Shown here: positions 1 through 64,000 of the stretch, piece by piece
Layout: each line of letters starts with the position of its first letter
Numbering within the stretch: position 1 is the first letter of the stretch
Origin: Gemmatimonadota bacterium
Lineage (GTDB): Bacteria > Gemmatimonadota > Gemmatimonadetes > Longimicrobiales > Gaopeijiaceae
Direction of reading: 5' to 3'
Assembly (NCBI GenBank): GCA_030428885.1
Contig: JAUIEJ010000001.1
Coordinates: 620,001-684,000 of the forward strand
Length of the DNA: 64,000 nucleotides
Made by a program: the position numbers and the translations under genes
Notes under the pieces: model-generated
What the model was told of the DNA's origin: nothing
Seen by the model: only the letters and a program-made list of their open reading frames with translations
The model's database searches: none

Positions 1-1029
1 AGCGCCGACGTGCTCCTGGGCATGCGGGAGTCCCCCTCCCTCCGCGGAGGCACCGCCCCCATCGAGGCGTCGGTGATGCTCAGCGTGGCGACGGGCGCCC
101 GTCCCAGCGGGGAACTCGTGGAGGCCATCACGTTCCTCCTGGCCCGCAGTGTCGACGGACTGAGTTCGGACCACGTCAGCGTGGTGGACAACACGGGTCG
201 GGTTCTCTCCGCCGGAGAAGAGCCCGGTCTCTCGTCGTCGGGCAACAGCCGCCGTCAGATGGCCCTCCAGCGCGACCTGGAGTCCTATCTCGAGCGCCGC
301 GCCGAGGACCTGGTCACGCCCCTGGTGGGAGCGGCCAACGTCCGGGTACGGGTCGCCGCCGCGTTGGACTACGAGCGCGTGCAGCGGATCACCCAGGCCG
401 TGGATCCCGAGGTGTCGGTGCTCATGAACGAAGAGCGCTCCGAAGTGGTGCCGGGCGATCCGTCGCAGGGTGCGGCGAGCACCATCTACAACAACGAATT
501 CCAGACCAACCAGAGCACCGAGACGGTGGAGCGCACCCCGGGCTCGATTCAGCGCCTCACCGTGTCGGTGGCCCTGAACGAGGCCGCCCTGGGCGAGCGG
601 GGCCCCGCCGTGCTCGAGCAGGTCCAGCGCCTGGTGGCCAACGCCGTGGGCCTGGACGACCAGCGCGGCGACGAGATCTCGGTGGAGGCCATGCCCTTCG
701 AGCAGCCCACCGCGGCGCCCACGACTCCCGAAGAGACCGGCGGACCGGCCTGGCTGGCCGTCCTGCTCCAGTATCAGCGGCAGATCGTGGCCGCCCTGGC
801 CATGATCGTAACCCTCGTGGTGGCCTTCCGCGCCCTGGGCACCCTGAAGACCGCCGCCGCCGACCTCTCCCGCCGCGAGGCCCTGCCCGCGGGAGACACA
901 CCGGACGGCGCCCGCCTGACCGCCGGGGGCGAGACCGCCGTGACCGCCCGGGATCAGCTCGCCGACCTCCTGGCTCAACGGCCCGAGAACGCGTCCCGCG
1001 TACTCCGCGCCTGGATGAAGGACGCCTGA
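1..1029 (+). CDS. fliF: Flagellar MS-ring protein FliF, 3' part (5' end outside window)
   Basis: FliF forms the inner-membrane MS ring that carries the export gate and the C-ring. The frame is open from base 1, so the N-terminus lies upstream. About 342 residues remain: the periplasmic ring-building region with the family's VRVRVAAALDYER-like stretch, a transmembrane helix near residues 255-275 (LQYQRQIVAALAMIVTLVV), and a cytoplasmic tail ending in DQLADLLAQRPENASRVLRAW, the FliG-binding segment. It ends 1 base before fliG, as in most flagellar operons. The identification rests on the tail, the membrane helix and the gene order. The usual upstream partners flgB, flgC and fliE are not visible. 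Confidence 0.93.
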   Translation, partial: SADVLLGMRESPSLRGGTAPIEASVMLSVATGARPSGELVEAITFLLARSVDGLSSDHVSVVDNTGRVLSAGEEPGLSSSGNSRRQMALQRDLESYLERRAEDLVTPLVGAANVRVRVAAALDYERVQRITQAVDPEVSVLMNEERSEVVPGDPSQGAASTIYNNEFQTNQSTETVERTPGSIQRLTVSVALNEAALGERGPAVLEQVQRLVANAVGLDDQRGDEISVEAMPFEQPTAAPTTPEETGGPAWLAVLLQYQRQIVAALAMIVTLVVAFRALGTLKTAAADLSRREALPAGDTPDGARLTAGGETAVTARDQLADLLAQRPENASRVLRAWMKDA

Positions 1030-1030
1030 C

Positions 1031-2068
1031 GTGGCCGTGGCGAACGGCCGTCGGGCCATCAAGTTCGAGAACCTCTCGGGCCGTCAGAAGGTGGCCATCC
1101 TTCTCATGACCCTGGGTCCCGAGGGGGCTCCGGCCCTGACCCAGAACCTCACGCCCGAGGAGATCGAGGTGCTGTCGCTGGAAGTGGCGCAGCTCGAGGA
1201 CGTGCCCCCGAGCGTGGTGGAGCGGGTGCTCACCGAGTGGTTCGAGACCGAGGAGGAGGCGTTCACCCTGGCCACGGGGGGCGTCGACACGGCCCGGGAC
1301 ATCCTGCGCAACACTCTGGGCCCGGATCGCAGCGAGGAAGTGCTGCACCGCATCGAGAGCCAGTTGCGGGAAGGCACGGGATTCCACTCCCTGCGGCACG
1401 CCGACCCGTCTCAGTTGGCCAACGTCCTCCGCAACGAGCACGTCCAGACCATCGCCCTCATCATGGCGCACCTGGAGACGTCGCTCGTGGCCGAGGTGGT
1501 GCGGAGCCTCAATCCCGAAGTGGCCGCGGAGGTGATGCTCCGCATGGCCCGCATGGAGAAGGTCCATCCCGAGGTGCTCGAAATCGTGGAGCGGTCCCTC
1601 GGGGGCGAAACGAACATCGCCCTCTCCCGGGACCTCGCCGCCGCCGGGGGCCCGGCGGCCGTGGCCGCGGTCCTCAACCTCTCGAGCTCGGCCCTGGAGA
1701 AGGAACTCCTGGACGGGGTCGGGCAGAAGGATCCCGAGCTGGTCGACGAGATCAAGAGCCTCATGTTCATCTTCGAGGACATCCTGCGCCTCGACGACCG
1801 GGCCGTGCAGAAAGTGGTCCAGGAGGCCGACGTCCGGGAACTGGCCCGGGCCCTCAAGGGCGCCAGCGAGGAACTCAAGGCGAAGATCCTCGGCTGCATG
1901 TCCCAGCGGGCCAAGGCCGGGCTCGAGCAGGAGATGGAGTTCATGGGCCCCACGCGCCTCCGGGACGTGGAGGCGTCGCAGGCCGCGGTGGTGAAGGCCG
2001 TACGCGACCTGGAAGCGGCGGGCGAGATCGTCATCAGCACGGGGAGCGACGACGATGTCCTCCTCTAG
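1031..2068 (+). CDS. fliG: Flagellar motor switch protein FliG
   Basis: Rotor protein of the C-ring that binds FliF, FliM and the MotA cytoplasmic loop. 345 residues is the usual length. The N-terminal segment GRQKVAILLMTLG and the C-terminal torque region (FEDILRLDDRAVQKVV, then LARALKGA and MSQRA, then a final DVE-SQ helix) are conserved. The charged residues that contact MotA fall in this last third. It starts with GTG at 1031, directly after the fliF stop, and overlaps fliH by 14 bases, so translation is probably coupled. Confidence 0.96.
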   Translation: MAVANGRRAIKFENLSGRQKVAILLMTLGPEGAPALTQNLTPEEIEVLSLEVAQLEDVPPSVVERVLTEWFETEEEAFTLATGGVDTARDILRNTLGPDRSEEVLHRIESQLREGTGFHSLRHADPSQLANVLRNEHVQTIALIMAHLETSLVAEVVRSLNPEVAAEVMLRMARMEKVHPEVLEIVERSLGGETNIALSRDLAAAGGPAAVAAVLNLSSSALEKELLDGVGQKDPELVDEIKSLMFIFEDILRLDDRAVQKVVQEADVRELARALKGASEELKAKILGCMSQRAKAGLEQEMEFMGPTRLRDVEASQAAVVKAVRDLEAAGEIVISTGSDDDVLL

Positions 2069-2735
2069 CCGATTCGTCACCGAGGGGTGGATCGAAGCCC
2101 CGGTCCAGGGGGAGCGGGAGCCCCGGGTCTGGGAGATGGGCGAGGTGGTCGATTCCGCCCCGGTGCCGGCGCTTCGCGGCGGAGAACCGGCCGTGTCCCC
2201 CGCCGAGGCGTGGGACGCCGCGGTGGCCGCCGCGCGGCAAGAGGGATTCGACGAGGGGCATCGGGCCGGGGTGGCCGAGGGGCGTCGCTCCGAAGAGGCC
2301 CGCACCCGCAGCGCCCTGGACGCGGCCGCCCGGGCCGTCACCGAGGTCGAGGCCCGCATGGTGCAGATGGAAGAGGCCGCCATCCGGGACATTCCCGCTC
2401 TGGCCACCGCCATCGCGTCGCACCTCGTGGGCCACGCCGTGGAGGCCGATCCCACCATCCTGAGTCGCCTCGTTCAGCAGGCGGTCTCGGAGTTCCTCCC
2501 CGACGAGCCGGTGCGGGTCCGGGTGAACCCCCGGGATCTGGCCATGCTCTCCGGGCCCATGGGCGCCCAGGCCGAAGCCGACGGGCCCGTGACCGGTCGT
2601 TCGGTCCGGTGGATCTCCGACGCCGAGGTGCGCCCCGGCGGGTGTCTGGTGGAAAGCAGGGAACGCCTGGTGGACGGTCGGGTGAGCGCCGCCCTGGAGC
2701 GGATCTACCGGGCCCTGTGCGAGGAGGAAGGGTGA
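2055..2735 (+). CDS. fliH: Flagellar assembly protein FliH
   Basis: Soluble regulator that binds the FliI ATPase and docks it at the C-ring and export gate. 226 residues. A GxxxG-like helical stretch (EGFDEGHRAGVAEG, about residues 67-80) is typical of FliH. The C-terminal half carries the FliH/YscL domain: VRVRVNPRDLAML, then a WISDAEVRPGGCLVES block. It starts inside the fliG end and shares GTGA with fliI. Identification rests on the C-terminal block and the position between fliG and fliI. Confidence 0.9.
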   Translation: MSSSSRFVTEGWIEAPVQGEREPRVWEMGEVVDSAPVPALRGGEPAVSPAEAWDAAVAAARQEGFDEGHRAGVAEGRRSEEARTRSALDAAARAVTEVEARMVQMEEAAIRDIPALATAIASHLVGHAVEADPTILSRLVQQAVSEFLPDEPVRVRVNPRDLAMLSGPMGAQAEADGPVTGRSVRWISDAEVRPGGCLVESRERLVDGRVSAALERIYRALCEEEG

Positions 2736-4066
2736 TCGAGCTCGCCCCCGCCCTCGAGCGTATGGCCGCCGTGCCGCGGCTGGGCCACCACGGCCGCATC
2801 AGCCAGGTGGTGGGCCTGGTGATGGAAGCCACGGGCATCGACGTGCCCCTGGGGGCCATCTGCCGGGTTCGGCCCCTGAGCGGCCACGGTGAGGTGCTGG
2901 CCGAGGCCGTGGGATTCCACGCCAACGGAGTCCTCCTCATGCCCTTCGGCGAACTCGAAGGCATCCACCCCGGCAGCTCCGTGGAGGCCATGGGCCTCTC
3001 GCCCCACATCGAGGTGGGCCAGGGACTGCTGGGCCGGGTGCTCAACGCCATGGGCGAGCCCATCGACGGGCTCGGTCCCCTCCGTCGGGACACGCGCGTT
3101 CCCCTGGCCGGAGTCCCCATCAACCCCCTGGTGCGGGAGACCATCGACGAAGCCCTGGTCACGGGCATCCGGTCCATCGACGGCCCCCTGACCCTGGGTC
3201 ACGGACAGCGGGTGGGGATCTTCGCCGGAAGCGGCGTGGGAAAGAGCTCCCTCCTGGGCAGCATCGCCCGAGGCAGTTCGGCCGACGTCAACGTCATCGC
3301 CCTCCTGGGGGAACGGGGTCGGGAGGTGAGGGACTTCCTCCACCACTCCCTGGGAGACGAGGGCCTCAGCCGCTCCGTGGTCATCGCGGCCACCGGCGAC
3401 GAAGCCGCGCTGCTCCGGGCTCGGGGAGCCCTGGTGGCCACGGCCATCGCCGAGCATTTCCGTTCCAACGGGCTCCACGTGCTGCTCATGGTGGACTCGG
3501 TGACCCGGGTCGCCATGGCGTGGCGGGAGATCGGTCTCGCCGTGGGTGAACCCCCCACGACGAAGGGATATCCGCCCTCGGTGTTCGCCAACCTGCCCCG
3601 CCTGTTGGAACGGGCCGGGAACGACGACAACGGCAGCATCACGGGCATCTACACCGTGCTGGTGGAGGGGGACGACTTCAACGACCCCATCGCCGACGCG
3701 GCCCGATCGATCCTGGACGGCCATGTGGTCCTGAGCCGACGACTCGCCACCAGCGGTCACTTCCCCGCCGTGGACGTGAACGAAAGCGTCTCCCGGCTCC
3801 GGGACCGCGTCGTGGCCGACGAGCACCGCAAGACGGTGAACGCGATCCAGCACCTCCTGGCCGTCTACCGCGAGAAGGAAGACCTCATCGCCGTAGGCGC
3901 CTACCAGCCCGGCTCCGATCCCGACGTGGATCGTGCCATCGCCACCCGAAGCGAGATCATCCGGTTCCTGCGACAGGACACCGCCGAGATCTCCAGCCAG
4001 GCCGAGACCCAGGCCTGGCTCGACCGACTCTCCACTCTCGTGCGGCCCTCGGAGGCCCGAGCATGA
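2732..4066 (+). CDS. fliI: Flagellum-specific type III export ATPase FliI
   Basis: F1-beta-like ATPase that energises unloading of export substrates. 444 residues from a GTG at 2732 that overlaps the fliH stop (GTGA); a longer in-frame opening exists upstream but lies inside fliH. Walker A is GSGVGKSS (residues 166-173, lysine 171). The LLMVDSVTRVAMAWREIGLAVGE stretch (Walker B and the conserved FliI segment) and the GEPPTTKGYPPSVF motif follow. It overlaps fliJ by 4 bases (ATGA). Confidence 0.97.
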   Translation: MIELAPALERMAAVPRLGHHGRISQVVGLVMEATGIDVPLGAICRVRPLSGHGEVLAEAVGFHANGVLLMPFGELEGIHPGSSVEAMGLSPHIEVGQGLLGRVLNAMGEPIDGLGPLRRDTRVPLAGVPINPLVRETIDEALVTGIRSIDGPLTLGHGQRVGIFAGSGVGKSSLLGSIARGSSADVNVIALLGERGREVRDFLHHSLGDEGLSRSVVIAATGDEAALLRARGALVATAIAEHFRSNGLHVLLMVDSVTRVAMAWREIGLAVGEPPTTKGYPPSVFANLPRLLERAGNDDNGSITGIYTVLVEGDDFNDPIADAARSILDGHVVLSRRLATSGHFPAVDVNESVSRLRDRVVADEHRKTVNAIQHLLAVYREKEDLIAVGAYQPGSDPDVDRAIATRSEIIRFLRQDTAEISSQAETQAWLDRLSTLVRPSEARA

Positions 4067-4530
4067 CCGACGAACGTGATGGCGCCCGCCTCGACAAGGT
4101 GCTCGAGGTCCGGCGATGGAAGGAGCAATCCGAGATCCAGGCGCTCGTGGACGCCCAGGGCGCCGTGGCCGAGGCCGAGGAGACCCTCGCCCGGCTCCGG
4201 AAGGAGTGGCAGGTCCTGCGCTCGGGGATGAACGAGGCCAGCGCCGCCGTGGTGGGCCAGTTGCAGGCCCTCTCTCTCATGATGGAGCAGCTCGAGCGAG
4301 GCATCGAGTTGGCGGACCGGGCGCGCCACGCCGCCGAACACCGGGTCAGCCAGCAGACCGACTCGTACCTGGAGGCCCACGCCGAGCGGCGTGCGGTGGA
4401 AAAGGTCCAGGAGCGCCGCGACGTGCGGGTGGCCCTGGCCCGGAAGGGTCGGGAGCGGAAGCGCGAAGACGAGATCGCCACCGGCCGTTTCTGGCGCGGT
4501 GACGGCCTCCTGCCGTCGGGAGATCGCTGA
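4063..4530 (+). CDS. fliJ: Flagellar export chaperone FliJ-like
   Basis: FliJ is the central coiled-coil stalk of the FliI hexamer and activates the export gate. 155 residues, almost entirely charged alpha helix (LDKVLEVRRWKEQSEIQALV at the start, RRAVEKVQERRDV near the end). This fits the family's antiparallel coiled coil, whose sequence is poorly conserved. The call rests on length, helical character and its place directly after fliI with an ATGA overlap. The motE-like gene follows with a shared base. Confidence 0.85.
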   Translation: MTDERDGARLDKVLEVRRWKEQSEIQALVDAQGAVAEAEETLARLRKEWQVLRSGMNEASAAVVGQLQALSLMMEQLERGIELADRARHAAEHRVSQQTDSYLEAHAERRAVEKVQERRDVRVALARKGRERKREDEIATGRFWRGDGLLPSGDR

Positions 4531-5153
4531 TGAAGACCGTGATCCTGGCCCTGGCGGGCCTCCTGGTCGGCGGTGGCGTCGGCACCACGGGAGGCGCGTT
4601 CCTCCTGGCCCGGTGCGACTCCGAGGTCGTGGACTCCCACGACGAATCCGAGGGGACGCCGGACGAAGCCGCGGCCGACAGCCTGGGCGAGGACCTCGCC
4701 CCCGACTCCATGGACGTGGACACGGTGGGGTCCATGGGCCCGGTGCCCGACCTCACCGGAGAAGGCGAATCCATGGACTCCGTGCCGGGGGCGGTGGAAG
4801 CCGCGGCCGCCGTGGAGCCCCAGGCCGCCCCCGGGGACGGGGACGGTGCCGAGGAGATCGACGCCCCGCCGTCCGGGTCGGTGGATCCGGCGGCGCCGGC
4901 CGTGGATCCCATCGTGTTGGCCCCCACCCCGGATCCCACGGCGTTGCGACGCCTCGCCCGGATCTTCTCGAACATGAAGGCCGAGCAGGCGGCGGCGGTG
5001 ATGGTGGAGCTTTCCGACGCCGAGGCCGAACGAATCCTGGTGAGCATGCCCGAGCGTGCCGCCGCAGCGATCCTCAACAAGATGGACCCCTCCCGGGCGG
5101 CGGTGCTCAGCCGACGGGTCATCGGTGGCGGGTCCCCCGGAGGTGAGGGATGA
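4530..5153 (+). CDS. MotE-like protein with MgtE-N-type domain
   Basis: Membrane-anchored protein of 207 residues in the slot between fliJ and fliK, where many bacteria encode MotE/FlbB-like proteins. An N-terminal hydrophobic helix (residues 3-27) is followed by a long acidic, Ala/Pro-rich linker. The C-terminal helical repeat module (about residues 148-205) includes LARIFSNMKAEQAAAVMVEL and a second helix pair ending in AAAILNKMDPSRAA, the pattern of the MgtE intracellular N domain and of MotE. It probably acts in the periplasm near the stator or export machinery; the exact role is not shown by the sequence. Confidence 0.75.
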   Translation: MKTVILALAGLLVGGGVGTTGGAFLLARCDSEVVDSHDESEGTPDEAAADSLGEDLAPDSMDVDTVGSMGPVPDLTGEGESMDSVPGAVEAAAAVEPQAAPGDGDGAEEIDAPPSGSVDPAAPAVDPIVLAPTPDPTALRRLARIFSNMKAEQAAAVMVELSDAEAERILVSMPERAAAAILNKMDPSRAAVLSRRVIGGGSPGGEG

Positions 5154-6988
5154 GTGCCATGCAGATGGGCGGAATGCCGTTCGCCGCCTCGACCCCCATG
5201 CCCGAACGCGCCGGTTCGGCCGTGCGGCGGGAACCGACGCAGGGGGTCGAGCAGGCCGGCGACGTGAATGCCGCCGAGGGGGAGCGGGAGAACGAATCCC
5301 GGACCCGGAAGCGCCTCGAGCGGGCCGCCTTTCCCGCGGTCTTCCTGACCCTTCTGGGGGCGCCCGCCGAAGCGGAGCTTCCGACGACGCCCCTGGCCGC
5401 GCCCGTGGCGGTGCCCGGCGAAGAGGAGGCGGTCTCCCTCGACGCCCTGGCCGAGGCCGCGTTCACCCTGGGCGAGGAGCTCGAGTACATCGAGGGCGAG
5501 GCGGGACTTCGGGCCGCCCTGGACTTCTGGGCCCTGGGCGAGCGCATCGAAGAGGCGTTGGCGTCGGGCGATCTGGAGGCGCGCGAGGCGCTCGTGGCCG
5601 ATTTCCGCTCGTTCATGGCGGCCCATGCCGACGTCCTCTCCGAGTATGGGGCCATGGGCTCCGTCGCGGCTCCGGCGTCGGCAGCGGCGCCCACCCCCGT
5701 GGCCGCCGACACCCTGGAAGGATGGGGGTTCAATCCCGACTTCCAGGATCGTCTGGCTCGCGTCGTGGAGCGGATGAAGGCCGAGTACGGCCTCGACGTC
5801 GAGGTCATCGAGGGGTTCCGGGATCAGGCCCGGCAGAACGACCTGTGGGCTCAGGGCCGCAGTCGCCCCGGTCCCGTGGTGACCTGGACGAAGGACTCCC
5901 GGCACACCGTGGGAGCCGCGGCCGACCTCATGATCGACGGGGAATGGGTCCAGGGACGGGACGCGCTCCTCCTGGCGCGCATCGCGTCGGAAGAGGGACT
6001 GCGGACCCTCGGTCCCAAGGACCCCGGTCACATCGAACTCCCGGGCGACCTGGATCGGCTCGCCGCCCAGGCCGATGAACTCGGGCTCGCCAAGGAACTC
6101 CGGGAGCGGTTCCGACCGGTCGCCACCAGTGCGGCGGCGTCGTCGGAAGGCGCCCGGGGCCGCAGGGGAGTGGCTCGTGTAGCCCCCGTTGCGCGGGTGG
6201 CGCCGGTGGCGCGACCCGGCGGGACGATTCCCATGGCGGCGGCGTCGGCACCGACCCCGGAGGCGGCTCCCGAGCCGCCGGTCCTGGAGTCCACCGCCGC
6301 CCTGATCGACGAGAAGCTGGCGTCGGCCGAGGCCACCACCACCCTCCTGGGCGGGATGGAGCCCGACGGAGGATCGGACCGGGGCCCGGCGAGCGGCGCC
6401 GGCGGGGAGGGGTCGAAGGAAGCCCGGGTCGCCCGGGCCGAGACGCCCCTCTTCGGTGTGGGCAATGCCGCCGAACGTGGGCTCGAGAACTGGGTGCGTC
6501 GCATCGGCGACGGAGTGCCCGGCCTCGAGATGCTCCGACGCATCGACGCCGTCCAGAACGCCTCGCCCCAGTCGGCGCTTCGGCGCGTTCTCATCGCCCT
6601 GGAGGGAGCCGACGCCACCCCGGTGGGGCAGGTTCGCCTCGACGTCCGGGGGGAGCGGGTGGACGCCCTCTTCGACGTGAACGACGCGGGGCTGGCTCGA
6701 CGTATCGAGCGGGACATGGCGTCTCTCCGCGCCCAATTGGCGTCGGAGGGCGTGGACCCCGGACGACTCCGGGTGCGCACGGGGACGGGGGGTGACGCCG
6801 CCCTGGCCTCCGAGCTCCGCATCGACGCGACCCGGGGGACGACCGGCAGTGAAGCCGGCCGTCAACGGGGAGGGGAAGGCCACGGACAGGGACAGGGTCA
6901 GGCGAATCGCGACCTGACCGAGCAACGTCGCGGGTTCCGCGAGGACCGTCCGTCCTCCGGAGAACCGGAACCGGAGGAGGAAGCATGA
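5150..6988 (+). CDS. fliK: FliK-type hook-length protein with embedded M15 peptidase domain
   Basis: 612 residues in the fliK position, between the motE-like gene and flgD. Residues 1-180 are a low-complexity Ala/Glu/Pro linker. Residues about 185-300 form a zinc peptidase M15 (VanY/endolysin type) domain: GFRDQARQNDLWAQGR, then SRHTVGAAAD with His252 and Asp259, then GHIEL with His294. This matches the SxHxxGxAxD...H zinc-site pattern, so the metal site looks intact. After a second linker, residues about 480-545 resemble the FliK C-terminal (hook-length) domain: VGQVRLDVRGERVDALFDV. The tail is Gly/Gln/Glu-rich. If exported by the flagellar secretion system like FliK, the peptidase would reach the periplasm. 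Overlaps flgD by 4 bases. Confidence 0.85.
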   Translation: MSAMQMGGMPFAASTPMPERAGSAVRREPTQGVEQAGDVNAAEGERENESRTRKRLERAAFPAVFLTLLGAPAEAELPTTPLAAPVAVPGEEEAVSLDALAEAAFTLGEELEYIEGEAGLRAALDFWALGERIEEALASGDLEAREALVADFRSFMAAHADVLSEYGAMGSVAAPASAAAPTPVAADTLEGWGFNPDFQDRLARVVERMKAEYGLDVEVIEGFRDQARQNDLWAQGRSRPGPVVTWTKDSRHTVGAAADLMIDGEWVQGRDALLLARIASEEGLRTLGPKDPGHIELPGDLDRLAAQADELGLAKELRERFRPVATSAAASSEGARGRRGVARVAPVARVAPVARPGGTIPMAAASAPTPEAAPEPPVLESTAALIDEKLASAEATTTLLGGMEPDGGSDRGPASGAGGEGSKEARVARAETPLFGVGNAAERGLENWVRRIGDGVPGLEMLRRIDAVQNASPQSALRRVLIALEGADATPVGQVRLDVRGERVDALFDVNDAGLARRIERDMASLRAQLASEGVDPGRLRVRTGTGGDAALASELRIDATRGTTGSEAGRQRGGEGHGQGQGQANRDLTEQRRGFREDRPSSGEPEPEEEA

Positions 6989-7635
6989 TCAACGCCATCA
7001 ACCCGCTCCAGGCGGCTGGAATCGGCTCCGAGCCCAGTCTGCTCGGCTCGGGCGAAAACATGGGGAAGGACGAGTTCCTGCAGCTCCTCGTGGCCCAGCT
7101 CCGCTATCAGGATCCCCTGAATCCCATGGAGGCCCAGGAGTTCGCCTCCCAGTTGGCCGAATTCTCGGGGCTCGAGCAGCAGATCAAGACCAACGAACTC
7201 CTGGAAGCCCAGGTCACGGTCCAGGCGAATCTCGCCGATGGACTCCAGACCAGTGCCGCCGTGTCGGCCATCGGTCACTCGGTCCTGGCCGTGGGCGACA
7301 CCCTCGAAGCGGCGGGAGACGGGAGCGATCAGCTCACGTTCGACCTGCCGCAGGACGCGGACGTCACCGTCCGCCTGCTCGATGCCGACGGCAACGTCGT
7401 GCACACGGTCGCTGCCGGGAGTTTCACGGCCGGCCGGCAACAGATCGACCTCGACTCGATCGGTGCGGGCACCTACACGGTCGAGATCGACGCGGTGGGC
7501 GCGGACGGCGCCGTCACCGCCACCACGTACACGTCGGGTCGGGTCGAAGGGGTCCGCTGGGGGCCCAACGGTCTGGTCTTCGTCATCAACGGACGGGAAG
7601 TCCCGTTCGCTTCCGTCCTGGAAATCACGAACTGA
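6985..7635 (+). CDS. flgD: Flagellar hook assembly (cap) protein FlgD
   Basis: Scaffold that caps the growing hook. 216 residues. The conserved N-terminus GKDEFLQLLVAQLRYQDPLN is followed by EFASQLAEFSGLEQ. The C-terminal part has the Ig-like/tudor-like FlgD domain (VTVRLLDADGNVV, GSFTAGRQQIDLD). It starts with an ATGA overlap on the fliK stop and sits directly upstream of the hook gene flgE, the standard order. Confidence 0.96.
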   Translation: MINAINPLQAAGIGSEPSLLGSGENMGKDEFLQLLVAQLRYQDPLNPMEAQEFASQLAEFSGLEQQIKTNELLEAQVTVQANLADGLQTSAAVSAIGHSVLAVGDTLEAAGDGSDQLTFDLPQDADVTVRLLDADGNVVHTVAAGSFTAGRQQIDLDSIGAGTYTVEIDAVGADGAVTATTYTSGRVEGVRWGPNGLVFVINGREVPFASVLEITN

Positions 7636-7660
7636 ACCCCCTGAGGAGAGGAACCCCACC

Positions 7661-8890
7661 ATGATGCGATCGCTCTTTGCCGGCGTCTCCGGCCTGCGCA
7701 ACCACCAGGTCCGGATGGACGTGATCGGCAACAACATCGCCAACGTCAACACGGTCGGCTTCAAGGCCGGCCGGGTCACCTTCGAGGAGGCCTTCGCCCA
7801 GCTCGTGCGCGGGCCGGGCTCCGGGAACGCCCTCACGGGTGGTACCAATCCCATGCAGGTCGGCCTGGGCATGAACATCGGCTCCATCGACATGCTCTTC
7901 GGCCAGGGCAACCTGGAAAACACCGGCCGCACCACCGACCTCGCCATCCAGGGAGACTCGTTCTTCGTGGTGAGCGACGGATCGCAGAACTTCTATACCC
8001 GGGCCGGCAACTTCAATCTGGATTCCCAGGGCCGGCTCGTGGCGGCCAACGGGTTCGTGGTCCAGGGCCGTCAGGCCGTGTCCGGGGCCCTGACCGACAC
8101 GGTGGGCGACATCATCCTGCCCTTCGGCCAGCGCGCCGCGGCCCAGCCCACCAGCATGATGGACATGACGGGCAACCTCGACGCGGCGGCCGCCGACGGC
8201 GACACCCGCGAGACCACCATGACCATCTTCGACGAGCAGGGGGGGCAGCACGAGGTGACGGTGACGTTCACGAAGAACGGCGCCAACACCTGGGACTTCG
8301 CCATCACCGCCACCGGGGGTACGGTGAACGGGGGCGACACCGGCACCCTGACGTTCAACGACGACGGATCGCTCATCGGGCCCGAGAGCATCGACTTCGA
8401 CTTCACCCCCACCGGGTTCGGTGCGAATCAGGTCGTCACCATCGACTTCGGCACCGCCGACACCATCGATGGACTGTCCCAGTTCTCGTCGGCGTCCACC
8501 GCGGTGCTGAGCGAGCAGGACGGCTTCACCATGGGTGACCTGCAGCAGATCAGCATCGACCAGTTCGGCATCATATCCGGGTCGTTCACCAACGGGGAGA
8601 CGCTCCTCCTCGGGCAGGTCGCCCTGGCCGACTTCAACAACCCCAGCGGGCTGTTCCGGGCCGGCGACAACATGTACGCGCCGTCCAACAACTCGGGAAC
8701 GGCGGTCATCAACTACGCCGGCGAGGGAAGCCAGTCGGTCATCACGTCGGGCGCTCTCGAGATGTCCAACGTGGATCTGGCCCAGGAGTTCACGAACATG
8801 ATCACCGCCCAGCGGGGCTTCCAGTCCAACGCCCGGGTGATCACCACCAGCGACGAGATGCTCCAGGAGCTGGTGAGCCTCAAGCGGTAG
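7661..8890 (+). CDS. flgE: Flagellar hook protein FlgE
   Basis: Structural subunit of the hook. 409 residues from ATG 7661, preceded by a strong ribosome-binding site (GAGGAGAGGAA, 7642-7652). The reading frame is open further upstream, but only as a shadow of flgD. N-terminus MMRSLFAGVSGLRNHQ with the IGNNIANVNTVGFK rod/hook signature; the C-terminus has SNVDLAQEFTNMI, AQRGFQSNARVITTSDEML and the final LVSLKR. A strong hairpin follows at 8922-8953. Confidence 0.97.
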   Translation: MMRSLFAGVSGLRNHQVRMDVIGNNIANVNTVGFKAGRVTFEEAFAQLVRGPGSGNALTGGTNPMQVGLGMNIGSIDMLFGQGNLENTGRTTDLAIQGDSFFVVSDGSQNFYTRAGNFNLDSQGRLVAANGFVVQGRQAVSGALTDTVGDIILPFGQRAAAQPTSMMDMTGNLDAAAADGDTRETTMTIFDEQGGQHEVTVTFTKNGANTWDFAITATGGTVNGGDTGTLTFNDDGSLIGPESIDFDFTPTGFGANQVVTIDFGTADTIDGLSQFSSASTAVLSEQDGFTMGDLQQISIDQFGIISGSFTNGETLLLGQVALADFNNPSGLFRAGDNMYAPSNNSGTAVINYAGEGSQSVITSGALEMSNVDLAQEFTNMITAQRGFQSNARVITTSDEMLQELVSLKR

Positions 8891-8921
8891 TCCCTGCACG
8901 CGACGACCGCGGGTTCGGCAC

Positions 8922-8953
8922 GGCCGCCGCCCCCCTTCCCGGGGGCGGTGGCC
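8922..8953 (+). terminator. GC-rich hairpin after flgE
   Basis: Left arm GGCCGCCGCCCCC (8922-8934) pairs with GGGGGCGGTGGCC (8941-8953) across a 6-base loop; one G-T pair interrupts a 13-bp stem. It lies 32 bases after the flgE stop and ahead of the fliL promoter region. There is no T-run, as is common in very GC-rich genomes. It probably ends or attenuates the fliF-flgE transcript. Confidence 0.6.
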
Positions 8954-9092
8954 GTCGTCGTAGGGGCGGCAGGTTTCGCCGGGTCCCCCCCTGCAACTCC
9001 TTCCGCACCGGGCCCCCTCGCCGGAGGGGCGTGGAGCGCCGGCGTTGGGGCATCTTTCGTAAGTGATTTAGTGACAATCTATTACGGAAGTC

Positions 9093-9120
9093 CTCAAGTT
9101 TCGTGGTGGGTGGTACGATC
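9093..9120 (+). promoter_or_regulatory. Candidate sigma-28-like promoter upstream of fliL
   Basis: In the 280-base gap 8891-9170 there is an AT-richer island at 9050-9100. TCAAGTTT (9093-9100; consensus TAAAGTTT) is followed after 12 bases by TACGATCC (9113-9120), which keeps only the CGAT core of GCCGATAA. The spacer is one base longer than in the motA, fliC and flgM sites. A housekeeping promoter around TATTAC (9079-9084) is an alternative. The remainder of the gap shows nothing else recognisable. Confidence 0.35.
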
Positions 9121-9170
9121 CGTGCCAACGGAGAGGGTCGCACAGACGACCACCTCCCCGGACGGGATCC

Positions 9171-9731
9171 GTGAGCACCAACGACGAAACCCCCGACGCC
9201 CCCCTCGACGCCGATCAAGAGGCCGAGGCCGCTCCCGCCAAGTCGCGGAAGGGCCTGCTCCTCGGCGCCGTCGCCGTGGGGATCGGTCTGGGCGCCTGGC
9301 AGGGCGCCCCGCGCCTGGCGCCGCGGCTCGCCCCCTGCGCGGCCGATGCCGGCCCCGTCTGGGCGGCCATCCCCCTCCCCTTCGGTGGGGGGGACGGACA
9401 CGGGGGCGGTCACGGCGAAGAGGGCGGCACCGATCGGTTCGTCCAGTTCGACGACCTGATCCTCAACCCCGCCGGCACCGACGGGACGCGCTTCCTGGTG
9501 CTGTCCCTGGCTCTGGAGATGAAGGACGGATCGGGACAGGGCGCCATCGAAGCCCGGGACCCGGAGGTGCGCGACGTGATCCTGACCCTCCTCTCCACCA
9601 AGACGGTGGAGGAACTGGCCGACGTCACCGCGCGGCCCGCGATCCGGGAGGAACTGCGTCTGCGGCTCAACGAGCTCCTGGGTGACGGCGCGGTCGTGCG
9701 GCTCTACCTCCCTCGCTTCGTGATCCAGTAG
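9171..9731 (+). CDS. fliL: Flagellar basal body-associated protein FliL
   Basis: Single-pass protein around the stator that supports torque at high load. 186 residues from GTG 9171. There is a short charged cytoplasmic N-terminus, a hydrophobic segment near residues 28-45, a Gly/His-rich linker and then the FliL domain: FVQFDDLILNPAGTDGTRFL, VRDVILTLLSTKTVEEL and a final LYLPRFVIQ, which corresponds to the FliL C-terminal 'V..VYFT.FVIQ' ending. First gene of the fliL-fliM-fliN-fliOP group. Confidence 0.92.
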   Translation: MSTNDETPDAPLDADQEAEAAPAKSRKGLLLGAVAVGIGLGAWQGAPRLAPRLAPCAADAGPVWAAIPLPFGGGDGHGGGHGEEGGTDRFVQFDDLILNPAGTDGTRFLVLSLALEMKDGSGQGAIEARDPEVRDVILTLLSTKTVEELADVTARPAIREELRLRLNELLGDGAVVRLYLPRFVIQ

Positions 9732-9739
9732 GCACGCCC

Positions 9740-10741
9740 GTGGCGACCGAGAATCAGAGTCTCAGCCAGCAGGAGATCGACCAGCTCTTCGGCGTGCAGG
9801 AGGACTCCGGCGCGGACGAGGCGGTGGCGAGCTTCCACGAGGTCGCCGTGCAGCCCTACGACTTCCGGCGTCCCAGCCGGATCTCCAAGGGGCGGTACCG
9901 CTCCCTCGAAGCCATGTACGGCCTGGTGGCCAAGTCCGTCGAGAGTTGGCTGGGCGGCCGGGTGCGGTCCCAGGTGGAGGTCGAACTGCTCTCCGTGGAG
10001 CAGTTCAGCTTCACCGAGTATCTCCTGTCTCTCGACTCCCCCTGCTCGGCCTTCGTCTACGACATCGACGATTCGGGCGGACAACAGCTCGTGGTGAACC
10101 TGGGCCAGGACCTGGCCTTCGTTCTCCTGGATCGTCTCCTGGGCGGCGCCATCGATCCCCGCATCGAGGAGCGCGCCCTGACGCCCCTGGAGCGCCGCGT
10201 CGTTCGGGTGGTCGCCGATCAGACCGCCCACGAGCTCAGCGCGGCGTGGGGCGACCACGTGCCGATCCCCACGTCCTGGAGCCGGTTCGAGACCCTGCCG
10301 GAGATGATCCAGGTCGCGGCCCCGGAGGATCCGGTCCTGGTGGCCAACCTCCAGGTCCGGTTCGGAACCCGCCGCAGTCTGATCCTCCTCTGCATCCCGT
10401 TCAGCGTCCTGGAGCGGTTCTTCACCGAATCCTCCGAACGCCGGGTCCACGGAGCCAAAGGCAACCCCGAGGAGCGTCGCATGGAGCGCGCCCTTGTGCA
10501 GGAAGCCGTCCTGGGCACCGAGGTCGACGTGGCCGCGCGCCTTCCCGCCACGCCGATCCACATGCGGATCCTGGCGTCCCTGAAGGCCGGAGACGTGCTC
10601 CAGACCCCGCTCCCCACCGACAGCCTCGCCGAGATCCTCATCCAGGATCACCGGCGCTACCGGGCTCGGGTCGGGCGCAAGGGCAACTACGTCTCCGCCC
10701 AGATCCTCGACGAAATCGTCGGCGCCCGCGCCGGCGACTGA
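9740..10741 (+). CDS. fliM: Flagellar motor switch protein FliM
   Basis: Middle layer of the C-ring. 333 residues from GTG 9740. The N-terminal LSQQEIDQLFG (residues 7-17) is the conserved CheY-phosphate-binding peptide, so this motor is expected to respond to a CheY-type receiver. The CheC-like middle domain (ARSYDF-type FRRPSRISKGRYRSLEAMYG, then the LVVNLG and ERRVVRVV blocks) and a C-terminal SPOA domain follow. Eight bases after fliL. Confidence 0.96.
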   Translation: MATENQSLSQQEIDQLFGVQEDSGADEAVASFHEVAVQPYDFRRPSRISKGRYRSLEAMYGLVAKSVESWLGGRVRSQVEVELLSVEQFSFTEYLLSLDSPCSAFVYDIDDSGGQQLVVNLGQDLAFVLLDRLLGGAIDPRIEERALTPLERRVVRVVADQTAHELSAAWGDHVPIPTSWSRFETLPEMIQVAAPEDPVLVANLQVRFGTRRSLILLCIPFSVLERFFTESSERRVHGAKGNPEERRMERALVQEAVLGTEVDVAARLPATPIHMRILASLKAGDVLQTPLPTDSLAEILIQDHRRYRARVGRKGNYVSAQILDEIVGARAGD

Positions 10742-10768
10742 CCCCCTTCTTCCCATCCGCCCAGACCC

Positions 10769-11122
10769 ATGACCACCGAATCTCCCCAGGCCACCCCTCC
10801 CGCTCCGGGCGCTCCCCCGTCCGGCGCCCCCGCTGCCGGCGCCCCCGCTCCGGCCGCGGCCGGTCCCGCCGGATCGCTGGAGGCCCTCTACGACCTCACC
10901 CTCCCGGTCTCCATCGAGCTCGGTCGCACGCGCATGACGGTCCAGGAGGTCCTGGCCCTGGGACGCGGCTCGGTGGTGCAGTTGGAACGGCTCGTGGGTG
11001 AGCCCGTGGACGTGTACGTCTCGGATCGCCACTTCGCCGCCGGCGAGGTGGTGGTCATGGGGGAGCAGTTCGGCGTCCGCATCACGCGCATCTTCAAGTC
11101 CAGCGTGGGCGAAGAGGCCTGA
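10769..11122 (+). CDS. fliN: Flagellar motor switch protein FliN
   Basis: Bottom layer of the C-ring and docking site for FliH-FliI. 117 residues. The first 45 are an Ala/Pro-rich linker. The rest is one SPOA domain: LPVSIELGRTRMTVQEVLAL, LVGEPVDVYV and GEVVVMGEQFGVRITRI. The TGATG junction with the fliO-fliP gene shares one base. Confidence 0.96.
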   Translation: MTTESPQATPPAPGAPPSGAPAAGAPAPAAAGPAGSLEALYDLTLPVSIELGRTRMTVQEVLALGRGSVVQLERLVGEPVDVYVSDRHFAAGEVVVMGEQFGVRITRIFKSSVGEEA

Positions 11123-12312
11123 TGTCGCAGCTGCTCGTCTCCGCGTTCTCCAGCCTGGCGCTGGTCCTGGGGGGACTCCTCGGGGCGCTCTGGCTCGTGC
11201 GGCGCTTCGGCTCCGCCCGGGCCCGGGGGCCCGAGCCGTCGCTCCAGGTGGTGTCGAGGCTCGCCCTGGGGCGGAATCAGGGACTTGCCCTGGTCCGCTG
11301 CGGGGCCGGAACGATCCTGGTGTCCTACGGCGAGGGTGGGGTCCGGCGGATCGAGACGGCGGCCGACGCTGCGGCCTCGGACGCACCGGGCGTCGACGAG
11401 AACCCCGAGGAGGCGCGCCCCGCCCCTCGCCCCGCCCGGGCCATCGCGTTCCCCCTTGGGCGCCGGGCCCGTCGGCTCACGACGACCCTCCTGATCGCCG
11501 GCCTGGCCGCCCTGGGCGCAGCCGCGTCCGCCTCGGCCCAGGTCGCCCCCTCCACCGCGACGCCCCCGGTGGCGGCGCCCAGCGGCGCCCCCGGCAGCGC
11601 CGTGGTGCCGTCTCAGGGATTCGGGCCGGCGCTGGGCCAGCTCCCGCCTCTCTCGGTCCAGATGGGCGCCGAGGGCGACGGATTCCGCCTCGACGGCACC
11701 GTGGGCACGGTGGTGCTCCTCGGCCTCCTGGCCGTGGCGCCCACCCTGCTGCTTCTCACCACGAGTTTCACCCGGATCCTGGTGGTGCTCCACTTCCTCC
11801 GGCAGGCCCTGGGCACCCAGAACACGCCTCCCGGACACCTGCTGGCCGCCCTGGCGCTGCTCCTGACCGGAGTGGTCATGGCCCCCACCATGGCGGAGAT
11901 CAACCGCACGGCCATCCAGCCCTGGAGCCAGGGCACCCTGGACGAGGGCGGCATGATGCAGCGGGCCGTGGTTCCGCTCCGGAACTTCATGCTCGACCAC
12001 ACCCGTCCCGAAGACCTGCAGACCTTCCTGGAGTTGGGCGCCACCGGGCCCATCACCTCCGAGGCGGACATCTCCAACGTCACCCTCATGTCGGCCTTCG
12101 CCATGAGCGAGCTGCGGGCCGCGTTCGAGATCGGCTTCGCCCTCTTCCTGCCCTTCGTGGTGATCGATCTGGTGGTGGCGGCGGTGCTCACGTCCATGGG
12201 GATGTTCATGCTCCCCCCGACGATGATCGCGCTGCCCTGCAAGCTCATGCTCTTCGTCCTCATGGACGGGTGGTCGCTGGTGGTGACCAGCATCGTCCAG
12301 AGCTTCGTCTGA
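11122..12312 (+). CDS. fliP: Fused FliO-FliP export-gate protein
   Basis: 396 residues in one open frame. Residues 1-80 look like FliO: a membrane helix (5-27), then LQVVSRLALGRNQGLALVRC. After a Pro/Ala/Glu linker, residues 112-140 read like a complete Sec signal peptide (GRRARR, a hydrophobic core, then ASASAQ), and residues 190-396 are FliP (LLLLTTSFTRILVVLHFLR, then the ending MDGWSLVVTSIVQSFV). FliP normally has a cleaved signal peptide at its own start; here it is internal. No ATG, GTG or TTG start lies between the FliO part and the signal. A true fusion, possibly cut after Ala139, is the simplest reading; an assembly or sequencing error is possible. Confidence 0.9.
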   Translation: MSQLLVSAFSSLALVLGGLLGALWLVRRFGSARARGPEPSLQVVSRLALGRNQGLALVRCGAGTILVSYGEGGVRRIETAADAAASDAPGVDENPEEARPAPRPARAIAFPLGRRARRLTTTLLIAGLAALGAAASASAQVAPSTATPPVAAPSGAPGSAVVPSQGFGPALGQLPPLSVQMGAEGDGFRLDGTVGTVVLLGLLAVAPTLLLLTTSFTRILVVLHFLRQALGTQNTPPGHLLAALALLLTGVVMAPTMAEINRTAIQPWSQGTLDEGGMMQRAVVPLRNFMLDHTRPEDLQTFLELGATGPITSEADISNVTLMSAFAMSELRAAFEIGFALFLPFVVIDLVVAAVLTSMGMFMLPPTMIALPCKLMLFVLMDGWSLVVTSIVQSFV

Positions 12313-12322
12313 GGCCGGGATC

Positions 12323-12592
12323 ATGACCTATCAGACCGTCGTCGATCTCGCTCAGCACACCCTCATGATGGCGCTCCTGCTGTCCGGGCCCCTCCTGGTC
12401 TCCGCCCTGGTGGTGGGACTGGCCGTGAGTGTGGTGCAGACCGTCACCCAGGTGCAGGAGCAGACGGTCGCCTTCGTGGTGAAGCTGCTGGCCGTGGGCG
12501 TGGTCTTCTTCGTCCTCCTCCCGTGGACCCTCCAGACCTCGGTGGGCTTCTCCACCGAGATCATCCGGGCCATCCCCGTGATGGTGCGATGA
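12323..12592 (+). CDS. fliQ: Flagellar export-gate protein FliQ
   Basis: Small two-helix subunit of the FliPQR gate. 89 residues, typical for the family. Two hydrophobic hairpin helices flank VVQTVTQVQEQTVAFVVKLL, the conserved FliQ core. Lies between fliP and fliR, and its stop overlaps the fliR start (ATGA). Confidence 0.95.
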   Translation: MTYQTVVDLAQHTLMMALLLSGPLLVSALVVGLAVSVVQTVTQVQEQTVAFVVKLLAVGVVFFVLLPWTLQTSVGFSTEIIRAIPVMVR

Positions 12593-13365
12593 TGGTCGAC
12601 GCTCCCCTGACCTACGGCGCGGCGGCGATCCTCGTGCTCTTCCGGTTGGGAGGGCTCTTCCTCATCGCGCCGTTCTTCGCCAGCCGGCTCCTCACCATGC
12701 AGACCCGGGGCGCCCTGGCACTCCTCCTCACGGTGGTGATCACCCCCATCGCCCTGTCCACGCCGGGAGCCGATCCCCGGGTGGATCTGCTCTCCCTGGC
12801 CACCGAGCTCTTCGTGGGCTTCGGCATCGGCTTCGGAGCGGCGGTTCTGGTGGGAGCGGCCGACATGGCCGGCGACATCCTGGGGACCCAGACCGGCCTC
12901 TCCGGCGCCTCGGTCCTCGACCCCCTCACGGGGCAGGGGAGCTCCGCCATGGCCCAGCTCCTGGGCTTCATGGTGGTGACGCTCCTCCTCGTCACCGGGG
13001 GTCACCTGGTCATGGTGGAGTCCCTGGCCGGCTCGTACGCGTGGATCCCCATGGGGTCCCATCCGGACCTCCTGGCCGGCGCCGCCTCGTCGATCCGGGT
13101 CGGCGCCCGGCTCTTCGCCGCGGGCCTCCAGTTCGCCGCCCCCGTCGTGGGCACGGTGGCCGTGGGGTACGTGGCCCTGGGCGTGCTGGCCCGGACCGCC
13201 CCCCAGCTCAACGTGCTGGCGGTCTCCTTCCCGCTGCAGATCGCTCTGGGACTCCTGGTCCTGGGCGCCGCCCTGCCGCTCCTGGCCACCTACTTCGCCT
13301 CCTGGCCCCTGCGCATCGACGAGATGAGCGGTGCGTTCGTCCGGGCCATGGCGGGAGGCCTCTGA
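12589..13365 (+). CDS. fliR: Flagellar export-gate protein FliR
   Basis: Membrane subunit that completes the FliPQR export pore. 258 residues from ATG 12589, which overlaps the fliQ stop; a longer in-frame opening lies inside fliQ and is ignored. Hydrophobic throughout, with LFRLGGLFLIAPFF near the start and GLSGASVLDPLTGQG plus a C-terminal LPLLATYFASW block. Followed three bases later by flhB. Confidence 0.95.
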   Translation: MMVDAPLTYGAAAILVLFRLGGLFLIAPFFASRLLTMQTRGALALLLTVVITPIALSTPGADPRVDLLSLATELFVGFGIGFGAAVLVGAADMAGDILGTQTGLSGASVLDPLTGQGSSAMAQLLGFMVVTLLLVTGGHLVMVESLAGSYAWIPMGSHPDLLAGAASSIRVGARLFAAGLQFAAPVVGTVAVGYVALGVLARTAPQLNVLAVSFPLQIALGLLVLGAALPLLATYFASWPLRIDEMSGAFVRAMAGGL

Positions 13366-13368
13366 GCT

Positions 13369-14460
13369 ATGGCCGACGACGGTTTCCAGGAGCGTACCGA
13401 GCAGGCGACTCCCCGGCGTCGCCAGGAGGCCCGGAACGAGGGGCGGATCCCCAAGTCCCAGGAAGTGGGGAGCGCCTTCGGCCTCCTCACCGCGGGGCTG
13501 GCCCTGGGTCCGGCCGTGAAGCTCTCGGGCGACGCCCTTCAGCGGTTCTTCCGCGAAAGCCTCGCCGCCCAGGGGGGCATGCTGGCCAGTCCCGAGTGGA
13601 CCGCCGTCTGGATGCGGGGCAGCCTGGGCACGCTCCTCATGTCGTTCGTCCCGCTCCTGGTCACGCTGGCGTCCGTGGGACTCCTCATCGCCGCCCTCCA
13701 GGCCCGGGGCACCCTCACCACGAAGCCGCTGGAGGTGAACTGGGAGCGGCTGGCGCCGTGGAAGAACATCAAGAAGTTCGTGGGCATCAAGCCCTTCGTG
13801 GAGCTCCTCAAGGCCGTGCTCAAGGTCGGGCTCGTGGGCGTGGTCATCTGGGTGGTGCTGGATCGCGCGTGGGCCGATCTGATTCGACTGCCCCAGCTCT
13901 CGCCCGGGAGCCTGCTCTCGCTCCTCTCGATCTACGTCGTCCGGGTGCTGGTGGCCTCGGCCCTCGCCCTCATGGCGTTGGCGGGTGCCGACTACGCCTA
14001 CCAGGTGTGGCAACACGAGAAGGAACTCCGGATGACCCGCGAAGAGGTGAAGAAGGAACTGCGGGAAACCGAGGGTGATCCCTTCGTGAAGGCCCGGCTG
14101 CGGCAGCTCGGTCGCTCCCTCGCCCGCATGCGCATGATGGCCGAGGTGCCCACGGCCGACGTGGTGGTGACCAACCCGACCCACATCGCCGTGGCGCTGC
14201 GCTACGACGTGACCGTGTCGCCCGCGCCCATCGTGGTGGCCATGGGCGCCCGCAAGACGGCCCAGCGCATCAAGAAGATCGCGGCCGAATCCGGCGTGCC
14301 GGTGGTGGAGAACAAGCCCCTGGCCCGGGCCCTCTTCAAGACCGCCGAGGTGGGTGGTCCCGTACCCCCGGCCCTCTACATCGCCGTGGCCGAGGTGCTG
14401 GCCTTCGTGATCCGCCACGGCCTCGGTCGCTCTCGCCGCCTCGTGGAGGTCCAGGCATGA
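13369..14460 (+). CDS. flhB: Flagellar export switch protein FlhB
   Basis: Export-gate component that self-cleaves to switch substrate class from rod/hook to filament. 363 residues. Starts with the conserved ERTEQATPRRRQEARNEG segment, then four membrane helices. The cytoplasmic part carries NPTH at residues 269-272 with cleavage expected between Asn269 and Pro270, followed by IAVALRY. C-terminal residues PLARALFKTAEVGGPVP are typical. Overlaps flhA by 4 bases. The switch partner FliK is the unusual fusion at 5150-6988. Confidence 0.97.
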   Translation: MADDGFQERTEQATPRRRQEARNEGRIPKSQEVGSAFGLLTAGLALGPAVKLSGDALQRFFRESLAAQGGMLASPEWTAVWMRGSLGTLLMSFVPLLVTLASVGLLIAALQARGTLTTKPLEVNWERLAPWKNIKKFVGIKPFVELLKAVLKVGLVGVVIWVVLDRAWADLIRLPQLSPGSLLSLLSIYVVRVLVASALALMALAGADYAYQVWQHEKELRMTREEVKKELRETEGDPFVKARLRQLGRSLARMRMMAEVPTADVVVTNPTHIAVALRYDVTVSPAPIVVAMGARKTAQRIKKIAAESGVPVVENKPLARALFKTAEVGGPVPPALYIAVAEVLAFVIRHGLGRSRRLVEVQA

Positions 14461-16523
14461 GCGCCGCCCGGGAGAAGCGCGGGTTCCAGGCGGCTCCCGA
14501 GCTGCTGATCATCGTCGCGGTGATCCTCATCGTGGGGCTGCTGGTGCTGCCCCTTCCGGCGGTGATCCTGGACCTCATGATCACCATCAGTATCGCCACG
14601 TCGCTGGTGGTGCTCCTCGTGGCCCTGGACACCCGGGACGCCCTGGACTTCAGCGCCTTCCCGACGCTGCTCCTCCTCCTTACCCTCTTCCGCCTCGGAC
14701 TCAACGTCTCGAGCACGCGCCTGATCCTGGGCGAGGGAAGCGCCGGGCAGGTCATCGGCGCCTTCGGCGGGTTCGTGGTGGGGGGCAACTACGCCGTGGG
14801 GATCGTGATCTTCCTGATCCTCGTGGCCATCAACTTCGTGGTCATCACCAAGGGTGCGGGCCGTGTGGCCGAGGTGGCGGCCCGCTTCACCCTCGATGCC
14901 ATGCCCGGTCGGCAGATGAGCATCGACGCCGACCTCAACGCCGGGCTCATCGACGACGGCGAGGCCAAGCGCCGCCGCGAGGAGATCTCGGCCGAGGCCG
15001 ACTTCTACGGGTCCATGGACGGTGCGGCGAAGTTCGTCCGAGGAGACGCCATCGCCGGCCTGCTCATCACCGGCATCAACATCATCGGCGGCATCGTGGT
15101 GGGCGTGGCACAGCGGGGCATGAGCTTCGCCGGCGCCGTGGACCAGTACACGGTCCTCACGGTGGGTGACGGCCTGGTGTCCCAGATCCCGGCCCTCATC
15201 GTCAGCACGGCCGCGGGCATCATCGTCACCCACTCCGCCGGGGGCACCCGGATCGGAACGGCCCTGACGAAGCAGCTCGGGATTCCCCAGCCCCTCTGGG
15301 CGGCGGCGGGAATCCTGGGTGGGCTCGCCCTGGTGCCCGCCCTCCCGGCCACGCCCTTCCTCCTCCTCTCCGCCGCCTGCGGGGGGGCCGCGTTCCTGGT
15401 GCAGAACCAGCCCGAACCCGAGCCGGTCCCCGAGGTGGGAACGGCGGGGAGCGGCACCGAGATCGAGCCCCGGGAGTCTCCGGTGCAGGAACTCCTGCAG
15501 CTCGACCCGGTGGAGCTCGAGGTGGGCTACGGCCTGATTCCCCTGGTGGATCAGGGGCAGGGGGGAGACCTCCTGGAGCGGGTGCGCCTCCTGCGCAAGC
15601 AGGCGGCCCTGGAACTGGGACTCCTGATTCCGCCGATCCGCATCCGCGACGACGTGGACCTCTCCCCCGGGGAGTACGTGATCCGGGTGCGGGGGTCCGA
15701 GGTGGCTCGGGGTGAACTCATGCAGCGGCGCCTGCTGGCCCTGGACACGGGCACCGTGTCCCGGCCCGTGGACGGCGTGGAGACCCGGGACCCCAGCTTC
15801 GGGCTCCCGGCGCGCTGGATTCCCGATACCGCCCGGGCCGACGCCGAGGCGGGCGGCTGGATGGTGGTGGATCCCGGCGCCGTCCTGGCCACCCACCTCA
15901 TGGAGACCCTGAAGGGGCATGCCGCCGAGCTTCTGGGGCGTCAGGACGTCCAGGAGATGCTGGACACGCTGAAGGAGACCCAGCCCGCCCTGGTGGAAGA
16001 GGTGGTCCCGGCCCGCGTGTCCCTCAGCCTGGTACACCGCGTCCTCCAGCGCCTCCTCAAGGAGCGGGTCCCGATCCGCGATCTGGTGACCATCCTGGAG
16101 GCCGTGGCCGACCACGCCGAGACGGCGAAGGACCCCGAGTCCCTCACCGAGTACGTCCGGCGCGCCATGGGCCACGTCATCGCCGAGCCCTACACCGACG
16201 CCGCCGGCGTTCTCCGGGGCATCACCATCGGTCCCCGCCTCGAGGCGGCCCTCATGGGCTTCTTCAGCCCCCGGGCCCGCACCGGCGACACCATGGGTCC
16301 CCAGGACCTCTCCGAAGCGCTGCGGGGCCTGGACGCCCTGTCCCGCGACCTGAACTCCGGCGGCCAACCCGTGCCCCTCATCACCCCGCCGTCCCTGCGT
16401 GTGGGGGTCCGGCGCCTGCTCGAGCCCGTCATGCCCACCCTGCCCGTCCTGTCGCTGGCCGAGTTGCCCGCCCAGGCCAACCTGACGTCCCTCGCGACGT
16501 GGGAGTTGAACCATGCGAATTGA
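14457..16523 (+). CDS. flhA: Flagellar export-gate protein FlhA
   Basis: Largest gate subunit, forming a nonameric cytoplasmic ring that receives chaperone-substrate complexes. 688 residues. The N-terminal half has about eight membrane helices and the FHIPEP signature region RFTLDAMPGRQMSIDADLNA. The C-terminal half is soluble and ends in a short tail. Overlaps flhB at the start and flhF by 11 bases at the end. Confidence 0.97.
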   Translation: MSAAREKRGFQAAPELLIIVAVILIVGLLVLPLPAVILDLMITISIATSLVVLLVALDTRDALDFSAFPTLLLLLTLFRLGLNVSSTRLILGEGSAGQVIGAFGGFVVGGNYAVGIVIFLILVAINFVVITKGAGRVAEVAARFTLDAMPGRQMSIDADLNAGLIDDGEAKRRREEISAEADFYGSMDGAAKFVRGDAIAGLLITGINIIGGIVVGVAQRGMSFAGAVDQYTVLTVGDGLVSQIPALIVSTAAGIIVTHSAGGTRIGTALTKQLGIPQPLWAAAGILGGLALVPALPATPFLLLSAACGGAAFLVQNQPEPEPVPEVGTAGSGTEIEPRESPVQELLQLDPVELEVGYGLIPLVDQGQGGDLLERVRLLRKQAALELGLLIPPIRIRDDVDLSPGEYVIRVRGSEVARGELMQRRLLALDTGTVSRPVDGVETRDPSFGLPARWIPDTARADAEAGGWMVVDPGAVLATHLMETLKGHAAELLGRQDVQEMLDTLKETQPALVEEVVPARVSLSLVHRVLQRLLKERVPIRDLVTILEAVADHAETAKDPESLTEYVRRAMGHVIAEPYTDAAGVLRGITIGPRLEAALMGFFSPRARTGDTMGPQDLSEALRGLDALSRDLNSGGQPVPLITPPSLRVGVRRLLEPVMPTLPVLSLAELPAQANLTSLATWELNHAN

Positions 16524-17331
16524 GACCTTTCGTGCCTCCAAGGGCCGTCACGCCCTCGAGGAGGTCCGCACCGTCCTCGGCGACGACGCGGTGGTCCTCC
16601 GGACGCGTCGGGTCGGCGATGAAATCCGGGTCCAGGCCACCACCACCTGGGAGCTCGACGCCTTCCAGCGGAAGCTGCGCCCGGCCCCGGTGGCCGGGCC
16701 CCGCTTCGGCCGCGCCTTCCGGATCGTGGCCCTGGTGGGCCCCACCGGTTCGGGCAAGACCACGACCCTGGCCAAGCTCGCCCTGGGCGAGCGGGCCTTC
16801 GGCGGCGGCAACGTGGGCGTGATCTCGCTCGACACCTTCCGCATCGGGGCCGTGGAGCAGATCCAGACCTACGCCGACCTCGCCGGCTTCCCCCTGGAGA
16901 TCCTGTCCGACGTGGCGGAGGTGCCCGGGGCGCTCAAGCGTCTCCGTACCTGCGACACGGTCCTCATCGACACTCCCGGACGGGGACCGCGGGAAAGCGA
17001 AGACGAGATGTCGTGGCGGCGGATCCTCAAGCTCCTCCGCCCCGAGGAGGTCCACCTGGTGCTGCCGGCCGGTCTGCGGCCGGAAGTGGCCGCGGGCCTC
17101 CGTCAGTTCTATTCGCCCCTCTCTCCGACCCATCTGCTCCTCACCAAGCTCGACGAGGTGCCGTGGGAAGAGGGCGTGGCCGAGCTGGCCGACGGCGTGG
17201 GACTCCCCACGCGGTGGGTGAGCGACGGTCAGGACGTGCCCGGCGACCTCCACGAGGCCGGGGGCCGCCTGATGCGCAGCCTGTCCCACGAGCGGGGTCC
17301 CTGGCTTCCGGCCCGGGCCGAGGCGTCGTGA
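16513..17331 (+). CDS. flhF: SRP-type GTPase FlhF (short form)
   Basis: SRP-family GTPase that sets flagellar position and number, working with FlhG. 272 residues, shorter than many FlhF proteins because the variable region before the G domain is nearly absent. G1 is GPTGSGKTTT (76-85, Lys82), then LDTFRIGA (106-113), DTPGR (153-157) and TKLDE (211-215). The N-terminal MRIETFRASKGRHALEEV is typical. The active site looks complete, in contrast to its partner FlhG. Overlaps flhA and shares GTGA with flhG. Confidence 0.93.
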   Translation: MRIETFRASKGRHALEEVRTVLGDDAVVLRTRRVGDEIRVQATTTWELDAFQRKLRPAPVAGPRFGRAFRIVALVGPTGSGKTTTLAKLALGERAFGGGNVGVISLDTFRIGAVEQIQTYADLAGFPLEILSDVAEVPGALKRLRTCDTVLIDTPGRGPRESEDEMSWRRILKLLRPEEVHLVLPAGLRPEVAAGLRQFYSPLSPTHLLLTKLDEVPWEEGVAELADGVGLPTRWVSDGQDVPGDLHEAGGRLMRSLSHERGPWLPARAEAS

Positions 17332-18131
17332 GCCTCCAGGCCGTGCAGGTTCGTCGTTTCGTCGCGGGCCGCGGCGCCTCCGGGGGCCGCAGTTCGGGAC
17401 GGGTCGTGGCCGTGGGTTCGGGTCGCGGGGGGGCCGGCACGTCGCTGGTGGCCGGGCTCCTGGCCGCCCGTGCCGGGGTCGCCGGACGGCGGGTGCTGTT
17501 GGTGGACGCCGATCCCCTGGTGGGCACCCAACACCTGCTGTGGGGCGTCGCCGAGGGTCCGGGCCTGGCGGGCATGCGGGGTGGTGCGTTCGAGCCCGAG
17601 GACCTCACGGTCCCGGTGTCGGCGTCCCTCTCCCTGGCCACACTCAGCCCGGGGGGCGACGTCCCGCCCGAGGGCGAGACCCGCACGCTCCTCCGCCGGA
17701 TGGCCGCGCTGTTCTCCTCGTGGGACGCCGTCGTGGTCGACGCCGGGAGCCGCCGCTCCAGCCTCCGCACCTGCCGGGACCTGGGGGTGGGGGCGCTGCT
17801 GGTGGTGGGCCAGGTCGACCCCGTGGGCATCGCAACGACCCATGCCTTCCTCAAGGCCGCGGCACTCGACGCGCCGGGCCTCTTCACGTCGGTGCTCCTC
17901 AACCGCGCCGCCGCCCACGAGGCGGAGCGCGGGGCCGAGGTGCTCCGCGGGGGCGTCGAGCGGTTCCTCGACGTGCCCCTCCACATCTCCGGCTCCCTGC
18001 CCTTCGATGCGCGCCTCGCCGCGGCCATCGAGCAGGGAGCCACGCTTCCCGGCGTTCTCGCCGAGAGCCCTCTCCAGGGACTGGCGGACGCCGTCCTGAC
18101 GCAACTCCTCGCTACGGTGGCAGACCGATGA
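17328..18131 (+). CDS. flhG: FlhG/FleN-type MinD-like protein with degenerate P-loop
   Basis: MinD/ParA-family partner of FlhF. 267 residues from GTG 17328 inside the flhF stop. The fold is recognisable: strand VVAVGS, loop, VLLVDADPLVGTQHLLWG (D60-A61-D62) and a Walker-B-like WDAVVVDAGSR. The deviant Walker A, normally GKGGVGK(T/S), reads GRGGAGTS (32-39): the signature lysine is Arg33 and the P-loop lysine is Thr38. ATP binding or hydrolysis is therefore doubtful, although the gene is intact and in place between flhF and fliA. Confidence 0.87.
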   Translation: MSLQAVQVRRFVAGRGASGGRSSGRVVAVGSGRGGAGTSLVAGLLAARAGVAGRRVLLVDADPLVGTQHLLWGVAEGPGLAGMRGGAFEPEDLTVPVSASLSLATLSPGGDVPPEGETRTLLRRMAALFSSWDAVVVDAGSRRSSLRTCRDLGVGALLVVGQVDPVGIATTHAFLKAAALDAPGLFTSVLLNRAAAHEAERGAEVLRGGVERFLDVPLHISGSLPFDARLAAAIEQGATLPGVLAESPLQGLADAVLTQLLATVADR

Positions 18132-18883
18132 AGGATCAGACCGAGCTGTGGGAACGAATGCAGGCCGGGGACCCGGTGGCCCGGGACACCCTCCTGGAAT
18201 CCCACATGGGACTCGTTCGTCACGTGGCCCTCAAGCTGGCCCGCACCGCGGGCCCGGGGGTCGATGTCGACGACCTGGTGAGCGCGGGATCGGTGGGCCT
18301 GATTCAGGCCGTCGAATCCTATGAACCGGAACGTGGACACGCGTTCAGCACCTTCGCGGTCATGCGCATCCGGGGCTCGATTCTCGACGAGCTGAGACGC
18401 TGGGATCCGGCCCCGCGCTCCGTCCGGAAGAAGCAGCGCGCCCTGCAGAAGGCCGAGGCCTCGCTCCGCCAGGAGCTGCAGCGCGAGCCGACGCCGGTGG
18501 AGGTGGCTCGGGATCTCGAGCTCGACGTCCCCGACCTGCACCGGTGGAACGACGCCGTGGCCCGGACCCACGTGGTGTCCCTCCACGAGCCCCGGAACGA
18601 CGACGGCTCCGACGCGCGAATCGAGATCGTACCCGGTGAAACGGGCGATGAGATCGAGTCGCGCATCAACCACGGAGAGGAGGTGCAGATCCTCCAGGGG
18701 TGCATGGCCCGGTTGAAGGAGCGGGAGCGCCAGGTGCTGTCGCTCTACTACTTCGAGGGACTCCGCCTCGCCGGCATCGCCGAGATTCTCGGAGTCACCG
18801 AGTCCCGGGTGTCCCAGATCCGTCACGCGGCCATGGATACGCTGCGATCCATGCTGTCGCTCCACGGTGTGGAGGCCCCATGA
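18128..18883 (+). CDS. fliA: Flagellar sigma factor FliA (sigma-28)
   Basis: Alternative sigma factor for late flagellar genes, held back by FlgM until the hook is finished. 251 residues from ATG 18128, sharing ATGA with flhG. Region 2 (DLVSAGSVGLIQAVESYEPE, FSTFAVMRIRGSILDELRR), region 3 (a QREPTPVEVARDLEL-like helix) and region 4 (LKERERQVLSLYYFEGLRLA, then VTESRVSQIRHAA) are all present. Candidate target sites with TAAA and CCGATA boxes precede motA, fliC and flgM in this window. Confidence 0.96.
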   Translation: MKDQTELWERMQAGDPVARDTLLESHMGLVRHVALKLARTAGPGVDVDDLVSAGSVGLIQAVESYEPERGHAFSTFAVMRIRGSILDELRRWDPAPRSVRKKQRALQKAEASLRQELQREPTPVEVARDLELDVPDLHRWNDAVARTHVVSLHEPRNDDGSDARIEIVPGETGDEIESRINHGEEVQILQGCMARLKERERQVLSLYYFEGLRLAGIAEILGVTESRVSQIRHAAMDTLRSMLSLHGVEAP

Positions 18884-19644
18884 ACTCGGTCTTCCGTGTT
18901 CCCACCGCGCTTTTCGCGGGACTCCTGCTGGCCGGTCTCGCCGGGGTCCCCCTGGCCGGACAGGACGCCGACGCTGCCCGGAGCGCCGACCTGGTTCGGG
19001 CCGCCCTGGGCGGATCCGACGACGGTGAGGCGTGGGCCGCCCTGGAGAGCGAGGCCATGGCGGCGGCCGACGGTCCGTTCGTCCTCCGGGGCCTGCGGGC
19101 CCGGGACGGGGGACTGCTCCTGGAGCTCGGGGGGTACGGTCTGCCCACCCTCGAGCAGGTCATGAAGGCCGGGGCTCCCACCCGGGTGGTGGTGAGCCTG
19201 CCCGGCGCCCGCACGTCGCTGCCCCACGGGTACGCCCCGGAGCGGGTGTCGGGATTCGTCTCGGTGCGGGTCCGCCAGGCGCCCTTCGGCGTGGAGGTCG
19301 AGGCCGAACTGCCTCCGGGCACCGCGGCCGTGCTCGACGAAGACGGGGCGGGGGTGGCCATCCGACCCGTCACCCCCGCGGCCGAGGCCCGGGGGGCGCT
19401 GCCCACCGCCGCCTCCGTGCCCGCCCTGATGCAGTGGACCGCCCGCACCTGGCTCGACGGACTTCGGGCGGGCCGGCCCCTGGCGCTCTTCCCCCTCGCC
19501 GCCGTGGCCGCGCTGGCCCTCCTGGCCCTGACCTGGATGTGGGGTCGGCGCCGTCCCAGCGGCGCGGCCTGGCAGGCCACCTCCGACGCCCGGCGTCTCG
19601 CCGACCGTCTGGCCCCGTCGGTTCCGGTCGGGAGCGACCGGTGA
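18880..19644 (+). CDS. AMIN-like exported membrane protein in the flagellar cluster
   Basis: 254 residues, translationally coupled to fliA (ATGA). Signal peptide at residues 1-27 (cleavage near PLAGQ), then a helical region. Residues 68-163 form a beta-rich domain with the pattern of AMIN domains: TRVVVSLPGAR, FVSVRVRQAPFGVEV, and a final strand VAIRP. A membrane helix at 201-221 is followed by a basic cytoplasmic tail. AMIN domains bind peptidoglycan or envelope partners in amidases and secretins. It has no flagellar name I can assign; it ends the fliL operon just before the sigma-54 promoter. The domain call is by eye. Confidence 0.6.
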   Translation: MNSVFRVPTALFAGLLLAGLAGVPLAGQDADAARSADLVRAALGGSDDGEAWAALESEAMAAADGPFVLRGLRARDGGLLLELGGYGLPTLEQVMKAGAPTRVVVSLPGARTSLPHGYAPERVSGFVSVRVRQAPFGVEVEAELPPGTAAVLDEDGAGVAIRPVTPAAEARGALPTAASVPALMQWTARTWLDGLRAGRPLALFPLAAVAALALLALTWMWGRRRPSGAAWQATSDARRLADRLAPSVPVGSDR

Positions 19645-19781
19645 CGCCCCGGCGGGACGCGCCGGGTGGCCCGGCAGCCCCTGCCGGGTCTTCGGGCTCG
19701 CGGGGCCGCGGGCACGCTTCCGACGGTCCCGCCCGAGGCGTTTCGTGGCGTCATCCTGCGCCGTTCGCCGGGTTTCGGTCG

Positions 19782-19797
19782 TGGCACGGCGGTTGCC
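19782..19797 (+). promoter_or_regulatory. Sigma-54 promoter upstream of flgF
   Basis: TGGCACG-GCGG-TTGCC matches the sigma-54 consensus TGGCACG-N4-TTGC at every core position. The GG (19783-19784) and GC (19795-19796) doublets are 12 bases apart, as required for -24/-12. It sits in the 201-base gap 19645-19845, about 50 bases before flgF. Transcription should start near 19808. The activator gene is not in the window. Confidence 0.85.
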
Positions 19798-19845
19798 TGA
19801 CGACGGGTGCACGACCCTGCGCCCCGCATTCCGGGAGACCCTGAC

Positions 19846-20547
19846 ATGAGTGGAGGACCCGAAAGCCTGCGGGCGGCCGGCCAGGCGCTCAGCTACTGGC
19901 AGCGTCGAGCCGAGGTGGTGACCCACAACCTGGCCAACGCCGAGACGGCGGGATTCCGGGGTGCCCGGGTGTTCACCGAGATGATGGCCGACGGCGTGCC
20001 CCGGGTGGGCACCCGCACCGACGACCGGGCCGGCGCCCTGCGCCAGACCGGATCGCCCCTGGACCTGGCGGTCCGGGGCGAGGGGTGGTTCGTGGTCCGT
20101 TCCGACGAGGGCGAGCGCCTGGTTCGGACCGGCTCGTTCACCCTGGACCGCGACGGGAAGGTGGTGGACCCCCGGGGCCGGGAGCTCATGGCCGAGAACG
20201 GTCCCCTCATCCTCCCCGAGGGTCCCGTGGAAATCGACGCCCAGGGCCGGGTGCTGGTGGCGGGCGTGGACGTGGGCCGACTCCGCATGGAGATGGCCGA
20301 TCCCGCCGCCCTCCAGGCCGCACCGGGCCGCGATGGACGAGCGGAACTCCGCTCCACCGGGGCCGAGATCCCGCTGGAGGTCCGAGCCGTCCGCCAGGGA
20401 TACCTGGAGGACAGCAACGTCCAGCCCCTCGAATCGATGGTGGAGCTGGGCGTGGTCCAGCGCTCCTTCGACGCCGTCCAGAACAGCGTCCGCGTCCTGG
20501 ATGAGATCCTCGACACCGCCGTGAACCGAATCGGACGGGTCGGCTGA
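19846..20547 (+). CDS. flgF: Flagellar basal-body rod protein FlgF
   Basis: Proximal rod subunit. 233 residues from ATG 19846. An in-frame GTG at 19807 would lie at or before the sigma-54 transcription start, so it is rejected. N-terminal VVTHNLANAETAGFRG is the rod signature, then LAVRGEGWFVV, and C-terminal YLEDSNVQPLESMVELGVVQ with a final helix ending in the rod/hook D0 pattern. First gene of the flgF-csrA operon, followed by flgG. Confidence 0.9.
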   Translation: MSGGPESLRAAGQALSYWQRRAEVVTHNLANAETAGFRGARVFTEMMADGVPRVGTRTDDRAGALRQTGSPLDLAVRGEGWFVVRSDEGERLVRTGSFTLDRDGKVVDPRGRELMAENGPLILPEGPVEIDAQGRVLVAGVDVGRLRMEMADPAALQAAPGRDGRAELRSTGAEIPLEVRAVRQGYLEDSNVQPLESMVELGVVQRSFDAVQNSVRVLDEILDTAVNRIGRVG

Positions 20548-20582
20548 CGCCGCCCGCGCCCCGCTAGAACAGGACACCTTCC

Positions 20583-21371
20583 ATGGATCCGTCTCTCCGC
20601 ACCGCCGCCACCGGGATGATCGCCCAGCAGACCCGGGTCGAGGTCATCTCCAACAACCTGGCCAACGTCAACACGCCGGGGTTCAAGCGCTCCCGGGCCC
20701 ACTTCGAGGATCTGCTCTATCAGACCGTCCAGGGGCAGACGACCCTGGGCACGGGAGAGGCCGAGACGCTGCCGGCGGTCCAGATCGGCCGGGGCACGCG
20801 CCTCTCGGCCGTTCAGCGCATCGACCTCCAGGGCTCCCTGGAGATCACCGGGCGCCCCCTGGACCTGGGCATCGAGGGCGAGGGCTACTTCCAGGTCCGA
20901 CGGGCCGACGGGCAGCTCGCCTACACCCGGGACGGAAGCTTCAGCGTGTCCGATCAGGGCCAGATCGTCACCTCCAGCGGCTACGGACTGGTGCCCGACA
21001 TCACGATCCCCGAGGGCGCCACCGAGATCGGCGTGTCCCGCACGGGCATCGTGACGGCCCTGGTGTCCGGCTCCGAAGAGCCCGTGGAACTGGGTCGGAT
21101 CGAACTCGCCCGTTTCTCCAATCCGCCTGGACTGCTGGCCCTGGGGGAGAACCTCTTCTCCCAGACCCAGGCGTCGGGGGACCCCATTCTGGGCGTGCCC
21201 CAGGAGGACGGGGTCGGCCGGATCGTGCAGGGATCGCTGGAGGGGAGCAACGTCGAGGTCGTCCAGGAGATGGTGGAGATGATCGCGGCGCTCCGCGCCT
21301 ACGAGATCAACTCCAAGGCCGTGCAGACCAGCGAACAGATGGCCGACACCACCAACAGCATGGTCCGGTGA
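20583..21371 (+). CDS. flgG: Flagellar distal rod protein FlgG
   Basis: Distal rod subunit that crosses the peptidoglycan and P/L rings. 262 residues, the standard size. Starts MDPSLRTAATGMIAQQ, with VISNNLANVNTPGFKRSRAHFEDLLY, LGIEGEGYFQV, and the C-terminal SNVEVVQEMVEMIAALRAYE and final VQTSEQMADTTNSMV. 35 bases after flgF; overlaps the flgA start. Confidence 0.97.
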   Translation: MDPSLRTAATGMIAQQTRVEVISNNLANVNTPGFKRSRAHFEDLLYQTVQGQTTLGTGEAETLPAVQIGRGTRLSAVQRIDLQGSLEITGRPLDLGIEGEGYFQVRRADGQLAYTRDGSFSVSDQGQIVTSSGYGLVPDITIPEGATEIGVSRTGIVTALVSGSEEPVELGRIELARFSNPPGLLALGENLFSQTQASGDPILGVPQEDGVGRIVQGSLEGSNVEVVQEMVEMIAALRAYEINSKAVQTSEQMADTTNSMVR

Positions 21372-22087
21372 TGCGTTCCGCCGTTCTCGTCCTGATCCTG
21401 GCGGCGGCCCCGGTCGCCCCGGCGCAGGCCCAGCGAGCTCCGGCGCCGGCCGCCCTCGCCTCCCGAGACGTTCCCTCCGCCGAGGCGGCGCCCCTCTCCG
21501 AGTGGCTCACCGGGGAGATCGGGCGGCGGTGGGCCGTGGCCCCCGGGCGGATCGAACTGGACTGGGGCGACACCCCCGCCCGGATCCGCGCCCGAGCCGC
21601 CGACGGCGCCGAACTCACGGGGGGCACCACCGGTGCCTGGACCGTGTCGGTCCCGGCGCAGGGCGACGATGGGCCCCGCCGGGTCCTCGTCCAGGCCGGC
21701 CTTCGGACCCGCGTGCCTGCGGCTGCCCGGGAACTCTCCCGGGGCACCGAACTGACCTCCGATGACGTGGTGTGGCGCGAGGACGTTATCTGGGGTCCCC
21801 CCGGGGCGCCGGCCACCGACCCCGTGGGACTTCGCAGCCAGCGGCGCATCTCCACCGGCGAAGCGCTGGTGGAGCCCGCCGTGGCTCCCGGCCCGTGGGT
21901 CGAGTCCCGGGATCCCGTGGAGGTCGTGTACGAGCGGGGTCCCGTCACCATCGCGCTCCGGGGCACCGCCCTGGCCGACGCCCGCCCGGGCGAGCGCGTT
22001 CACGTACGTCTCGAAGATGGGCGTCGAGTCCAGGGTCGGACCGTGGGTCCGGGCCGGGTCGCCCTCGATGCTGGAGGAGATCGATGA
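21371..22087 (+). CDS. flgA: Flagellar P-ring chaperone FlgA
   Basis: Periplasmic chaperone for P-ring (FlgI) assembly. 238 residues from ATG 21371 (a GTG one codon earlier is equally possible). Sec signal peptide ending in APAQAQ. The second half is the SAF/FlgA-like domain: VPAAARELSRGTELTSDDVV, RRISTGEALVEP and VHVRLEDGRRVQGRTVGPG near the end. Encoded directly before the ring genes flgH and flgI; ATGA overlap with flgH. Confidence 0.9.
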   Translation: MRSAVLVLILAAAPVAPAQAQRAPAPAALASRDVPSAEAAPLSEWLTGEIGRRWAVAPGRIELDWGDTPARIRARAADGAELTGGTTGAWTVSVPAQGDDGPRRVLVQAGLRTRVPAAARELSRGTELTSDDVVWREDVIWGPPGAPATDPVGLRSQRRISTGEALVEPAVAPGPWVESRDPVEVVYERGPVTIALRGTALADARPGERVHVRLEDGRRVQGRTVGPGRVALDAGGDR

Positions 22088-22761
22088 AGATGTTCGGCAT
22101 GGCGATGCGCGCCGCGGCCGTTCTCGCCCTGGTGGCGGGTCTTCCCGCCGTGGCGGCGGGTCAGGCCGATCCCCCGACCCAGACCGATCCGGCGGCGGCC
22201 GCGCCGCCGCCCGCCACCGCACGACCGGCTCCCGTGGTCCTGGGGGGTGCCGGCGCCTACGGCTGGCTCACCGACGCCCGCATGTACCGCGTGGGCGACG
22301 TCATCACGATCCTGGTGGACGAATACACCGCCGCTTCGGCCGATCGGTCGACGGTGGCCACCGAAGAGCGATCGAGTGAACTCGGTGGGCGGGCGCAGGT
22401 GGCCGGGGGCTCGAGTGGCTTCGGTCAGGACGCGCGCCTCGGCACCGGGGTCGCCGGCGACAGCTATCGCCGGGGGCGGGACACCCGCCAGGACCGCCTC
22501 CAGTCCGAGATCACGGCCCGGGTCGTCGAGGTGAACCCCGACGGCAGCCTCCGGCTCGAGGGACGCAAGAAGCTGGTCATCGACGAACACGAACAGGAAG
22601 TCGTGGTGACCGGCTGGATCCGCCCCAACGACGTCGCTCCCGGCAACACGATCGAGTCGTGGCGCCTGGCCGAGGCCGAGATCCTCTACTCCACCAACGG
22701 CGAACTCGGAAAGCCCAAGAAGAGCATCATCATGAAGCTCCTGGGCTTCATCTGGCCATGA
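22084..22761 (+). CDS. flgH: Flagellar L-ring protein FlgH, without lipobox
   Basis: Outer-membrane L-ring subunit. 225 residues from ATG 22084. Conserved YRVGDVITILVDE, the VVEVNPDGSLRLEGRKKLVI block, the VVVTGWIRPNDVAPGNTIES block and the ending SIIMKLLGFIWP identify it. The N-terminus has a normal signal peptide (cleavage near AVAAGQA), but there is no cysteine anywhere in the protein, so it cannot be the lipoprotein that FlgH is in enterobacteria. ATGA overlap with flgI. Confidence 0.94.
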   Translation: MKMFGMAMRAAAVLALVAGLPAVAAGQADPPTQTDPAAAAPPPATARPAPVVLGGAGAYGWLTDARMYRVGDVITILVDEYTAASADRSTVATEERSSELGGRAQVAGGSSGFGQDARLGTGVAGDSYRRGRDTRQDRLQSEITARVVEVNPDGSLRLEGRKKLVIDEHEQEVVVTGWIRPNDVAPGNTIESWRLAEAEILYSTNGELGKPKKSIIMKLLGFIWP

Positions 22762-23801
22762 CCCACTTCGTGCATCGCGGCGTCCTGTCGGCGTTTCTCC
22801 TCCTCGCCCTCGGCGCCGGCGGCCTTCAGGCCCAGTTGTCGACCCGCATCAAGGACCTCACCGTCATCGAGGGCGACGTCCCCGTACGGCTCGTGGGGTA
22901 CGGCCTCGTGGTGGGCCTCGACGGCACGGGCGACCGGGCCGTGGGGACCTCCCAGGGCGGCGGCGCCACCGTGCGGTCCGTGGCCAATCTGCTCCGCAAT
23001 CTGGGGGTCGACGTCCCGGAGAACGTGATCCGCACGCGCAATGCCGCCGCGGTGCTCGTCACCGCCGAGGTCTCGTCCTACCTGCGCCGGGGAAATCGTT
23101 TCGACGTCTCCGTGGCCTCGCTGGGGGACGCCACGTCGCTCCGGGGCGGTCAGCTCTGGGTCACGCCCCTGGTGGGCGAACTCCAGGGTCAGCCCATCGG
23201 AACGGCCCAGGGCTCCATCGTCCTGAGTCAGGGCAACCTCGACGGGGCCCGGGCCGTGGAGACCTCGGGCCGGCTCCCCTCGGGGGGCGTCGCCGTGGCC
23301 GACCTGGCGTCCCTGGGTCTTTCCAGCGTGGGCCGCCTCCTTCTGAACCGGCCCGACCTCACCACCGCCCAGCGCATCGCCGAAACCATCGTGGGATCGC
23401 TGGGCGACGGCAGTGCCCGCGTGGAAGACCCGGGCGCCGTGGCCGTGGTGTTGCCCACCGATCAGGATCCGGCCACCGTCCTCGCCGGCCTCGGCGAACT
23501 GGAAGTGACCCCCGACGTGGCGGCCCAGGTCGTCATCGATGCCCGGGACGGCACGGTGGCCGCCGGCGGCCCCCTCCTCGTGGGCCCCGGGGTCGTGAGC
23601 CACGGGTACCTCACCCTGACCGTGGGCGCCGAGGGGACCGACCCTCCGCCCCAGGGCGCGGTGCGGATGGATCCGGGCGTGCGTGTTCAGGATGTGGCGG
23701 AAGCTCTCCACGCCGTGGGGGCGACACCCGAGTCCATCGCCGCCGTGTTCGAGTCGCTGCATCAGGTCGGGGCGCTCCGAGCCCGGGTCGTGGTCCGATG
23801 A
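22758..23801 (+). CDS. flgI: Flagellar P-ring protein FlgI
   Basis: Forms the P ring in the peptidoglycan layer. 347 residues from ATG 22758 with a Sec signal peptide ending in LQAQ. Contains RIKDLTVIEGDVPVRLVGYG, LVVGLDGTGD, NVIRTRNAAAVLVTAEV, ASLGDATSLRGGQL and the C-terminal HAVGATPESIAAVFESLHQV. Overlaps flgJ by 4 bases. Confidence 0.97.
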   Translation: MTHFVHRGVLSAFLLLALGAGGLQAQLSTRIKDLTVIEGDVPVRLVGYGLVVGLDGTGDRAVGTSQGGGATVRSVANLLRNLGVDVPENVIRTRNAAAVLVTAEVSSYLRRGNRFDVSVASLGDATSLRGGQLWVTPLVGELQGQPIGTAQGSIVLSQGNLDGARAVETSGRLPSGGVAVADLASLGLSSVGRLLLNRPDLTTAQRIAETIVGSLGDGSARVEDPGAVAVVLPTDQDPATVLAGLGELEVTPDVAAQVVIDARDGTVAAGGPLLVGPGVVSHGYLTLTVGAEGTDPPPQGAVRMDPGVRVQDVAEALHAVGATPESIAAVFESLHQVGALRARVVVR

Positions 23802-24169
23802 AGGTCCCGGGCGCGGCGGGCGATCCGTTCCGGGCCGCGCTCCGGATGGCCGCCCGGCCCGAGGCCCGCATGTCCGAACCCGAGGGGGGAGTGCAGGCCC
23901 GGCGAACCGACGCCGCCGCCGGCGTCGACCCCCGGCTTCGGGAGGCCACGGTGGCCCTCGAGGGCGTCTTCGCCCGGGAACTGGTGCGGGCCCTCCGGGG
24001 CACGGTGCCCGACGGGGGCTCTCCCGACGCCCCGGGGGGAGAGCTGTACACCTCCCTGTTCGACGACCATCTCGCCGACGTCCTGGCAGGCGACGACGGA
24101 CTGGGGCTGTCGGCCGCCATGCTCAAGCAACTCGTAGGAGCCGTCGATCCTGAACCCGGAGGATCGTGA
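23798..24169 (+). CDS. flgJ: FlgJ-type rod-binding protein, no hydrolase domain
   Basis: 123 residues matching only the N-terminal rod-capping part of FlgJ: ALEGVFARELVRALRGTVP, then LYTSLFDDHLADVLA and GLGLSAAMLKQL. The C-terminal muramidase found in gamma-proteobacterial FlgJ is absent and no separate glycosidase or LytM gene is nearby. A peptidoglycan-cutting activity must come from elsewhere; the M15 domain in the FliK-type protein at 5150 is a candidate. Confidence 0.85.
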   Translation: MKVPGAAGDPFRAALRMAARPEARMSEPEGGVQARRTDAAAGVDPRLREATVALEGVFARELVRALRGTVPDGGSPDAPGGELYTSLFDDHLADVLAGDDGLGLSAAMLKQLVGAVDPEPGGS

Positions 24170-24678
24170 TGACATCCATGACGTCGACCTACGATGACCC
24201 GGGAGTGGACGTGGACCCCAACCGCCTCGCCGAGGCACTCGTGGAAGAGGAGCGGCTCCTGGTGGAGCTGACCTCCATCTTTCGGAGCCAGCGCGAGGCC
24301 CTGGTCCAGTCCGACCCCGAGGCCGTGGACGAATCGGTGTTCGCCGCCAGCCGCATCGCCGGGACCCTGACGGAAGCCCGGCGGCGGCGGCGCTTTCTCC
24401 TGGGGGCCGTGGCCGGTTGGGAAGACGCCGACCTGCGGGACCTGGACGACCTGCTGGGGGAGCGCATGAGCATGGACCTCATCCAGGCCCGGGGCGCGCT
24501 CCAGGCCACCGCCGCCGACCTGCGGCGGGAGGTCGAACTCAACCGGACGATTCTCCGACGCCTCATGCAGGACAACCGTGCGCACCTCGCCACCCTGTTG
24601 GGGGGCGGAGGCGCCGCTGGAGACGGTGCGGGCTACGCGGCCGCCGCGCCGCGCCGACTCCTCGATCGGGAGATCTGA
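24169..24678 (+). CDS. flgN: FlgN-like export chaperone
   Basis: 169 residues from ATG 24169; GGAGGA at 24158-24163 is well spaced for it, and a GTG one codon earlier is less likely. Nearly all helical, with LAEALVEEERLLVELTSIFR at the start and a long central coiled coil, as in FlgN, the chaperone of hook-filament junction proteins FlgK and FlgL. Placed immediately before flgK, 2 bases apart. The call is based on position, size and helix pattern because the family is weakly conserved. Confidence 0.78.
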   Translation: MTSMTSTYDDPGVDVDPNRLAEALVEEERLLVELTSIFRSQREALVQSDPEAVDESVFAASRIAGTLTEARRRRRFLLGAVAGWEDADLRDLDDLLGERMSMDLIQARGALQATAADLRREVELNRTILRRLMQDNRAHLATLLGGGGAAGDGAGYAAAAPRRLLDREI

Positions 24679-24680
24679 CT

Positions 24681-26078
24681 ATGCCCAGCTCTTTGTTCGG
24701 GATCCTGAACGTCGCGCGCTCCGGAATGGCGGCGCAGCAACTCCAGTTGGAGGTGGCCAGCCACAACCTGGCCAATGCCAACACCGAGGGGTATTCGCGT
24801 CAGCGGGTCGAACTCGCGGCCCGTCGTCCCCTCTTCATGCCCGAGGGCATGCTGGGGACCGGGGTGGAGGTGACCGACATCTCCCGGAGCCGCGACGCCC
24901 TCCTGGACCGCCAGGTCCGATCGTCCACGAGTGATCTCATGGGCGACCAGATGCGCTTCGATCTGCTCTCGGGTGTGGAGTCGCTCCTCAACGAGCCCGG
25001 CGGGACGGGGCTGGGGGGCACCCTGGACGCCTTCTACTCCGCCTGGTCGGATCTGGCCAACGATCCCACCGGGGCGGCCGCCCGGTCGGTGCTGGTGGAG
25101 CGGGGACGTCAGGTCGCCGAGCACCTCAATCGCCTGTCGGGGGGACTGGACGACCTCCGGACCACCGCGGCCAACCAGCTTCAGGCCGACGCCGGACGGG
25201 CCAACGCCCTCCTGAGCGAGGTGGCGGCTCTGAACCGCCAGATCGTGGCGGCCCAGGCCAACGGCAACTCGGCGCCGGACCTCGGCGACCAGCGGGACCG
25301 GGCCCTGGACGCCCTGGCGGGGATTCTGGACATCCAGGTCCATCCCCAGGCCCGGGGCGACGTGACCGTCACCGTGGGCGGCATCTCCCTGGTGGACGGC
25401 GTGTCGGCCGAGTCCATCTCGGTGGTGGGCGGATCGGGCACCTGGTCGCTCCAGACCTCCGGTGGCTTCACCCTCGGCGCACCCGGCGGAACCGCCGGCG
25501 CGGCCCTTCAGGTCCTGTCCCAGGACGAGCCGGGATTCCGCACGGCCCTCGACGACCTGGCCCGGGGCATCGCCGAGTCGGTCAACGCCCTCCACACCAC
25601 GGGAACGAATCCCAACGGCACCACGGGAATCGACTTCTTCGACGTGTCCGGCGGGTTGGCCAACGTCACGGCGGGATCCATCTCCCTCGACGCCGCCATC
25701 CTGGCCGACGCCGACAACGTATCGGCCGGCACGGCCGACGGCGGCGGCGCCTACCAGCCCGGCGCCAACGACGTCGCCCTGGCCCTGGCGGGTCTCCGCA
25801 CGGCGGGAAGTCCCGGCTATCTCGGGGGGTCGACGGCGGGAGAGGCCTATCGCAGCCTGGTGACGCAGGTGGGGCTGGCGGTAAACGTCGTGTCGACCGA
25901 TGTTGCGGCCGGAGAGTCTCTCCGGGCGGCCGCCCTCGAGCGCCGGGAGAGTCTCGTCGGGGTGTCCACGGACGAGGAGTTGGTGAAGGTGATCCAGTTC
26001 CAGGCGGCCTACGCGGCCAGTGCAAAGATCGTGAACGTCGTCGACGAGATGCTGCAGACGTTGCTCAGCATCGCCTGA
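24681..26078 (+). CDS. flgK: Flagellar hook-filament junction protein FlgK (HAP1)
   Basis: First junction protein between hook and filament. 465 residues from ATG 24681. N-terminus LFGILNVARSGMAAQQ with VASHNLANANTEGYSRQRVE. The C-terminus holds STDEELVKVIQFQAAYAASA and VDEMLQTLLSI. The second junction gene flgL, normally next, is absent: the stop overlaps the csrA start (TGATG). Confidence 0.96.
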   Translation: MPSSLFGILNVARSGMAAQQLQLEVASHNLANANTEGYSRQRVELAARRPLFMPEGMLGTGVEVTDISRSRDALLDRQVRSSTSDLMGDQMRFDLLSGVESLLNEPGGTGLGGTLDAFYSAWSDLANDPTGAAARSVLVERGRQVAEHLNRLSGGLDDLRTTAANQLQADAGRANALLSEVAALNRQIVAAQANGNSAPDLGDQRDRALDALAGILDIQVHPQARGDVTVTVGGISLVDGVSAESISVVGGSGTWSLQTSGGFTLGAPGGTAGAALQVLSQDEPGFRTALDDLARGIAESVNALHTTGTNPNGTTGIDFFDVSGGLANVTAGSISLDAAILADADNVSAGTADGGGAYQPGANDVALALAGLRTAGSPGYLGGSTAGEAYRSLVTQVGLAVNVVSTDVAAGESLRAAALERRESLVGVSTDEELVKVIQFQAAYAASAKIVNVVDEMLQTLLSIA

Positions 26079-26317
26079 TGCTCATCCTGTCCCGTCGGAC
26101 GGGTGAGGCCATCCGGATCGGCGAGGACATCCGCGTGGTCGTCATGGCCACCGGAGACGGTGGCGTGCGGCTGGGCATCGACGCGCCCGGCGACGTGACG
26201 ATCCTTCGGGAGGAACTCGTCCTGGAGGTGGAGTCGGAGAACATCCGTGCTCAGGCCGAGCCCCGCCCCCTGGCCGATCTCATCTCCCGGGACGGCGACG
26301 AGTCGGCCTCCGACTGA
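26078..26317 (+). CDS. csrA: Carbon storage / translational regulator CsrA
   Basis: Small RNA-binding dimer that blocks or stabilises mRNAs with GGA motifs in hairpin loops. 79 residues. The N-terminus MLILSRRTGEAI includes Leu4, and Arg44 lies in TILREELV; both are the key RNA-contact positions, so it should be functional. Sharing a base with the flgK stop, it is the last gene of the sigma-54 operon. The flagellin leader at 29213-29291 holds a fitting target site. No fliW, the usual CsrA antagonist in such loci, is seen in the window. Confidence 0.95.
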   Translation: MLILSRRTGEAIRIGEDIRVVVMATGDGGVRLGIDAPGDVTILREELVLEVESENIRAQAEPRPLADLISRDGDESASD

Positions 26318-26323
26318 CCCGCC

Positions 26324-26950
26324 TCAACCCAGGCGTGGCAGGACGACCCGGAGCGGGCCCCGTCCTCCGCCCCCCACCCGGGTGAGACCCGCCTCCGCGA
26401 GCTCCCGGTCCAGCGCCGCCATGGCCGAGGCGGTCCCGACGGCCGTGCCCGCAGGGCCCACCCCCACCTCCGTCGGCTCCACCGTGACCACCAACTCCAC
26501 GGTGTCGCCGGCGTCCGCTCCGGTGCCGGCGTCCACGGCCAGGAGGAGTACCCGAAGGGCCGACGCGAAGTCGACCCGCACCGCCGGAAGGTCGGCCGGG
26601 TCGTCCACCCGGAGTTCGGTGTGCCGGAACCGGCCATGGAGGGGGAGGACGGCGGCGAGGGCGCCCAGGAGGTCGCCGAGGCTGGCGGGCTCGGGGGTAC
26701 GGTCCTCGTCCCGCACGAGCAGGCGGAGTCGTCGCACCAGCTCCTCCATGCGATCCAGGGCCTCCCGGAGGTGGCGGCCCGGCCCTTCGGCATCGGCGTC
26801 GGGACCCAGCAGGTAGGCGAACGCCATGGCGTTGGCCAGTTGACCGTTCAGGTCGTGACAGAACCCGGCCAGGACCCGCTCCGTGGCCGAAACCGGGGCC
26901 TCGGAGGGGGTCTGTTCGGGCTCCGACGGAGGGGGTTCACCGAGGGGCAC
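26324..26950 (-). CDS. ChpT-like histidine phosphotransferase
   Basis: 208 residues on the minus strand, convergent with csrA (6 bases) and divergent from motA. Residues 22-75 are a dimerisation/phosphoacceptor helix pair with the H-box FCHDLNGQLANAMAF (His32). The rest resembles a shrunken kinase catalytic domain (a VRVDFASALRVLLLAVDAG helix and a C-terminal GGRGPLRVVLPRL strand) without recognisable N, G1 or G2 boxes, so ATP use is unlikely. This layout is that of ChpT-type phosphotransferases. It may pass phosphate between the PAS-DHp-REC protein at 35106 and the receiver at 28786. Confidence 0.72.
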   Translation of the reverse strand: MPLGEPPPSEPEQTPSEAPVSATERVLAGFCHDLNGQLANAMAFAYLLGPDADAEGPGRHLREALDRMEELVRRLRLLVRDEDRTPEPASLGDLLGALAAVLPLHGRFRHTELRVDDPADLPAVRVDFASALRVLLLAVDAGTGADAGDTVELVVTVEPTEVGVGPAGTAVGTASAMAALDRELAEAGLTRVGGGGRGPLRVVLPRLG

Positions 26951-26956
26951 ACGGCC

Positions 26957-26983
26957 TCCAGTTCTGGGGTCCCACGTCGATAC
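26957..26983 (+). promoter_or_regulatory. Sigma-28-like promoter of motA
   Basis: TCCAGTTC (26957-26964) and GTCGATAC (26976-26983) are separated by exactly 11 bases; consensus is TAAAGTTT-N11-GCCGATAA. The bases after the -10 box (CGATACTCGGA) are identical to those at the flgM promoter. Lies in the 88-base gap between the divergent phosphotransferase gene and motA. Confidence 0.62.
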
Positions 26984-27038
26984 TCGGATCGGGAGCCCGC
27001 GTGGGCGCGATTCCTCCGATCAACGTGGCCGGTTCGAC

Positions 27039-27899
27039 GTGTTCGTCATAGTAGGGATGGTCTTCGTCTTCGGCAGCATTGCCGTGGGGTACACCATGCA
27101 TGGTGGCAACCTCATGGTTCTGATGCAGATCTCCGAGTTCATCATCATCGGAGGTGCCGGACTCGGAGCCCTGGTCGTGGCGAATCCCCCCCACGTAGTC
27201 AAGGAGATCTTCCACGAGATCCTGGCCCTGCTCAAGCCCGCGCCCTACCGGCGCCAGGAGTACCAGGAGCTGCTCCAGGTCCTCTATCAGTTGTTCTACA
27301 CGGCGCGGCGCGACGGCCTCATCGGGATCGAAGACCACATCGAGTCCCCGGAAAACAGCGAGCTCTTCAACCAGTTCCCCACCTTTCGGGGGCACCACGC
27401 CGCCGTGGGATTCCTTGCCGATACCCTGAAGGTACTCCTCACCGGGGCCGTGGAGGATCACCACCTCCAGGAGATCCTGGATCTGGACATCGACCAGTAC
27501 CACGACGAGCGCATGGAGATTCCCCACGCGGTGGCCACCATCGCCGACGCCATGCCGGGCTTCGGCATCGTGGCGGCGGTGCTCGGGGTCATCATCACCA
27601 TGGGGAAGATCGGCGGTGAGCCGGCGGTGATCGGCGAAAGCGTGGCGGCGGCCCTGGTGGGCACCTTCGTGGGCGTCCTCCTGGCCTACGGCGTCGTGGG
27701 CCCCATCGCCAAGTCCATCGAGGGCCGGATCAAGGCGGAGCACGTCTACATGCTGTGCATCCGGACGGCGATCCTCTCGTTCGCCCGGGGCGACTCGCCC
27801 CTCACGTCCGTGGAGTTCGCCCGGCGCAGCATCCACCCCGAGGAGCGCCCGTCCTTCGAGGAAGTCGAAGAGATGACGCGCACGAAGAAGGTGGCCTGA
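27039..27899 (+). CDS. motA: Flagellar stator protein MotA
   Basis: Proton-channel stator subunit. 286 residues from GTG 27039, the only in-frame start after the sigma-28-like promoter. N-terminus MFVIVGMVFVFGSIAVGY with MHGGNL. The cytoplasmic loop has ARRDGLIGIEDHIE (the Arg and Glu that contact FliG); prolines are in MPGFGIVAAVLGVI and GVVGPIAKS. Thirteen bases before motB. Confidence 0.96.
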   Translation: MFVIVGMVFVFGSIAVGYTMHGGNLMVLMQISEFIIIGGAGLGALVVANPPHVVKEIFHEILALLKPAPYRRQEYQELLQVLYQLFYTARRDGLIGIEDHIESPENSELFNQFPTFRGHHAAVGFLADTLKVLLTGAVEDHHLQEILDLDIDQYHDERMEIPHAVATIADAMPGFGIVAAVLGVIITMGKIGGEPAVIGESVAAALVGTFVGVLLAYGVVGPIAKSIEGRIKAEHVYMLCIRTAILSFARGDSPLTSVEFARRSIHPEERPSFEEVEEMTRTKKVA

Positions 27900-27912
27900 C
27901 GGTGGGCGCTCC

Positions 27913-28773
27913 ATGAAGACGTCGCCGAAGATCATCGTCGTCCGCCCCCGCAAGAAGAAGAGCGACGGGGGGCATCACGGCGGGTCCTGGAAGGTGGCCT
28001 ACGCCGACTTCGTCACCGCCATGATGGCCTTCTTCATGGTGATGTGGATCGTGAGCATGGACGAGGGCGTGAAGGACGTGGTGGAGGGGTACTTCAACAA
28101 CCCCATCGGATTCCGCCGCGGGTACGCCACCGGCAACAGCCCGGTGTTTCCCGGAAGCGACCCGGTGAGCGCGCCCCCGCGAGCGGTGGCGAGCCCCAAC
28201 CGGGTCGGGGGCGCCATCGGTGGGGCCCACACGCCGGGAGCCCCCGTGCAGGAGGAACTGCAGGCGGCGGCCCGGGAGATCCGCAGTGGGGTGGAGAACC
28301 TGGAGCTCCAGGGCGTCGAAGCGGAGATCGCCGTCTCGGTGACGGCCGAGGGACTCCGGGTCGAGATGGCCGAGGGCGCGGAGGGCGAGACCTTCTTCGA
28401 GTTCGGCTCCGCCCGCCCGGAGGAGGCGCTGTCCCGGGTCCTGGCGGTGGTGGGGGCGTCCTTGGCCGGCCTGCCGAACTCCGTGATCATCGAGGGCCAC
28501 ACCGACGCCGCTCCCTATCCCCGGGCGAACTACACCAACTGGGAACTCTCGGTGGACCGGGCCAACACGGCACGCCGGATCCTGGTGGGGCAGGGGCTGG
28601 ACGAGTCCCGGGTCATGGAGGTGCGGGGCTACGCGGATCGCGAGCTCCGGTACCCCGACGACCCGCGGAATCCCGGCAACCGTCGGGTGACGCTGTTCGT
28701 CGCCAGTGCGGCTCCGGGAGACCCGGGCCCCACCGTCCCGGGCACCGTCCCGGGATCGGGCGACGGGGCCTGA
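27913..28773 (+). CDS. motB: Flagellar stator protein MotB
   Basis: Stator subunit anchored to peptidoglycan. 286 residues. After a basic N-terminus, WKVAYADFVTAMMAFFMVMW is the membrane helix with the proton-binding Asp32. The C-terminal OmpA-like domain has VIIEGHTDAAPYPRANYTNW, LSVDRANTARRIL and a final GNRRVTLFV. The plug region lies between, and the last 20 residues are Pro/Gly-rich. Asp32 and the absence of sodium-type features suggest proton drive (inference). Confidence 0.97.
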   Translation: MKTSPKIIVVRPRKKKSDGGHHGGSWKVAYADFVTAMMAFFMVMWIVSMDEGVKDVVEGYFNNPIGFRRGYATGNSPVFPGSDPVSAPPRAVASPNRVGGAIGGAHTPGAPVQEELQAAAREIRSGVENLELQGVEAEIAVSVTAEGLRVEMAEGAEGETFFEFGSARPEEALSRVLAVVGASLAGLPNSVIIEGHTDAAPYPRANYTNWELSVDRANTARRILVGQGLDESRVMEVRGYADRELRYPDDPRNPGNRRVTLFVASAAPGDPGPTVPGTVPGSGDGA

Positions 28774-28785
28774 GCCCCCCACCCC

Positions 28786-29166
28786 CTACGGTTCGGATTC
28801 CCGGACCATCCGCTCCACCCGTTCCACCAGTCCCGGAAAGTCGAAGGGCTTCTCCAACACCCGGGGGTGGTGCGCCAACTCGCCCAGGGCCCCAACGTCG
28901 CCGGTGAGAAGGAGGGCTCCCGCGGGGATCCGACCCCCCGCGTCGCATTCCTCCCAGAAGGCCACTCCGTTGCGGGGCATCCCGGCGTCCACCAGCGCCA
29001 CGTCGGGCCGGTCCGTCTCGAGGTGGGCCCGGGCCGTGTCGGTGTCCGCGGCGGCCACCACGGCGTGTCCGCGCCGCTCCAGGATCATGGTGAGGGCGAG
29101 GCGCAGGGAAGGGTCGTCGTCGGCCACGAGAACCCGCAGTACGCGGGGGGATTCGGAGGCGTTCAC
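28786..29166 (-). CDS. Single-domain CheY-like response regulator
   Basis: 126 residues, only a receiver domain. Acidic pocket ADDD (15-18), phosphoacceptor Asp60 in LVDAGMP, Thr88 in LLTGD and Lys106 in EKPF: all canonical, so phosphorylation is expected. There is no output domain, so it probably acts by protein contact, for instance with the FliM N-terminal peptide, or as a relay intermediate. Minus strand, convergent with motB (12 bases) and divergent from fliC; its start lies 20 bases from the fliC promoter. No CheA is present in the window. Confidence 0.88.
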   Translation of the reverse strand: MNASESPRVLRVLVADDDPSLRLALTMILERRGHAVVAAADTDTARAHLETDRPDVALVDAGMPRNGVAFWEECDAGGRIPAGALLLTGDVGALGELAHHPRVLEKPFDFPGLVERVERMVRESEP

Positions 29167-29185
29167 CGAGGGGCGTTCCTGGCTC

Positions 29186-29212
29186 TAAAGGTTTCTCCGC
29201 ACCTCCCGACAC
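29186..29212 (+). promoter_or_regulatory. Sigma-28-like promoter of fliC
   Basis: TAAAGGTT (29186-29193), an 11-base spacer and CCCGACAC (29205-29212) align with TAAAGTTT-N11-GCCGATAA and keep the TAAAG and CCGA cores. A start near 29219 would leave a leader of about 73 bases before fliC. Confidence 0.65.
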
Positions 29213-29291
29213 TACGCATCAGAGGTTGGAAGGCCAACCTGCACCGGGGCAAGGATGCCCCGGCTCAACACTCCAAGGAAGGAGCCGTACC
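29213..29291 (+). promoter_or_regulatory. fliC 5' leader with two hairpins and CsrA-type site
   Basis: First hairpin: AGGTTGG (29223-29229), loop AAGG, CCAACCT (29234-29240). Second: CCGGGGC (29244-29250), loop AAGGAT, GCCCCGG (29257-29263). Both stems are perfect 7-bp pairs. The second loop presents CAAGGATG, the core of the CsrA consensus (ACARGGAUG). A third GGA cluster, AAGGAAGGAG (29275-29284), is the ribosome-binding site itself, 7 bases before ATG 29292. The arrangement resembles the Bacillus hag leader, where CsrA bridges an upstream site and the ribosome-binding site. csrA is encoded 3 kb upstream. CsrA control is inferred, not shown. Confidence 0.68.
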
Positions 29292-30416
29292 ATGCGCATC
29301 AACACCAACGTCGCCTCGATCAATGCCCAGCGCTCGCTCGGCATGTCGAACACCTCGGTGAGCCGGTCCCTCGGACGTCTGTCCTCGGGCTTCCGGATCA
29401 ACCGTGCGGCCGACGACGCTGCCGGCCTGGGCATCGCCAACAAGCTCCGTGCGGACCTCCGCGCGCTGAAGCAGGCGTCCCGGAATGCCGAGCAGTCCAA
29501 CGCTCTTCTGCAGGTCGCCGAGGGTGGCGCCCAGCAGATCCAGGGCATCCTGGAGCGGATGAAGGAACTCGCCACGCAGTCCGTGTCGGACAACGTGGAC
29601 TCGGCCGGTCGCGCCCGGATCGAGACGGAGTTCACCGAGCTGGTAGGTGAGATCGGCCGGATCGCCGACTCCACCAAGTACCAGGGTTCGGCGCTGCTCG
29701 ACGGCAGCTTCGGCGCCCAGGTCGACACCAACGTGGCCAACAGCACCGTGCTGGCCGGCGGCACCGAGATCACCGGCGCCACCATCAGCGGCGTGGCCGC
29801 GGGAACGTACACCTTCACTCGTGACGCCACGGGCGGAGCCGAGACCATCACGCTGGCCAACAGCACGAGCACGCTCACCCAGACCGTGAGCCTCGTGGGC
29901 TTCACCGCCGGCGGCTCGATCTCGTTCGACGCCTTCGGTGTGACGCTCCAGACGTCCAACGCCTTCGACATCACGGCGGCGGGCGACGGTGCGGGCGACC
30001 TGGTGGTTGCGGGGACCACGGCCGAGTTCGTCGTGGGCGCGTCGGGCACGCTGGCCGACGACAAGATCACCATGTCGGGCCTGAACCTCACCGTGGCCGG
30101 TCTCGGCCTCACGGGCGCCAGCCTCGCCACCGACACGGTGGCCGAGTCGGCCCTGACGGCCATCGATGCCGCCATCGGTACGGTTTCCGACGCTTTCTCC
30201 ACCATCGGCGCCAAGCAGAACCGGCTGGACTATGCCAGCGCCAACGTGAACGCGGCCATCGAGAACTTCGCCGCGGCCGAGTCCGTGATCCGTGACGCCG
30301 ACATGGCGGCCGAGATGGCGGACCTCACGAAGAACCAGATCCTCCAGCAGGCCGGTGTCTCGGTCCTCGCCCAGGCGAACCAGAGCCCCCAGCTGGTGCT
30401 GCGTCTCCTCCAGTAG
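29292..30416 (+). CDS. fliC: Flagellin FliC
   Basis: Filament subunit. 374 residues from ATG 29292 with a strong ribosome-binding site; an upstream in-frame ATG at 29226 would fall in the leader hairpins and is rejected. Conserved D0/D1 ends: MRINTNVASINAQRSL, LSSGFRINRAADDAAGLGIA, and at the C-terminus QNRLDYASANVNAAIENF, DADMAAEMADLTKNQIL and the ending LVLRLLQ. A Thr/Ala/Gly-rich variable middle (about 145-300) is the surface domain. Single copy in the window. Confidence 0.98.
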   Translation: MRINTNVASINAQRSLGMSNTSVSRSLGRLSSGFRINRAADDAAGLGIANKLRADLRALKQASRNAEQSNALLQVAEGGAQQIQGILERMKELATQSVSDNVDSAGRARIETEFTELVGEIGRIADSTKYQGSALLDGSFGAQVDTNVANSTVLAGGTEITGATISGVAAGTYTFTRDATGGAETITLANSTSTLTQTVSLVGFTAGGSISFDAFGVTLQTSNAFDITAAGDGAGDLVVAGTTAEFVVGASGTLADDKITMSGLNLTVAGLGLTGASLATDTVAESALTAIDAAIGTVSDAFSTIGAKQNRLDYASANVNAAIENFAAAESVIRDADMAAEMADLTKNQILQQAGVSVLAQANQSPQLVLRLLQ

Positions 30417-30452
30417 TCCTGATGAGGGACGACGCGTGAAGGACTGCGGTGC

Positions 30453-30481
30453 GCCCGGGGCCGGGAATTCCGGTCCCGGGC
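30453..30481 (+). terminator. Strong hairpin after fliC
   Basis: GCCCGGGGCCGG (30453-30464), loop GAATT, CCGGTCCCGGGC (30470-30481): a 12-bp stem with one G-T pair, 37 bases after the fliC stop and 33 before fliD. It probably ends most fliC transcripts while letting some read-through supply fliD and fliS. No T-run follows. Confidence 0.72.
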
Positions 30482-30513
30482 TTCCGCACACGAACGACTG
30501 ACGAGGGGGACCC

Positions 30514-33500
30514 GTGGAAGCTTCGATCAGCGGCATCGCCAGCGGCATCCAGTGGGCCGACATCATCGACGACCTCATGGCCGTCGAACGTCGCCCGGTG
30601 GATCGGCTGGAGGCCCAGATCGAGGAGCAGCAGATCAAGACGGACGCGTGGGACACGGTCCGGACCCTGCTCCAGTCGGTGAACTCCGCTACCCAGGGCT
30701 TCACCTCGGCCACGAGCGCCCTCCAGGCGTTTTCCGTTTCCCTCTCGGGATTCTCCGCCGCCACCGGCAGTTCGGTCCAGGCATCGGCGAGTTCCTCGGC
30801 GACCCCCGGGACCCACACGGTCCGGGTGTTGGCTCGAGCCGAGGCCGAGATGGTCGGGGGCGCCCTCCAGGCCTCCCGCTCCGACGCCCTGGGACTGTCG
30901 GGCGAGTTGCTCGTGAACGGCCGGGCCCTCCAGGTCGAGGCCACCGATTCCCTCGACGACATCGCCGGAAAGTTCAACTCGGCCAACAGCGGCTCGTCCC
31001 GCTCCGGGGTCGCCGCCACGGTGGCCTCGGTGGACGGGCAGTACCGGCTCCTCCTGGCCGCCACCGACACCGGCGAGGCCGGCGTTCGCCTGGCCGACCC
31101 CGACGGAGTGCTCCAGTCCCTCGGGCTCGTGGACACCACCACCGCGCTGCGCAACCGCACGGCGTCGGGCTTCACCGGCGACGCCCTGGCCGACGCCACC
31201 TCCACGGTGGCCTCGCTCCGGGGGCTGACGGGCGGTGGGGGTGTGGGCACGATCCAGCTCGGGTCCGGACCCAGTCAGTTCTCGGTGGCCATCGACCTCA
31301 GCACCATGTCTCTCAGCGACGTGGCTTCGGCCATCAACACCGCTGCGGGGACGGCGGGAAGCCCCGTGGCGGCGTCGGTGGAATCCACCACCGACGGTGA
31401 GCGCCTGGTGGTGTCGGGCACCAACGCCTACGTGGACGCCGGCGGCGTGCTCCAGATCCTGGGCGCCGTGGAAGGCGGCCGGTCCGCGGTCGCCCAGCGC
31501 ATCGAAGGCGGTGTCCTGGCGACCGACGGAGTGGGCACGCCGGCCACGGCCGGCACCCTTCTGGCCGACCTGTGGACCGGCGGCGCCGCCGCCGGAGTGA
31601 CGGTGGGCGACACCCTCACGTTCCGGGGCACGAAGGGCGATGGGTCGACTTTCGAGTTCACCCACACCGTGGCCGGGGGCGACTCCCTCCAGACCATCCT
31701 GGACCGCCTCAACGGCGCCGAGGGATACGACGGCTCCGCCACCGCCTCGATGTCGGCCGCGGGACGGATTCAGGTCACCGACGGGTCCGCCGGGGCTTCG
31801 CTCCTGGACCTGGAGATGTTGGCGGGCAACGAGGGCGGCGGTGCTCTCGATCCCGGCGCGTTCACGGTGGCCCAGGAAGGGCGGCGGCGGGAGATCGTCG
31901 CCGGGACCAACGCCCTGGTGGAGGTCGACGGCACCTACGTGGAGCGGGCGTCCAACACCATCACCGACGCCATCGACGGTGTGACCCTCACCCTCACCAC
32001 GGCCGACCCGTCCACCGAAGTCGACATCACGGTGAGCCGGGACGTGGGCGCCGCGGTGGCGGCGGTGGAAACCCTGGTGGCGGCCTACAACAAGGTGACG
32101 GAGTTCGTGGATCTGGGGCTGGGGGTCCAGGGCGACGCCCGCCCCCCGCTGGCCGGCGACGCGGTCCTGCGCTCCATGCGCACGGCGCTGCAGTCCGCCA
32201 TGCAGTCCCAGATTCTCCAGGTGTTGGGGGGTGGGGCCACGCGCCTCGCCGACGTGGGCATCGAGATCCAGAAGGACCGGAGCTTCTCCGTCGACAAGAC
32301 GGCCCTCACGGCGGCCTTCCAGCAGGATTTTGCCCGCACGGCCGACCTGTTCCGGGGGCAGGGCTTCACGTCGACGTCGGCCCTGTCGTTCGTCGGGTCG
32401 TCGTCGGCCACGGCCCAGGGCACCTACGACATCGAGGTCACCGCCGCCGCGACCACGGCGACCCTGACCTCGGTGGGGGCCGCGGCGACCTACGTGGACG
32501 ACGGCGTCGCCGACCTGCTGTCCCTCACCGACACGTCGACCAACCGGGTCTACGAGATCGCCCTGAACAACGGCGACTCGCTCCAGGACATCGTGGATCG
32601 TCTCAACACCGAGCTGGCCACGGCCCAGGCGCGGGAGCTCACCGCGAGCCGGACCGTCTACTCCGACCCCGGGGGGACCACGGCCGCCGACGAGAACACG
32701 CTTCTGTCGGACCTTCACTACGGAGACGGGAGCAACGCCGGCTTCGGCGCGGGGCAGGTGGTGACCTTCAGCGGGACCGGCGCCGACGGCGTCTCGTTCC
32801 TGCGCACCTTCACGGTCACCGATCCGGGCACCCAGACTCTGGGCGACCTCCGGGACTCCCTCGCCGCGGCGCTGGCCGGGTCGGCCGACGTGTCGATCCA
32901 GAACGGCGCCCTGTCGATTCAGGCCTCGACGGCGGGTTCGTCGCTCCTGGCGGTCACCGTGGGGTCGGACATCTCGGGCAACAGCGCCTTCCTGGGCACC
33001 CTGGACGCCACGGTGGAAGGCCGGAACGCCTCCGACCTCGAGGCCGAGGTCGTGGGGGGCGAAATCGAGATCCGCGCCCCCGTGGCCGGGTCGGCGTGGG
33101 GATTCACCCTGGGCTTCACCGGTGGCGGCACCGACGGCACGGGCCAGCTCGGCCTCACCGCCGGCACCTACGCCGGCACCGACGTGGTGGGCACCATCGG
33201 AGGAGAGGCGGCCACGGGCGTGGGCGCCATCCTCACCGGGGCCGCGGGAACCGCAGCCGAAGGCCTGGCCGTGAGCACGGGCTCGGGCACGGGCACGGTG
33301 GGCACCGTGACGTACAGCGTGGGCGTGGCCGCCCGATTGGAGACCGTCCTGGAGGGACTGCTGGGAACGGATTCCGGATCGGTGACCGCCATCCAGGAGG
33401 GCCTCGATCGCTCGGTGACCCGGCTCGACGAGCGGGTCGACCGGTGGGAAGACCGCCTCGAGCGTCGCCGGGAAATGCTCGTGCGACAGTTCACGGCCCT

Positions 33501-33597
33501 GGAGTTGGCCCTGGCCCAGGCCCAGTCCCAGTCCGCCTGGTTGGCGGCACAGTTCGCTTCACTGTTGGGCACACCGAGCGCGGGCCAGAACGGCTGA
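30514..33597 (+). CDS. fliD: Filament cap protein FliD (HAP2), enlarged
   Basis: Caps the filament and guides flagellin folding. 1027 residues from GTG 30514, about twice the length of enterobacterial FliD. The N-terminal FliD_N domain starts ISGIASGIQWADIIDDLM. The FliD_C core has VAAVETLVAAYNKVTEFVD and VGIEIQKDRSFSVDKTAL, then is split after LFRGQG (about 615) by an insert of some 330 residues. The closing coiled coil resumes at VAARLETVLEGLLG and ends SQSAWLAAQFASLLG. A 95-residue module occurs twice (residues 348-442 and 729-824), once in each extension. The enlarged middle is probably surface-exposed. Confidence 0.93.
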   Translation: MEASISGIASGIQWADIIDDLMAVERRPVDRLEAQIEEQQIKTDAWDTVRTLLQSVNSATQGFTSATSALQAFSVSLSGFSAATGSSVQASASSSATPGTHTVRVLARAEAEMVGGALQASRSDALGLSGELLVNGRALQVEATDSLDDIAGKFNSANSGSSRSGVAATVASVDGQYRLLLAATDTGEAGVRLADPDGVLQSLGLVDTTTALRNRTASGFTGDALADATSTVASLRGLTGGGGVGTIQLGSGPSQFSVAIDLSTMSLSDVASAINTAAGTAGSPVAASVESTTDGERLVVSGTNAYVDAGGVLQILGAVEGGRSAVAQRIEGGVLATDGVGTPATAGTLLADLWTGGAAAGVTVGDTLTFRGTKGDGSTFEFTHTVAGGDSLQTILDRLNGAEGYDGSATASMSAAGRIQVTDGSAGASLLDLEMLAGNEGGGALDPGAFTVAQEGRRREIVAGTNALVEVDGTYVERASNTITDAIDGVTLTLTTADPSTEVDITVSRDVGAAVAAVETLVAAYNKVTEFVDLGLGVQGDARPPLAGDAVLRSMRTALQSAMQSQILQVLGGGATRLADVGIEIQKDRSFSVDKTALTAAFQQDFARTADLFRGQGFTSTSALSFVGSSSATAQGTYDIEVTAAATTATLTSVGAAATYVDDGVADLLSLTDTSTNRVYEIALNNGDSLQDIVDRLNTELATAQARELTASRTVYSDPGGTTAADENTLLSDLHYGDGSNAGFGAGQVVTFSGTGADGVSFLRTFTVTDPGTQTLGDLRDSLAAALAGSADVSIQNGALSIQASTAGSSLLAVTVGSDISGNSAFLGTLDATVEGRNASDLEAEVVGGEIEIRAPVAGSAWGFTLGFTGGGTDGTGQLGLTAGTYAGTDVVGTIGGEAATGVGAILTGAAGTAAEGLAVSTGSGTGTVGTVTYSVGVAARLETVLEGLLGTDSGSVTAIQEGLDRSVTRLDERVDRWEDRLERRREMLVRQFTALELALAQAQSQSAWLAAQFASLLGTPSAGQNG
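31555..31839 (+). repeat. fliD: FliD internal module, copy 1
   Basis: Encodes FliD residues 348-442. It aligns with copy 2 along its whole length: TLLADL, TFRGTKGDG, FTHTVAGGDSL, then a helix LDRLNGA, a strand RIQV and AGASLLDL near the end. Similarity is at protein level (divergent), so an old duplication or recruitment of one domain type twice. The protein alignment was made by eye. Confidence 0.55.
32698..32985 (+). repeat. fliD: FliD internal module, copy 2
   Basis: Encodes FliD residues 729-824 inside the insert that splits the FliD_C domain. Matching landmarks: TLLSDL, TFSGTGADG, RTFTVTDPGTQTL, helix LRDSLAAA, strand ALSIQ and AGSSLLAV. No nucleotide-level identity long enough for recent recombination is evident. 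Confidence 0.55.
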
Positions 33598-33622
33598 CGC
33601 CGAAGGAAACGAGAGGAAACCG

Positions 33623-34030
33623 ATGATTCGTGGCGCCGCGATGTACCAGAACAGCCGGGTGGTGGGCGCTCGGCGTGAGAGCCTGGTCGTGCTGCTGTAC
33701 GAGCGCCTCCTCGCCGATCTGCGGGGCGCCGTGCGAGCCATCCACGACCAGGACTACGAGCTCAAGGCCCAGCGCATGGAGCATGCCCTGGAGATCCTCT
33801 TCGAGCTTCTGGGCACCCTGGACCACGATGCGGGCGGAGACCTGGCCGGTCGGCTGGCGAGCCTCTACGGCTTCTTCATCTCCGAGATCAACGCCGTGAG
33901 CCGCAGCCTGGAGACGGCCCGTCTCGAGCGGGTCATCTCGCTCATCGACGGACTCTACGGCTCCTGGCGCCACGTCGGCACGCTGACCGAAGGCGCCGAC
34001 GCCGAAGCTCCCGCCGGTACCGGACCATGA
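33623..34030 (+). CDS. fliS: Flagellin export chaperone FliS
   Basis: Binds the flagellin C-terminus before export. 135 residues: MYQNSRVVGARRESLVVLLYERLLADL near the start matches the FliS signature, followed by an amphipathic bundle with ELLGTLDHDAGGDLAGRLASLY. 25 bases after fliD with an AAGGAAACGAGAGG-type ribosome-binding site; overlaps the next gene by 4 bases. Confidence 0.95.
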   Translation: MIRGAAMYQNSRVVGARRESLVVLLYERLLADLRGAVRAIHDQDYELKAQRMEHALEILFELLGTLDHDAGGDLAGRLASLYGFFISEINAVSRSLETARLERVISLIDGLYGSWRHVGTLTEGADAEAPAGTGP

Positions 34031-34452
34031 TCACCAACGGAATCCGGGCCGTCTCGTCGGTATCGGGACCGTCGTCCAGCACCTGGCTCAAGCGCCGCCG
34101 CGACGGCCTGGCGGCCCAGCATCGGGCGCTGGACGAAGGGCGCATCGATGACCTCGTGGGCCTCATGCGCGATGAGGGCGAGTCCGGGGAGGAGGATCGG
34201 TCCAGCGAGGACCACGAGTCCCGGGACGACCGCCTCCTGGCCGAGGGGAGCGACGACGGCTCGACCGAAGAGCTGGCCCGGGAGGTGGCCGCCCTGGCCA
34301 CCGATCTGGAGGCGCGCATCGCCCGGGTTCGGGCCGAGGCGCTGGAGGAACTGCAGGAGTTCGATCGCCGCGTCGACGCCGCACGGTTCGGCGGAAACCG
34401 GCCCGGAACGGGAGGGGGACAACGGGGGGGAAGCTTCAGCGCCTACCTCTAA
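34027..34452 (+). CDS. Unknown helical protein in FliT position
   Basis: 141 residues, directly after fliS (ATGA overlap), where many genomes have fliT. A basic N-terminal third (STWLKRRRDGLAAQHRALDE) is followed by a strongly acidic linker and then a coiled coil (ELAREVAALATDLEARIARV onward). The tail is Gly/Arg-rich. I do not recognise a named family; a FliT-like export chaperone is possible from position and helix content only. Its stop codon (34450-34452) overlaps the -35 box of the flgM promoter. Confidence 0.6.
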   Translation: MITNGIRAVSSVSGPSSSTWLKRRRDGLAAQHRALDEGRIDDLVGLMRDEGESGEEDRSSEDHESRDDRLLAEGSDDGSTEELAREVAALATDLEARIARVRAEALEELQEFDRRVDAARFGGNRPGTGGGQRGGSFSAYL

Positions 34453-34476
34453 ACCTCCGTACCCCGTTTCCGATAC
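34450..34476 (+). promoter_or_regulatory. Sigma-28-like promoter of flgM
   Basis: TAAACCTC (34450-34457), 11 bases, TCCGATAC (34469-34476): the -10 box matches GCCGATAA at six of eight positions and the -35 keeps TAAA. Best of the sigma-28-like sites seen here. TAAA overlaps the stop codon of the preceding gene. FliA-driven flgM would give the usual feedback loop. Confidence 0.72.
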
Positions 34477-34537
34477 TCGGAAGATACGAAGGACCAACGT
34501 GGGATTCGCGATTCGCAGCGGGATTGGAGAGATGGAC

Positions 34538-34834
34538 ATGTACGTAAACGGCATGGGTCCCAATGGGGCTCGAGGGCCCGAGGGGGCATCGGGCCCCCGT
34601 CCGGCCGATGCAGCCGACGACGCCCGAAACGGCGCGGCAGCAGGCCGGGAACGATCCGACCGCGTGGAGATCTCGGCCGAGGGCCGGGCGCTCGCCGCGG
34701 CGGAGACGGAGCAGCACGGGTTGCTGCCCCAGTTGGTGGTCCGGATCCGGGGGCGACTCGCCTCCGGGTACTACGATCGCCCCGACGTGATGGCCGAGAC
34801 GGCCCGTCGGATCGTCGAGTCCGGCGACCTCTGA
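34538..34834 (+). CDS. flgM: Anti-sigma-28 factor FlgM
   Basis: Binds FliA until exported through the completed hook. 98 residues from ATG 34538; GGAG at 34526-34529 is 8 bases upstream, which favours it over ATG 34532. The N-terminal half is disordered (Gly/Pro/Ala-rich). The C-terminal half carries SDRVEISAEGRALAAAE, then LVVRIRGRLASGYYDRPDVMAETARRIV, matching the FlgM sigma-binding region (YDRPDV is close to the usual 'Y.id...vA..il'). Confidence 0.9.
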   Translation: MYVNGMGPNGARGPEGASGPRPADAADDARNGAAAGRERSDRVEISAEGRALAAAETEQHGLLPQLVVRIRGRLASGYYDRPDVMAETARRIVESGDL

Positions 34835-34842
34835 AATCGGCG

Positions 34843-35109
34843 ATGATCCGGCGCGCGCCTCTGTCTCAAGACCTCCTCCAGGAGTCCCATGACGCGCTGA
34901 AGGCCGTCGTCGGGATCCTGGACGACGTGTCTCCGGCCCTGCGGGGCCCGCGGTCGACCCCCCTGGACCTGCATCTGGCCCTGGGGCTCCTCGACCGCAT
35001 CTACGCCCTGGAATCGGCGGTGGACGCCCAGGATCCGGTGGCGTTCCGACGGGCCATGCGGGACGAGTACTCCCGCTTCGACGACCCCGGGGACCTCGTA
35101 GTCCCATGA
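34843..35109 (+). CDS. Small helical protein after flgM, unknown
   Basis: 88 residues starting 9 bases after the flgM stop and overlapping the next gene by 4 bases, so it belongs to the flgM operon. Predicted three-helix protein: LLQESHDALKAVVGILDDV, LDLHLALGLLDRIYALESAV, and AFRRAMRDEYSRFDD. No membrane segment or known motif. Its position suggests a role in late flagellar regulation or in the sensor protein that follows; function is not assignable. Confidence 0.6.
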   Translation: MIRRAPLSQDLLQESHDALKAVVGILDDVSPALRGPRSTPLDLHLALGLLDRIYALESAVDAQDPVAFRRAMRDEYSRFDDPGDLVVP

Positions 35110-36590
35110 CCCGGAAGCCCGGCCGGCTCGGGGTCTTCCCCCTCGATCCGGGCCGGCTCGGGGGCTCGGTCGCCCACCCCGTCATTCCGTCGTCGTTCAG
35201 CCTGACCGACCTGGCGCCGGTGGCCTTGTGGGCCACGAACGCCTCGGGGTCGTGTGTCGCCATGGGCGGCGCCTGGGAGCGGTTCACCGGCCGTCCCGCC
35301 GACGCCGCCGCCGGCGACGGCTGGTTGGCGTTCCTGCACGACGACGATCGGGTGTCCCTCAAGGCCGCCCACCTCACGGCCAACGCCCGTCGCGAACCCT
35401 TCGAGACGGAAGCCCGGTTTCGACGCCATGACGGCAGTTGGCGATGGGTCCGCATCGCGGGGGTCCCCCAGATCTCCGGAGGCGTCTTCCGCGGATTCAC
35501 CGGGTGCGCCGTGGCGGCAACCCGGATTCGTGAGGAGCGGGGAGGGGCCGAGCGGGAACGGCTCGTCCTGGGGTTGGTCACCGACCTCTCGTGGGACGCC
35601 CTGGTGGTGGCCGACGCCGACGGGTGCATCGTGCGCACGAATACGGCGGCCCGGCGGCTCTTCGCGTCCCGGACGGGGGTGGAGGGCGAGCCCCTGGATC
35701 GGTTCGTGCCCCGCTGGCGGTCTCTTCGTGAGGCGACGGGCGAGCCTCCCACGGTGGACGTGCACCGGGGCGACGGGTCGGTGGTCACGACCCGGGGCCG
35801 GGGCGGGAGCCACGGAGCTCCCGAAGGCGAGACCTTCGTGGTGGCCCTGACCCGGGTCGATCAGTTGCCCCCGGGTGAGGAGCGGCGGGGCATGGAGCCC
35901 GGGCGCCTCGCCGCCGACCTGCTCCACGACCTCTCCAACGTGGTGACGGCCCTGCTGGCCGGATGCGAGCTCGCCCGCCTCGGCCTGCCCGACGATCATC
36001 CGGTGGTGGAGGAGATCGACGAGATCGCCGAAAACGTGCGGCGGGCCCGGGACCTGACCCAGGAACTCAAGCCCCCCGAGCGGGGGCGGGGAGATCCGCC
36101 GCCGGATCCGGTGGCGGCCACGCCGCAGGAGCCTCCGCGGGAGCGTCCAGCAGATCCGTTCCACGGCCGTTCCGGACGTCGGCGGCGGCCCGAAAGCCTG
36201 CCCAGCGAGGTGCTCCGGGGCCGCACGATCCTGGTGGTGGACGACGAACTGGCCATCCGGCGGTCGGTCCGAGCGGCGTTCGAAAGCGCCGGCGCCATGG
36301 TCCACGATGCGCGCCACGGGGCCGACGCGCTCCTCATGTGGAGCGACCTGCGGGGTCGGGTCGACCTCGTGGTCACCGACCTGCGCATGCCGGAGATGGG
36401 AGGAGAGGAACTGGCGGAGCGCCTGCGCATGCTGCGGCGGGACCTGCCGATCCTCTTCGTATCGGGCTACGCCCTGGACCGGCGCGTACGGCGGCGGCCC
36501 GGCGACGGCTTCCTGGCCAAGCCCTTCAACGGCGAAGAACTGCTCGAGGCCGCCGGCCGGGTGGTGAGCCAGCCCGGCGCCGGGGCCTGA
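35106..36590 (+). CDS. PAS-PAS-DHp-receiver hybrid protein without kinase catalytic domain
   Basis: 494 residues, soluble. PAS-like domain 1 at about 32-140 (with the SWRWVRIAGVP PAC pattern), PAS-like 2 at 155-250, a phosphoacceptor helix pair with LLHDLSNVVTALLAG (His274), then a Pro/Arg-rich linker and a full receiver domain at 373-488: Asp379/Asp380, phosphoacceptor Asp425 in VTDLRMPEMGG, Ser453, Lys472. The ATP-binding HATPase domain expected after the histidine is missing, so it cannot be an ordinary kinase. Like CckA in layout minus the catalytic part. Probably co-transcribed with flgM. Could relay phosphate among the ChpT-like (26324) and CheY-like (28786) proteins. Confidence 0.8.
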   Translation: MTRKPGRLGVFPLDPGRLGGSVAHPVIPSSFSLTDLAPVALWATNASGSCVAMGGAWERFTGRPADAAAGDGWLAFLHDDDRVSLKAAHLTANARREPFETEARFRRHDGSWRWVRIAGVPQISGGVFRGFTGCAVAATRIREERGGAERERLVLGLVTDLSWDALVVADADGCIVRTNTAARRLFASRTGVEGEPLDRFVPRWRSLREATGEPPTVDVHRGDGSVVTTRGRGGSHGAPEGETFVVALTRVDQLPPGEERRGMEPGRLAADLLHDLSNVVTALLAGCELARLGLPDDHPVVEEIDEIAENVRRARDLTQELKPPERGRGDPPPDPVAATPQEPPRERPADPFHGRSGRRRRPESLPSEVLRGRTILVVDDELAIRRSVRAAFESAGAMVHDARHGADALLMWSDLRGRVDLVVTDLRMPEMGGEELAERLRMLRRDLPILFVSGYALDRRVRRRPGDGFLAKPFNGEELLEAAGRVVSQPGAGA

Positions 36591-36599
36591 CAGGCGCCG
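36575..36599 (+). terminator. Hairpin between convergent genes
   Basis: CGGCGCC (36575-36581) and GGCGCCG (36593-36599) pair perfectly across an 11-base loop, spanning the stop of the PAS-DHp-REC gene and the 9-base gap to the convergent DUF4399 gene. It could act in both directions and marks the end of the flagellar cluster. Confidence 0.45.
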
Positions 36600-37058
36600 C
36601 TACTGCCGCACCGTGAAGGTCACGGTGTCCACCACCCACGGCTGCAGGGGCACGTGTACGCCGTCGGCCACCACGGCGATGAGGCGGTGCTCTCCCGGCG
36701 CCACGTCCTCGAAGGTGTACTCGGCCGACCCGTCGCCCATGTGGATGATCCGTCCCGGGACCGACGGGACCGGCTGATCGGCCGGGGTGAGGTCGTCGTC
36801 CAGGTACAGGTGGTGGTGCCCGGTGCCGGACGTGGTGTCGCCGGCCTGCACGATGCGCACACCGCTGGTGGACAGCCGCACCGTGACCGACGGACCTTCC
36901 ACGGTCGTTCCGTCGGCGGGGGCGACGATCTCCACCGAGGCGATCATCTCGGGTTCGGCGGCCGCCGGCGCGGGTGCGGACTCGGACTCGGGCTCGGCAT
37001 CGGCGCCGCAGGCGGCGAGAGCGAGTCCGGCGAGGAGAAGGGGGAGTCTGGAGGCCAT
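36600..37058 (-). CDS. DUF4399-type lipoprotein
   Basis: 152 residues with a lipoprotein signal (LALAAC lipobox, Cys17) and an acidic Pro/Ala linker. The conserved part has VEIVAPADGTTVEGPSVTV, then GTGHHHLYLDD and GEHRLIAVVADG, the landmarks of DUF4399 (a beta-sandwich domain of unknown function with an HHH cluster). Probably outer-membrane or periplasmic. It is the first gene outside the flagellar cluster. Confidence 0.75.
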   Translation of the reverse strand: MASRLPLLLAGLALAACGADAEPESESAPAPAAAEPEMIASVEIVAPADGTTVEGPSVTVRLSTSGVRIVQAGDTTSGTGHHHLYLDDDLTPADQPVPSVPGRIIHMGDGSAEYTFEDVAPGEHRLIAVVADGVHVPLQPWVVDTVTFTVRQ

Positions 37059-37086
37059 GGAGGGCGGGGTCGGAGGGGAGGGTCGC

Positions 37087-37108
37087 GACCCGGGGAAACC
37101 CCCGGGTC
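37087..37108 (-). terminator. Hairpin after the LVIVD gene
   Basis: GACCCGGGG (37087-37095), loop AAAC, CCCCGGGTC (37100-37108): a perfect 9-bp stem 19 bases beyond the stop of the minus-strand gene at 37127-39562 and before the DUF4399 start. No T-run. Suggests the two minus-strand genes are separate transcripts. Confidence 0.6.
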
Positions 37109-37126
37109 ACGAACGGGTTCCCGGCG

Positions 37127-39562
37127 TCAGAACACCGTCACCCTCGGCCGGACCTTGAGCAGGAACAGCCCCTCACGCATGCTCGTCACGATGACGGTGC
37201 CGGACTCGAAGAACGGGTAGTTGCTCCACGAGCCCGCGAAGCCCGGCACGTCTCCGCCGGTGGGGACGGTGTCGAACCACCCCACCTCCACCGGGTTGGC
37301 CGGGTCGGACACGTCCAGGACCCGGAGGCCGCTCACGTAGTTGGACTGGTACATCAGGTCGCCGGCCACGTAGAGGTTGTGGTCCGACGCCGACGTGGTG
37401 CCCAGGTGTTCGGTGGCCAGAATCGGGTCGTCCAGATCGGCGATGTCCCAGACCAGGGTACGGGTCCGGGGCGCGACACCCGACAGCTCGTCCAGCTCGT
37501 CGTTCATGAAGAACCAGCGATGGTCCTCGCTCACCCACCCCTGGTGCAGGTAGGCCGAGTTCGGATACCGGGCCGTGGAGATGGCCACCGGGTTGTCCTT
37601 GTCGGTGACGTCGGCGATGGAGAGGGCGTTCTCGTTGGCCCCGAAGCAGATCTCCCGGCCGGTCCAGTCCTCGTCGGGACCGTGGTAGGCGATGCACTGG
37701 GCGTCGTGGCTGTACCCCGTTCCCGCCGAGCCCGTGGTGGCGTCCTGGAAGCAGCCGGCGAAGGTGGGGTTCACCGGATCCCGCACGTCGATCATGTGGA
37801 GTCCCCCGCCGCAGGTCGTGCCCCCCATGGAGGCGCCCACGGCATAGGCGAAGCCGGTCTCCTCGTTGACGACGATGTTGTGGGCCGATGCGATGCCGTC
37901 GTAGACCGCGTCCTGGTCGAAGGTGACCGGCGCATCCCCGGGAGCCACCTCCCGGAGCCGGCGGAGGTCGAACACCTGCATGCCGTGGTTACCGGCGCCG
38001 TCCGCCACCACGAAGGCGTGGTCGGCGTAGACCTTCACGTCGCGCCAGATGTTCGAGGCCGCGCCCTCCCGGAGTGGGAGCTCGCCGGCGTAGAACGGCG
38101 CCGCCGCGTCGGTGACGTCGACGAAGGCCATCCCGTCGGTGCGGCCCACGAGGGCCCACTCGTGGCCCGTCTCGGGGTCGGTCCACCCCCAGACGTCGTT
38201 GACCATGACGCCCCGATCGGCCCCCAGGGCCGAGAGGGGAATGAAGGCCGCCAGATCGACGTTCTCGCACCCGAAGCCGGCCACCGCGCCGTCGGCGCAG
38301 GTCAGGGGCTCGTCGGCGGTGATGACGTCCCGGGTGCGCATGCGCTCGGCCACGGGGCCCGCGAGGGTCCATCCGTCTCCGGCCCGCTCCACCACCTCGC
38401 CCAGTCCGGCGAAGATAGACGCCCCGGGGGCGCCCACCACCGCCCGCTCCGTGCCGCCGGCCAGGGCCATCCCGAAGAAGTCCTGGCCGCTGCCCTCGTA
38501 GTGGAGGCGCTGGGTCTCGGCCCAGCCGTCGGGCCCGGGCGAGAGAACCAGGAGGGTGTTGGCGAACGGGGCGCCCACCAGGACGTCGTCGCCGGCCCGG
38601 GCCATGGCCATGCCCACCAGGGCCTGGGGCGCGTCGAATCCCTCCACGGCCACCACCCCCGCGTGGGTCCAGGCGCCGGTGGCGTCGGGGGCGAACCGGT
38701 GGACGGCCCCGGCGGCTCCGCCGGCGATGGGCGCGCCCAGGAGGACCTCGTCGCCGACCATCACGCCCGAGAGGCCCAGTCCGGCGGGGGTCGCGTCACC
38801 GGTGGAGAGCACCGCCGTCTCCGTCCACCCCGCCTCTCCCGCCTCGAAGAGGTAGCCCCGTCCGGCCTGGAAGCCCCCGCCTCCCTGGAAGGCCTCCACC
38901 CCGGCGCCGGGCGCGGTGGCCAGGAGCCGATGGCCGTCCAGCACCAGCAGGCTGCCGAACCGGCCGCCGGGCACGGCGTCGGCAGGGGCCAGGCGCCCCG
39001 TCTCGGACCAGCCGTCGGCCTGGAAGAGGGCCACCAGCCCCCTCCCCTCGTCCCGGCCGGGGGCGCCGGCCAGGAGGGTCCCGCCGCTCCAGGCCATGGC
39101 CTGCCCGAAGGCGTCGCCGGGCTGCCCGTCGGAGAGGGACACCGTCCCGGCCTCGGACCACCCGGCGCCGTCTCGGCGGAACACCACCACGGCCCCTCGG
39201 CCCTCGGCTGCGCCGGGCGCCCCCACGGCGAGCCAGTCGCCGGACACGGCCAGGGCCTTGCCGAACCCGTCGCCCACACTGCCTTCGGACCACGTCAGGG
39301 CGCCGGCCTCGGCCCACCCCTCGGCCCCGGCCTCGAAGACGTGGACGAAGCCCGGGGCCGCCGGGGGCATGGGGAAGAACGGGAACTCGTCCGGATTCCC
39401 CACCAGGAGCCGGTCGCCGTCCATGGCCACGGCGTAGCCGAACCCGGCCAGCGGTCCCCCGGTGAACGCAGGGGGCGAGGCGAGAGGGGGGGGCTCGGCA
39501 TGGCCGGCGGACGGGGCCGCGACGAGGGCCGAGGCCAGCAGGAGGGCGGGAATTCGGCGCAT
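37127..39562 (-). CDS. Secreted FG-GAP plus LVIVD (choice-of-anchor B) protein
   Basis: 811 residues with a Sec signal peptide (ending SAGHAE). The first half consists of about seven FG-GAP/integrin-type beta-propeller blades of the form FGKALAVSGDWLAVGAPG or FGQAMAWSGGTLLAGAPG. The second half (from about 400) is the LVIVD propeller of choice-of-anchor B proteins: DVWGWTDPETGHEWALVGR, VDVTDAAAPFYAGEL, HNIVVNEETGFAY, IDVRDPVNPTFAGCF, HQGWVSEDHRWFFMNDE and LRVLDVSDPANPVEVG. Both halves are surface or secreted binding scaffolds with no known enzyme activity. Confidence 0.85.
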   Translation of the reverse strand: MRRIPALLLASALVAAPSAGHAEPPPLASPPAFTGGPLAGFGYAVAMDGDRLLVGNPDEFPFFPMPPAAPGFVHVFEAGAEGWAEAGALTWSEGSVGDGFGKALAVSGDWLAVGAPGAAEGRGAVVVFRRDGAGWSEAGTVSLSDGQPGDAFGQAMAWSGGTLLAGAPGRDEGRGLVALFQADGWSETGRLAPADAVPGGRFGSLLVLDGHRLLATAPGAGVEAFQGGGGFQAGRGYLFEAGEAGWTETAVLSTGDATPAGLGLSGVMVGDEVLLGAPIAGGAAGAVHRFAPDATGAWTHAGVVAVEGFDAPQALVGMAMARAGDDVLVGAPFANTLLVLSPGPDGWAETQRLHYEGSGQDFFGMALAGGTERAVVGAPGASIFAGLGEVVERAGDGWTLAGPVAERMRTRDVITADEPLTCADGAVAGFGCENVDLAAFIPLSALGADRGVMVNDVWGWTDPETGHEWALVGRTDGMAFVDVTDAAAPFYAGELPLREGAASNIWRDVKVYADHAFVVADGAGNHGMQVFDLRRLREVAPGDAPVTFDQDAVYDGIASAHNIVVNEETGFAYAVGASMGGTTCGGGLHMIDVRDPVNPTFAGCFQDATTGSAGTGYSHDAQCIAYHGPDEDWTGREICFGANENALSIADVTDKDNPVAISTARYPNSAYLHQGWVSEDHRWFFMNDELDELSGVAPRTRTLVWDIADLDDPILATEHLGTTSASDHNLYVAGDLMYQSNYVSGLRVLDVSDPANPVEVGWFDTVPTGGDVPGFAGSWSNYPFFESGTVIVTSMREGLFLLKVRPRVTVF

Positions 39563-39689
39563 GGAGGGATCTCCGAGAGGGGAACGTGCGGCCGGTGGTA
39601 CCCCCGCCGGACCCCGGGGGGTTCTCGACGGAGCGGCGGACTGCGATGTTGGCGCACCGCAGCCCCTCTACGTCCCTCCCTGTCGTCTT

Positions 39690-40328
39690 GTGTCGGAATA
39701 CGTCGCCCTGACCGTCTCGGTCTTCTCCATCGTCAATCCCTTCGCCGCGCTTCCGGTCTACGTGGGGATGACGGGATCGCTACCCCGGACCGCCCGGCGC
39801 CGGCTACCCCGGACCACCGCCCTGGCGGCGTTCGTGATCCTGGCCGTGGCCTACCTCGCCGGCGAGGCCTTGCTGGCCTTCTTCAGCATCCGCATCGCCT
39901 CCCTCCGGGTGGCGGGTGGACTGCTGATCTTCGGAATGGCGTGGAGCATGCTTCAGGCCAAGATGTCCAGCACCAAGTACCGCCCCGAGGAGGGGGAGGA
40001 GGCGCCGGAGCGGCACAACATCGCCGTGGTTCCCCTGGCCATGCCCCTCCTGGCCGGACCCGGGTCCATCAGCGTCATGATTCTCGCCGCCACCCGAACC
40101 GACGGCGCCCTCATGGGGCACGTGGTGGCGCTGGCCGCGGCCCTGACGGTCTGCTTCTCCATCTGGGCGATCCTCCGGGCCTCGGGGCCCATCTCGGGCT
40201 TCCTGGGTCAGACGGGGATGAACGTTGCCACCCGGTTCATGGGGCTGATCCTGGCGGCGGTGGCGGTGGAGTTCATCGCCGCCGGCCTCACCGAGATCTT
40301 CCCGGGCTGGGCCGCGGTGACGCCGTGA
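39690..40328 (+). CDS. MarC family integral membrane protein
   Basis: 212 residues from GTG 39690; the frame is open upstream but lacks membrane character there. Six hydrophobic segments in the MarC/UPF0056 pattern: SVFSIVNPFAALPVYVGMT, SIRIASLRVAGGLLIFGMAW, then VVPLAMPLLAGPGSISVMI (the family's PLA-PLLAGPG motif) and GLILAAVAVEFIAAGL. Family function remains unsettled despite the early link with multiple antibiotic resistance. Overlaps the methyltransferase gene by 4 bases (GTGA). Confidence 0.88.
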   Translation: MSEYVALTVSVFSIVNPFAALPVYVGMTGSLPRTARRRLPRTTALAAFVILAVAYLAGEALLAFFSIRIASLRVAGGLLIFGMAWSMLQAKMSSTKYRPEEGEEAPERHNIAVVPLAMPLLAGPGSISVMILAATRTDGALMGHVVALAAALTVCFSIWAILRASGPISGFLGQTGMNVATRFMGLILAAVAVEFIAAGLTEIFPGWAAVTP

Positions 40329-41785
40329 GCCGCTCGGCGCTGGAGGCGTTCCGTCCCCTGGTGGACGACTGGGACGCGTTCGTGGCGGCGTTGGAGCGCC
40401 CCGAGCCCACCACGCTGCGGGTGAACCGCCTCCGGACCGACGTGGCCACGGTGCGGACGGCCCTGGAGGCCGAGGGATTCCAGGTGGAGGGCGTGGCCGA
40501 TCAGCCCTGGTTCCTTCGGATCGTGGACGGGCCCCGCAACGTCTCCGACACCTTCGGGCACTGGGCCGGATGGTTCTACATCCAGCAGGCGTCCACGGGC
40601 GTGGCCGCCGACCTCCTGGGGGCCCGGAGCGGCGAGAGGATCCTGGACCTGTGCGCCGCGCCCGGGGGGAAGACGCTCCATCTGGCCGAGACCATGGAGG
40701 GACGCGGTACGGTGGTGGCTGCCGAGGTGAACGAAGGGCGGATCCGGGCCCTCCTGGGCAACGTCTACCGGCTCGGCACGCCCAACGTGCTGGTGATCTC
40801 GGGAGACGGGCGGGAATTCCCCACCGGGGCCACCTTCGATCGCGTGCTGGTGGACGTGCCCTGCTCGGCCCAGGGCACGCTGCGCAAGAAGGGCAAGCTC
40901 CCGACCCGGTCCAAAGGGTTCATGAAGAAGGTCACCCGGGCCCAGGAGCGGCTGCTGCGCCGCGCCATCGAGGTGACCCGGCCCGGCGGCGTCGTGCTCT
41001 ACGTCACCTGCACTTTCGGTCCCGAAGAGAACGAGGCCGTGGTGTCCCGGGTGCTGTCCGACGCGCCCGTGGACGTGGAGCCCCTGGATCTGGCGGTGCC
41101 CCACGCCCCGGGGGTGACGGCGTGGCAGGGAGAGGTCTTCGATGCCCGGGTCGCCGCCGCCGCCCGCATCTATCCCCATCACCTGGATTCCGGGGGACTG
41201 TTCCTCTGCCGTCTGCGCAAGGCGGGGGCCGGTGAGCCCGAGGGATGGTCCGCCGTGCCCCGGGTGTACCCGGGCGATGCGCCGGATCCTCCGGCCGACG
41301 ACGACGTGGCCGCCACCCTGGCCCTTCTGGAGTCCCACTACGGCGTGGCGAGGGACGCCTTCGCCGGACACGACTGGATGCGCCGGGGCTCGAACCTATG
41401 GCTCCACGGGCTCGACCGATGGCCCATCGACGCATGGGAGCCCGGAGGGCACTGGCGCATGGTGGCGCTGGGACTCCGGGCCGTGGACCTCTCGGGCGAC
41501 GGCCCGCCCCGGCCCACCAACGATCTGCTCCAGTGGCTGGACCAGCGGGTGCGGAACCACCGCCTCGATCTGTCGCCCCGGGTCTGGCGCGACCTTCTGG
41601 ACGGTCGGCTCGTGGAGGTGCCGGGCGTGGATCGAGGGCACCGGGCCCTGGGCCTCGAGGGCCCCGCCGGCTCCCATGTCGTGGGGTGGGGGTTCGTCCG
41701 GGAGGGGCGCCTGCTGGAGCACATTCCCCGGGGACGCCGGAAGTGGCTGCGGAACGTGGTGGAGGTGGACGCCGGGGCCGAGTGA
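40325..41785 (+). CDS. NOL1/NOP2/Sun-type RNA (cytosine-5) methyltransferase
   Basis: SAM-dependent m5C methyltransferase of the RsmB/RsmF (NSUN) family. 486 residues from GTG 40325. Motif I LDLCAAPGGKTLHLAE (about 107-122), motif IV VDVPCSAQG with Cys180, motif VI YVTCTFGPEENEAVV with the catalytic Cys229. The C-terminal part (about 325-480) resembles the PUA-like extension of RsmF/YebU-type enzymes, which modify 16S rRNA. The long open frame upstream is a shadow of minus-strand genes. Confidence 0.9.
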   Translation: MSRSALEAFRPLVDDWDAFVAALERPEPTTLRVNRLRTDVATVRTALEAEGFQVEGVADQPWFLRIVDGPRNVSDTFGHWAGWFYIQQASTGVAADLLGARSGERILDLCAAPGGKTLHLAETMEGRGTVVAAEVNEGRIRALLGNVYRLGTPNVLVISGDGREFPTGATFDRVLVDVPCSAQGTLRKKGKLPTRSKGFMKKVTRAQERLLRRAIEVTRPGGVVLYVTCTFGPEENEAVVSRVLSDAPVDVEPLDLAVPHAPGVTAWQGEVFDARVAAAARIYPHHLDSGGLFLCRLRKAGAGEPEGWSAVPRVYPGDAPDPPADDDVAATLALLESHYGVARDAFAGHDWMRRGSNLWLHGLDRWPIDAWEPGGHWRMVALGLRAVDLSGDGPPRPTNDLLQWLDQRVRNHRLDLSPRVWRDLLDGRLVEVPGVDRGHRALGLEGPAGSHVVGWGFVREGRLLEHIPRGRRKWLRNVVEVDAGAE

Positions 41786-41792
41786 CGGCCCG

Positions 41793-42629
41793 TCAGGGGA
41801 GGACGACCTCCACGGTCTCGCTGTCGCCCGATCCGGGGGCCGTGACGTGCACCACGACCCGGGTCCCCGAGGGTGCGCCGGGGTAGACGGAGCGATAGGC
41901 CTCCACCAGGGGGCCCAGATCGAAGGTTCGCACCTCGTGGGGAAGGGCGTCGCAGGGATCGTCCCGCCCGTCATGGGTGAGCCAGGCCGTGGTCTGGACC
42001 GGATTCGATTCCATCCAGTTGCCGTTGAACACCAGGTCCATGGCGTGGCGCCGGCAGCCTCCCGAGTAGGCCACCGACGCCTCCAGGAGGAGTCCCCCCA
42101 CCGTGAGTCCGTCCAGGGTGAGGTGATCCGACGGACCGGAGCCCGACGCGACGCCGGGCCGGTAGAGCGCGGGAACGGTGCCGTCGCGCAGGCGCAGGAG
42201 GCGCCGGGCCACGGCCGCCACCGCGGGAGGAAACGTCGTCTCGTCGCCCGAGACCCGCGCCTCGGACTCCCCGTCGTCGTAGCCGATCTCCACCGAGAAG
42301 AGGTCGCAGCACGACCCTCCCCAGTCCCTCTCGCCCATGTCCGGGATCCCCGCCCGCACGATTTCGTCGACCAGATCGGCCCACTGGGACGAGGTGAGGG
42401 AGAGGAACGGCTCGTACGACGAAACGCAGCCGGCCGCGCAGGTGTGGTCGACCTCCCGGTCGGCGCCGTCGATGCGGATCCGGTAGTCCACGCCGGCGAT
42501 GCCCCCGGTGACCCGGACGTCCAGAACGACCCGCTCCGGATCGGCCGGGCCGGAGACCGACGTGGAACAGGCGGCCGGCACCAGGCCGAAGAGCACCGCG
42601 AGAGCCAGGACCTTCGGGTTCGTCTTCAT
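41793..42629 (-). CDS. Lipoprotein of unknown function
   Basis: 278 residues with a lipoprotein signal (VPAAC lipobox, Cys21). Beta-rich, with four further cysteines in pairs (CAAGC, CC) that could form disulfides. LDVRVTGGIAGVDYRIRI and LSLTSSQWADLVDEIVRAG recall extracellular lipoproteins that lack assigned function. Convergent with the methyltransferase gene (7 bases). I do not recognise a named family. Confidence 0.7.
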   Translation of the reverse strand: MKTNPKVLALAVLFGLVPAACSTSVSGPADPERVVLDVRVTGGIAGVDYRIRIDGADREVDHTCAAGCVSSYEPFLSLTSSQWADLVDEIVRAGIPDMGERDWGGSCCDLFSVEIGYDDGESEARVSGDETTFPPAVAAVARRLLRLRDGTVPALYRPGVASGSGPSDHLTLDGLTVGGLLLEASVAYSGGCRRHAMDLVFNGNWMESNPVQTTAWLTHDGRDDPCDALPHEVRTFDLGPLVEAYRSVYPGAPSGTRVVVHVTAPGSGDSETVEVVLP

Positions 42630-42675
42630 ACCCTATGAACGACCGAGCACCGGGGGACGTGACCGGAGGGCGTTC

Positions 42676-43659
42676 TCAGTCGTCGGTCTCCCGGGCGGGA
42701 AGCGACCGGAAGAAGCGGTAGAGGGCCTCGACCTCCACGTCGGTCATGCGCCGGGCCAGGGGCACCACGTAGGTCATGGGCTCCAGGAGTTCGGTGCCGT
42801 CGGGTCGGACGCCGGTGCGGAGAATCGACGAGAAGTCGTCCAGGCTCATGTCGGCCACGGGCCCGGCGGCCGTGAGGTTGGCGGCCGGCGGCCAGCTCGG
42901 GTCGCCGCCGATCTCTCCCCCGGTGTAGTCCTCCTTGTGGCACCCCACGCAGGCTGCGGCGAGATGGGCGCCGAACACCTCGGTGGGGGCGGCGGAAGGA
43001 GGGTACGGCTCATGGGCCTCGTCGTGGTCCACCCCGTCGGCCGACGGGCGGAGGGCGCCCCGGGCGATGAGGAACTTGCCGATGGGGCCCAGGGTGAGGG
43101 GCTCGGTCTCGTTGTCCACCGCGGGGAACGAGTTGATGTACGCCACGATGTCGGAGAGTTCCTGGTCCGACATGCGCTGGAAGTCCTCGGAGGGCATGAT
43201 GAGGGGTCGGCCGTCGCCCCCCACGCCGTGGCGCACGGCCCGGTCCCAGTCGGCGGGCGAGAAGCTCGCCACGGGGCTTCCCTCGCCCCCGGTGAGGTTG
43301 GGTCCGAAGGCCCGGGCCACCGGCATGGCGTCCATCATGACGCCGCCGGAGAAGTCCTCGCCGTGGCAGTCGGCGCAGGCGTAGCGGGCGCGGACCAGGT
43401 GCTCGCCCCGGGCCACCGCCGCCGCCAGGGGGTCGACCCCGTCTTCCTCGGCGCCCGCGAGGGAGCCCTCCGCCGCTTCTCCCTCCGCTGCCCCGGCCAT
43501 CACCGGGGCGGGGTAGGGCACCGGGAAGTCCACCTCGTGGGTGGTGATGGTGCGATCGAAGGTGCTGGCGGCGGCCCGGGACGCCCAGAAGTAGCCGACA
43601 CCGAGGACGAGGAGGACCAGGAGCACGAGGCCCCCGGCGAAGCGGAGGAGGGTCTTCAT
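42676..43659 (-). CDS. Membrane-anchored dihaem cytochrome c
   Basis: 327 residues from ATG 43659 (GTG three codons earlier is possible). An uncleaved N-terminal membrane helix is followed by two class-I cytochrome c domains, each with a CxxCH site: CADCH and CVGCH. Axial-methionine candidates are in DAMPVA, IMPSEDF and EPMTYV. Periplasmic electron transfer, possibly to or from a dehydrogenase not in this window. The next gene downstream is an unrelated lipoprotein. Confidence 0.85.
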   Translation of the reverse strand: MKTLLRFAGGLVLLVLLVLGVGYFWASRAAASTFDRTITTHEVDFPVPYPAPVMAGAAEGEAAEGSLAGAEEDGVDPLAAAVARGEHLVRARYACADCHGEDFSGGVMMDAMPVARAFGPNLTGGEGSPVASFSPADWDRAVRHGVGGDGRPLIMPSEDFQRMSDQELSDIVAYINSFPAVDNETEPLTLGPIGKFLIARGALRPSADGVDHDEAHEPYPPSAAPTEVFGAHLAAACVGCHKEDYTGGEIGGDPSWPPAANLTAAGPVADMSLDDFSSILRTGVRPDGTELLEPMTYVVPLARRMTDVEVEALYRFFRSLPARETDD

Positions 43660-43752
43660 GGTGGACACGGGGCTCGGGGAGGGGTGGGTGGCGCGCGGGA
43701 ATCCTTACGGTGTTGTGAGGTTCGGACGCAAGCCGGTCGTGCCCCGGGGCCT

Positions 43753-44931
43753 TCAGACGTCCCAGATTTCGCCGAGCACGCGACGGAAGTTCCCCCCCAG
43801 GACGGCCCGGACGTGCTCGTCGGTGTACCCGCGGCGAATCAGGCCCTCGGTGACGTCGAACATGCGCTGAGGGTGGTCGATGCCCTCGATGTCGATCTTG
43901 TCGCGAAAGGCGTAACTCCCCTTGTAGTTGGCCTTCAAGGCCCGGTACTGCTCGGCGGGCATGGCGTCGTAGCCGAAGAGGTCGATGTCCGAACCGATCC
44001 CCAGGTGCTCGATGCCCACGAGGTCGCGCACGTGGTCGAAGTGGTCCAGGTAGTGCTCGATGGTGGTGGGCTCGGCGGGGGCCACGAAGTTGCGGACTCC
44101 GGTGATGCCCATGACACCCCCGGTCTCCGCCATGCGGCGGATCGCGTCGTCGGTCTTGCAGCGGGGGTGTCCCGGGTTCAGGGCCCGGCAGTTGGAGTGG
44201 GTGAACAGCACCGGCGCCCGGGAGACCGCGCAGGCGTCCACGGTGGTCCGATCGCCGGAGTGGGATACGTCCACGGCCATGCCCACGGTGTTCATGCGTT
44301 CCACGATGGCCAGCCCGAAATCGCTCAGCCCTCCGTCGACCCGCTCGGTGGACCCGTTGCCGATGCGGTTCCGGGCGTTGTAGGTGAGCTGACTCACCCG
44401 CTGGCCCAGGGCGTGGAAGGTGTCGACGTCGTCGGGCGTCCGGAAATGCTCGGAGTTCTGGAGGCCCACCAGGATCCCCACCCGGTCCGACCCGTGGACC
44501 CGGTCGAGGTCGGCGGCCGAGTCGATCCGGACGAAGACGTCGGGCCGGTTGGCGACGATGCCGTTGTACTGGCCCACGAACGACAGGACGTTGCGGTAGG
44601 CGTCCTCGGTGGAGCGGCCCCCCACCCCCGACGCGATGTGGAAGACGTCGATTCGGGAGTCCCGGAAGTGCTGCAGGTCCTCGTCGGCCAGTCCCGCCAG
44701 GTCCGGGCCCCACCGGGCCTGGGTCTCGGAGTTCAGGCTGAGGAGTCCCAGCATGTCGATGACCAGGGATTCCTCCATGAGCTCGACGCACCGGGCCGAG
44801 TAGGTGGCCTGCGACGCGGCGAACAGACGGTATCGCCCGACGTTCACGAAGGGGGCGGCGAGGGGGGCCAGGCCGGCGCCGGCGGCGCCCCGAGCGACGA
44901 TGCCGAGGAATCGGCGGCGGGATGGAGTCAT
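43753..44931 (-). CDS. Tat-exported membrane dipeptidase (M19 family)
   Basis: 392 residues from ATG 44931. Twin-arginine signal TPSRRRFLGIVARG. M19 landmarks: VGILVGLQNSEHF, SQLTYNARNRIGNG, GMAVDVSHSGDRTT (metal His), LFTHSNCRALNPG and HLGIGSDIDLFGY. The first metal-binding HxD pair near the N-terminus of classic renal dipeptidases reads VIDMLGL here, so the metal site differs or the enzyme belongs to a divergent branch. Overlaps the glycosyltransferase-like gene by 4 bases. Confidence 0.83.
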   Translation of the reverse strand: MTPSRRRFLGIVARGAAGAGLAPLAAPFVNVGRYRLFAASQATYSARCVELMEESLVIDMLGLLSLNSETQARWGPDLAGLADEDLQHFRDSRIDVFHIASGVGGRSTEDAYRNVLSFVGQYNGIVANRPDVFVRIDSAADLDRVHGSDRVGILVGLQNSEHFRTPDDVDTFHALGQRVSQLTYNARNRIGNGSTERVDGGLSDFGLAIVERMNTVGMAVDVSHSGDRTTVDACAVSRAPVLFTHSNCRALNPGHPRCKTDDAIRRMAETGGVMGITGVRNFVAPAEPTTIEHYLDHFDHVRDLVGIEHLGIGSDIDLFGYDAMPAEQYRALKANYKGSYAFRDKIDIEGIDHPQRMFDVTEGLIRRGYTDEHVRAVLGGNFRRVLGEIWDV

Positions 44932-46133
44932 GTGAACCAGTGGTCCCGGGTCCAGGCGGCCAACGCTGCCGGGCGCCTGGACTCCCTGAGGGTTTGGAGG
45001 TGGGCCACCTGTCGCCGGTAGCGCTGGGGGTCGACCCCGTCGGCCAACCCCTGGAGCGTGACCCGGAGGTCGTCTTCGTCGGCGCAGAGGTGACCGATGT
45101 CGCCGGCGTCTGCGAAGAGGCGGCGGGTGAGGGGGCGGTCGAGGGTGATGAGGGGCTTGAGGTGGAGGACCGCGTCCAGCACCGTCCCGCTCGCGGCCAG
45201 GTCGTAGTATTCGCCCCCCAGGGGGAGGCAGACGTAGTGGAGCCGGCGGACCCCTTCCTCGTAGTGGTCCCGGGGGAGGAGTTCGGTGGAGACGGAATCG
45301 TGGAAGGAGGAGAGGTCGATTCCGGGCTCGGGCCCGGGGAGGAAGCCGCACAGCCGGAAGTCCAGGTCGGTCCGGTGCGCCAGCTCCCGGGCGAGTCGGG
45401 CGAAGACGGACCCTCCCTTCGCGTCCGTGACCGCCCCCAGGAACCCCACCTGGAGGGGCGTGGTGGGTGGGGGGCCGGGTTCGTCGGCCGGGCCGTCGAG
45501 GGTCGGGTGGGGGAACACCTTCAACGCGCCGGGGGCCCCGAGACGGGGAAGTCGGCGGGCCGCCTGCTCCGGGATGTGGCGCTCCAGGACCGTCAGGCTC
45601 CGTCCGCCGGCGATCCAGTAGGAGAGGGCGGCGCGAAGGTCGAGGGCCCGTCGCACCGGTCGGCGACTCCGCCAGCCGTCCAGATCACCCAGGGCCCCGT
45701 GGACGATGGTCTCCACGCTCCGGAGCCCGTGTCGTTCCAGGCCGGGGAGCCGGAGGGCCAGGAGCGTCGAGGGGGTGGTGGAGGTCAGGAGCAGGTCGGT
45801 GGGGCCCGGATGGGACTCCAGGATACGCGTCAGGAGCGCGCGGGCACGCCACACGGCGCGCACCGGTTCGGTCCGTCCCAGAACGGCCGCGAGATGCTTC
45901 GACCAGAGGTCGTCGAAGGGTCGGGCCTCCAGGTCGAGGCGCTCCACGCGTTCGGCCACCGCGGGAGGGAGGAGCGCCATCACCCGCTCGCCGTGGCCCG
46001 ATTCCGCCGCGAACACGACCCGGCGGTGGGGGAATCCGCCGGTGAGGGCCTCCAGTACGCCGGCGTTGAACGGCACGTGGAAGGCCCCGTGCCAGGCCGG
46101 CTCGACCACGAGGATCGGCGGGGGGGAGGTCAC
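44928..46133 (-). CDS. Glycosyltransferase-like protein
   Basis: 401 residues from GTG 46133, inside the end of the Nudix gene. Two Rossmann-like halves: an N-terminal part with ILVVEPAWHGAFHVPFNAGV and LLLTSTTPSTLLALRLPG, and a C-terminal part with LQVGFLGAVTDAKGGSVFARL, FRLCGFLPGPEPGI, and YVCLPLGGEYYDLAASGTVLDA (a GT-B type donor-site pattern with a conserved acidic residue and a Gly-rich turn). The family is inferred from fold cues only; substrate unknown. Confidence 0.6.
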   Translation of the reverse strand: MTSPPPILVVEPAWHGAFHVPFNAGVLEALTGGFPHRRVVFAAESGHGERVMALLPPAVAERVERLDLEARPFDDLWSKHLAAVLGRTEPVRAVWRARALLTRILESHPGPTDLLLTSTTPSTLLALRLPGLERHGLRSVETIVHGALGDLDGWRSRRPVRRALDLRAALSYWIAGGRSLTVLERHIPEQAARRLPRLGAPGALKVFPHPTLDGPADEPGPPPTTPLQVGFLGAVTDAKGGSVFARLARELAHRTDLDFRLCGFLPGPEPGIDLSSFHDSVSTELLPRDHYEEGVRRLHYVCLPLGGEYYDLAASGTVLDAVLHLKPLITLDRPLTRRLFADAGDIGHLCADEDDLRVTLQGLADGVDPQRYRRQVAHLQTLRESRRPAALAAWTRDHWFT

Positions 46134-46525
46134 GGCGCGAGTCCCGCCACGAACGCGGCGTCGGAGGGCGCCAGGGGCATGTCGGCCAGCTCCCGGCGCG
46201 TGAACCACCCCACGGCCGAGTGTTCCCTGGCGTCCACGCGCCCCGAGACCTCGACCTCGACGAACCGAATGAGGTAGGGGCTCCCGGGATCGTGCACCTC
46301 GAAGAGCGCGCGGCCCACACGGGTGAGGCGCAGTCCCAGTTCCTCGTCCAGTTCCCGGGCGGCCGCCTGTTCCCAGCTTTCCCCGGCGTCGAGTTTCCCG
46401 CCGGGAAACTCCCACAGGCCGCCGTGGCGCTTGTGGTCCGGTCGGCGTCCCAGGAGGTAGCGCCCGTCCCGGGTGACCACGGCGGCCACCACGGGGATGG
46501 GGTCGGAGGAGAGAGACCGGGACAT
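46130..46525 (-). CDS. MutT-like Nudix hydrolase
   Basis: 131 residues. The Nudix box GGKLDAGESWEQAAARELDE followed by ELGL fits Gx5Ex7REUxEExGU exactly. The N-terminal PVVAAVVTRDGRYLLGRRP and GLWEFPGGK are typical of MutT/8-oxo-dGTP-cleaning enzymes. Shares GTGA with the glycosyltransferase-like gene; probably the first gene of a three-gene minus-strand unit. Confidence 0.9.
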   Translation of the reverse strand: MSRSLSSDPIPVVAAVVTRDGRYLLGRRPDHKRHGGLWEFPGGKLDAGESWEQAAARELDEELGLRLTRVGRALFEVHDPGSPYLIRFVEVEVSGRVDAREHSAVGWFTRRELADMPLAPSDAAFVAGLAP

Positions 46526-46578
46526 GGGCGCAGGGTGGTGGGCCGGGGCGCCGCGTGCAAGTGCGCAAGGAGCGTCGA

Positions 46579-46593
46579 GCGAGGTCACCTCGC
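46579..46593. promoter_or_regulatory. 15-bp palindrome upstream of the glycosidase lipoprotein gene
   Basis: GCGAGGT-C-ACCTCGC is a perfect 7-bp inverted repeat around one base, in the 183-base gap between the divergent Nudix gene and the lipoprotein gene. Too tight to be a hairpin; it could be an operator. The rest of the gap shows only a weak TAGCTT box. Function is inferred. Confidence 0.35.
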
Positions 46594-46708
46594 CCCGTCT
46601 AGCTTTCTCTCCATGACACCCGAAACGCGATCGTACTCCGAGGAGGCACCCGGTGGACGACGAGGCCCTGGTGACGGAGCCGTACGTGCCCCTTGCCGCC
46701 GCTCCGGC

Positions 46709-47875
46709 GTGACCCGGACTCTCGGCCTCGGCGCCGTGGTCGCGCTGGCCGCGGCGAGCGGGTGCGGAGATCGGCCGGCCCCCGAGCCGGAGGCCCTGTC
46801 GGCCGCGGTCCACCGCACCGTCGAGGAGGTGGCGCCGGGTCTGTCGTACACGGCGCTCACGGCCTCCGGCGGTTCGGGGGGCGCTCCGTGGTCGGGGCAC
46901 CTCCTCACGGTGGACCTGACGATCCATCGGCTCGACGTGGTCCTGGCCATGGACCAGATCACGGGCCAGGAGACCACCAGCTCGGTGGTGGAGCGCTCGG
47001 GCGCCCTGGCCGGTGTGAACGGGGGCTTCTCCGTGTCCAACGATCCCTGGTCGCTGATCCACGGAGATCCGGCGGGATTCGTGGTGGTGGACGGCGTGCC
47101 GGTGAGCGAACCCGTGGCGGGCCGACCCGGCCTGGCCTTCTGTGACGGCGAGGCCCACCAGGAGATCCGGATCGTCGAGCCGCGCCTCGCCGTGACGGTG
47201 GGCGACGGGCCCGCGGGACTCAACCGAGCCCGGGAGGCCGACGACGTGGTGGTCTACCAGCCGATCTGGGGGCGCTCCACCCTCACGGCCCCGGGGGGCG
47301 TGGAGGTGGTGGTGCGCGACGGGCGCGTGGCGGCCGTTTCGACGTCGGGGTCCACGCCCATTCCCGACGACGCCCTGGTGGTGTCGGCCTCGGGGCGTCG
47401 GGCGGGGGCCCTGGAGGGGCTGGCTCCCGGCGACGTCCTGGCCGTGGGGGTGGAGGTTCAGGGCCCCGACGGCGCGCCGCTGGACCTCGCCGGATGCGAC
47501 GTGACCTCGGCCGGGCCCCTGGTGGCCGAGGGGGGCGTGGTCCACACCACCTTCGACCCGGCGGCGTATCGGGAGAGCTTCGTCACGGAGCGCCACCCCC
47601 GGACCGCCGTGGGGGTGGAGCCGGGGGGGACGGTGGTCCACCTCCTGGTGGTGGACGGCCGGGCCGAGGGCTTCAGCGTCGGGGCCACCCTGCGGGAGAT
47701 GGCCGATCTGCTCCGAAACGAAGGCGCCGACCGGGTCTACAACCTCGACGGCGGCGGGTCGACGACCATGGCGCTCACGGGGCGGGGCGTCGTGAACCGT
47801 CCGTCCGACGGAGTGGAGCGCCGCCGGTGCGACGTGGTGGTGGTGCGGCCCCGGGAGGCCGGGGGCCGCCTCTGA
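46709..47875 (+). CDS. Phosphodiester glycosidase (NAGPA)-domain lipoprotein
   Basis: 388 residues from GTG 46709, which places a lipoprotein signal (LAAASGC lipobox) at the start; ATG 46613 would put it at residue 52 and is less likely. The conserved domain has VDLTIHRLDVVLAMDQITGQ, GALAGVNGGFSVSN, and RVYNLDGGGSTTMAL, signatures of the NAGPA phosphodiester-alpha-GlcNAcase family (exopolysaccharide/phosphoglycan-related). Probably periplasmic or on the outer membrane. Confidence 0.82.
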   Translation: MTRTLGLGAVVALAAASGCGDRPAPEPEALSAAVHRTVEEVAPGLSYTALTASGGSGGAPWSGHLLTVDLTIHRLDVVLAMDQITGQETTSSVVERSGALAGVNGGFSVSNDPWSLIHGDPAGFVVVDGVPVSEPVAGRPGLAFCDGEAHQEIRIVEPRLAVTVGDGPAGLNRAREADDVVVYQPIWGRSTLTAPGGVEVVVRDGRVAAVSTSGSTPIPDDALVVSASGRRAGALEGLAPGDVLAVGVEVQGPDGAPLDLAGCDVTSAGPLVAEGGVVHTTFDPAAYRESFVTERHPRTAVGVEPGGTVVHLLVVDGRAEGFSVGATLREMADLLRNEGADRVYNLDGGGSTTMALTGRGVVNRPSDGVERRRCDVVVVRPREAGGRL

Positions 47876-47949
47876 CCGTCGCGGGATCGGCGTCGACCCC
47901 CTACCGTGGGCGGGTCCGTCGCCTCACTCCCCCTCGCCGAGGGCCCGTC

Positions 47950-48417
47950 ATGTCCGCGTCGCCTCGCCCCACCCGTCCATGGCTTCTCGCCGCGGCCCTG
48001 GTGGGGCCGTTCCTGATCCCGCCCGTGGCGTTCCTGGCCGTGGCCCTGGCCGCAGGCCTCGGTCCCGGCGAGGCCTGGGGGGCCATGGTGGGTCAGATCC
48101 GGGGCCGTCCCGCCCTCATCACCCCGGGGTTTCTGAGCCTCCTGCCCATGGGTCTGTTCCTGGGAGTGCTGGCGCTTCTGCGCCGGCGCAACCGCGACGA
48201 TCGATGGGTGGGCGCGGTGGGGTGGGCCGGGGTGATCCCGTCGCTGCTGCTCCTCGTGTGGGCCAACCTGGAGGTGTGGCCCCTCTATCTGCCGGGCCGC
48301 GCGTTTCCCGGCTTTCCCCACGGTCTCGAACTCGTGATCGTGCCCCTCTTCTTCGTGCCCGTGGCCATGGTGGTGGGGGGGCTGGTGGGCGCCGTAGTGG
48401 CCCGTTCCAGGAGTTGA
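47950..48417 (+). CDS. Small four-helix membrane protein, unknown
   Basis: 155 residues from ATG 47950. Hydrophobic segments at about 13-37, 57-80, 90-112 and 130-153, with a basic loop RRRNRDDRW after the second. No motif that I can name. Separated by 74 bases from the glycosidase gene and convergent (1-base gap) with the DUF1569 gene. Real gene judged from its clear membrane pattern. Confidence 0.7.
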   Translation: MSASPRPTRPWLLAAALVGPFLIPPVAFLAVALAAGLGPGEAWGAMVGQIRGRPALITPGFLSLLPMGLFLGVLALLRRRNRDDRWVGAVGWAGVIPSLLLLVWANLEVWPLYLPGRAFPGFPHGLELVIVPLFFVPVAMVVGGLVGAVVARSRS

Positions 48418-48418
48418 G

Positions 48419-48877
48419 TCAGGCGCCGAACTGGCGCAGATGGTGATCCACGTGGCGGTATCCCCAGCGGCCCCACTCGCCGGGGGTGAGGCGCCCCAGG
48501 GCCACGTGGGGGTCGAGTCCCCGTCCCCGGGTGGCCCGGAATCGCTCCATGAGGTCCGTGAGCTTCCGGCGGTCCCGGTCGAACTCTCCGGGCGGAGTCC
48601 CCTTCTTCTCCTGGTCCGCCTCCGGCGCCGTGGGGACCCCCTTGGGCCAGGGCACGGGAAGGGTCAGGGCGAAGAGCCGGCCCACCGTGCGGTTGAACAG
48701 CGTATCGGCCCGGACGCCCGTGGGGAGATCGCCCAGCACGATGAGGAAGGCGTCGTTGAGGTGGCAGACCGCCTGGGGGGCGCTCATCCGGCCCCAGCGC
48801 CCGGGGGCGTCGGGGCGCAGCCGGGTGACCCGATCCACCAGCGACCGGTGGTGGGCGTCGTGGAAGATGTTCTTCAT
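48419..48877 (-). CDS. DUF1569/DinB-like protein
   Basis: 152 residues. WGRMSAPQAVCHLNDAFLIVLG near residues 34-55 and a C-terminal GEWGRWGYRHVDHHLRQFG match the DinB-like DUF1569 pattern, whose conserved histidines bind metal in four-helix-bundle proteins. Activity unknown; DinB-like proteins often act as thiol- or metal-dependent transferases. Convergent with the membrane-protein gene, divergent from the M20 peptidase. Confidence 0.75.
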   Translation of the reverse strand: MKNIFHDAHHRSLVDRVTRLRPDAPGRWGRMSAPQAVCHLNDAFLIVLGDLPTGVRADTLFNRTVGRLFALTLPVPWPKGVPTAPEADQEKKGTPPGEFDRDRRKLTDLMERFRATRGRGLDPHVALGRLTPGEWGRWGYRHVDHHLRQFGA

Positions 48878-48929
48878 GCACGGAACCGTGGGATGGGACT
48901 CCCGGGCCCGCAAGACGACGGGCCTCGCC

Positions 48930-48958
48930 TTGAGGCGCTGCCCCGGGGGGCGTAGGCT
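48930..48958 (+). promoter_or_regulatory. Candidate housekeeping promoter for the M20 peptidase
   Basis: TTGAGG (48930-48935), 17-base spacer, TAGGCT (48953-48958), then about 45 bases to the GTG start at 49004. The -35 shares four bases with TTGACA and the -10 keeps TA-N3-T. Confidence 0.42.
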
Positions 48959-49003
48959 GGGGCACAACCCGTCACATCCGCTCCCCGAGCCCCCGGGAAT
49001 CCC

Positions 49004-50308
49004 GTGCTCCTTCCTCTCCTGCGCCGTTCGTGGTCGGCGGCCGCCCTCGGCTTCGTCTACGCCGGAGCCGTGTCCGCTCAGCTCACCCCCCGGGAGTCCC
49101 GCATCGCCGAGGCGGTGGCCGCCCACCAAGCCGACGCCGTGGCGCTCCTCCAGGAACTCGTGGACATCAACTCGGGGACCCTGAACGCGGCGGGCCAGCG
49201 GGCCGTGTACGACGTCCTGGCGCCCCGGTTCGAGGCTCTGGGCTTCACCGTGGAGTACGTGGTGCCGGCGGTTGAGAACCGAGGCGGTCACCTGGTGGCG
49301 CGGCGCAGCGGCACCTCGGGCCCCCACCTCCTCCTCATCGGTCACCTGGACACGGTGTTCGAGGAGGACAGTCCCTTTCAGCGCTGGGAACTCGTGAACG
49401 ACTCGGTGGCGCGGGGGCCCGGCGCGTCCGACATGAAGGGGGGTGACGTGGTCATCTGGTCGGCGTTGGCGGCCATGGAGGCCGAAGGGGCCCTGGACGG
49501 CGCCACCATCACCGTCGTCATGACCGGCGACGAAGAACGGCCCGGGGACCCGGTGGTGGAGGCGCGACGTGCGCTGGTGGAGGCCGGCGAGGCCGCCGAC
49601 ATCGCCCTGGGGTTCGAGGGGGGGACCCGGGGGTTGGGCGTCATCGCGCGCCGGAGCTCGAGTTCGTGGCGCCTGGAGGTGGAGGCTCGCACCGCCCATT
49701 CGTCGGGGGTGTTCAACGACAACGTGGGCGCCGGCGCCATCTACGAGGCCGCCCGGATTCTGGAGGACTTCTACTCCGAGATCCGGGGTGAGGAGAATCT
49801 CACCTTCAACGCCTCCACCATCGTGGGGGGCACCGAGGCCGCCTGGGACGACGTCACCGCCCGGGGCACCGCCTTCGGCAAGACCAACGTCGTGCCGCCG
49901 GTGGCCATCGTCACGGGCGACATCCGCACCATCACCGACGATCAGCTCCAGCGCACCCGGGAGAAGATGCGGCAGATCGTGGCCCGGTCTCTTCCGGGCA
50001 CGTCGGCCCGCATCACGTTTCACGACGGGTACCCCTCCATGCCCCCCACCGACGCCAACCGCGACCTCCTGGCCGTGCTCAGCGGCGTGAGCCAGGACCT
50101 GGGCGTGGGGCCCGTGGCGCCCTTCGATCCCGGGCGCCGAGGTGCGGCGGACATCTCGTTCGTGGCCTCGGTGGTGGACGCCGGGCTCGACGGATTGGGT
50201 CCCGAGGGGAGCGGGTCCCACACCGTCGAGGAGACGGTGAACCTGCGCTCCCTGGAGCGGGCGGCGCAGCGGGCGGCGCTTCTCATGACCCGCCTCGTGG
50301 GGAACTGA
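49004..50308 (+). CDS. M20 family zinc peptidase (carboxypeptidase-like)
   Basis: 434 residues from GTG 49004 with a Sec signal peptide (ending AVSAQ). Active-site landmarks: LIGHLDTVFEEDSPF (metal His and catalytic Asp), GASDMKGG (bridging Asp), TGDEER (catalytic Glu plus metal Glu) and a late GSGSHTVEE (metal His). An insertion between the two metal halves is the dimerisation lid. Periplasmic hydrolysis of peptides or small amides; the exact substrate cannot be read from sequence. A short hairpin (50309-50324) follows. Confidence 0.9.
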   Translation: MLLPLLRRSWSAAALGFVYAGAVSAQLTPRESRIAEAVAAHQADAVALLQELVDINSGTLNAAGQRAVYDVLAPRFEALGFTVEYVVPAVENRGGHLVARRSGTSGPHLLLIGHLDTVFEEDSPFQRWELVNDSVARGPGASDMKGGDVVIWSALAAMEAEGALDGATITVVMTGDEERPGDPVVEARRALVEAGEAADIALGFEGGTRGLGVIARRSSSSWRLEVEARTAHSSGVFNDNVGAGAIYEAARILEDFYSEIRGEENLTFNASTIVGGTEAAWDDVTARGTAFGKTNVVPPVAIVTGDIRTITDDQLQRTREKMRQIVARSLPGTSARITFHDGYPSMPPTDANRDLLAVLSGVSQDLGVGPVAPFDPGRRGAADISFVASVVDAGLDGLGPEGSGSHTVEETVNLRSLERAAQRAALLMTRLVGN

Positions 50309-50324
50309 GGGGCGGGTCCGCCCC
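50309..50324 (+). terminator. Short hairpin after the M20 gene
   Basis: GGGGCG (50309-50314), loop GGTC, CGCCCC (50319-50324), immediately after the TGA. Six perfect GC pairs without a T-run; likely a weak terminator isolating the PadR-ADOP unit. Confidence 0.45.
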
Positions 50325-50335
50325 GGCGCGGGCTC

Positions 50336-50394
50336 TTGACAGTCGGTCCCCTCTGGACCAAACATATCGAAGATCGACATGACGAACTTCGATA
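50336..50394 (+). promoter_or_regulatory. PadR promoter and inverted-repeat operator
   Basis: TTGACA (50336-50341) is a perfect -35. Downstream, TATCGAAG (50365-50372) and CTTCGATA (50387-50394) form a perfect 8-bp inverted repeat with a 14-base spacer, covering the presumed -10/start region and ending 10 bases before the padR GTG. Classic layout for self-repression by a dimeric PadR. Inference from geometry. Confidence 0.6.
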
Positions 50395-50404
50395 GGGTGT
50401 GCCC

Positions 50405-50755
50405 GTGTCCGACGCCGACCTCGATGCCGTACTGCCCCTGTCCCGGAGCCTGCTCCATCTGCTCATGGCCCTCCAGGAGGGCGAACGCCACGGCTACGCG
50501 GTGATGAAGTGGGTGGAAGACCACACCGGGGGGGTGGTGCGCATGGGGCCCGGGACCCTCTACACCACGATTCAGCGGGCCGAGACCCTGGGGCTCGTGG
50601 TGGAATCCCGGGACCGCCCCCCGTCGGACGAGGACCAGCGGCAACGGAAGTACTACGACGTCACGCCGCTGGGCCTGGCCGCCCTCACCGCCGAAGTGGA
50701 GCGACTGGGAGCCTTCGTGGACCGGGCCCGGGCCGCCCTCTCCCGGGGGCGGTGA
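50405..50755 (+). CDS. PadR family transcriptional regulator (module 1)
   Basis: 116 residues from GTG 50405 (GTG 50399 is too close to the AGGG ribosome-binding site). Winged-helix PadR: LLHLLMALQEGERHGYAVMKWVED, MGPGTLYTTIQRAETLGLV, then KYYDVTPLGLAALTAEVERL. Precedes an ADOP permease gene by 4 bases; such pairs are common in Acidobacteria- and Gemmatimonadota-type genomes. The operator lies directly upstream. Confidence 0.9.
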   Translation: MSDADLDAVLPLSRSLLHLLMALQEGERHGYAVMKWVEDHTGGVVRMGPGTLYTTIQRAETLGLVVESRDRPPSDEDQRQRKYYDVTPLGLAALTAEVERLGAFVDRARAALSRGR

Positions 50756-50759
50756 GGGC

Positions 50760-53483
50760 ATGACGGGGCGGGGTGGGGGGTGGGGGGACCGGGTCTATCG
50801 GGGGGCACTGTACCTCTACCCTCGGGCGTTCCGCGCCCGGTTCGGGCCCGGTCTCGTCGAGCTCTTCCGGGCTCGCCGGAGCGAGGCGCGCCACGAGGGT
50901 TGGGCCGGGAGACTCCGCTTCTGGGGAGAGACCGTCGTCGATCTCATGCGAGCGGTCCCCGACGCCTGGCGGCAGGCCTGGGCCGCGAGGGAATCCAACG
51001 AGAACCCATGGGAGGTGGTGATGGATGGTGTGCGGCAGGATCTCGGATTCGCGGTTCGAACGCTCTCACGGTCCCCCGGGTTCACGGCCCTGGCGGTCCT
51101 GACCCTGGCCGTGGGCATCGGCTCCACGTCGGCCATCTTCGGCGTGGTGAACTCGGTGCTCCTGCGCCCCCTTCCGTACGGGGACCCCGACCGCGTCGTG
51201 ACGCTGTGGAGTTCGTGGCGCGGCTTCGAGAAGACCTGGCTCTCCGAGTCCGAGGCCCAGGCGTACTCGAGCATGACCGACTCGTTCGAGGGCGTGGCGG
51301 TCTGGGGAGGGACCAACGTCAACTTCTCCAGCCCCGACAACCCGGAACGGGTGTCGGGCGCTTTGGCGACCCACGACCTCGACGAGGTTCTGGGATTCGA
51401 GATGGCCGCCGGTCGCTTCTTCACCGAAGAGGAGGGCCTGGAGGCCGAGGTGGGACCGGCCGAGAGCATCGTGATCTCCCACGAGGCGTGGTTGCGGCGG
51501 TACGGGGCGGACCCGGCGACGGTGGGGCGGAGGGTGGAGGTCAACGGACGGGCGCGGGAGATCGTGGGCGTCCTGCCCGAGGGGTTTCGCCTCCCCACCG
51601 ACTTCGGGACCGCCACGGTGTCGGACGTCTACTTCCCCATGGCGTTGCCCCGGGAGGTGCCGTCCAGCTTTTCGCAGGGCGGTGGATCCCACTTCCTCTT
51701 CGGCGCGGCCCGCCTGAAGCCCGGGGTCACCGTGGAAGCGGCCCGGGCCGACGTGGGCCGCGTGGTGGATCGGCTCCGGGCGGAGTTCGGCGCCTACCCG
51801 CCGGAGCGGGCCTTCGAGCCCATCGTCCTGGCGGCCCAGGACGACATCGTGGGGTCCCTCCGGCCCGCGGTCCTGGCGCTCCTGGGCACCGTGGTGTTCG
51901 TTCTCCTCATCGCCTGCGCCAACGTGGCCAATCTGCACCTCGCCCGGGCGAGGGCCCGCACGTCCGAACTGGCGGTGCGGGCGGCTCTGGGGGCCGAGCG
52001 TCGCCGCATCGTGCGGCAGCTTCTCACCGAGAGCGCCGTGTTGGCGGGCGTGGGGGGCACGCTGGGCCTGGGGCTGGCCTGGGCCGGAGTGGAGATCTTC
52101 CGGCGCCTCGATCCGGGCACCCTGCCCCGGGTGGGCGACGTGCGCATCGACGCCGCGGTGGTGGCCTTCTCGGTGGCGGCCACGGTGGGGACGGTGATCC
52201 TCTTCGGGGTCGGTCCGGCGTTCCAGGCCGTGGGCCCGGGGCTGCGGCACCGTATGGGGGGGCGCAGCGGTAGCGGTACGAGTCGCTGGCAGGGGGCGCT
52301 GGTGGCCTTCGAGATGGCGCTGGCGGTGGTGTTGGTGGTGGGCGCGGGCCTCATGGTCCGGACCTTCGATCACCTCACCACCATCGACGCCGGCTTCGAC
52401 GGATCCCGGGTGCTGTCGCTGGCCGTGAGCCTGCCCACCACCACCTACACCACCCCCGAGGAGATGCTCACCTTCCACCGGGAGGCGCTGCGGGCCATGG
52501 GCGAGCTCCCGGGCGTGGAGGCGGTCTCGGCGGCCCGCATCCTCCCCCTGGCGTCCCAGATCGGGGACTGGGGGGTGAGTCTGGAGGGGTACGAGCCGGC
52601 TCCGGGTCTGCCCATGAACGGCGATTGGCAGATCGCGGCTCCTGGCTATTTCGAGGTCATGGGGATTCCCCTGGTGCGGGGCCGGACGCTGGAGCCCGGA
52701 GACGACGAGCGAGGCGGCATGGTGGTGGTGGTCAACGAAGCCTTCGCCCGCCATTTCTGGCCCGACGGCAGCGATCCCGTGGGCCGGCGCATGGCCATGA
52801 ACACCGGCGCCGACGAACCGACCTGGATGACCATCGTGGGCGTCGTGGGCGACGTGACCCACAACGGACTCACTGCCGAGATCAAGCGGAAGTTCTACGT
52901 GCCCCTGGGCCAGTGGAACGCCGCGTCGGGGGGCGGACGCCCCAACTCCATGCGCTACGTGGCGCGAACCGCGGGGAATCCGGCCACGGCGGCCGCCCCG
53001 ATCCGGTCCCTCATCCGGAGCATGGATCCCACCCTGGCCGTGGCCGAGGTCCGCACCGTGGCGGACATCAAGGCCGCCGCGGTCTCCCAGCCGCGCTTCA
53101 CCGTGGTGCTCATGGGCGCGTTCTCGCTGGTGGCCGTGCTCCTGGCCGTCATCGGAATCTACGGGGTGGTCTCATACGGCGTGACCCGCCGGGTGCGGGA
53201 GATCGGCGTGAGGATGGCCCTGGGGGCTCAGGGCCATACCGTCGTGGGACTCCTCCTCCGGCGGGGGGCCGCCATGGTGGTGGCCGGACTCCTGGCCGGG
53301 ACGGTGGCGGCGGTGCTCCTGTCGCGCTTCCTGTCGTCCCTGCTCTACGAGGTGCGCCCCACCGATCCGGCCACCTACGTCACCGTGGTGGCCGGCTTCG
53401 CCGCCGTCGCCGCCGCGGCCACCTGGATTCCGGCCCGGCGGGCCGCGCGCATCGATCCGGTCCGGGCCCTGAAGGCCGAGTGA
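50760..53483 (+). CDS. ADOP-type ABC permease (module 1)
   Basis: 907 residues. The N-terminal ~90 residues (LYLYPRAFRARFGPGLVELF) are the ADOP-specific soluble extension. Two MacB/FtsX-like halves follow: a membrane helix after LGFAVRTLSRSPGFTALAV, a periplasmic MacB_PCD domain, three helices from LLGTVVFVLLIACANVANLH, then a second PCD domain and terminal helices with LAVIGIYGVVSYGVTRRVRE. No ATPase gene is adjacent, so an ATPase from elsewhere would be needed. Possible role in export or envelope stress; substrate unknown. Confidence 0.87.
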   Translation: MTGRGGGWGDRVYRGALYLYPRAFRARFGPGLVELFRARRSEARHEGWAGRLRFWGETVVDLMRAVPDAWRQAWAARESNENPWEVVMDGVRQDLGFAVRTLSRSPGFTALAVLTLAVGIGSTSAIFGVVNSVLLRPLPYGDPDRVVTLWSSWRGFEKTWLSESEAQAYSSMTDSFEGVAVWGGTNVNFSSPDNPERVSGALATHDLDEVLGFEMAAGRFFTEEEGLEAEVGPAESIVISHEAWLRRYGADPATVGRRVEVNGRAREIVGVLPEGFRLPTDFGTATVSDVYFPMALPREVPSSFSQGGGSHFLFGAARLKPGVTVEAARADVGRVVDRLRAEFGAYPPERAFEPIVLAAQDDIVGSLRPAVLALLGTVVFVLLIACANVANLHLARARARTSELAVRAALGAERRRIVRQLLTESAVLAGVGGTLGLGLAWAGVEIFRRLDPGTLPRVGDVRIDAAVVAFSVAATVGTVILFGVGPAFQAVGPGLRHRMGGRSGSGTSRWQGALVAFEMALAVVLVVGAGLMVRTFDHLTTIDAGFDGSRVLSLAVSLPTTTYTTPEEMLTFHREALRAMGELPGVEAVSAARILPLASQIGDWGVSLEGYEPAPGLPMNGDWQIAAPGYFEVMGIPLVRGRTLEPGDDERGGMVVVVNEAFARHFWPDGSDPVGRRMAMNTGADEPTWMTIVGVVGDVTHNGLTAEIKRKFYVPLGQWNAASGGGRPNSMRYVARTAGNPATAAAPIRSLIRSMDPTLAVAEVRTVADIKAAAVSQPRFTVVLMGAFSLVAVLLAVIGIYGVVSYGVTRRVREIGVRMALGAQGHTVVGLLLRRGAAMVVAGLLAGTVAAVLLSRFLSSLLYEVRPTDPATYVTVVAGFAAVAAAATWIPARRAARIDPVRALKAE

Positions 53484-53500
53484 TTCCGGGGTAGGGGGCG

Positions 53501-56155
53501 TCACTCCCGCCGCAGGACGGTGGCCGGATCCACGGCTGCCGCCCGCCACGCCGGCAGGAGTGCCGCCCCCAGGGCCACGGCCCCCAGGGTCAGGACCACC
53601 GCGCCGAAGGTGGCCGGATCCGAGGGGGCCACGTCGTAGAGGACCGACGCCAGGACCCGGCTGGTGACGGCGGCGGCCAGGAGTCCCACTCCCAGGCCCA
53701 CGGCCACCGGAACCAGGCTCCGGCCCACCGCCGTGCCCAGGACCTCGCGCCGCCGGGCGCCCAACGCCACACGAACGCCGAACTCCCCGGTGCGTCGCCC
53801 CACGGCGAAGGCGGTGACCCCGAACACGCCCACGGCCCCCAGGAGGAGGGCAAGGAGGCCGAAGCCCCCCAGGACCGTGGCGAGGAAGCGGGTGGTGGCC
53901 GCGGAGTCGGCGTAGACCGACGTGAGGGGCTCCAGCCCCCCGACGGGCACGTCGGGGTCCACGGCCCACACCGCGTCCCGGAGGGCCCGGGCCGGCGCCG
54001 CCGGATCGATGCCGGGGCGGACGCGGGCCACGATCCAGAAGGTGGCGTCCCAGGTCAACTGGCCGTGGGCGAAGTACATCTCGGGGCGGGGCTCGCTGCC
54101 GAAGCCGTGCTGGCGCACGTCGCCCACCACCCCCACGACCCGGGCGGTGGTGGAGGTGATGCGCAGGGTCAGACCCAGGGGGTCGGATTCGGCGGGCCAG
54201 TAGCGGTCGACGAACGCCTGATTGACCACCACCACCGTCTCGCCGCCTTCGTCGTCGGTGGGCTGCAGGGTGCGGCCCTGCAGAAGGGGCACCTGCACCG
54301 TCTCCAGGTAGCCGGGGGTCACGAGTCGGATGTTCACGGAAGGGGTGGTCCCGTCGGTGGACTCGAACCCTTCGGGCCGGGTGGGAAAGCTCCAGTTGTC
54401 GCTGGTGCCCGGCAGCAGGTGGATTGCGGCGGCCCGCTCCACTTCCGGGAGCGCCTCCACCCGCTCCAGCACCTGGGCGTAGTACGAGCGGAACGCGGGG
54501 CCGTCGGGGTAGCGACCCGTCGGGGGACTGGGCCGGAGCACCACGAGGCCGTCGGGGGCGATGCCCAGCTCTTCCGACGTCATGCGATGGAGGGACTTGA
54601 GCATGAGTCCCGACCCCACCACCACCACCACCGCAAGGGCCACCTCGGCGGTGACCAGGATCGGGGTGAGTCGGGATCCGCCCCGACGACCCGTTCCCCG
54701 GGCGGCCCGTCCCAGCGACGCCGTGGCGTCGACCCGGGAGGTGCGGAGGGCCGGGACCACGCCGGCCACCAGCGTGGCCAGGAGGGTGGCGCCCAGAGCG
54801 AACAGGAGCACGGAGCCGTCCACCCCGATCTGGTCGAGGCGGGGGAAGTCGGGGGGCGCCAGCGCCACCAGTCCCCGGACGAGGCCGAAGGAGAGGGCGA
54901 TCCCCAGGGCGCCCCCCGCCGCCCCGAGGAGGGTGCTCTCCACCAGGAGCAGCCGCACGATGCGGGGGCGGCGGGCTCCCAGAGCCGCCCGGAGGGCCAG
55001 GTCGTGGCCCCGTCCTTCGCCCCGGGCCAGAAGCAGGTTGGCGACGTTGGCGCAGGCCATGAGAAGCACCAGGCTCACGGCCCCCAGCGAGGCCCACAGC
55101 ACGGGGCCCACCGACGCCGTGGCGTCGAGATGGAGGGGGCGGACGTCGGCCTCCCGGACGTCTTCGTCGGTGACCAGGCGGGGCATGTGCTCCCGGACGT
55201 CCCGGGCCCACCCGCGGATCTGCTCGGCGGCTTCGGCCACGGTGGCGCCGGGGGCCAGCCGGGCCACCCGGTCGTTGACGTACCAGGTGTCGTCGTCGGC
55301 CATGTCGGTGCCCGGGGGGAGGGTGAGGGGCACCCAGACGTCGGGGTCGTGGGCCAGGGGGTGGAACTCGGGACCCATCACCCCCACCACGGTCCGGGTA
55401 TCGGCGTCGTTGGTGGACAGGGCGATCCGGCGGCCCACCACCGCCGGATCGGCCCCGAAGGCCCGCACCCAGAATCCGTGGGAGAGGACGACCACGTCAC
55501 CGGCGCCCGGTACGCCCTCGCCGGCGTCGAAGTCCCGGCCCAGGACCGGCCGGGCCCCCAGGACCCGGAAGTGGTCCACCGAGACCCGGGCTCCCCGCAC
55601 CTCCAGGGGCTCGCCCTGGCCCGTGAGGGTGAATCCCCACCCGCTGTACCCCGTGATGGACTCCAGGGCCGGAGACGCCGCCAACGCATCCCGGACCATG
55701 GCGCCGTTGAAGTTCATGGTGGGCCACACCGCCACCAGACGGTCGGGCTCGGGGTAGGGCAGGGGGGTCAACAGCACCCCATCCACCGCCGACCAGGTGG
55801 CCGTGGCCGCCCCCACCCCCAGGGCCAGGGTGCCCACGATGCCCGCGCTGGCCAGAGGCCGGCGACCGAGAGATTTCGCGCCCTGTCGTAGATCCTGCAG
55901 CCATCCGCCCATCCCGTCCTCCCTGTCGATGTACGTGGGGCGCCACTCCGGGGCGAGCACCCCGTGGACGCCCAGATCGAGGATCGCCCGAGCCCAGACC
56001 CACCCTCGCCCCAGGGGCCCTCGGGCCGCCCCCAGGCGCACGGCGAAGAGGTCCTCGAGGTCGGGACCGAAGCGTCGCCCCAGGTCGTGGGGCAGAAAGC
56101 GGATCAGGCGGCGATACAGGGCCCGGGCCCGCCGGTGCTCGGGTCGCCGCCTCAC
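53501..56155 (-). CDS. ADOP-type ABC permease (module 2)
   Basis: 884 residues from GTG 56155, which overlaps the padR stop (GTGA); the longer frame upstream is inside padR. Same architecture as module 1: the ADOP extension (LIRFLPHDLGRRFGPDLEDLF), then LRQGAKSLGRRPLASAGIV, PCD domains, ASLGAVSLVLLMACANVANL and a terminal LALLLGAVGVFGVTAFAVG. Clearly paralogous to, but divergent from, module 1. Convergent with it across 17 bases. Confidence 0.87.
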   Translation of the reverse strand: MRRRPEHRRARALYRRLIRFLPHDLGRRFGPDLEDLFAVRLGAARGPLGRGWVWARAILDLGVHGVLAPEWRPTYIDREDGMGGWLQDLRQGAKSLGRRPLASAGIVGTLALGVGAATATWSAVDGVLLTPLPYPEPDRLVAVWPTMNFNGAMVRDALAASPALESITGYSGWGFTLTGQGEPLEVRGARVSVDHFRVLGARPVLGRDFDAGEGVPGAGDVVVLSHGFWVRAFGADPAVVGRRIALSTNDADTRTVVGVMGPEFHPLAHDPDVWVPLTLPPGTDMADDDTWYVNDRVARLAPGATVAEAAEQIRGWARDVREHMPRLVTDEDVREADVRPLHLDATASVGPVLWASLGAVSLVLLMACANVANLLLARGEGRGHDLALRAALGARRPRIVRLLLVESTLLGAAGGALGIALSFGLVRGLVALAPPDFPRLDQIGVDGSVLLFALGATLLATLVAGVVPALRTSRVDATASLGRAARGTGRRGGSRLTPILVTAEVALAVVVVVGSGLMLKSLHRMTSEELGIAPDGLVVLRPSPPTGRYPDGPAFRSYYAQVLERVEALPEVERAAAIHLLPGTSDNWSFPTRPEGFESTDGTTPSVNIRLVTPGYLETVQVPLLQGRTLQPTDDEGGETVVVVNQAFVDRYWPAESDPLGLTLRITSTTARVVGVVGDVRQHGFGSEPRPEMYFAHGQLTWDATFWIVARVRPGIDPAAPARALRDAVWAVDPDVPVGGLEPLTSVYADSAATTRFLATVLGGFGLLALLLGAVGVFGVTAFAVGRRTGEFGVRVALGARRREVLGTAVGRSLVPVAVGLGVGLLAAAVTSRVLASVLYDVAPSDPATFGAVVLTLGAVALGAALLPAWRAAAVDPATVLRRE

Positions 56156-56496
56156 CCCTCGGCCTCTCCCAGGAGGTCCCGGGCGTCGGCTTCGCGCACC
56201 AGGTCCCGGAGCCGCCGGGCCTCGTCCCGGGCGACCCGCCGTCCCGCAGGAGTGAGGCCCAGATAGGTGCGCCGGGGATCGGCGCCCTCCGGCGACGGGC
56301 ACTCCTCCAGAAGGCCCCGGGCTGACAGATCACGGATCCGTCGGAAGAGGTTGGCCGGGTAGATGGTCATTCGGCCCCCCTCCGCGCGTTCGATCTCCCG
56401 GACGATGGCCGTGCCGTAGCTGGGCTCGGCCGTCAGGACCATGAGGATCCGGAATTCCAGGGGGTGGAGGGGCGGGTGGGCGCGGGAGTCGGGCAC
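56152..56496 (-). CDS. PadR family transcriptional regulator (module 2)
   Basis: 114 residues. LHPLEFRILMVLTAEPSYGTAIVREIE, then MTIYPANLFRRIRDLSARGLLEE and TYLGLTPAGRRVARDEARRL: the PadR winged helix with YPANLF in place of the usual GTLY helix. Start codon 4 bases over the ADOP gene end. On the same strand as the RND operon, whose last gene ends 36 bases upstream. Confidence 0.87.
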   Translation of the reverse strand: MPDSRAHPPLHPLEFRILMVLTAEPSYGTAIVREIERAEGGRMTIYPANLFRRIRDLSARGLLEECPSPEGADPRRTYLGLTPAGRRVARDEARRLRDLVREADARDLLGEAEG

Positions 56497-56514
56497 GGAG
56501 GACGCTCGGTGTTT

Positions 56515-56536
56515 ACTGTCGACTGGACACTGTCAA
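56515..56536 (-). promoter_or_regulatory. Promoter and direct repeat upstream of padR module 2
   Basis: On the minus strand TTGACA (56536-56531) is a perfect -35 overlapping the RND stop codon. On the plus strand ACTGTC occurs at 56515-56520 and 56529-56534, 14 bases apart, a spacing suiting a dimeric regulator. The spacing to a -10 is not optimal (TAAACA after 15). Confidence 0.4.
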
Positions 56537-59500
56537 AATGATTCTATCTCGTGGGACAGGTCCCGTCCCGAAAGGGTTGCACCGAGGCGGTAGAGCACGG
56601 GGACCACGAACAGGGTGAGCACCGTGCTGACCAGGAGTCCCCCGATGATGACCCACCCCAACGGGCTCCACAGCGACGACCCCGTGAGGGTGAGGGGCAG
56701 GAGTCCCCCGATGGTGGTGAGGGTGGTGAGGACGATGGGTGAGAACCGGGCCTCGCCGGCCCGGGCCAGCGCCTCGTCCACGTCGGCGCCCTCTCCCCGG
56801 GCCCGATTGGCGAACTCCACCAGCAGGATCGCGTTGTTGATCACGATGCCGGCGAGGCTGGTGATGCCGATGAAGGCGGTGAACGAGAAGGTGTATCCGG
56901 TGACGAGCAACGCCAGGACGGCGCCGACGAAGGCCAGGGGCACGGCCGCGAAGATCACGAGGGGCTGGACGAAGGAACGGAACTGGAGGACGAGCACGGC
57001 GAAGATCCCGAAGACCGCCACCAAGAGGGCCCGGAGCATGCCCGCGAACCCCTCCTGCTGTTCCTCGAAGACGCCCCCGGCGATCCAGCGGTAGCCGTCG
57101 GGCCACGGCTCGGATTCCAGGGCCTGGCGCGCGGCCCGGGTCACGTCCAGGGCCGAGACGTCGGCGTCGACCCGGGCCGTCACGGTGGCGACGCGCTCAC
57201 CGTCGTAGTGCTCGAGCAGGCCGGTGGCTTCCACCAGCTCCACCCGGGCCACCTGGGCCAGGGGCACCCGGGCCCCGGTGCGCGTCCGAAGCCGAATCCG
57301 GTCGAGGTCGTCGGGCGTGGGATGCTCTCCGGAGATCGGCATGCGCACCACCACGTCGAGCTCCTCGCCCCGGGGGTCGCGCCACGTGGTGACCGGGGTC
57401 CCGGCCAGATGGGCGCGGACCGTGCGGTCGAGGGTCGCCGGGTCGAGTCCGGTGAGGTGGAGGCGGCCCGGATCCACCCGGAGGGCCAGATCGGTGCGGC
57501 GCTCCCCCAGAGCGTTTCGCACGTCCCGGGCCCCGGGTGTGGCCCGGAGGATCTCCTCGATCCGGCGGGAGAGGCGCGTCAGTTCGCCGATCTCGTCGCC
57601 CACGACCCGAAAGACCACCGGGGCCTCCACCGGGGGGCCGTTTTCGAACTCCACCACGGTGAAGCGGGCTCCGGGGATGCGGGCGAGGGAGTCACGCAGC
57701 GCGGGAATCACCCGCGCGTGATCGGCGAACGTCGCCGTCTGGACGAACACCTGGCCGACGTTGGAGGTCTCCCCGCGGGGCACCACGTTGTAGTAGACCT
57801 GGGGGTGGTCCCGCCCGGTGTTGCCCGCGACCCGTTCCACGTCGTCCAGCCCGGCCACCAGTTCCTCCACCCTCCGGACCACGCCGTCGGTCCCGTCGAG
57901 GGACGTGCCGGCCGGGGCCTCGATGGAGACGAGGAACTGGGGCTTCTCGGCCGCGGGGAAGAGGGAGACGCCCACAAGGGGGAAGAGGGCGAGGCTCAGG
58001 GCCAGGGCCAGGGCAGCCCCCCCCAGGACCCGGGCCGGATGGCGGAGGGCCCCCTCCAGGGCCCGGCGATACGGACCCGTGGCGAGGCCCGTGAGGCGAT
58101 CACCGCGGTGTGCCGGCGGTCCGGCCTCGGCGGTGGACGGTGGGGCGTTGGAGGGCGCCCCCGACCGGCCGGCCAGAAGTCGAGAAGCCAGCCACGGGGT
58201 CAAGGTCAGGGACAGAAGCAGCGACGCCAGGAGGGCGTAGACCACGGTCACCGGCAGGCTCCGGATGTAGTCTCCCGTGGTGGTGGGCATGGCGATCATG
58301 GGCACGAAGGCCAGCACGGTCGTGACGGTGCCGCTGGTGCTGGGACCGGCGACCTCCACGGCCCCTTCCAGGGCGGCCTTCAGGGGCGATCGACCGAGTC
58401 GCCGGTGTCGGGCCACGTTCTCCACCACGACGATGGCGTCGTCGACGAGGAGTCCCAGGGCGATGACCAGGCCCACGATGGACATCTGCTGGAGTCCGAA
58501 ATCGCCCGCGTCGACCCCGGCCAGGGCCAGGAGGACCGCGAGGGGAATCGTCATCACCACCAGCAGGGCGGGGCGCCACCCCAGGAACACGACCATGACC
58601 AACCCCACCAGGGCCACACCCTGGAGGAGGCTGGCGAAGAAGCCTCCCACCCGGGCATCGACGCTGGCGGACTGGTCGAAGAGGGGCAGGATCTCGACCC
58701 CGTCCGGGAGGGTCGTCCGGAAGGCCTCGATCTCGTCGTGGAGCGCGGCGACCACGTCCATCACGTTGGTTCCGTCCCGCTGGGTCGCCGACACGAGCAC
58801 GGCGGGCCGCCCCGACACCCGGACCCGGTGGCGGTCGTCCTCCCGGGTCTCGAAGACCTCGGCCACGTCGCCGACCCGCACCTGCTGGGCGCCTCGGCCG
58901 GCCACCACCACCTCCCGGATGGCGGCGAGGGAGCCGAGTTCCCCCGTGGTGCGCACGTTGAACCGGCGGGCGCCCGCATCGACGCTTCCACCGGGGAGGT
59001 CGAGCCCGGCCCCCCGGAGGGCGGCGGCCACGTCTTCCCACCCCAGGCCGTGGGAGTCGAGGCGCACGGGGTCGACGGCCACCCGGACCTCGCGCTCGGC
59101 CAGGGCCCACACGTCGACGGCCTTCACCCCCGCCACCCGCTCCAGGCGCCGCTCCAGGAGTTCGGCGGAGCGGCGCACCCGTTCGATCTCGTCGTCGTCG
59201 GCCCGGAGGGCGATCTGGAGGACCGACACGTCGGTCAGGCTCACCTGGATCACGTCCAGGGTGCGGAGTTCGGCGGGAAGGTCGGCCCGGATCCGGTTCA
59301 CGGCCTGGAGCACGCGATCGTAGCCGTCGTCGGGGTCGGTGCCCACCACCATGTCGACGGAGATCCGGGCCAGGCCGTCGTCCATGGTGGACTGCACCCG
59401 ATCGACGTCGTCGAGCTCCCGGAGCTCTTCCTCGACGGGGTCCACCACCAGCGACTCCAGGTCCGTCGCGTCGGCGCCGGGGAGGACGGCCACGATGGTC

Positions 59501-59634
59501 GAGGAGGGCACGTCGAAGACCGGATCCTCGGACCGGGGCATGGTGACGAAGCTCACCAGGCCGAGGCCGGCTCCCAGGGCCACCGCGATCCCCGTGAACC
59601 GGGGATTGCGCAGAGCCTGTTCCGGGAGGTTCAT
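56533..59634 (-). CDS. RND efflux pump inner-membrane transporter
   Basis: 1033 residues from ATG 59634, a full-length RND transporter (AcrB/MdtB-like subfamily). An N-terminal helix, two large periplasmic loops, and membrane helix 4 with IALGLLVDDAIVVVENVARH, which carries the paired aspartates of proton relay. The later GITSLAGIVINNAILLVEFAN is the second-half counterpart. Overlaps the adaptor gene (4 bases). Pumps drugs, lipophilic compounds or metals; specificity not readable. Confidence 0.93.
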   Translation of the reverse strand: MNLPEQALRNPRFTGIAVALGAGLGLVSFVTMPRSEDPVFDVPSSTIVAVLPGADATDLESLVVDPVEEELRELDDVDRVQSTMDDGLARISVDMVVGTDPDDGYDRVLQAVNRIRADLPAELRTLDVIQVSLTDVSVLQIALRADDDEIERVRRSAELLERRLERVAGVKAVDVWALAEREVRVAVDPVRLDSHGLGWEDVAAALRGAGLDLPGGSVDAGARRFNVRTTGELGSLAAIREVVVAGRGAQQVRVGDVAEVFETREDDRHRVRVSGRPAVLVSATQRDGTNVMDVVAALHDEIEAFRTTLPDGVEILPLFDQSASVDARVGGFFASLLQGVALVGLVMVVFLGWRPALLVVMTIPLAVLLALAGVDAGDFGLQQMSIVGLVIALGLLVDDAIVVVENVARHRRLGRSPLKAALEGAVEVAGPSTSGTVTTVLAFVPMIAMPTTTGDYIRSLPVTVVYALLASLLLSLTLTPWLASRLLAGRSGAPSNAPPSTAEAGPPAHRGDRLTGLATGPYRRALEGALRHPARVLGGAALALALSLALFPLVGVSLFPAAEKPQFLVSIEAPAGTSLDGTDGVVRRVEELVAGLDDVERVAGNTGRDHPQVYYNVVPRGETSNVGQVFVQTATFADHARVIPALRDSLARIPGARFTVVEFENGPPVEAPVVFRVVGDEIGELTRLSRRIEEILRATPGARDVRNALGERRTDLALRVDPGRLHLTGLDPATLDRTVRAHLAGTPVTTWRDPRGEELDVVVRMPISGEHPTPDDLDRIRLRTRTGARVPLAQVARVELVEATGLLEHYDGERVATVTARVDADVSALDVTRAARQALESEPWPDGYRWIAGGVFEEQQEGFAGMLRALLVAVFGIFAVLVLQFRSFVQPLVIFAAVPLAFVGAVLALLVTGYTFSFTAFIGITSLAGIVINNAILLVEFANRARGEGADVDEALARAGEARFSPIVLTTLTTIGGLLPLTLTGSSLWSPLGWVIIGGLLVSTVLTLFVVPVLYRLGATLSGRDLSHEIESF

Positions 59635-60701
59635 GGGAGGCCTCCTTCCGCCGAGAGCCTGGGCGAGGGAACGACCCGGACGGGGGTGCCCGCCCGCAGG
59701 TACGCGGCGCCGGTGGTGACGACCGCGACCCCGGGGCCGACCCCGCCGCCCCGGACCCGGACCCCCGCGGTGCCCACGTCGAGGATCTGCACCGTCCGGG
59801 GCCGGGCCGTGTCGGCGTCCACGACGAACACCGTGCCCTGCCCGTTCCGGGCCTCCACCACCGCCTCCGGTGGGAGCGAGACGCCCGGCCCCGTCTCCGG
59901 GGGCAGCAGGGTGAGGCGCACCACCAGACCCGAGCGGAGCGGCGCCGCAGGGCCGTCCAGGGTGACCTCCACCGGGAAGGTCCCCGTGCCCGGATCGGCG
60001 GCGGCTCCGGTGCGGGTGACCCGCCCGAACAGGACCACGCCGGGGAGCGCGTCGGTGGTCACTTCCGCCGGCGTCCCCACCGCCACCCTCAAGGCGTCGC
60101 GATCCGACAGGGCCGCATCCACGGTCCACCGGTCCCCCGCCGAGAGACGCACCACGGGCGTACCCGGCCCCACCCATTCGTCGGGCTCCACCATCCGGGC
60201 TGCCACGCGCCCCGCCGCGGGAGCCCGGAGTACCGTTCGCTCGACCTCCTCCGTGGCGGCGTCCACCGCGGCCTGGGCCCGGGCGCTCCGGTCCCGGGCG
60301 TCCTGGAGGGCGGCCAGGGCCACCACCGAGTCGGCGTGGAGGCGCTCGAAGCGCTCCGCCGCGCGGGCGGCCTGACGGGCGTCGGCCCGTGCGGCGTCGA
60401 GGCGGGAGGTGGCGTCGACCGTGCGAAGGCGGGCGACGGGCTGGCCCGCTCGGACCGGGTCGCCCACATCGACCTCCACCGCGTCCACGAGTCCGGGCGA
60501 CCGAAACGCCAGGGTGCGCTCGGCGTCGCGGGCGACGCGCCCGGGCACCACGATGGGGTCGGGGGCCGAGTCGGCGACGGCCTCCACGGTGCGGACGGGC
60601 ACCCGGTCGGGCTCGGGCGCCTCCACGGGGGCCGGCTCGCCGCCGCAGGCCGCCAGAATCAGGGCCGCCAGGGGGGCGCGCACGAGAGGGGAGACGGTCA
60701 T
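59631..60701 (-). CDS. RND efflux periplasmic adaptor (membrane fusion) lipoprotein
   Basis: 356 residues from ATG 60701. Lipobox ILAAC. Adaptor order is visible: the N-terminal half-lipoyl LVDAVEVDVGDPVRAGQPVARL, a short coiled-coil hairpin (ARQAARAAERFERLHADS), the second lipoyl half LRAPAAGRVAARMVEPDEWV, then beta-barrel and membrane-proximal domains. Links the RND pump to the outer-membrane factor encoded just upstream. ATGA overlaps on both sides. Confidence 0.92.
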   Translation of the reverse strand: MTVSPLVRAPLAALILAACGGEPAPVEAPEPDRVPVRTVEAVADSAPDPIVVPGRVARDAERTLAFRSPGLVDAVEVDVGDPVRAGQPVARLRTVDATSRLDAARADARQAARAAERFERLHADSVVALAALQDARDRSARAQAAVDAATEEVERTVLRAPAAGRVAARMVEPDEWVGPGTPVVRLSAGDRWTVDAALSDRDALRVAVGTPAEVTTDALPGVVLFGRVTRTGAAADPGTGTFPVEVTLDGPAAPLRSGLVVRLTLLPPETGPGVSLPPEAVVEARNGQGTVFVVDADTARPRTVQILDVGTAGVRVRGGGVGPGVAVVTTGAAYLRAGTPVRVVPSPRLSAEGGLP

Positions 60702-62134
60702 GGGGAGACTCCTGCGTCGGGAAGGGCGGGGATGTGGGCGTCGAGACCCAGGGCGTGGCGCCACCGGGCGAGCCGGGTCAGGGCCGCGGTGCGACTCGAC
60801 GCCTCGGCGAGGCGGGCGTCGGTGAGGGCGGCCCGGGCGTCGAGGAACTCGAGGGGCGTGGCGAGCCCTTCGTCGACCCGCCGCTCCACGAGCCGGAACG
60901 CCTGCTCGGCGGCGGCGAGGCGAGCCGCGGCCCGGGAGATGCCGTCCATGGCCACGGTGAAGGCGCGCCGGGTCGCGTCGACTTCGAAGTCCACTGCGGC
61001 GGCCGTGGCCTCGCGGCTCGCCCGGAGCGCCGAAGCACGGGCCTGGAGCGCCCGGGCCTCGGCGTCCACCGTGCGATCGAAGAGGGGCCAGGTCACCACG
61101 AGGGAACCGGTCACGAACCGGTCGTCGGCGGCGAGTCCGTAATCGGCGCCCTGGATGCCGGCGTCCACGGCCACGGCCAGGGTGGGGCGTCGCCGGGCGG
61201 TGGTGGCGTCGGCGGCCGCGTCCAGCGCGGCGACGCGCCGGTCGAGTCCGTCCAGCTCGGGGCGTCGGGGTCGGGGTGGGGTGCTCCCGGCTCCGGCCGT
61301 CACCGGCACGGAGACGACTTCGGTGGGCGTGGGGAGCGGCGCGTCGAGGGCGACGTGGCGCAGCAGATTGACCCGGGCCCGGGCATCGGCTTCGCTGGCT
61401 TCGGCCCGGGCCACCGCTTCGTCCACCGTCAGCCGCTCGGCCCGCGCCCGGGCGACCACGTCCGGCGTCACGAGATCGGCCGCCAGTCGTCGGGCGGCGA
61501 CCCGTTCGTGTTCGGCCACCCGGTCCCGGGCGGCCCGCTGGATCTCCACGGTCCGCCGTGCGTCGATCCAGGCGTACCAGGCCAGGGTCACGTCCAGGAC
61601 GATCCGGCGCCGCTGTACGGCGAGGTCCGACTCCGCCGCGTCGGCGTCCCGTTCCCGGCGCCGGGTCTCGGCCGAGGCCGCGGGCGACCAGATGACCTGG
61701 GTGACCCGCAGCCGGGTGTCCTGCTCCCGGGGACGAAGCAGCGGCGTGTTCACGTTGGAGATGGGGGAGAACGCGTCGGTGGCGGTGAGGTCGTTGAGGG
61801 CGCCGTAGACCGGATTGAGGAGGTCGCCCACCGGAAACTCCAGGGTGCGCCCGCCGTCGGCCCGGGTGTAGCGGGCCTCCACTCCTAGGGTCGGGCGGAA
61901 GCGTGCCCGGGCCGCCTCCACCGAGGCCCGGCGGGCGTCGAGATCCAGGCGGGACCCTCGCAGGGTCGGATTGCCGGCCAGGGCCTCGGCAACGAGGCCG
62001 GCGAGGGCCGGGTCCGGCGTCGCGGAGGGGGGCCCGGGGCAGGGGCACGGGGGCGTCGGAGCGTCCTGGGCCATGGCCGAGGCCGTCGTCACGGTCCAGG
62101 CCAGCAGCACGGCCCACGGTCCCGGGCGGCTCAT
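60698..62134 (-). CDS. Outer-membrane efflux protein (TolC/OprM-like)
   Basis: 478 residues from ATG 62134 with a Sec signal peptide ending in SAMAQ. OEP repeats: ALAGLVAEALAGNPTLRGSR, SVEAARARFRPTLGVEARYT and a second RRPTLAVAVDAG half; helices such as AEQAFRLVERRVDEGLATPLEF are characteristic. Forms the outer channel for the adjacent adaptor and RND pump. Confidence 0.92.
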   Translation of the reverse strand: MSRPGPWAVLLAWTVTTASAMAQDAPTPPCPCPGPPSATPDPALAGLVAEALAGNPTLRGSRLDLDARRASVEAARARFRPTLGVEARYTRADGGRTLEFPVGDLLNPVYGALNDLTATDAFSPISNVNTPLLRPREQDTRLRVTQVIWSPAASAETRRRERDADAAESDLAVQRRRIVLDVTLAWYAWIDARRTVEIQRAARDRVAEHERVAARRLAADLVTPDVVARARAERLTVDEAVARAEASEADARARVNLLRHVALDAPLPTPTEVVSVPVTAGAGSTPPRPRRPELDGLDRRVAALDAAADATTARRRPTLAVAVDAGIQGADYGLAADDRFVTGSLVVTWPLFDRTVDAEARALQARASALRASREATAAAVDFEVDATRRAFTVAMDGISRAAARLAAAEQAFRLVERRVDEGLATPLEFLDARAALTDARLAEASSRTAALTRLARWRHALGLDAHIPALPDAGVSP

Positions 62135-62358
62135 GGCGCGGGCTCCCGACCGCGCACCGGGCACTCCACCGAGACCAGTTCGACCCCCAGGTCCCGGAGT
62201 CTCCCCAGGGTGCCGTGGAGGGCGACCTGATCCGGAAGGGGACCGCGGAGCAGCGTGGTGCCGTCGGGCTCGACGCGAAGCGAGAGGGGGGCGAACCGGG
62301 GAGCCCACCGTTCGGGCAGGCGACCCCGGACGCGGATCGAGTACTGGGTGTCGGACAT
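62131..62358 (-). CDS. Small conserved protein at the head of the efflux operon
   Basis: 75 residues, stop overlapping the OMF start (ATGA). YSIRVRGRLPERWAPRFAPLSL, DGTTLLRGPLPDQVALHG and TLGRLRDLGVELVSVECP show a beta-strand-helix pattern I recognise from short, uncharacterised proteins of Actinobacteria and Chloroflexi type. No catalytic motif. Probably cytosolic; its operon partnership with an efflux pump is the only clue. Confidence 0.7.
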   Translation of the reverse strand: MSDTQYSIRVRGRLPERWAPRFAPLSLRVEPDGTTLLRGPLPDQVALHGTLGRLRDLGVELVSVECPVRGREPAP

Positions 62359-62440
62359 GGATCCTCCGGGAGCGCGGCGGGGGCATCCCGCCGCCGTGGA
62401 ACCACGCTACCGACCGACCGGGGCCCCGCGGGCGAACGAT

Positions 62441-62459
62441 GGTTGATATCCGGGTTGAT
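62441..62459. promoter_or_regulatory. GGTTGAT direct repeat in the divergent gap 62359-62476
   Basis: GGTTGAT occurs at 62441-62447 and 62453-62459, starts 12 bases apart, in the 118-base region between the divergent small efflux gene and the EEP gene. TTGATA (62443-62448) could be the -35 of a nearly leaderless transcript for ATG 62477. Weak evidence. Confidence 0.28.
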
Positions 62460-62476
62460 TCGCCGATTCTTCGTGC

Positions 62477-63652
62477 ATGCGGAATCGTGAGCCCATCGTC
62501 CCCTGCGCCGGCGGAGGCCATCGCGTGCGCCTGGCCGGCGGTCGCCGGTTCTTCGCGTCGGCTCGCTGTCCCCGATGCGGGGCGGCCGTGGACCCGACGC
62601 GGGGCCGGCGGGTTGCGGCGGTCGTGCTCAACCTCCTCCGACCCGTCGCCCCCCACCCCGTCGACCGACTCGTCCACGGGGCGGCGGTGGCGTGGGTCGT
62701 GGGCATCGTCGTCGCCACTGCTCTCCTGTGGGCCTTCGCCGACGTGTGGTGGCCCGCGACCATCCTGCTCTTCGGGCCCCGGTGGGTGCTCCTCCTGCCC
62801 GGAGTCCCCCTTCTGCTGTGGGCCGCGGTACGGGATCGGGCGTGGCTGGTGCCCCTCCTCCTGGCGGGTCTACTCGGGGCCGGGCCCCTGGTGGGACTCC
62901 GGACCGGGTGGCGCACCCTCCTGCCCGAGGGCTCGGGGCCGACGCTGCGGGTGGCCACGTTGAACGCCCGGGGGGGCGACGATCTTCCGCGCATCGACGA
63001 ACTGCTGAGTCGGTGGAACGCCGACGTCGTGGTCCTCCAGGAGTGCGGGGGACCCCTCCGGGATCAGATCCGCCGATTGGGCGAGAGCCCCGGGAGTCCG
63101 CTGGACGTCCACACTGCCTCGGGGCTCTGCCTGGTCACGCGTCTGGATCTCGTGGACGCGTCCCAGATGGATCGGGAGGCCCTGGCGTTCGCCGGGGGGG
63201 CCGGACTGGTGTGGAGCTACCTGCTCGACTGGAACGGCGACCCGGTGCGGGTGACCAATCTCCACCTCGAGACCCAGCGGGCCGGCCTGGAACTGGTGCG
63301 GATGGGGCGGGTGCGGGAGGCGCTGGACCCCCTGCGGGAGAAGTCGTTTCTGCGCAGCGTGGAATTGCGCCACGCGCGACGATGGGTCGACAGCCTGCCG
63401 GCGCCGCGGATCGTGGCCGGCGACTTCAACACCCCTCCGGAGAGCCGCATCTACCGCCAGGCCTGGGGCGACTGGACCAATGCCTTCGACGCCCGGGGCG
63501 CGGGGCTGGGGGCCACCCGATTGAACGGGTGGATCCAGGCGCGGATCGACCACGTGCTGGTGGACGGGGCCTGGCGTGTGGTGGACGTGCGGGTGGCCGA
63601 GGACGTGGGTTCGGACCACCTCCCGGTGGTGGCCACGCTCCGCCGACGCTGA
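62477..63652 (+). CDS. Membrane-anchored endonuclease/exonuclease/phosphatase-family protein
   Basis: 391 residues. Residues 1-40 have CxxC (CPRCG) and a lone cysteine before three hydrophobic helices (about 68-140). From 155 the EEP fold follows: LRVATLNARGGDDLPRI, VVVLQECGGPL (metal Glu), VTNLHLETQ, IVAGDFNTPPESRIY (catalytic Asp/Asn), and RIDHVLVD plus GSDHLPVV (catalytic His). Catalytic residues are intact. Substrate may be a nucleic acid, phospholipid or phosphoinositide-like molecule; not decidable here. Confidence 0.83.
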   Translation: MRNREPIVPCAGGGHRVRLAGGRRFFASARCPRCGAAVDPTRGRRVAAVVLNLLRPVAPHPVDRLVHGAAVAWVVGIVVATALLWAFADVWWPATILLFGPRWVLLLPGVPLLLWAAVRDRAWLVPLLLAGLLGAGPLVGLRTGWRTLLPEGSGPTLRVATLNARGGDDLPRIDELLSRWNADVVVLQECGGPLRDQIRRLGESPGSPLDVHTASGLCLVTRLDLVDASQMDREALAFAGGAGLVWSYLLDWNGDPVRVTNLHLETQRAGLELVRMGRVREALDPLREKSFLRSVELRHARRWVDSLPAPRIVAGDFNTPPESRIYRQAWGDWTNAFDARGAGLGATRLNGWIQARIDHVLVDGAWRVVDVRVAEDVGSDHLPVVATLRRR

Positions 63653-63700
63653 ACCCGGACCGGCGCCGCGGCACCCCTGGTGGCCGGTGGGTGAGCCGTC

Positions 63701-64000
63701 TCAGTCGACGAGCCCCCGGCGGCGGGCCTCGGCCACGGCCTCGGTGCGGCGGGAGACCTCGAGCTTGCGATAGATGTTGTGGGTGTGGCGCTTCACCGTG
63801 CCCACCGAGACGAACAGGCGCCGGGCGATATCGGCGTTGCTCAGGCCCGCCGCCAGGAACGTCAGCACCTCCCCCTCCCGGTCCGAGAGCAGGCCGTCGG
63901 ATCCGCCGTCGTCGGCGTCGATGGCGGCGAGAATCCGAGCCACGAGGGCCGTGGGCACGTCGCCCGCGCCCCTGGCCTGGGTGCGGGCCAGGAGATCGCC
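63701..64000 (-). CDS. LuxR/MalT-type regulator, C-terminal part (runs off window)
   Basis: The frame stays open to base 64000, so only the last ~99 residues are seen. LSDREGEVLTFLAAGLSNADIARRLFVSVGTVKRH is the LuxR helix-turn-helix, and the preceding LLARTQARGAG segment with TALVARILAAI resembles the linker of MalT-like multidomain activators. The N-terminal ATPase/TPR parts would lie beyond the window. Convergent with the EEP gene (48 bases). Confidence 0.82.
   Translation of the reverse strand, partial: GDLLARTQARGAGDVPTALVARILAAIDADDGGSDGLLSDREGEVLTFLAAGLSNADIARRLFVSVGTVKRHTHNIYRKLEVSRRTEAVAEARRRGLVD

Follow-up and report, generated by a model that had tools for sequence, protein, structure and literature searches.

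The 5′ leader of the flagellin gene fliC in a Gemmatimonadota bacterium (GCA_030428885.1, JAUIEJ010000001.1) is very probably the RNA half of a partner switch of the Hag–FliW–CsrA type, and its sequence leads us to predict that CsrA controls fliC. We analysed a 64-kb window (the whole stretch of DNA under study, whose numbering is used below, starting at contig position C2:620001). All parts of the proposed FliW–CsrA–flagellin switch are encoded in the genome. The leader combines a GGA hexaloop hairpin ~35–43 nt before the start codon with a GGA in the Shine–Dalgarno (SD) sequence, a form that has no Rfam family (none reached the gathering score within 28900–29500). We give an even chance to the wider proposition that the leader is one case of a phylum-spanning flagellin cis-element, probably of ancestral origin, that is retained wherever flagellin is under CsrA and FliW control and disappears when they do.

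Anatomy of the fliC leader

The fliC gene (29292..30416, + strand) begins with the ATG at 29292 and encodes a flagellin of 374 aa with Pfam Flagellin_N and Flagellin_C domains. On its 5′ side lies a sigma-28-like promoter, TAAAGGTT-N11-CCCGACAC (29186..29212, +). The pattern TAAAGNTTN{9,13}CCGANA has this site as its single match in the 64-kb window, where 0 were expected. A sigma-28-like motif was found 5′ of the hairpin in 88/95 relatives compared with 3/95 controls, mostly at a distance of 31–44 nt from the hairpin. With the usual sigma-28 spacing, transcription would start near 29217–29221, so that hairpins 1 and 2 would both be transcribed, in a leader of presumably ~75 nt. Facing away from fliC, across the intergenic region that the two have in common, is an open reading frame resembling a response-regulator receiver (28786–29166, minus strand; PF00072, 41.1 bits), whose start lies ~20 bp from the sigma-28 −35 element.

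RNA folding of positions 29213–29310 gave a minimum free energy of −36.7 kcal/mol (z = −3.4 relative to shuffles) and three structures. Hairpin 1 (AGGTTGG-AAGG-CCAACCT; 29223..29240, +) has a 7-bp stem and an AAGG loop. Hairpin 2 (CCGGGGC-AAGGAT-GCCCCGG; 29244..29263, +), also with 7 bp, displays the hexaloop AAGGAU and is the predicted high-affinity CsrA site, BS1. The third, CTCC-AAGGAA-GGAG (29271..29284, +), is weak and holds the GGA of the SD sequence AAGGAAGGAG (29275..29284, +) in a hexaloop; it is the predicted second site, BS2. Reading and folding of the sequence thus bear out what a first-pass annotation of this DNA had described: a sigma-28-like promoter, two perfect 7-bp hairpins, a GGA in the loop of the second, and another in the SD.

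Conservation and covariation of the hairpins

Flagellin genes were found in 17/97 relatives and in 106/395 genomes of the phylum, and the regions upstream were taken as leaders. Defined as an NNGGAN hexaloop closed by at least 4 bp, the hairpin was present in 96 of 100 Gemmatimonadota flagellin leaders, compared with 1.25% of shuffled leaders and none of 98 control segments taken farther upstream. In f11, which belongs to another class of the phylum, it precedes many of the several flagellin genes. The first-pass annotation had made its reading depend on conservation of the loop among close relatives, and the conservation extends across the phylum: A.GGA is invariant among 80 distinct hairpins, and the stem is rewritten around it (GGGGC/GCCCC, GGAGC/GCTCC, GAGGC/GCCTC and GGGGA/TCCCC). 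All seven stem pairs (7/7) have changes on both sides, with 127 such cells in total. In the alignment of hairpin 2, 83.9% of cells are paired, against 37–48% when the partner strand is slid, and the covariation score is 0.502 compared with 0.214 on shuffling. The two outer pairs are frequently open, which leaves a conserved core of 5 bp. Judged by these sequence comparisons, hairpin 2 is not a chance match.

A covariance model of hairpin 2 run on its own genome returned the fliC leader as the top match (28.6 bits, E = 0.012) and as the only one at E<0.1; the next, at 21.7 bits, lies at chance level. This whole-genome scan for other CsrA targets of the same hairpin form therefore yielded no convincing second match.

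The idea of a two-hairpin CsrA switch fared unevenly, holding for hairpin 2 with its conserved GGA loop and failing for hairpin 1, whose loop contains GGA in only 6/97 leaders. A stem of at least 6 bp occurs at the place of hairpin 1 in 47% of relatives and 9% of shuffles. Hairpin 1 is not supported as a general CsrA site, and on this pattern is best seen as a separate, GGA-poor 5′ structural element. Its loop does carry GGA in the same-genus leaders L003 and L004, two of the three close leaders that were fully read, and four other relatives (L007, L011, L012 and L014) have a tandem pair of GGA hexaloop hairpins, suggesting that extra CsrA sites come and go.

Spacing of the two GGA sites

All 97 leaders that have the hairpin also have GGA in the SD region (97/97), although GGA is usual in the SDs of many genes, so that the SD GGA alone is weak evidence and was discounted. 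The distance from hairpin GGA to SD GGA is 24 nt here and 23.2 ± 1.4 nt in relatives, and its spread (standard deviation 1.4) is smaller than that of the hairpin-to-ATG (2.5) or SD-to-ATG (1.8) distance, these two being correlated at 0.83. CsrA dimers bridge two sites 10–63 nt apart, and do so best above 18 nt (PMC7652899). The fixed spacing of ~23 nt is what a bridging CsrA dimer would need, and the site overlapping the SD lies at a bridgeable distance from hairpin 2, the arrangement that marks leaders of the hag/flaA type.

CsrA and FliW are encoded in the same genome

The only csrA in the genome (26078..26317, +; 79 aa; PF02599, 72.6 bits) lies after a gene that reads by eye as flgK; the next gene runs on the opposite strand. 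The encoded CsrA has the RNA-binding residue R44, together with V51, N55 and the C-terminal extension. Downstream of fliC are fliD (30514..33597, +; Pfam FliD_N and FliD_C) and fliS, for the flagellin chaperone (33623..34030, +; PF02561, 86.1 bits).

The first-pass annotation had seen no fliW and asked for a genome search. That search located the gene at C2:615141-615470 on the minus strand (Pfam FliW, about 103.6–103.7 bits), with a match to the solved FliW structure 5dmb. It is directly downstream of a flgL-like gene on the same strand and sits on the same contig, ~4.5 kb outside the window; it had been missing from view because of the window edge. A FliW-less variant of the switch is thereby ruled out. 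With fliW in the genome the full Bacillus-type logic is present, and the likeness to the Bacillus hag leader drawn in the first-pass annotation is upheld, FliW included.

FliW binding depends on V51 and N55 in Campylobacter and on N55 in Bacillus (PMC7829508) and Geobacter (PMC13407953). One exception to the N55 rule was encountered: the csrA of genome G095 (L272) encodes T at position 55 despite the presence of FliW and the leader hairpin. A complete genome of the same genus, G002, has no flagellin or FliW match and encodes a CsrA with G51 and Q55 in its C-terminal helix (G002:C1:1503641-1503790, L275); its sequence suggests a CsrA possibly released from FliW once the filament had been lost. 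In one genus, g69 of family f6, the FliW match is broken up and lacks profile positions ~50–75, as if the middle of the protein had been lost (G122:C8:91567-91851, G132:C2:916187-916489 and G330:C235:1657-1965).

Co-occurrence of the hairpin with CsrA and FliW

FliW was found in 19/154 genomes of the order and 86/394 of the class, largely the flagellin-bearing ones; it is present in most flagellated relatives and in most genomes with the leader. Six genomes (G126, G130, G227, G389, G294 and G257) have a flagellin-like gene and neither FliW nor CsrA. The hairpin was absent upstream of that gene in 6/6, four of these being f6 genomes whose proteins are divergent and possibly not filament proteins, with uncertain starts. 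Three draft genomes (G350, G318 and G104) keep the hairpin though no FliW was found in them; G318 and G350 belong to genera whose other members have FliW.

FliW is broadly distributed and anticorrelated with BarA–UvrY (Zere et al., PMC4682653). At flagellin loci of other phyla, a hairpin of at least 4 bp located 25–70 nt upstream of flagellin was detected in 20/34 FliW-positive and 0/15 FliW-negative genomes (Fisher p = 7e-5; as the genomes are related and no correction was made for this, such p-values overstate independence). The remaining 14/34 FliW-positive genomes lack the hairpin under the same definition, showing that FliW does not require it. The hairpin is seen in Gemmatimonadota, Chloroflexota (Thermomicrobium, Sphaerobacter), Halanaerobiia, Spirochaetota and some Bacillota. 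FliW-positive Zetaproteobacteria (Mariprofundus, Ghiorsea) have a conserved GTGACAAGGCATGAAGTCGTTCACG-like flagellin leader with no GGA hexaloop hairpin (L154, L163, L167, L168, L171 and L172).

Proposed mechanism and alternative explanations

Transcription from the sigma-28-like promoter would yield the ~75-nt leader, on which one CsrA dimer would bind the loop GGA of hairpin 2 and bridge to the SD GGA 24 nt downstream. From the anatomy of the leader and the known behaviour of CsrA, this bridge is expected to block ribosome entry. By homology, flagellin building up before export would hold FliW; once flagellin is exported, the freed FliW would bind the V51/N55 helix of CsrA and the block would be lifted. 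The CsrA-switch reading of the first-pass annotation draws its support from the invariant loop GGA, the covarying stem and the way in which the element tracks CsrA and FliW.

CsrA could also bind the leader with no relief by FliW, which would then be a flagellin or assembly factor only, release coming from titration by fliC mRNA or from an sRNA. Campylobacter flaA mRNA does itself also antagonise CsrA (PMC4894983), yet we consider release of this kind unlikely here: the encoded CsrA retains V51, N55 and the C-terminal extension, required for FliW binding elsewhere, most genomes with the leader have FliW, and in G002, lacking flagellin and fliW, CsrA has lost both residues. If the hairpins were structural only, stabilising an abundant mRNA at its 5′ end or setting ribosome access, the GGA would be incidental. 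Hairpin 1, with its frequent stem and unconserved loop, fits such a role, but for the leader as a whole the explanation is very improbable, given that A.GGA is retained in the loop of every hairpin 2 even as the stem sequence changes, and that hairpin 2 is missing where CsrA is missing. The strong GC stem of hairpin 2 could recall a transcription terminator or attenuator. This we rejected as scarcely credible, as there is no U-tract, no terminator-like site was found, and the hairpin stands 28 nt before the start codon at a conserved spacing to the SD.

Relation to known flagellin leaders

The type of switch is already known, from Bacillus hag and Campylobacter flaA. No relevant paper came up in a literature search that combined CsrA with Gemmatimonadetes or Gemmatimonadota, and in the literature searched a phylum-wide, covarying Gemmatimonadota element and its cross-phylum form appear undescribed. 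FliW–CsrA control of flagellin has been tested in only a few species; the prediction extends it to the Gemmatimonadota, where the RNA element is conserved well enough to be defined by covariation. Whether this checkpoint on flagellin dates from early in the history of bacterial flagella can be approached through the constant 23-nt spacing and through the genomes in which hairpin, CsrA and FliW are all absent.

Like the Bacillus subtilis hag leader, the fliC leader has two CsrA sites (here predicted), one of which overlaps the SD; the two organisms also share FliW, a CsrA with N55 and the C-terminal extension, and a flagellin gene as the target (PMC7652899). They differ in that fliW is beside csrA in Bacillus (PMC4894983), whereas here fliW is next to flgL, ~31 kb from csrA, and csrA ends the run of genes on the flgK side. 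The present host also belongs to a different phylum and is a diderm, and its sites are predicted from sequence.

The first-pass annotation had regarded the diderm host as unusual, but Campylobacter flaA already provides a diderm example of this arrangement (PMC4894983). In Campylobacter jejuni the flaA leader has two stem-loops (SL1 and SL2) with ANGGA in the loop, of which the second lies on the ribosome-binding site; Campylobacter species show compensatory changes in them, and fliW is not adjacent to csrA in this diderm either (PMC4894983). The flaA leader measures 45 nt, unlike the ~75 nt here with an extra 5′ hairpin whose loop lacks GGA, and its conservation was shown within the genus, compared with across the phylum in the present case. 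In Clostridioides difficile, a monoderm, the same three partners, fliC, FliW and CsrA, control flagellin (PMC8523840); the comparison with that organism covers the partners.
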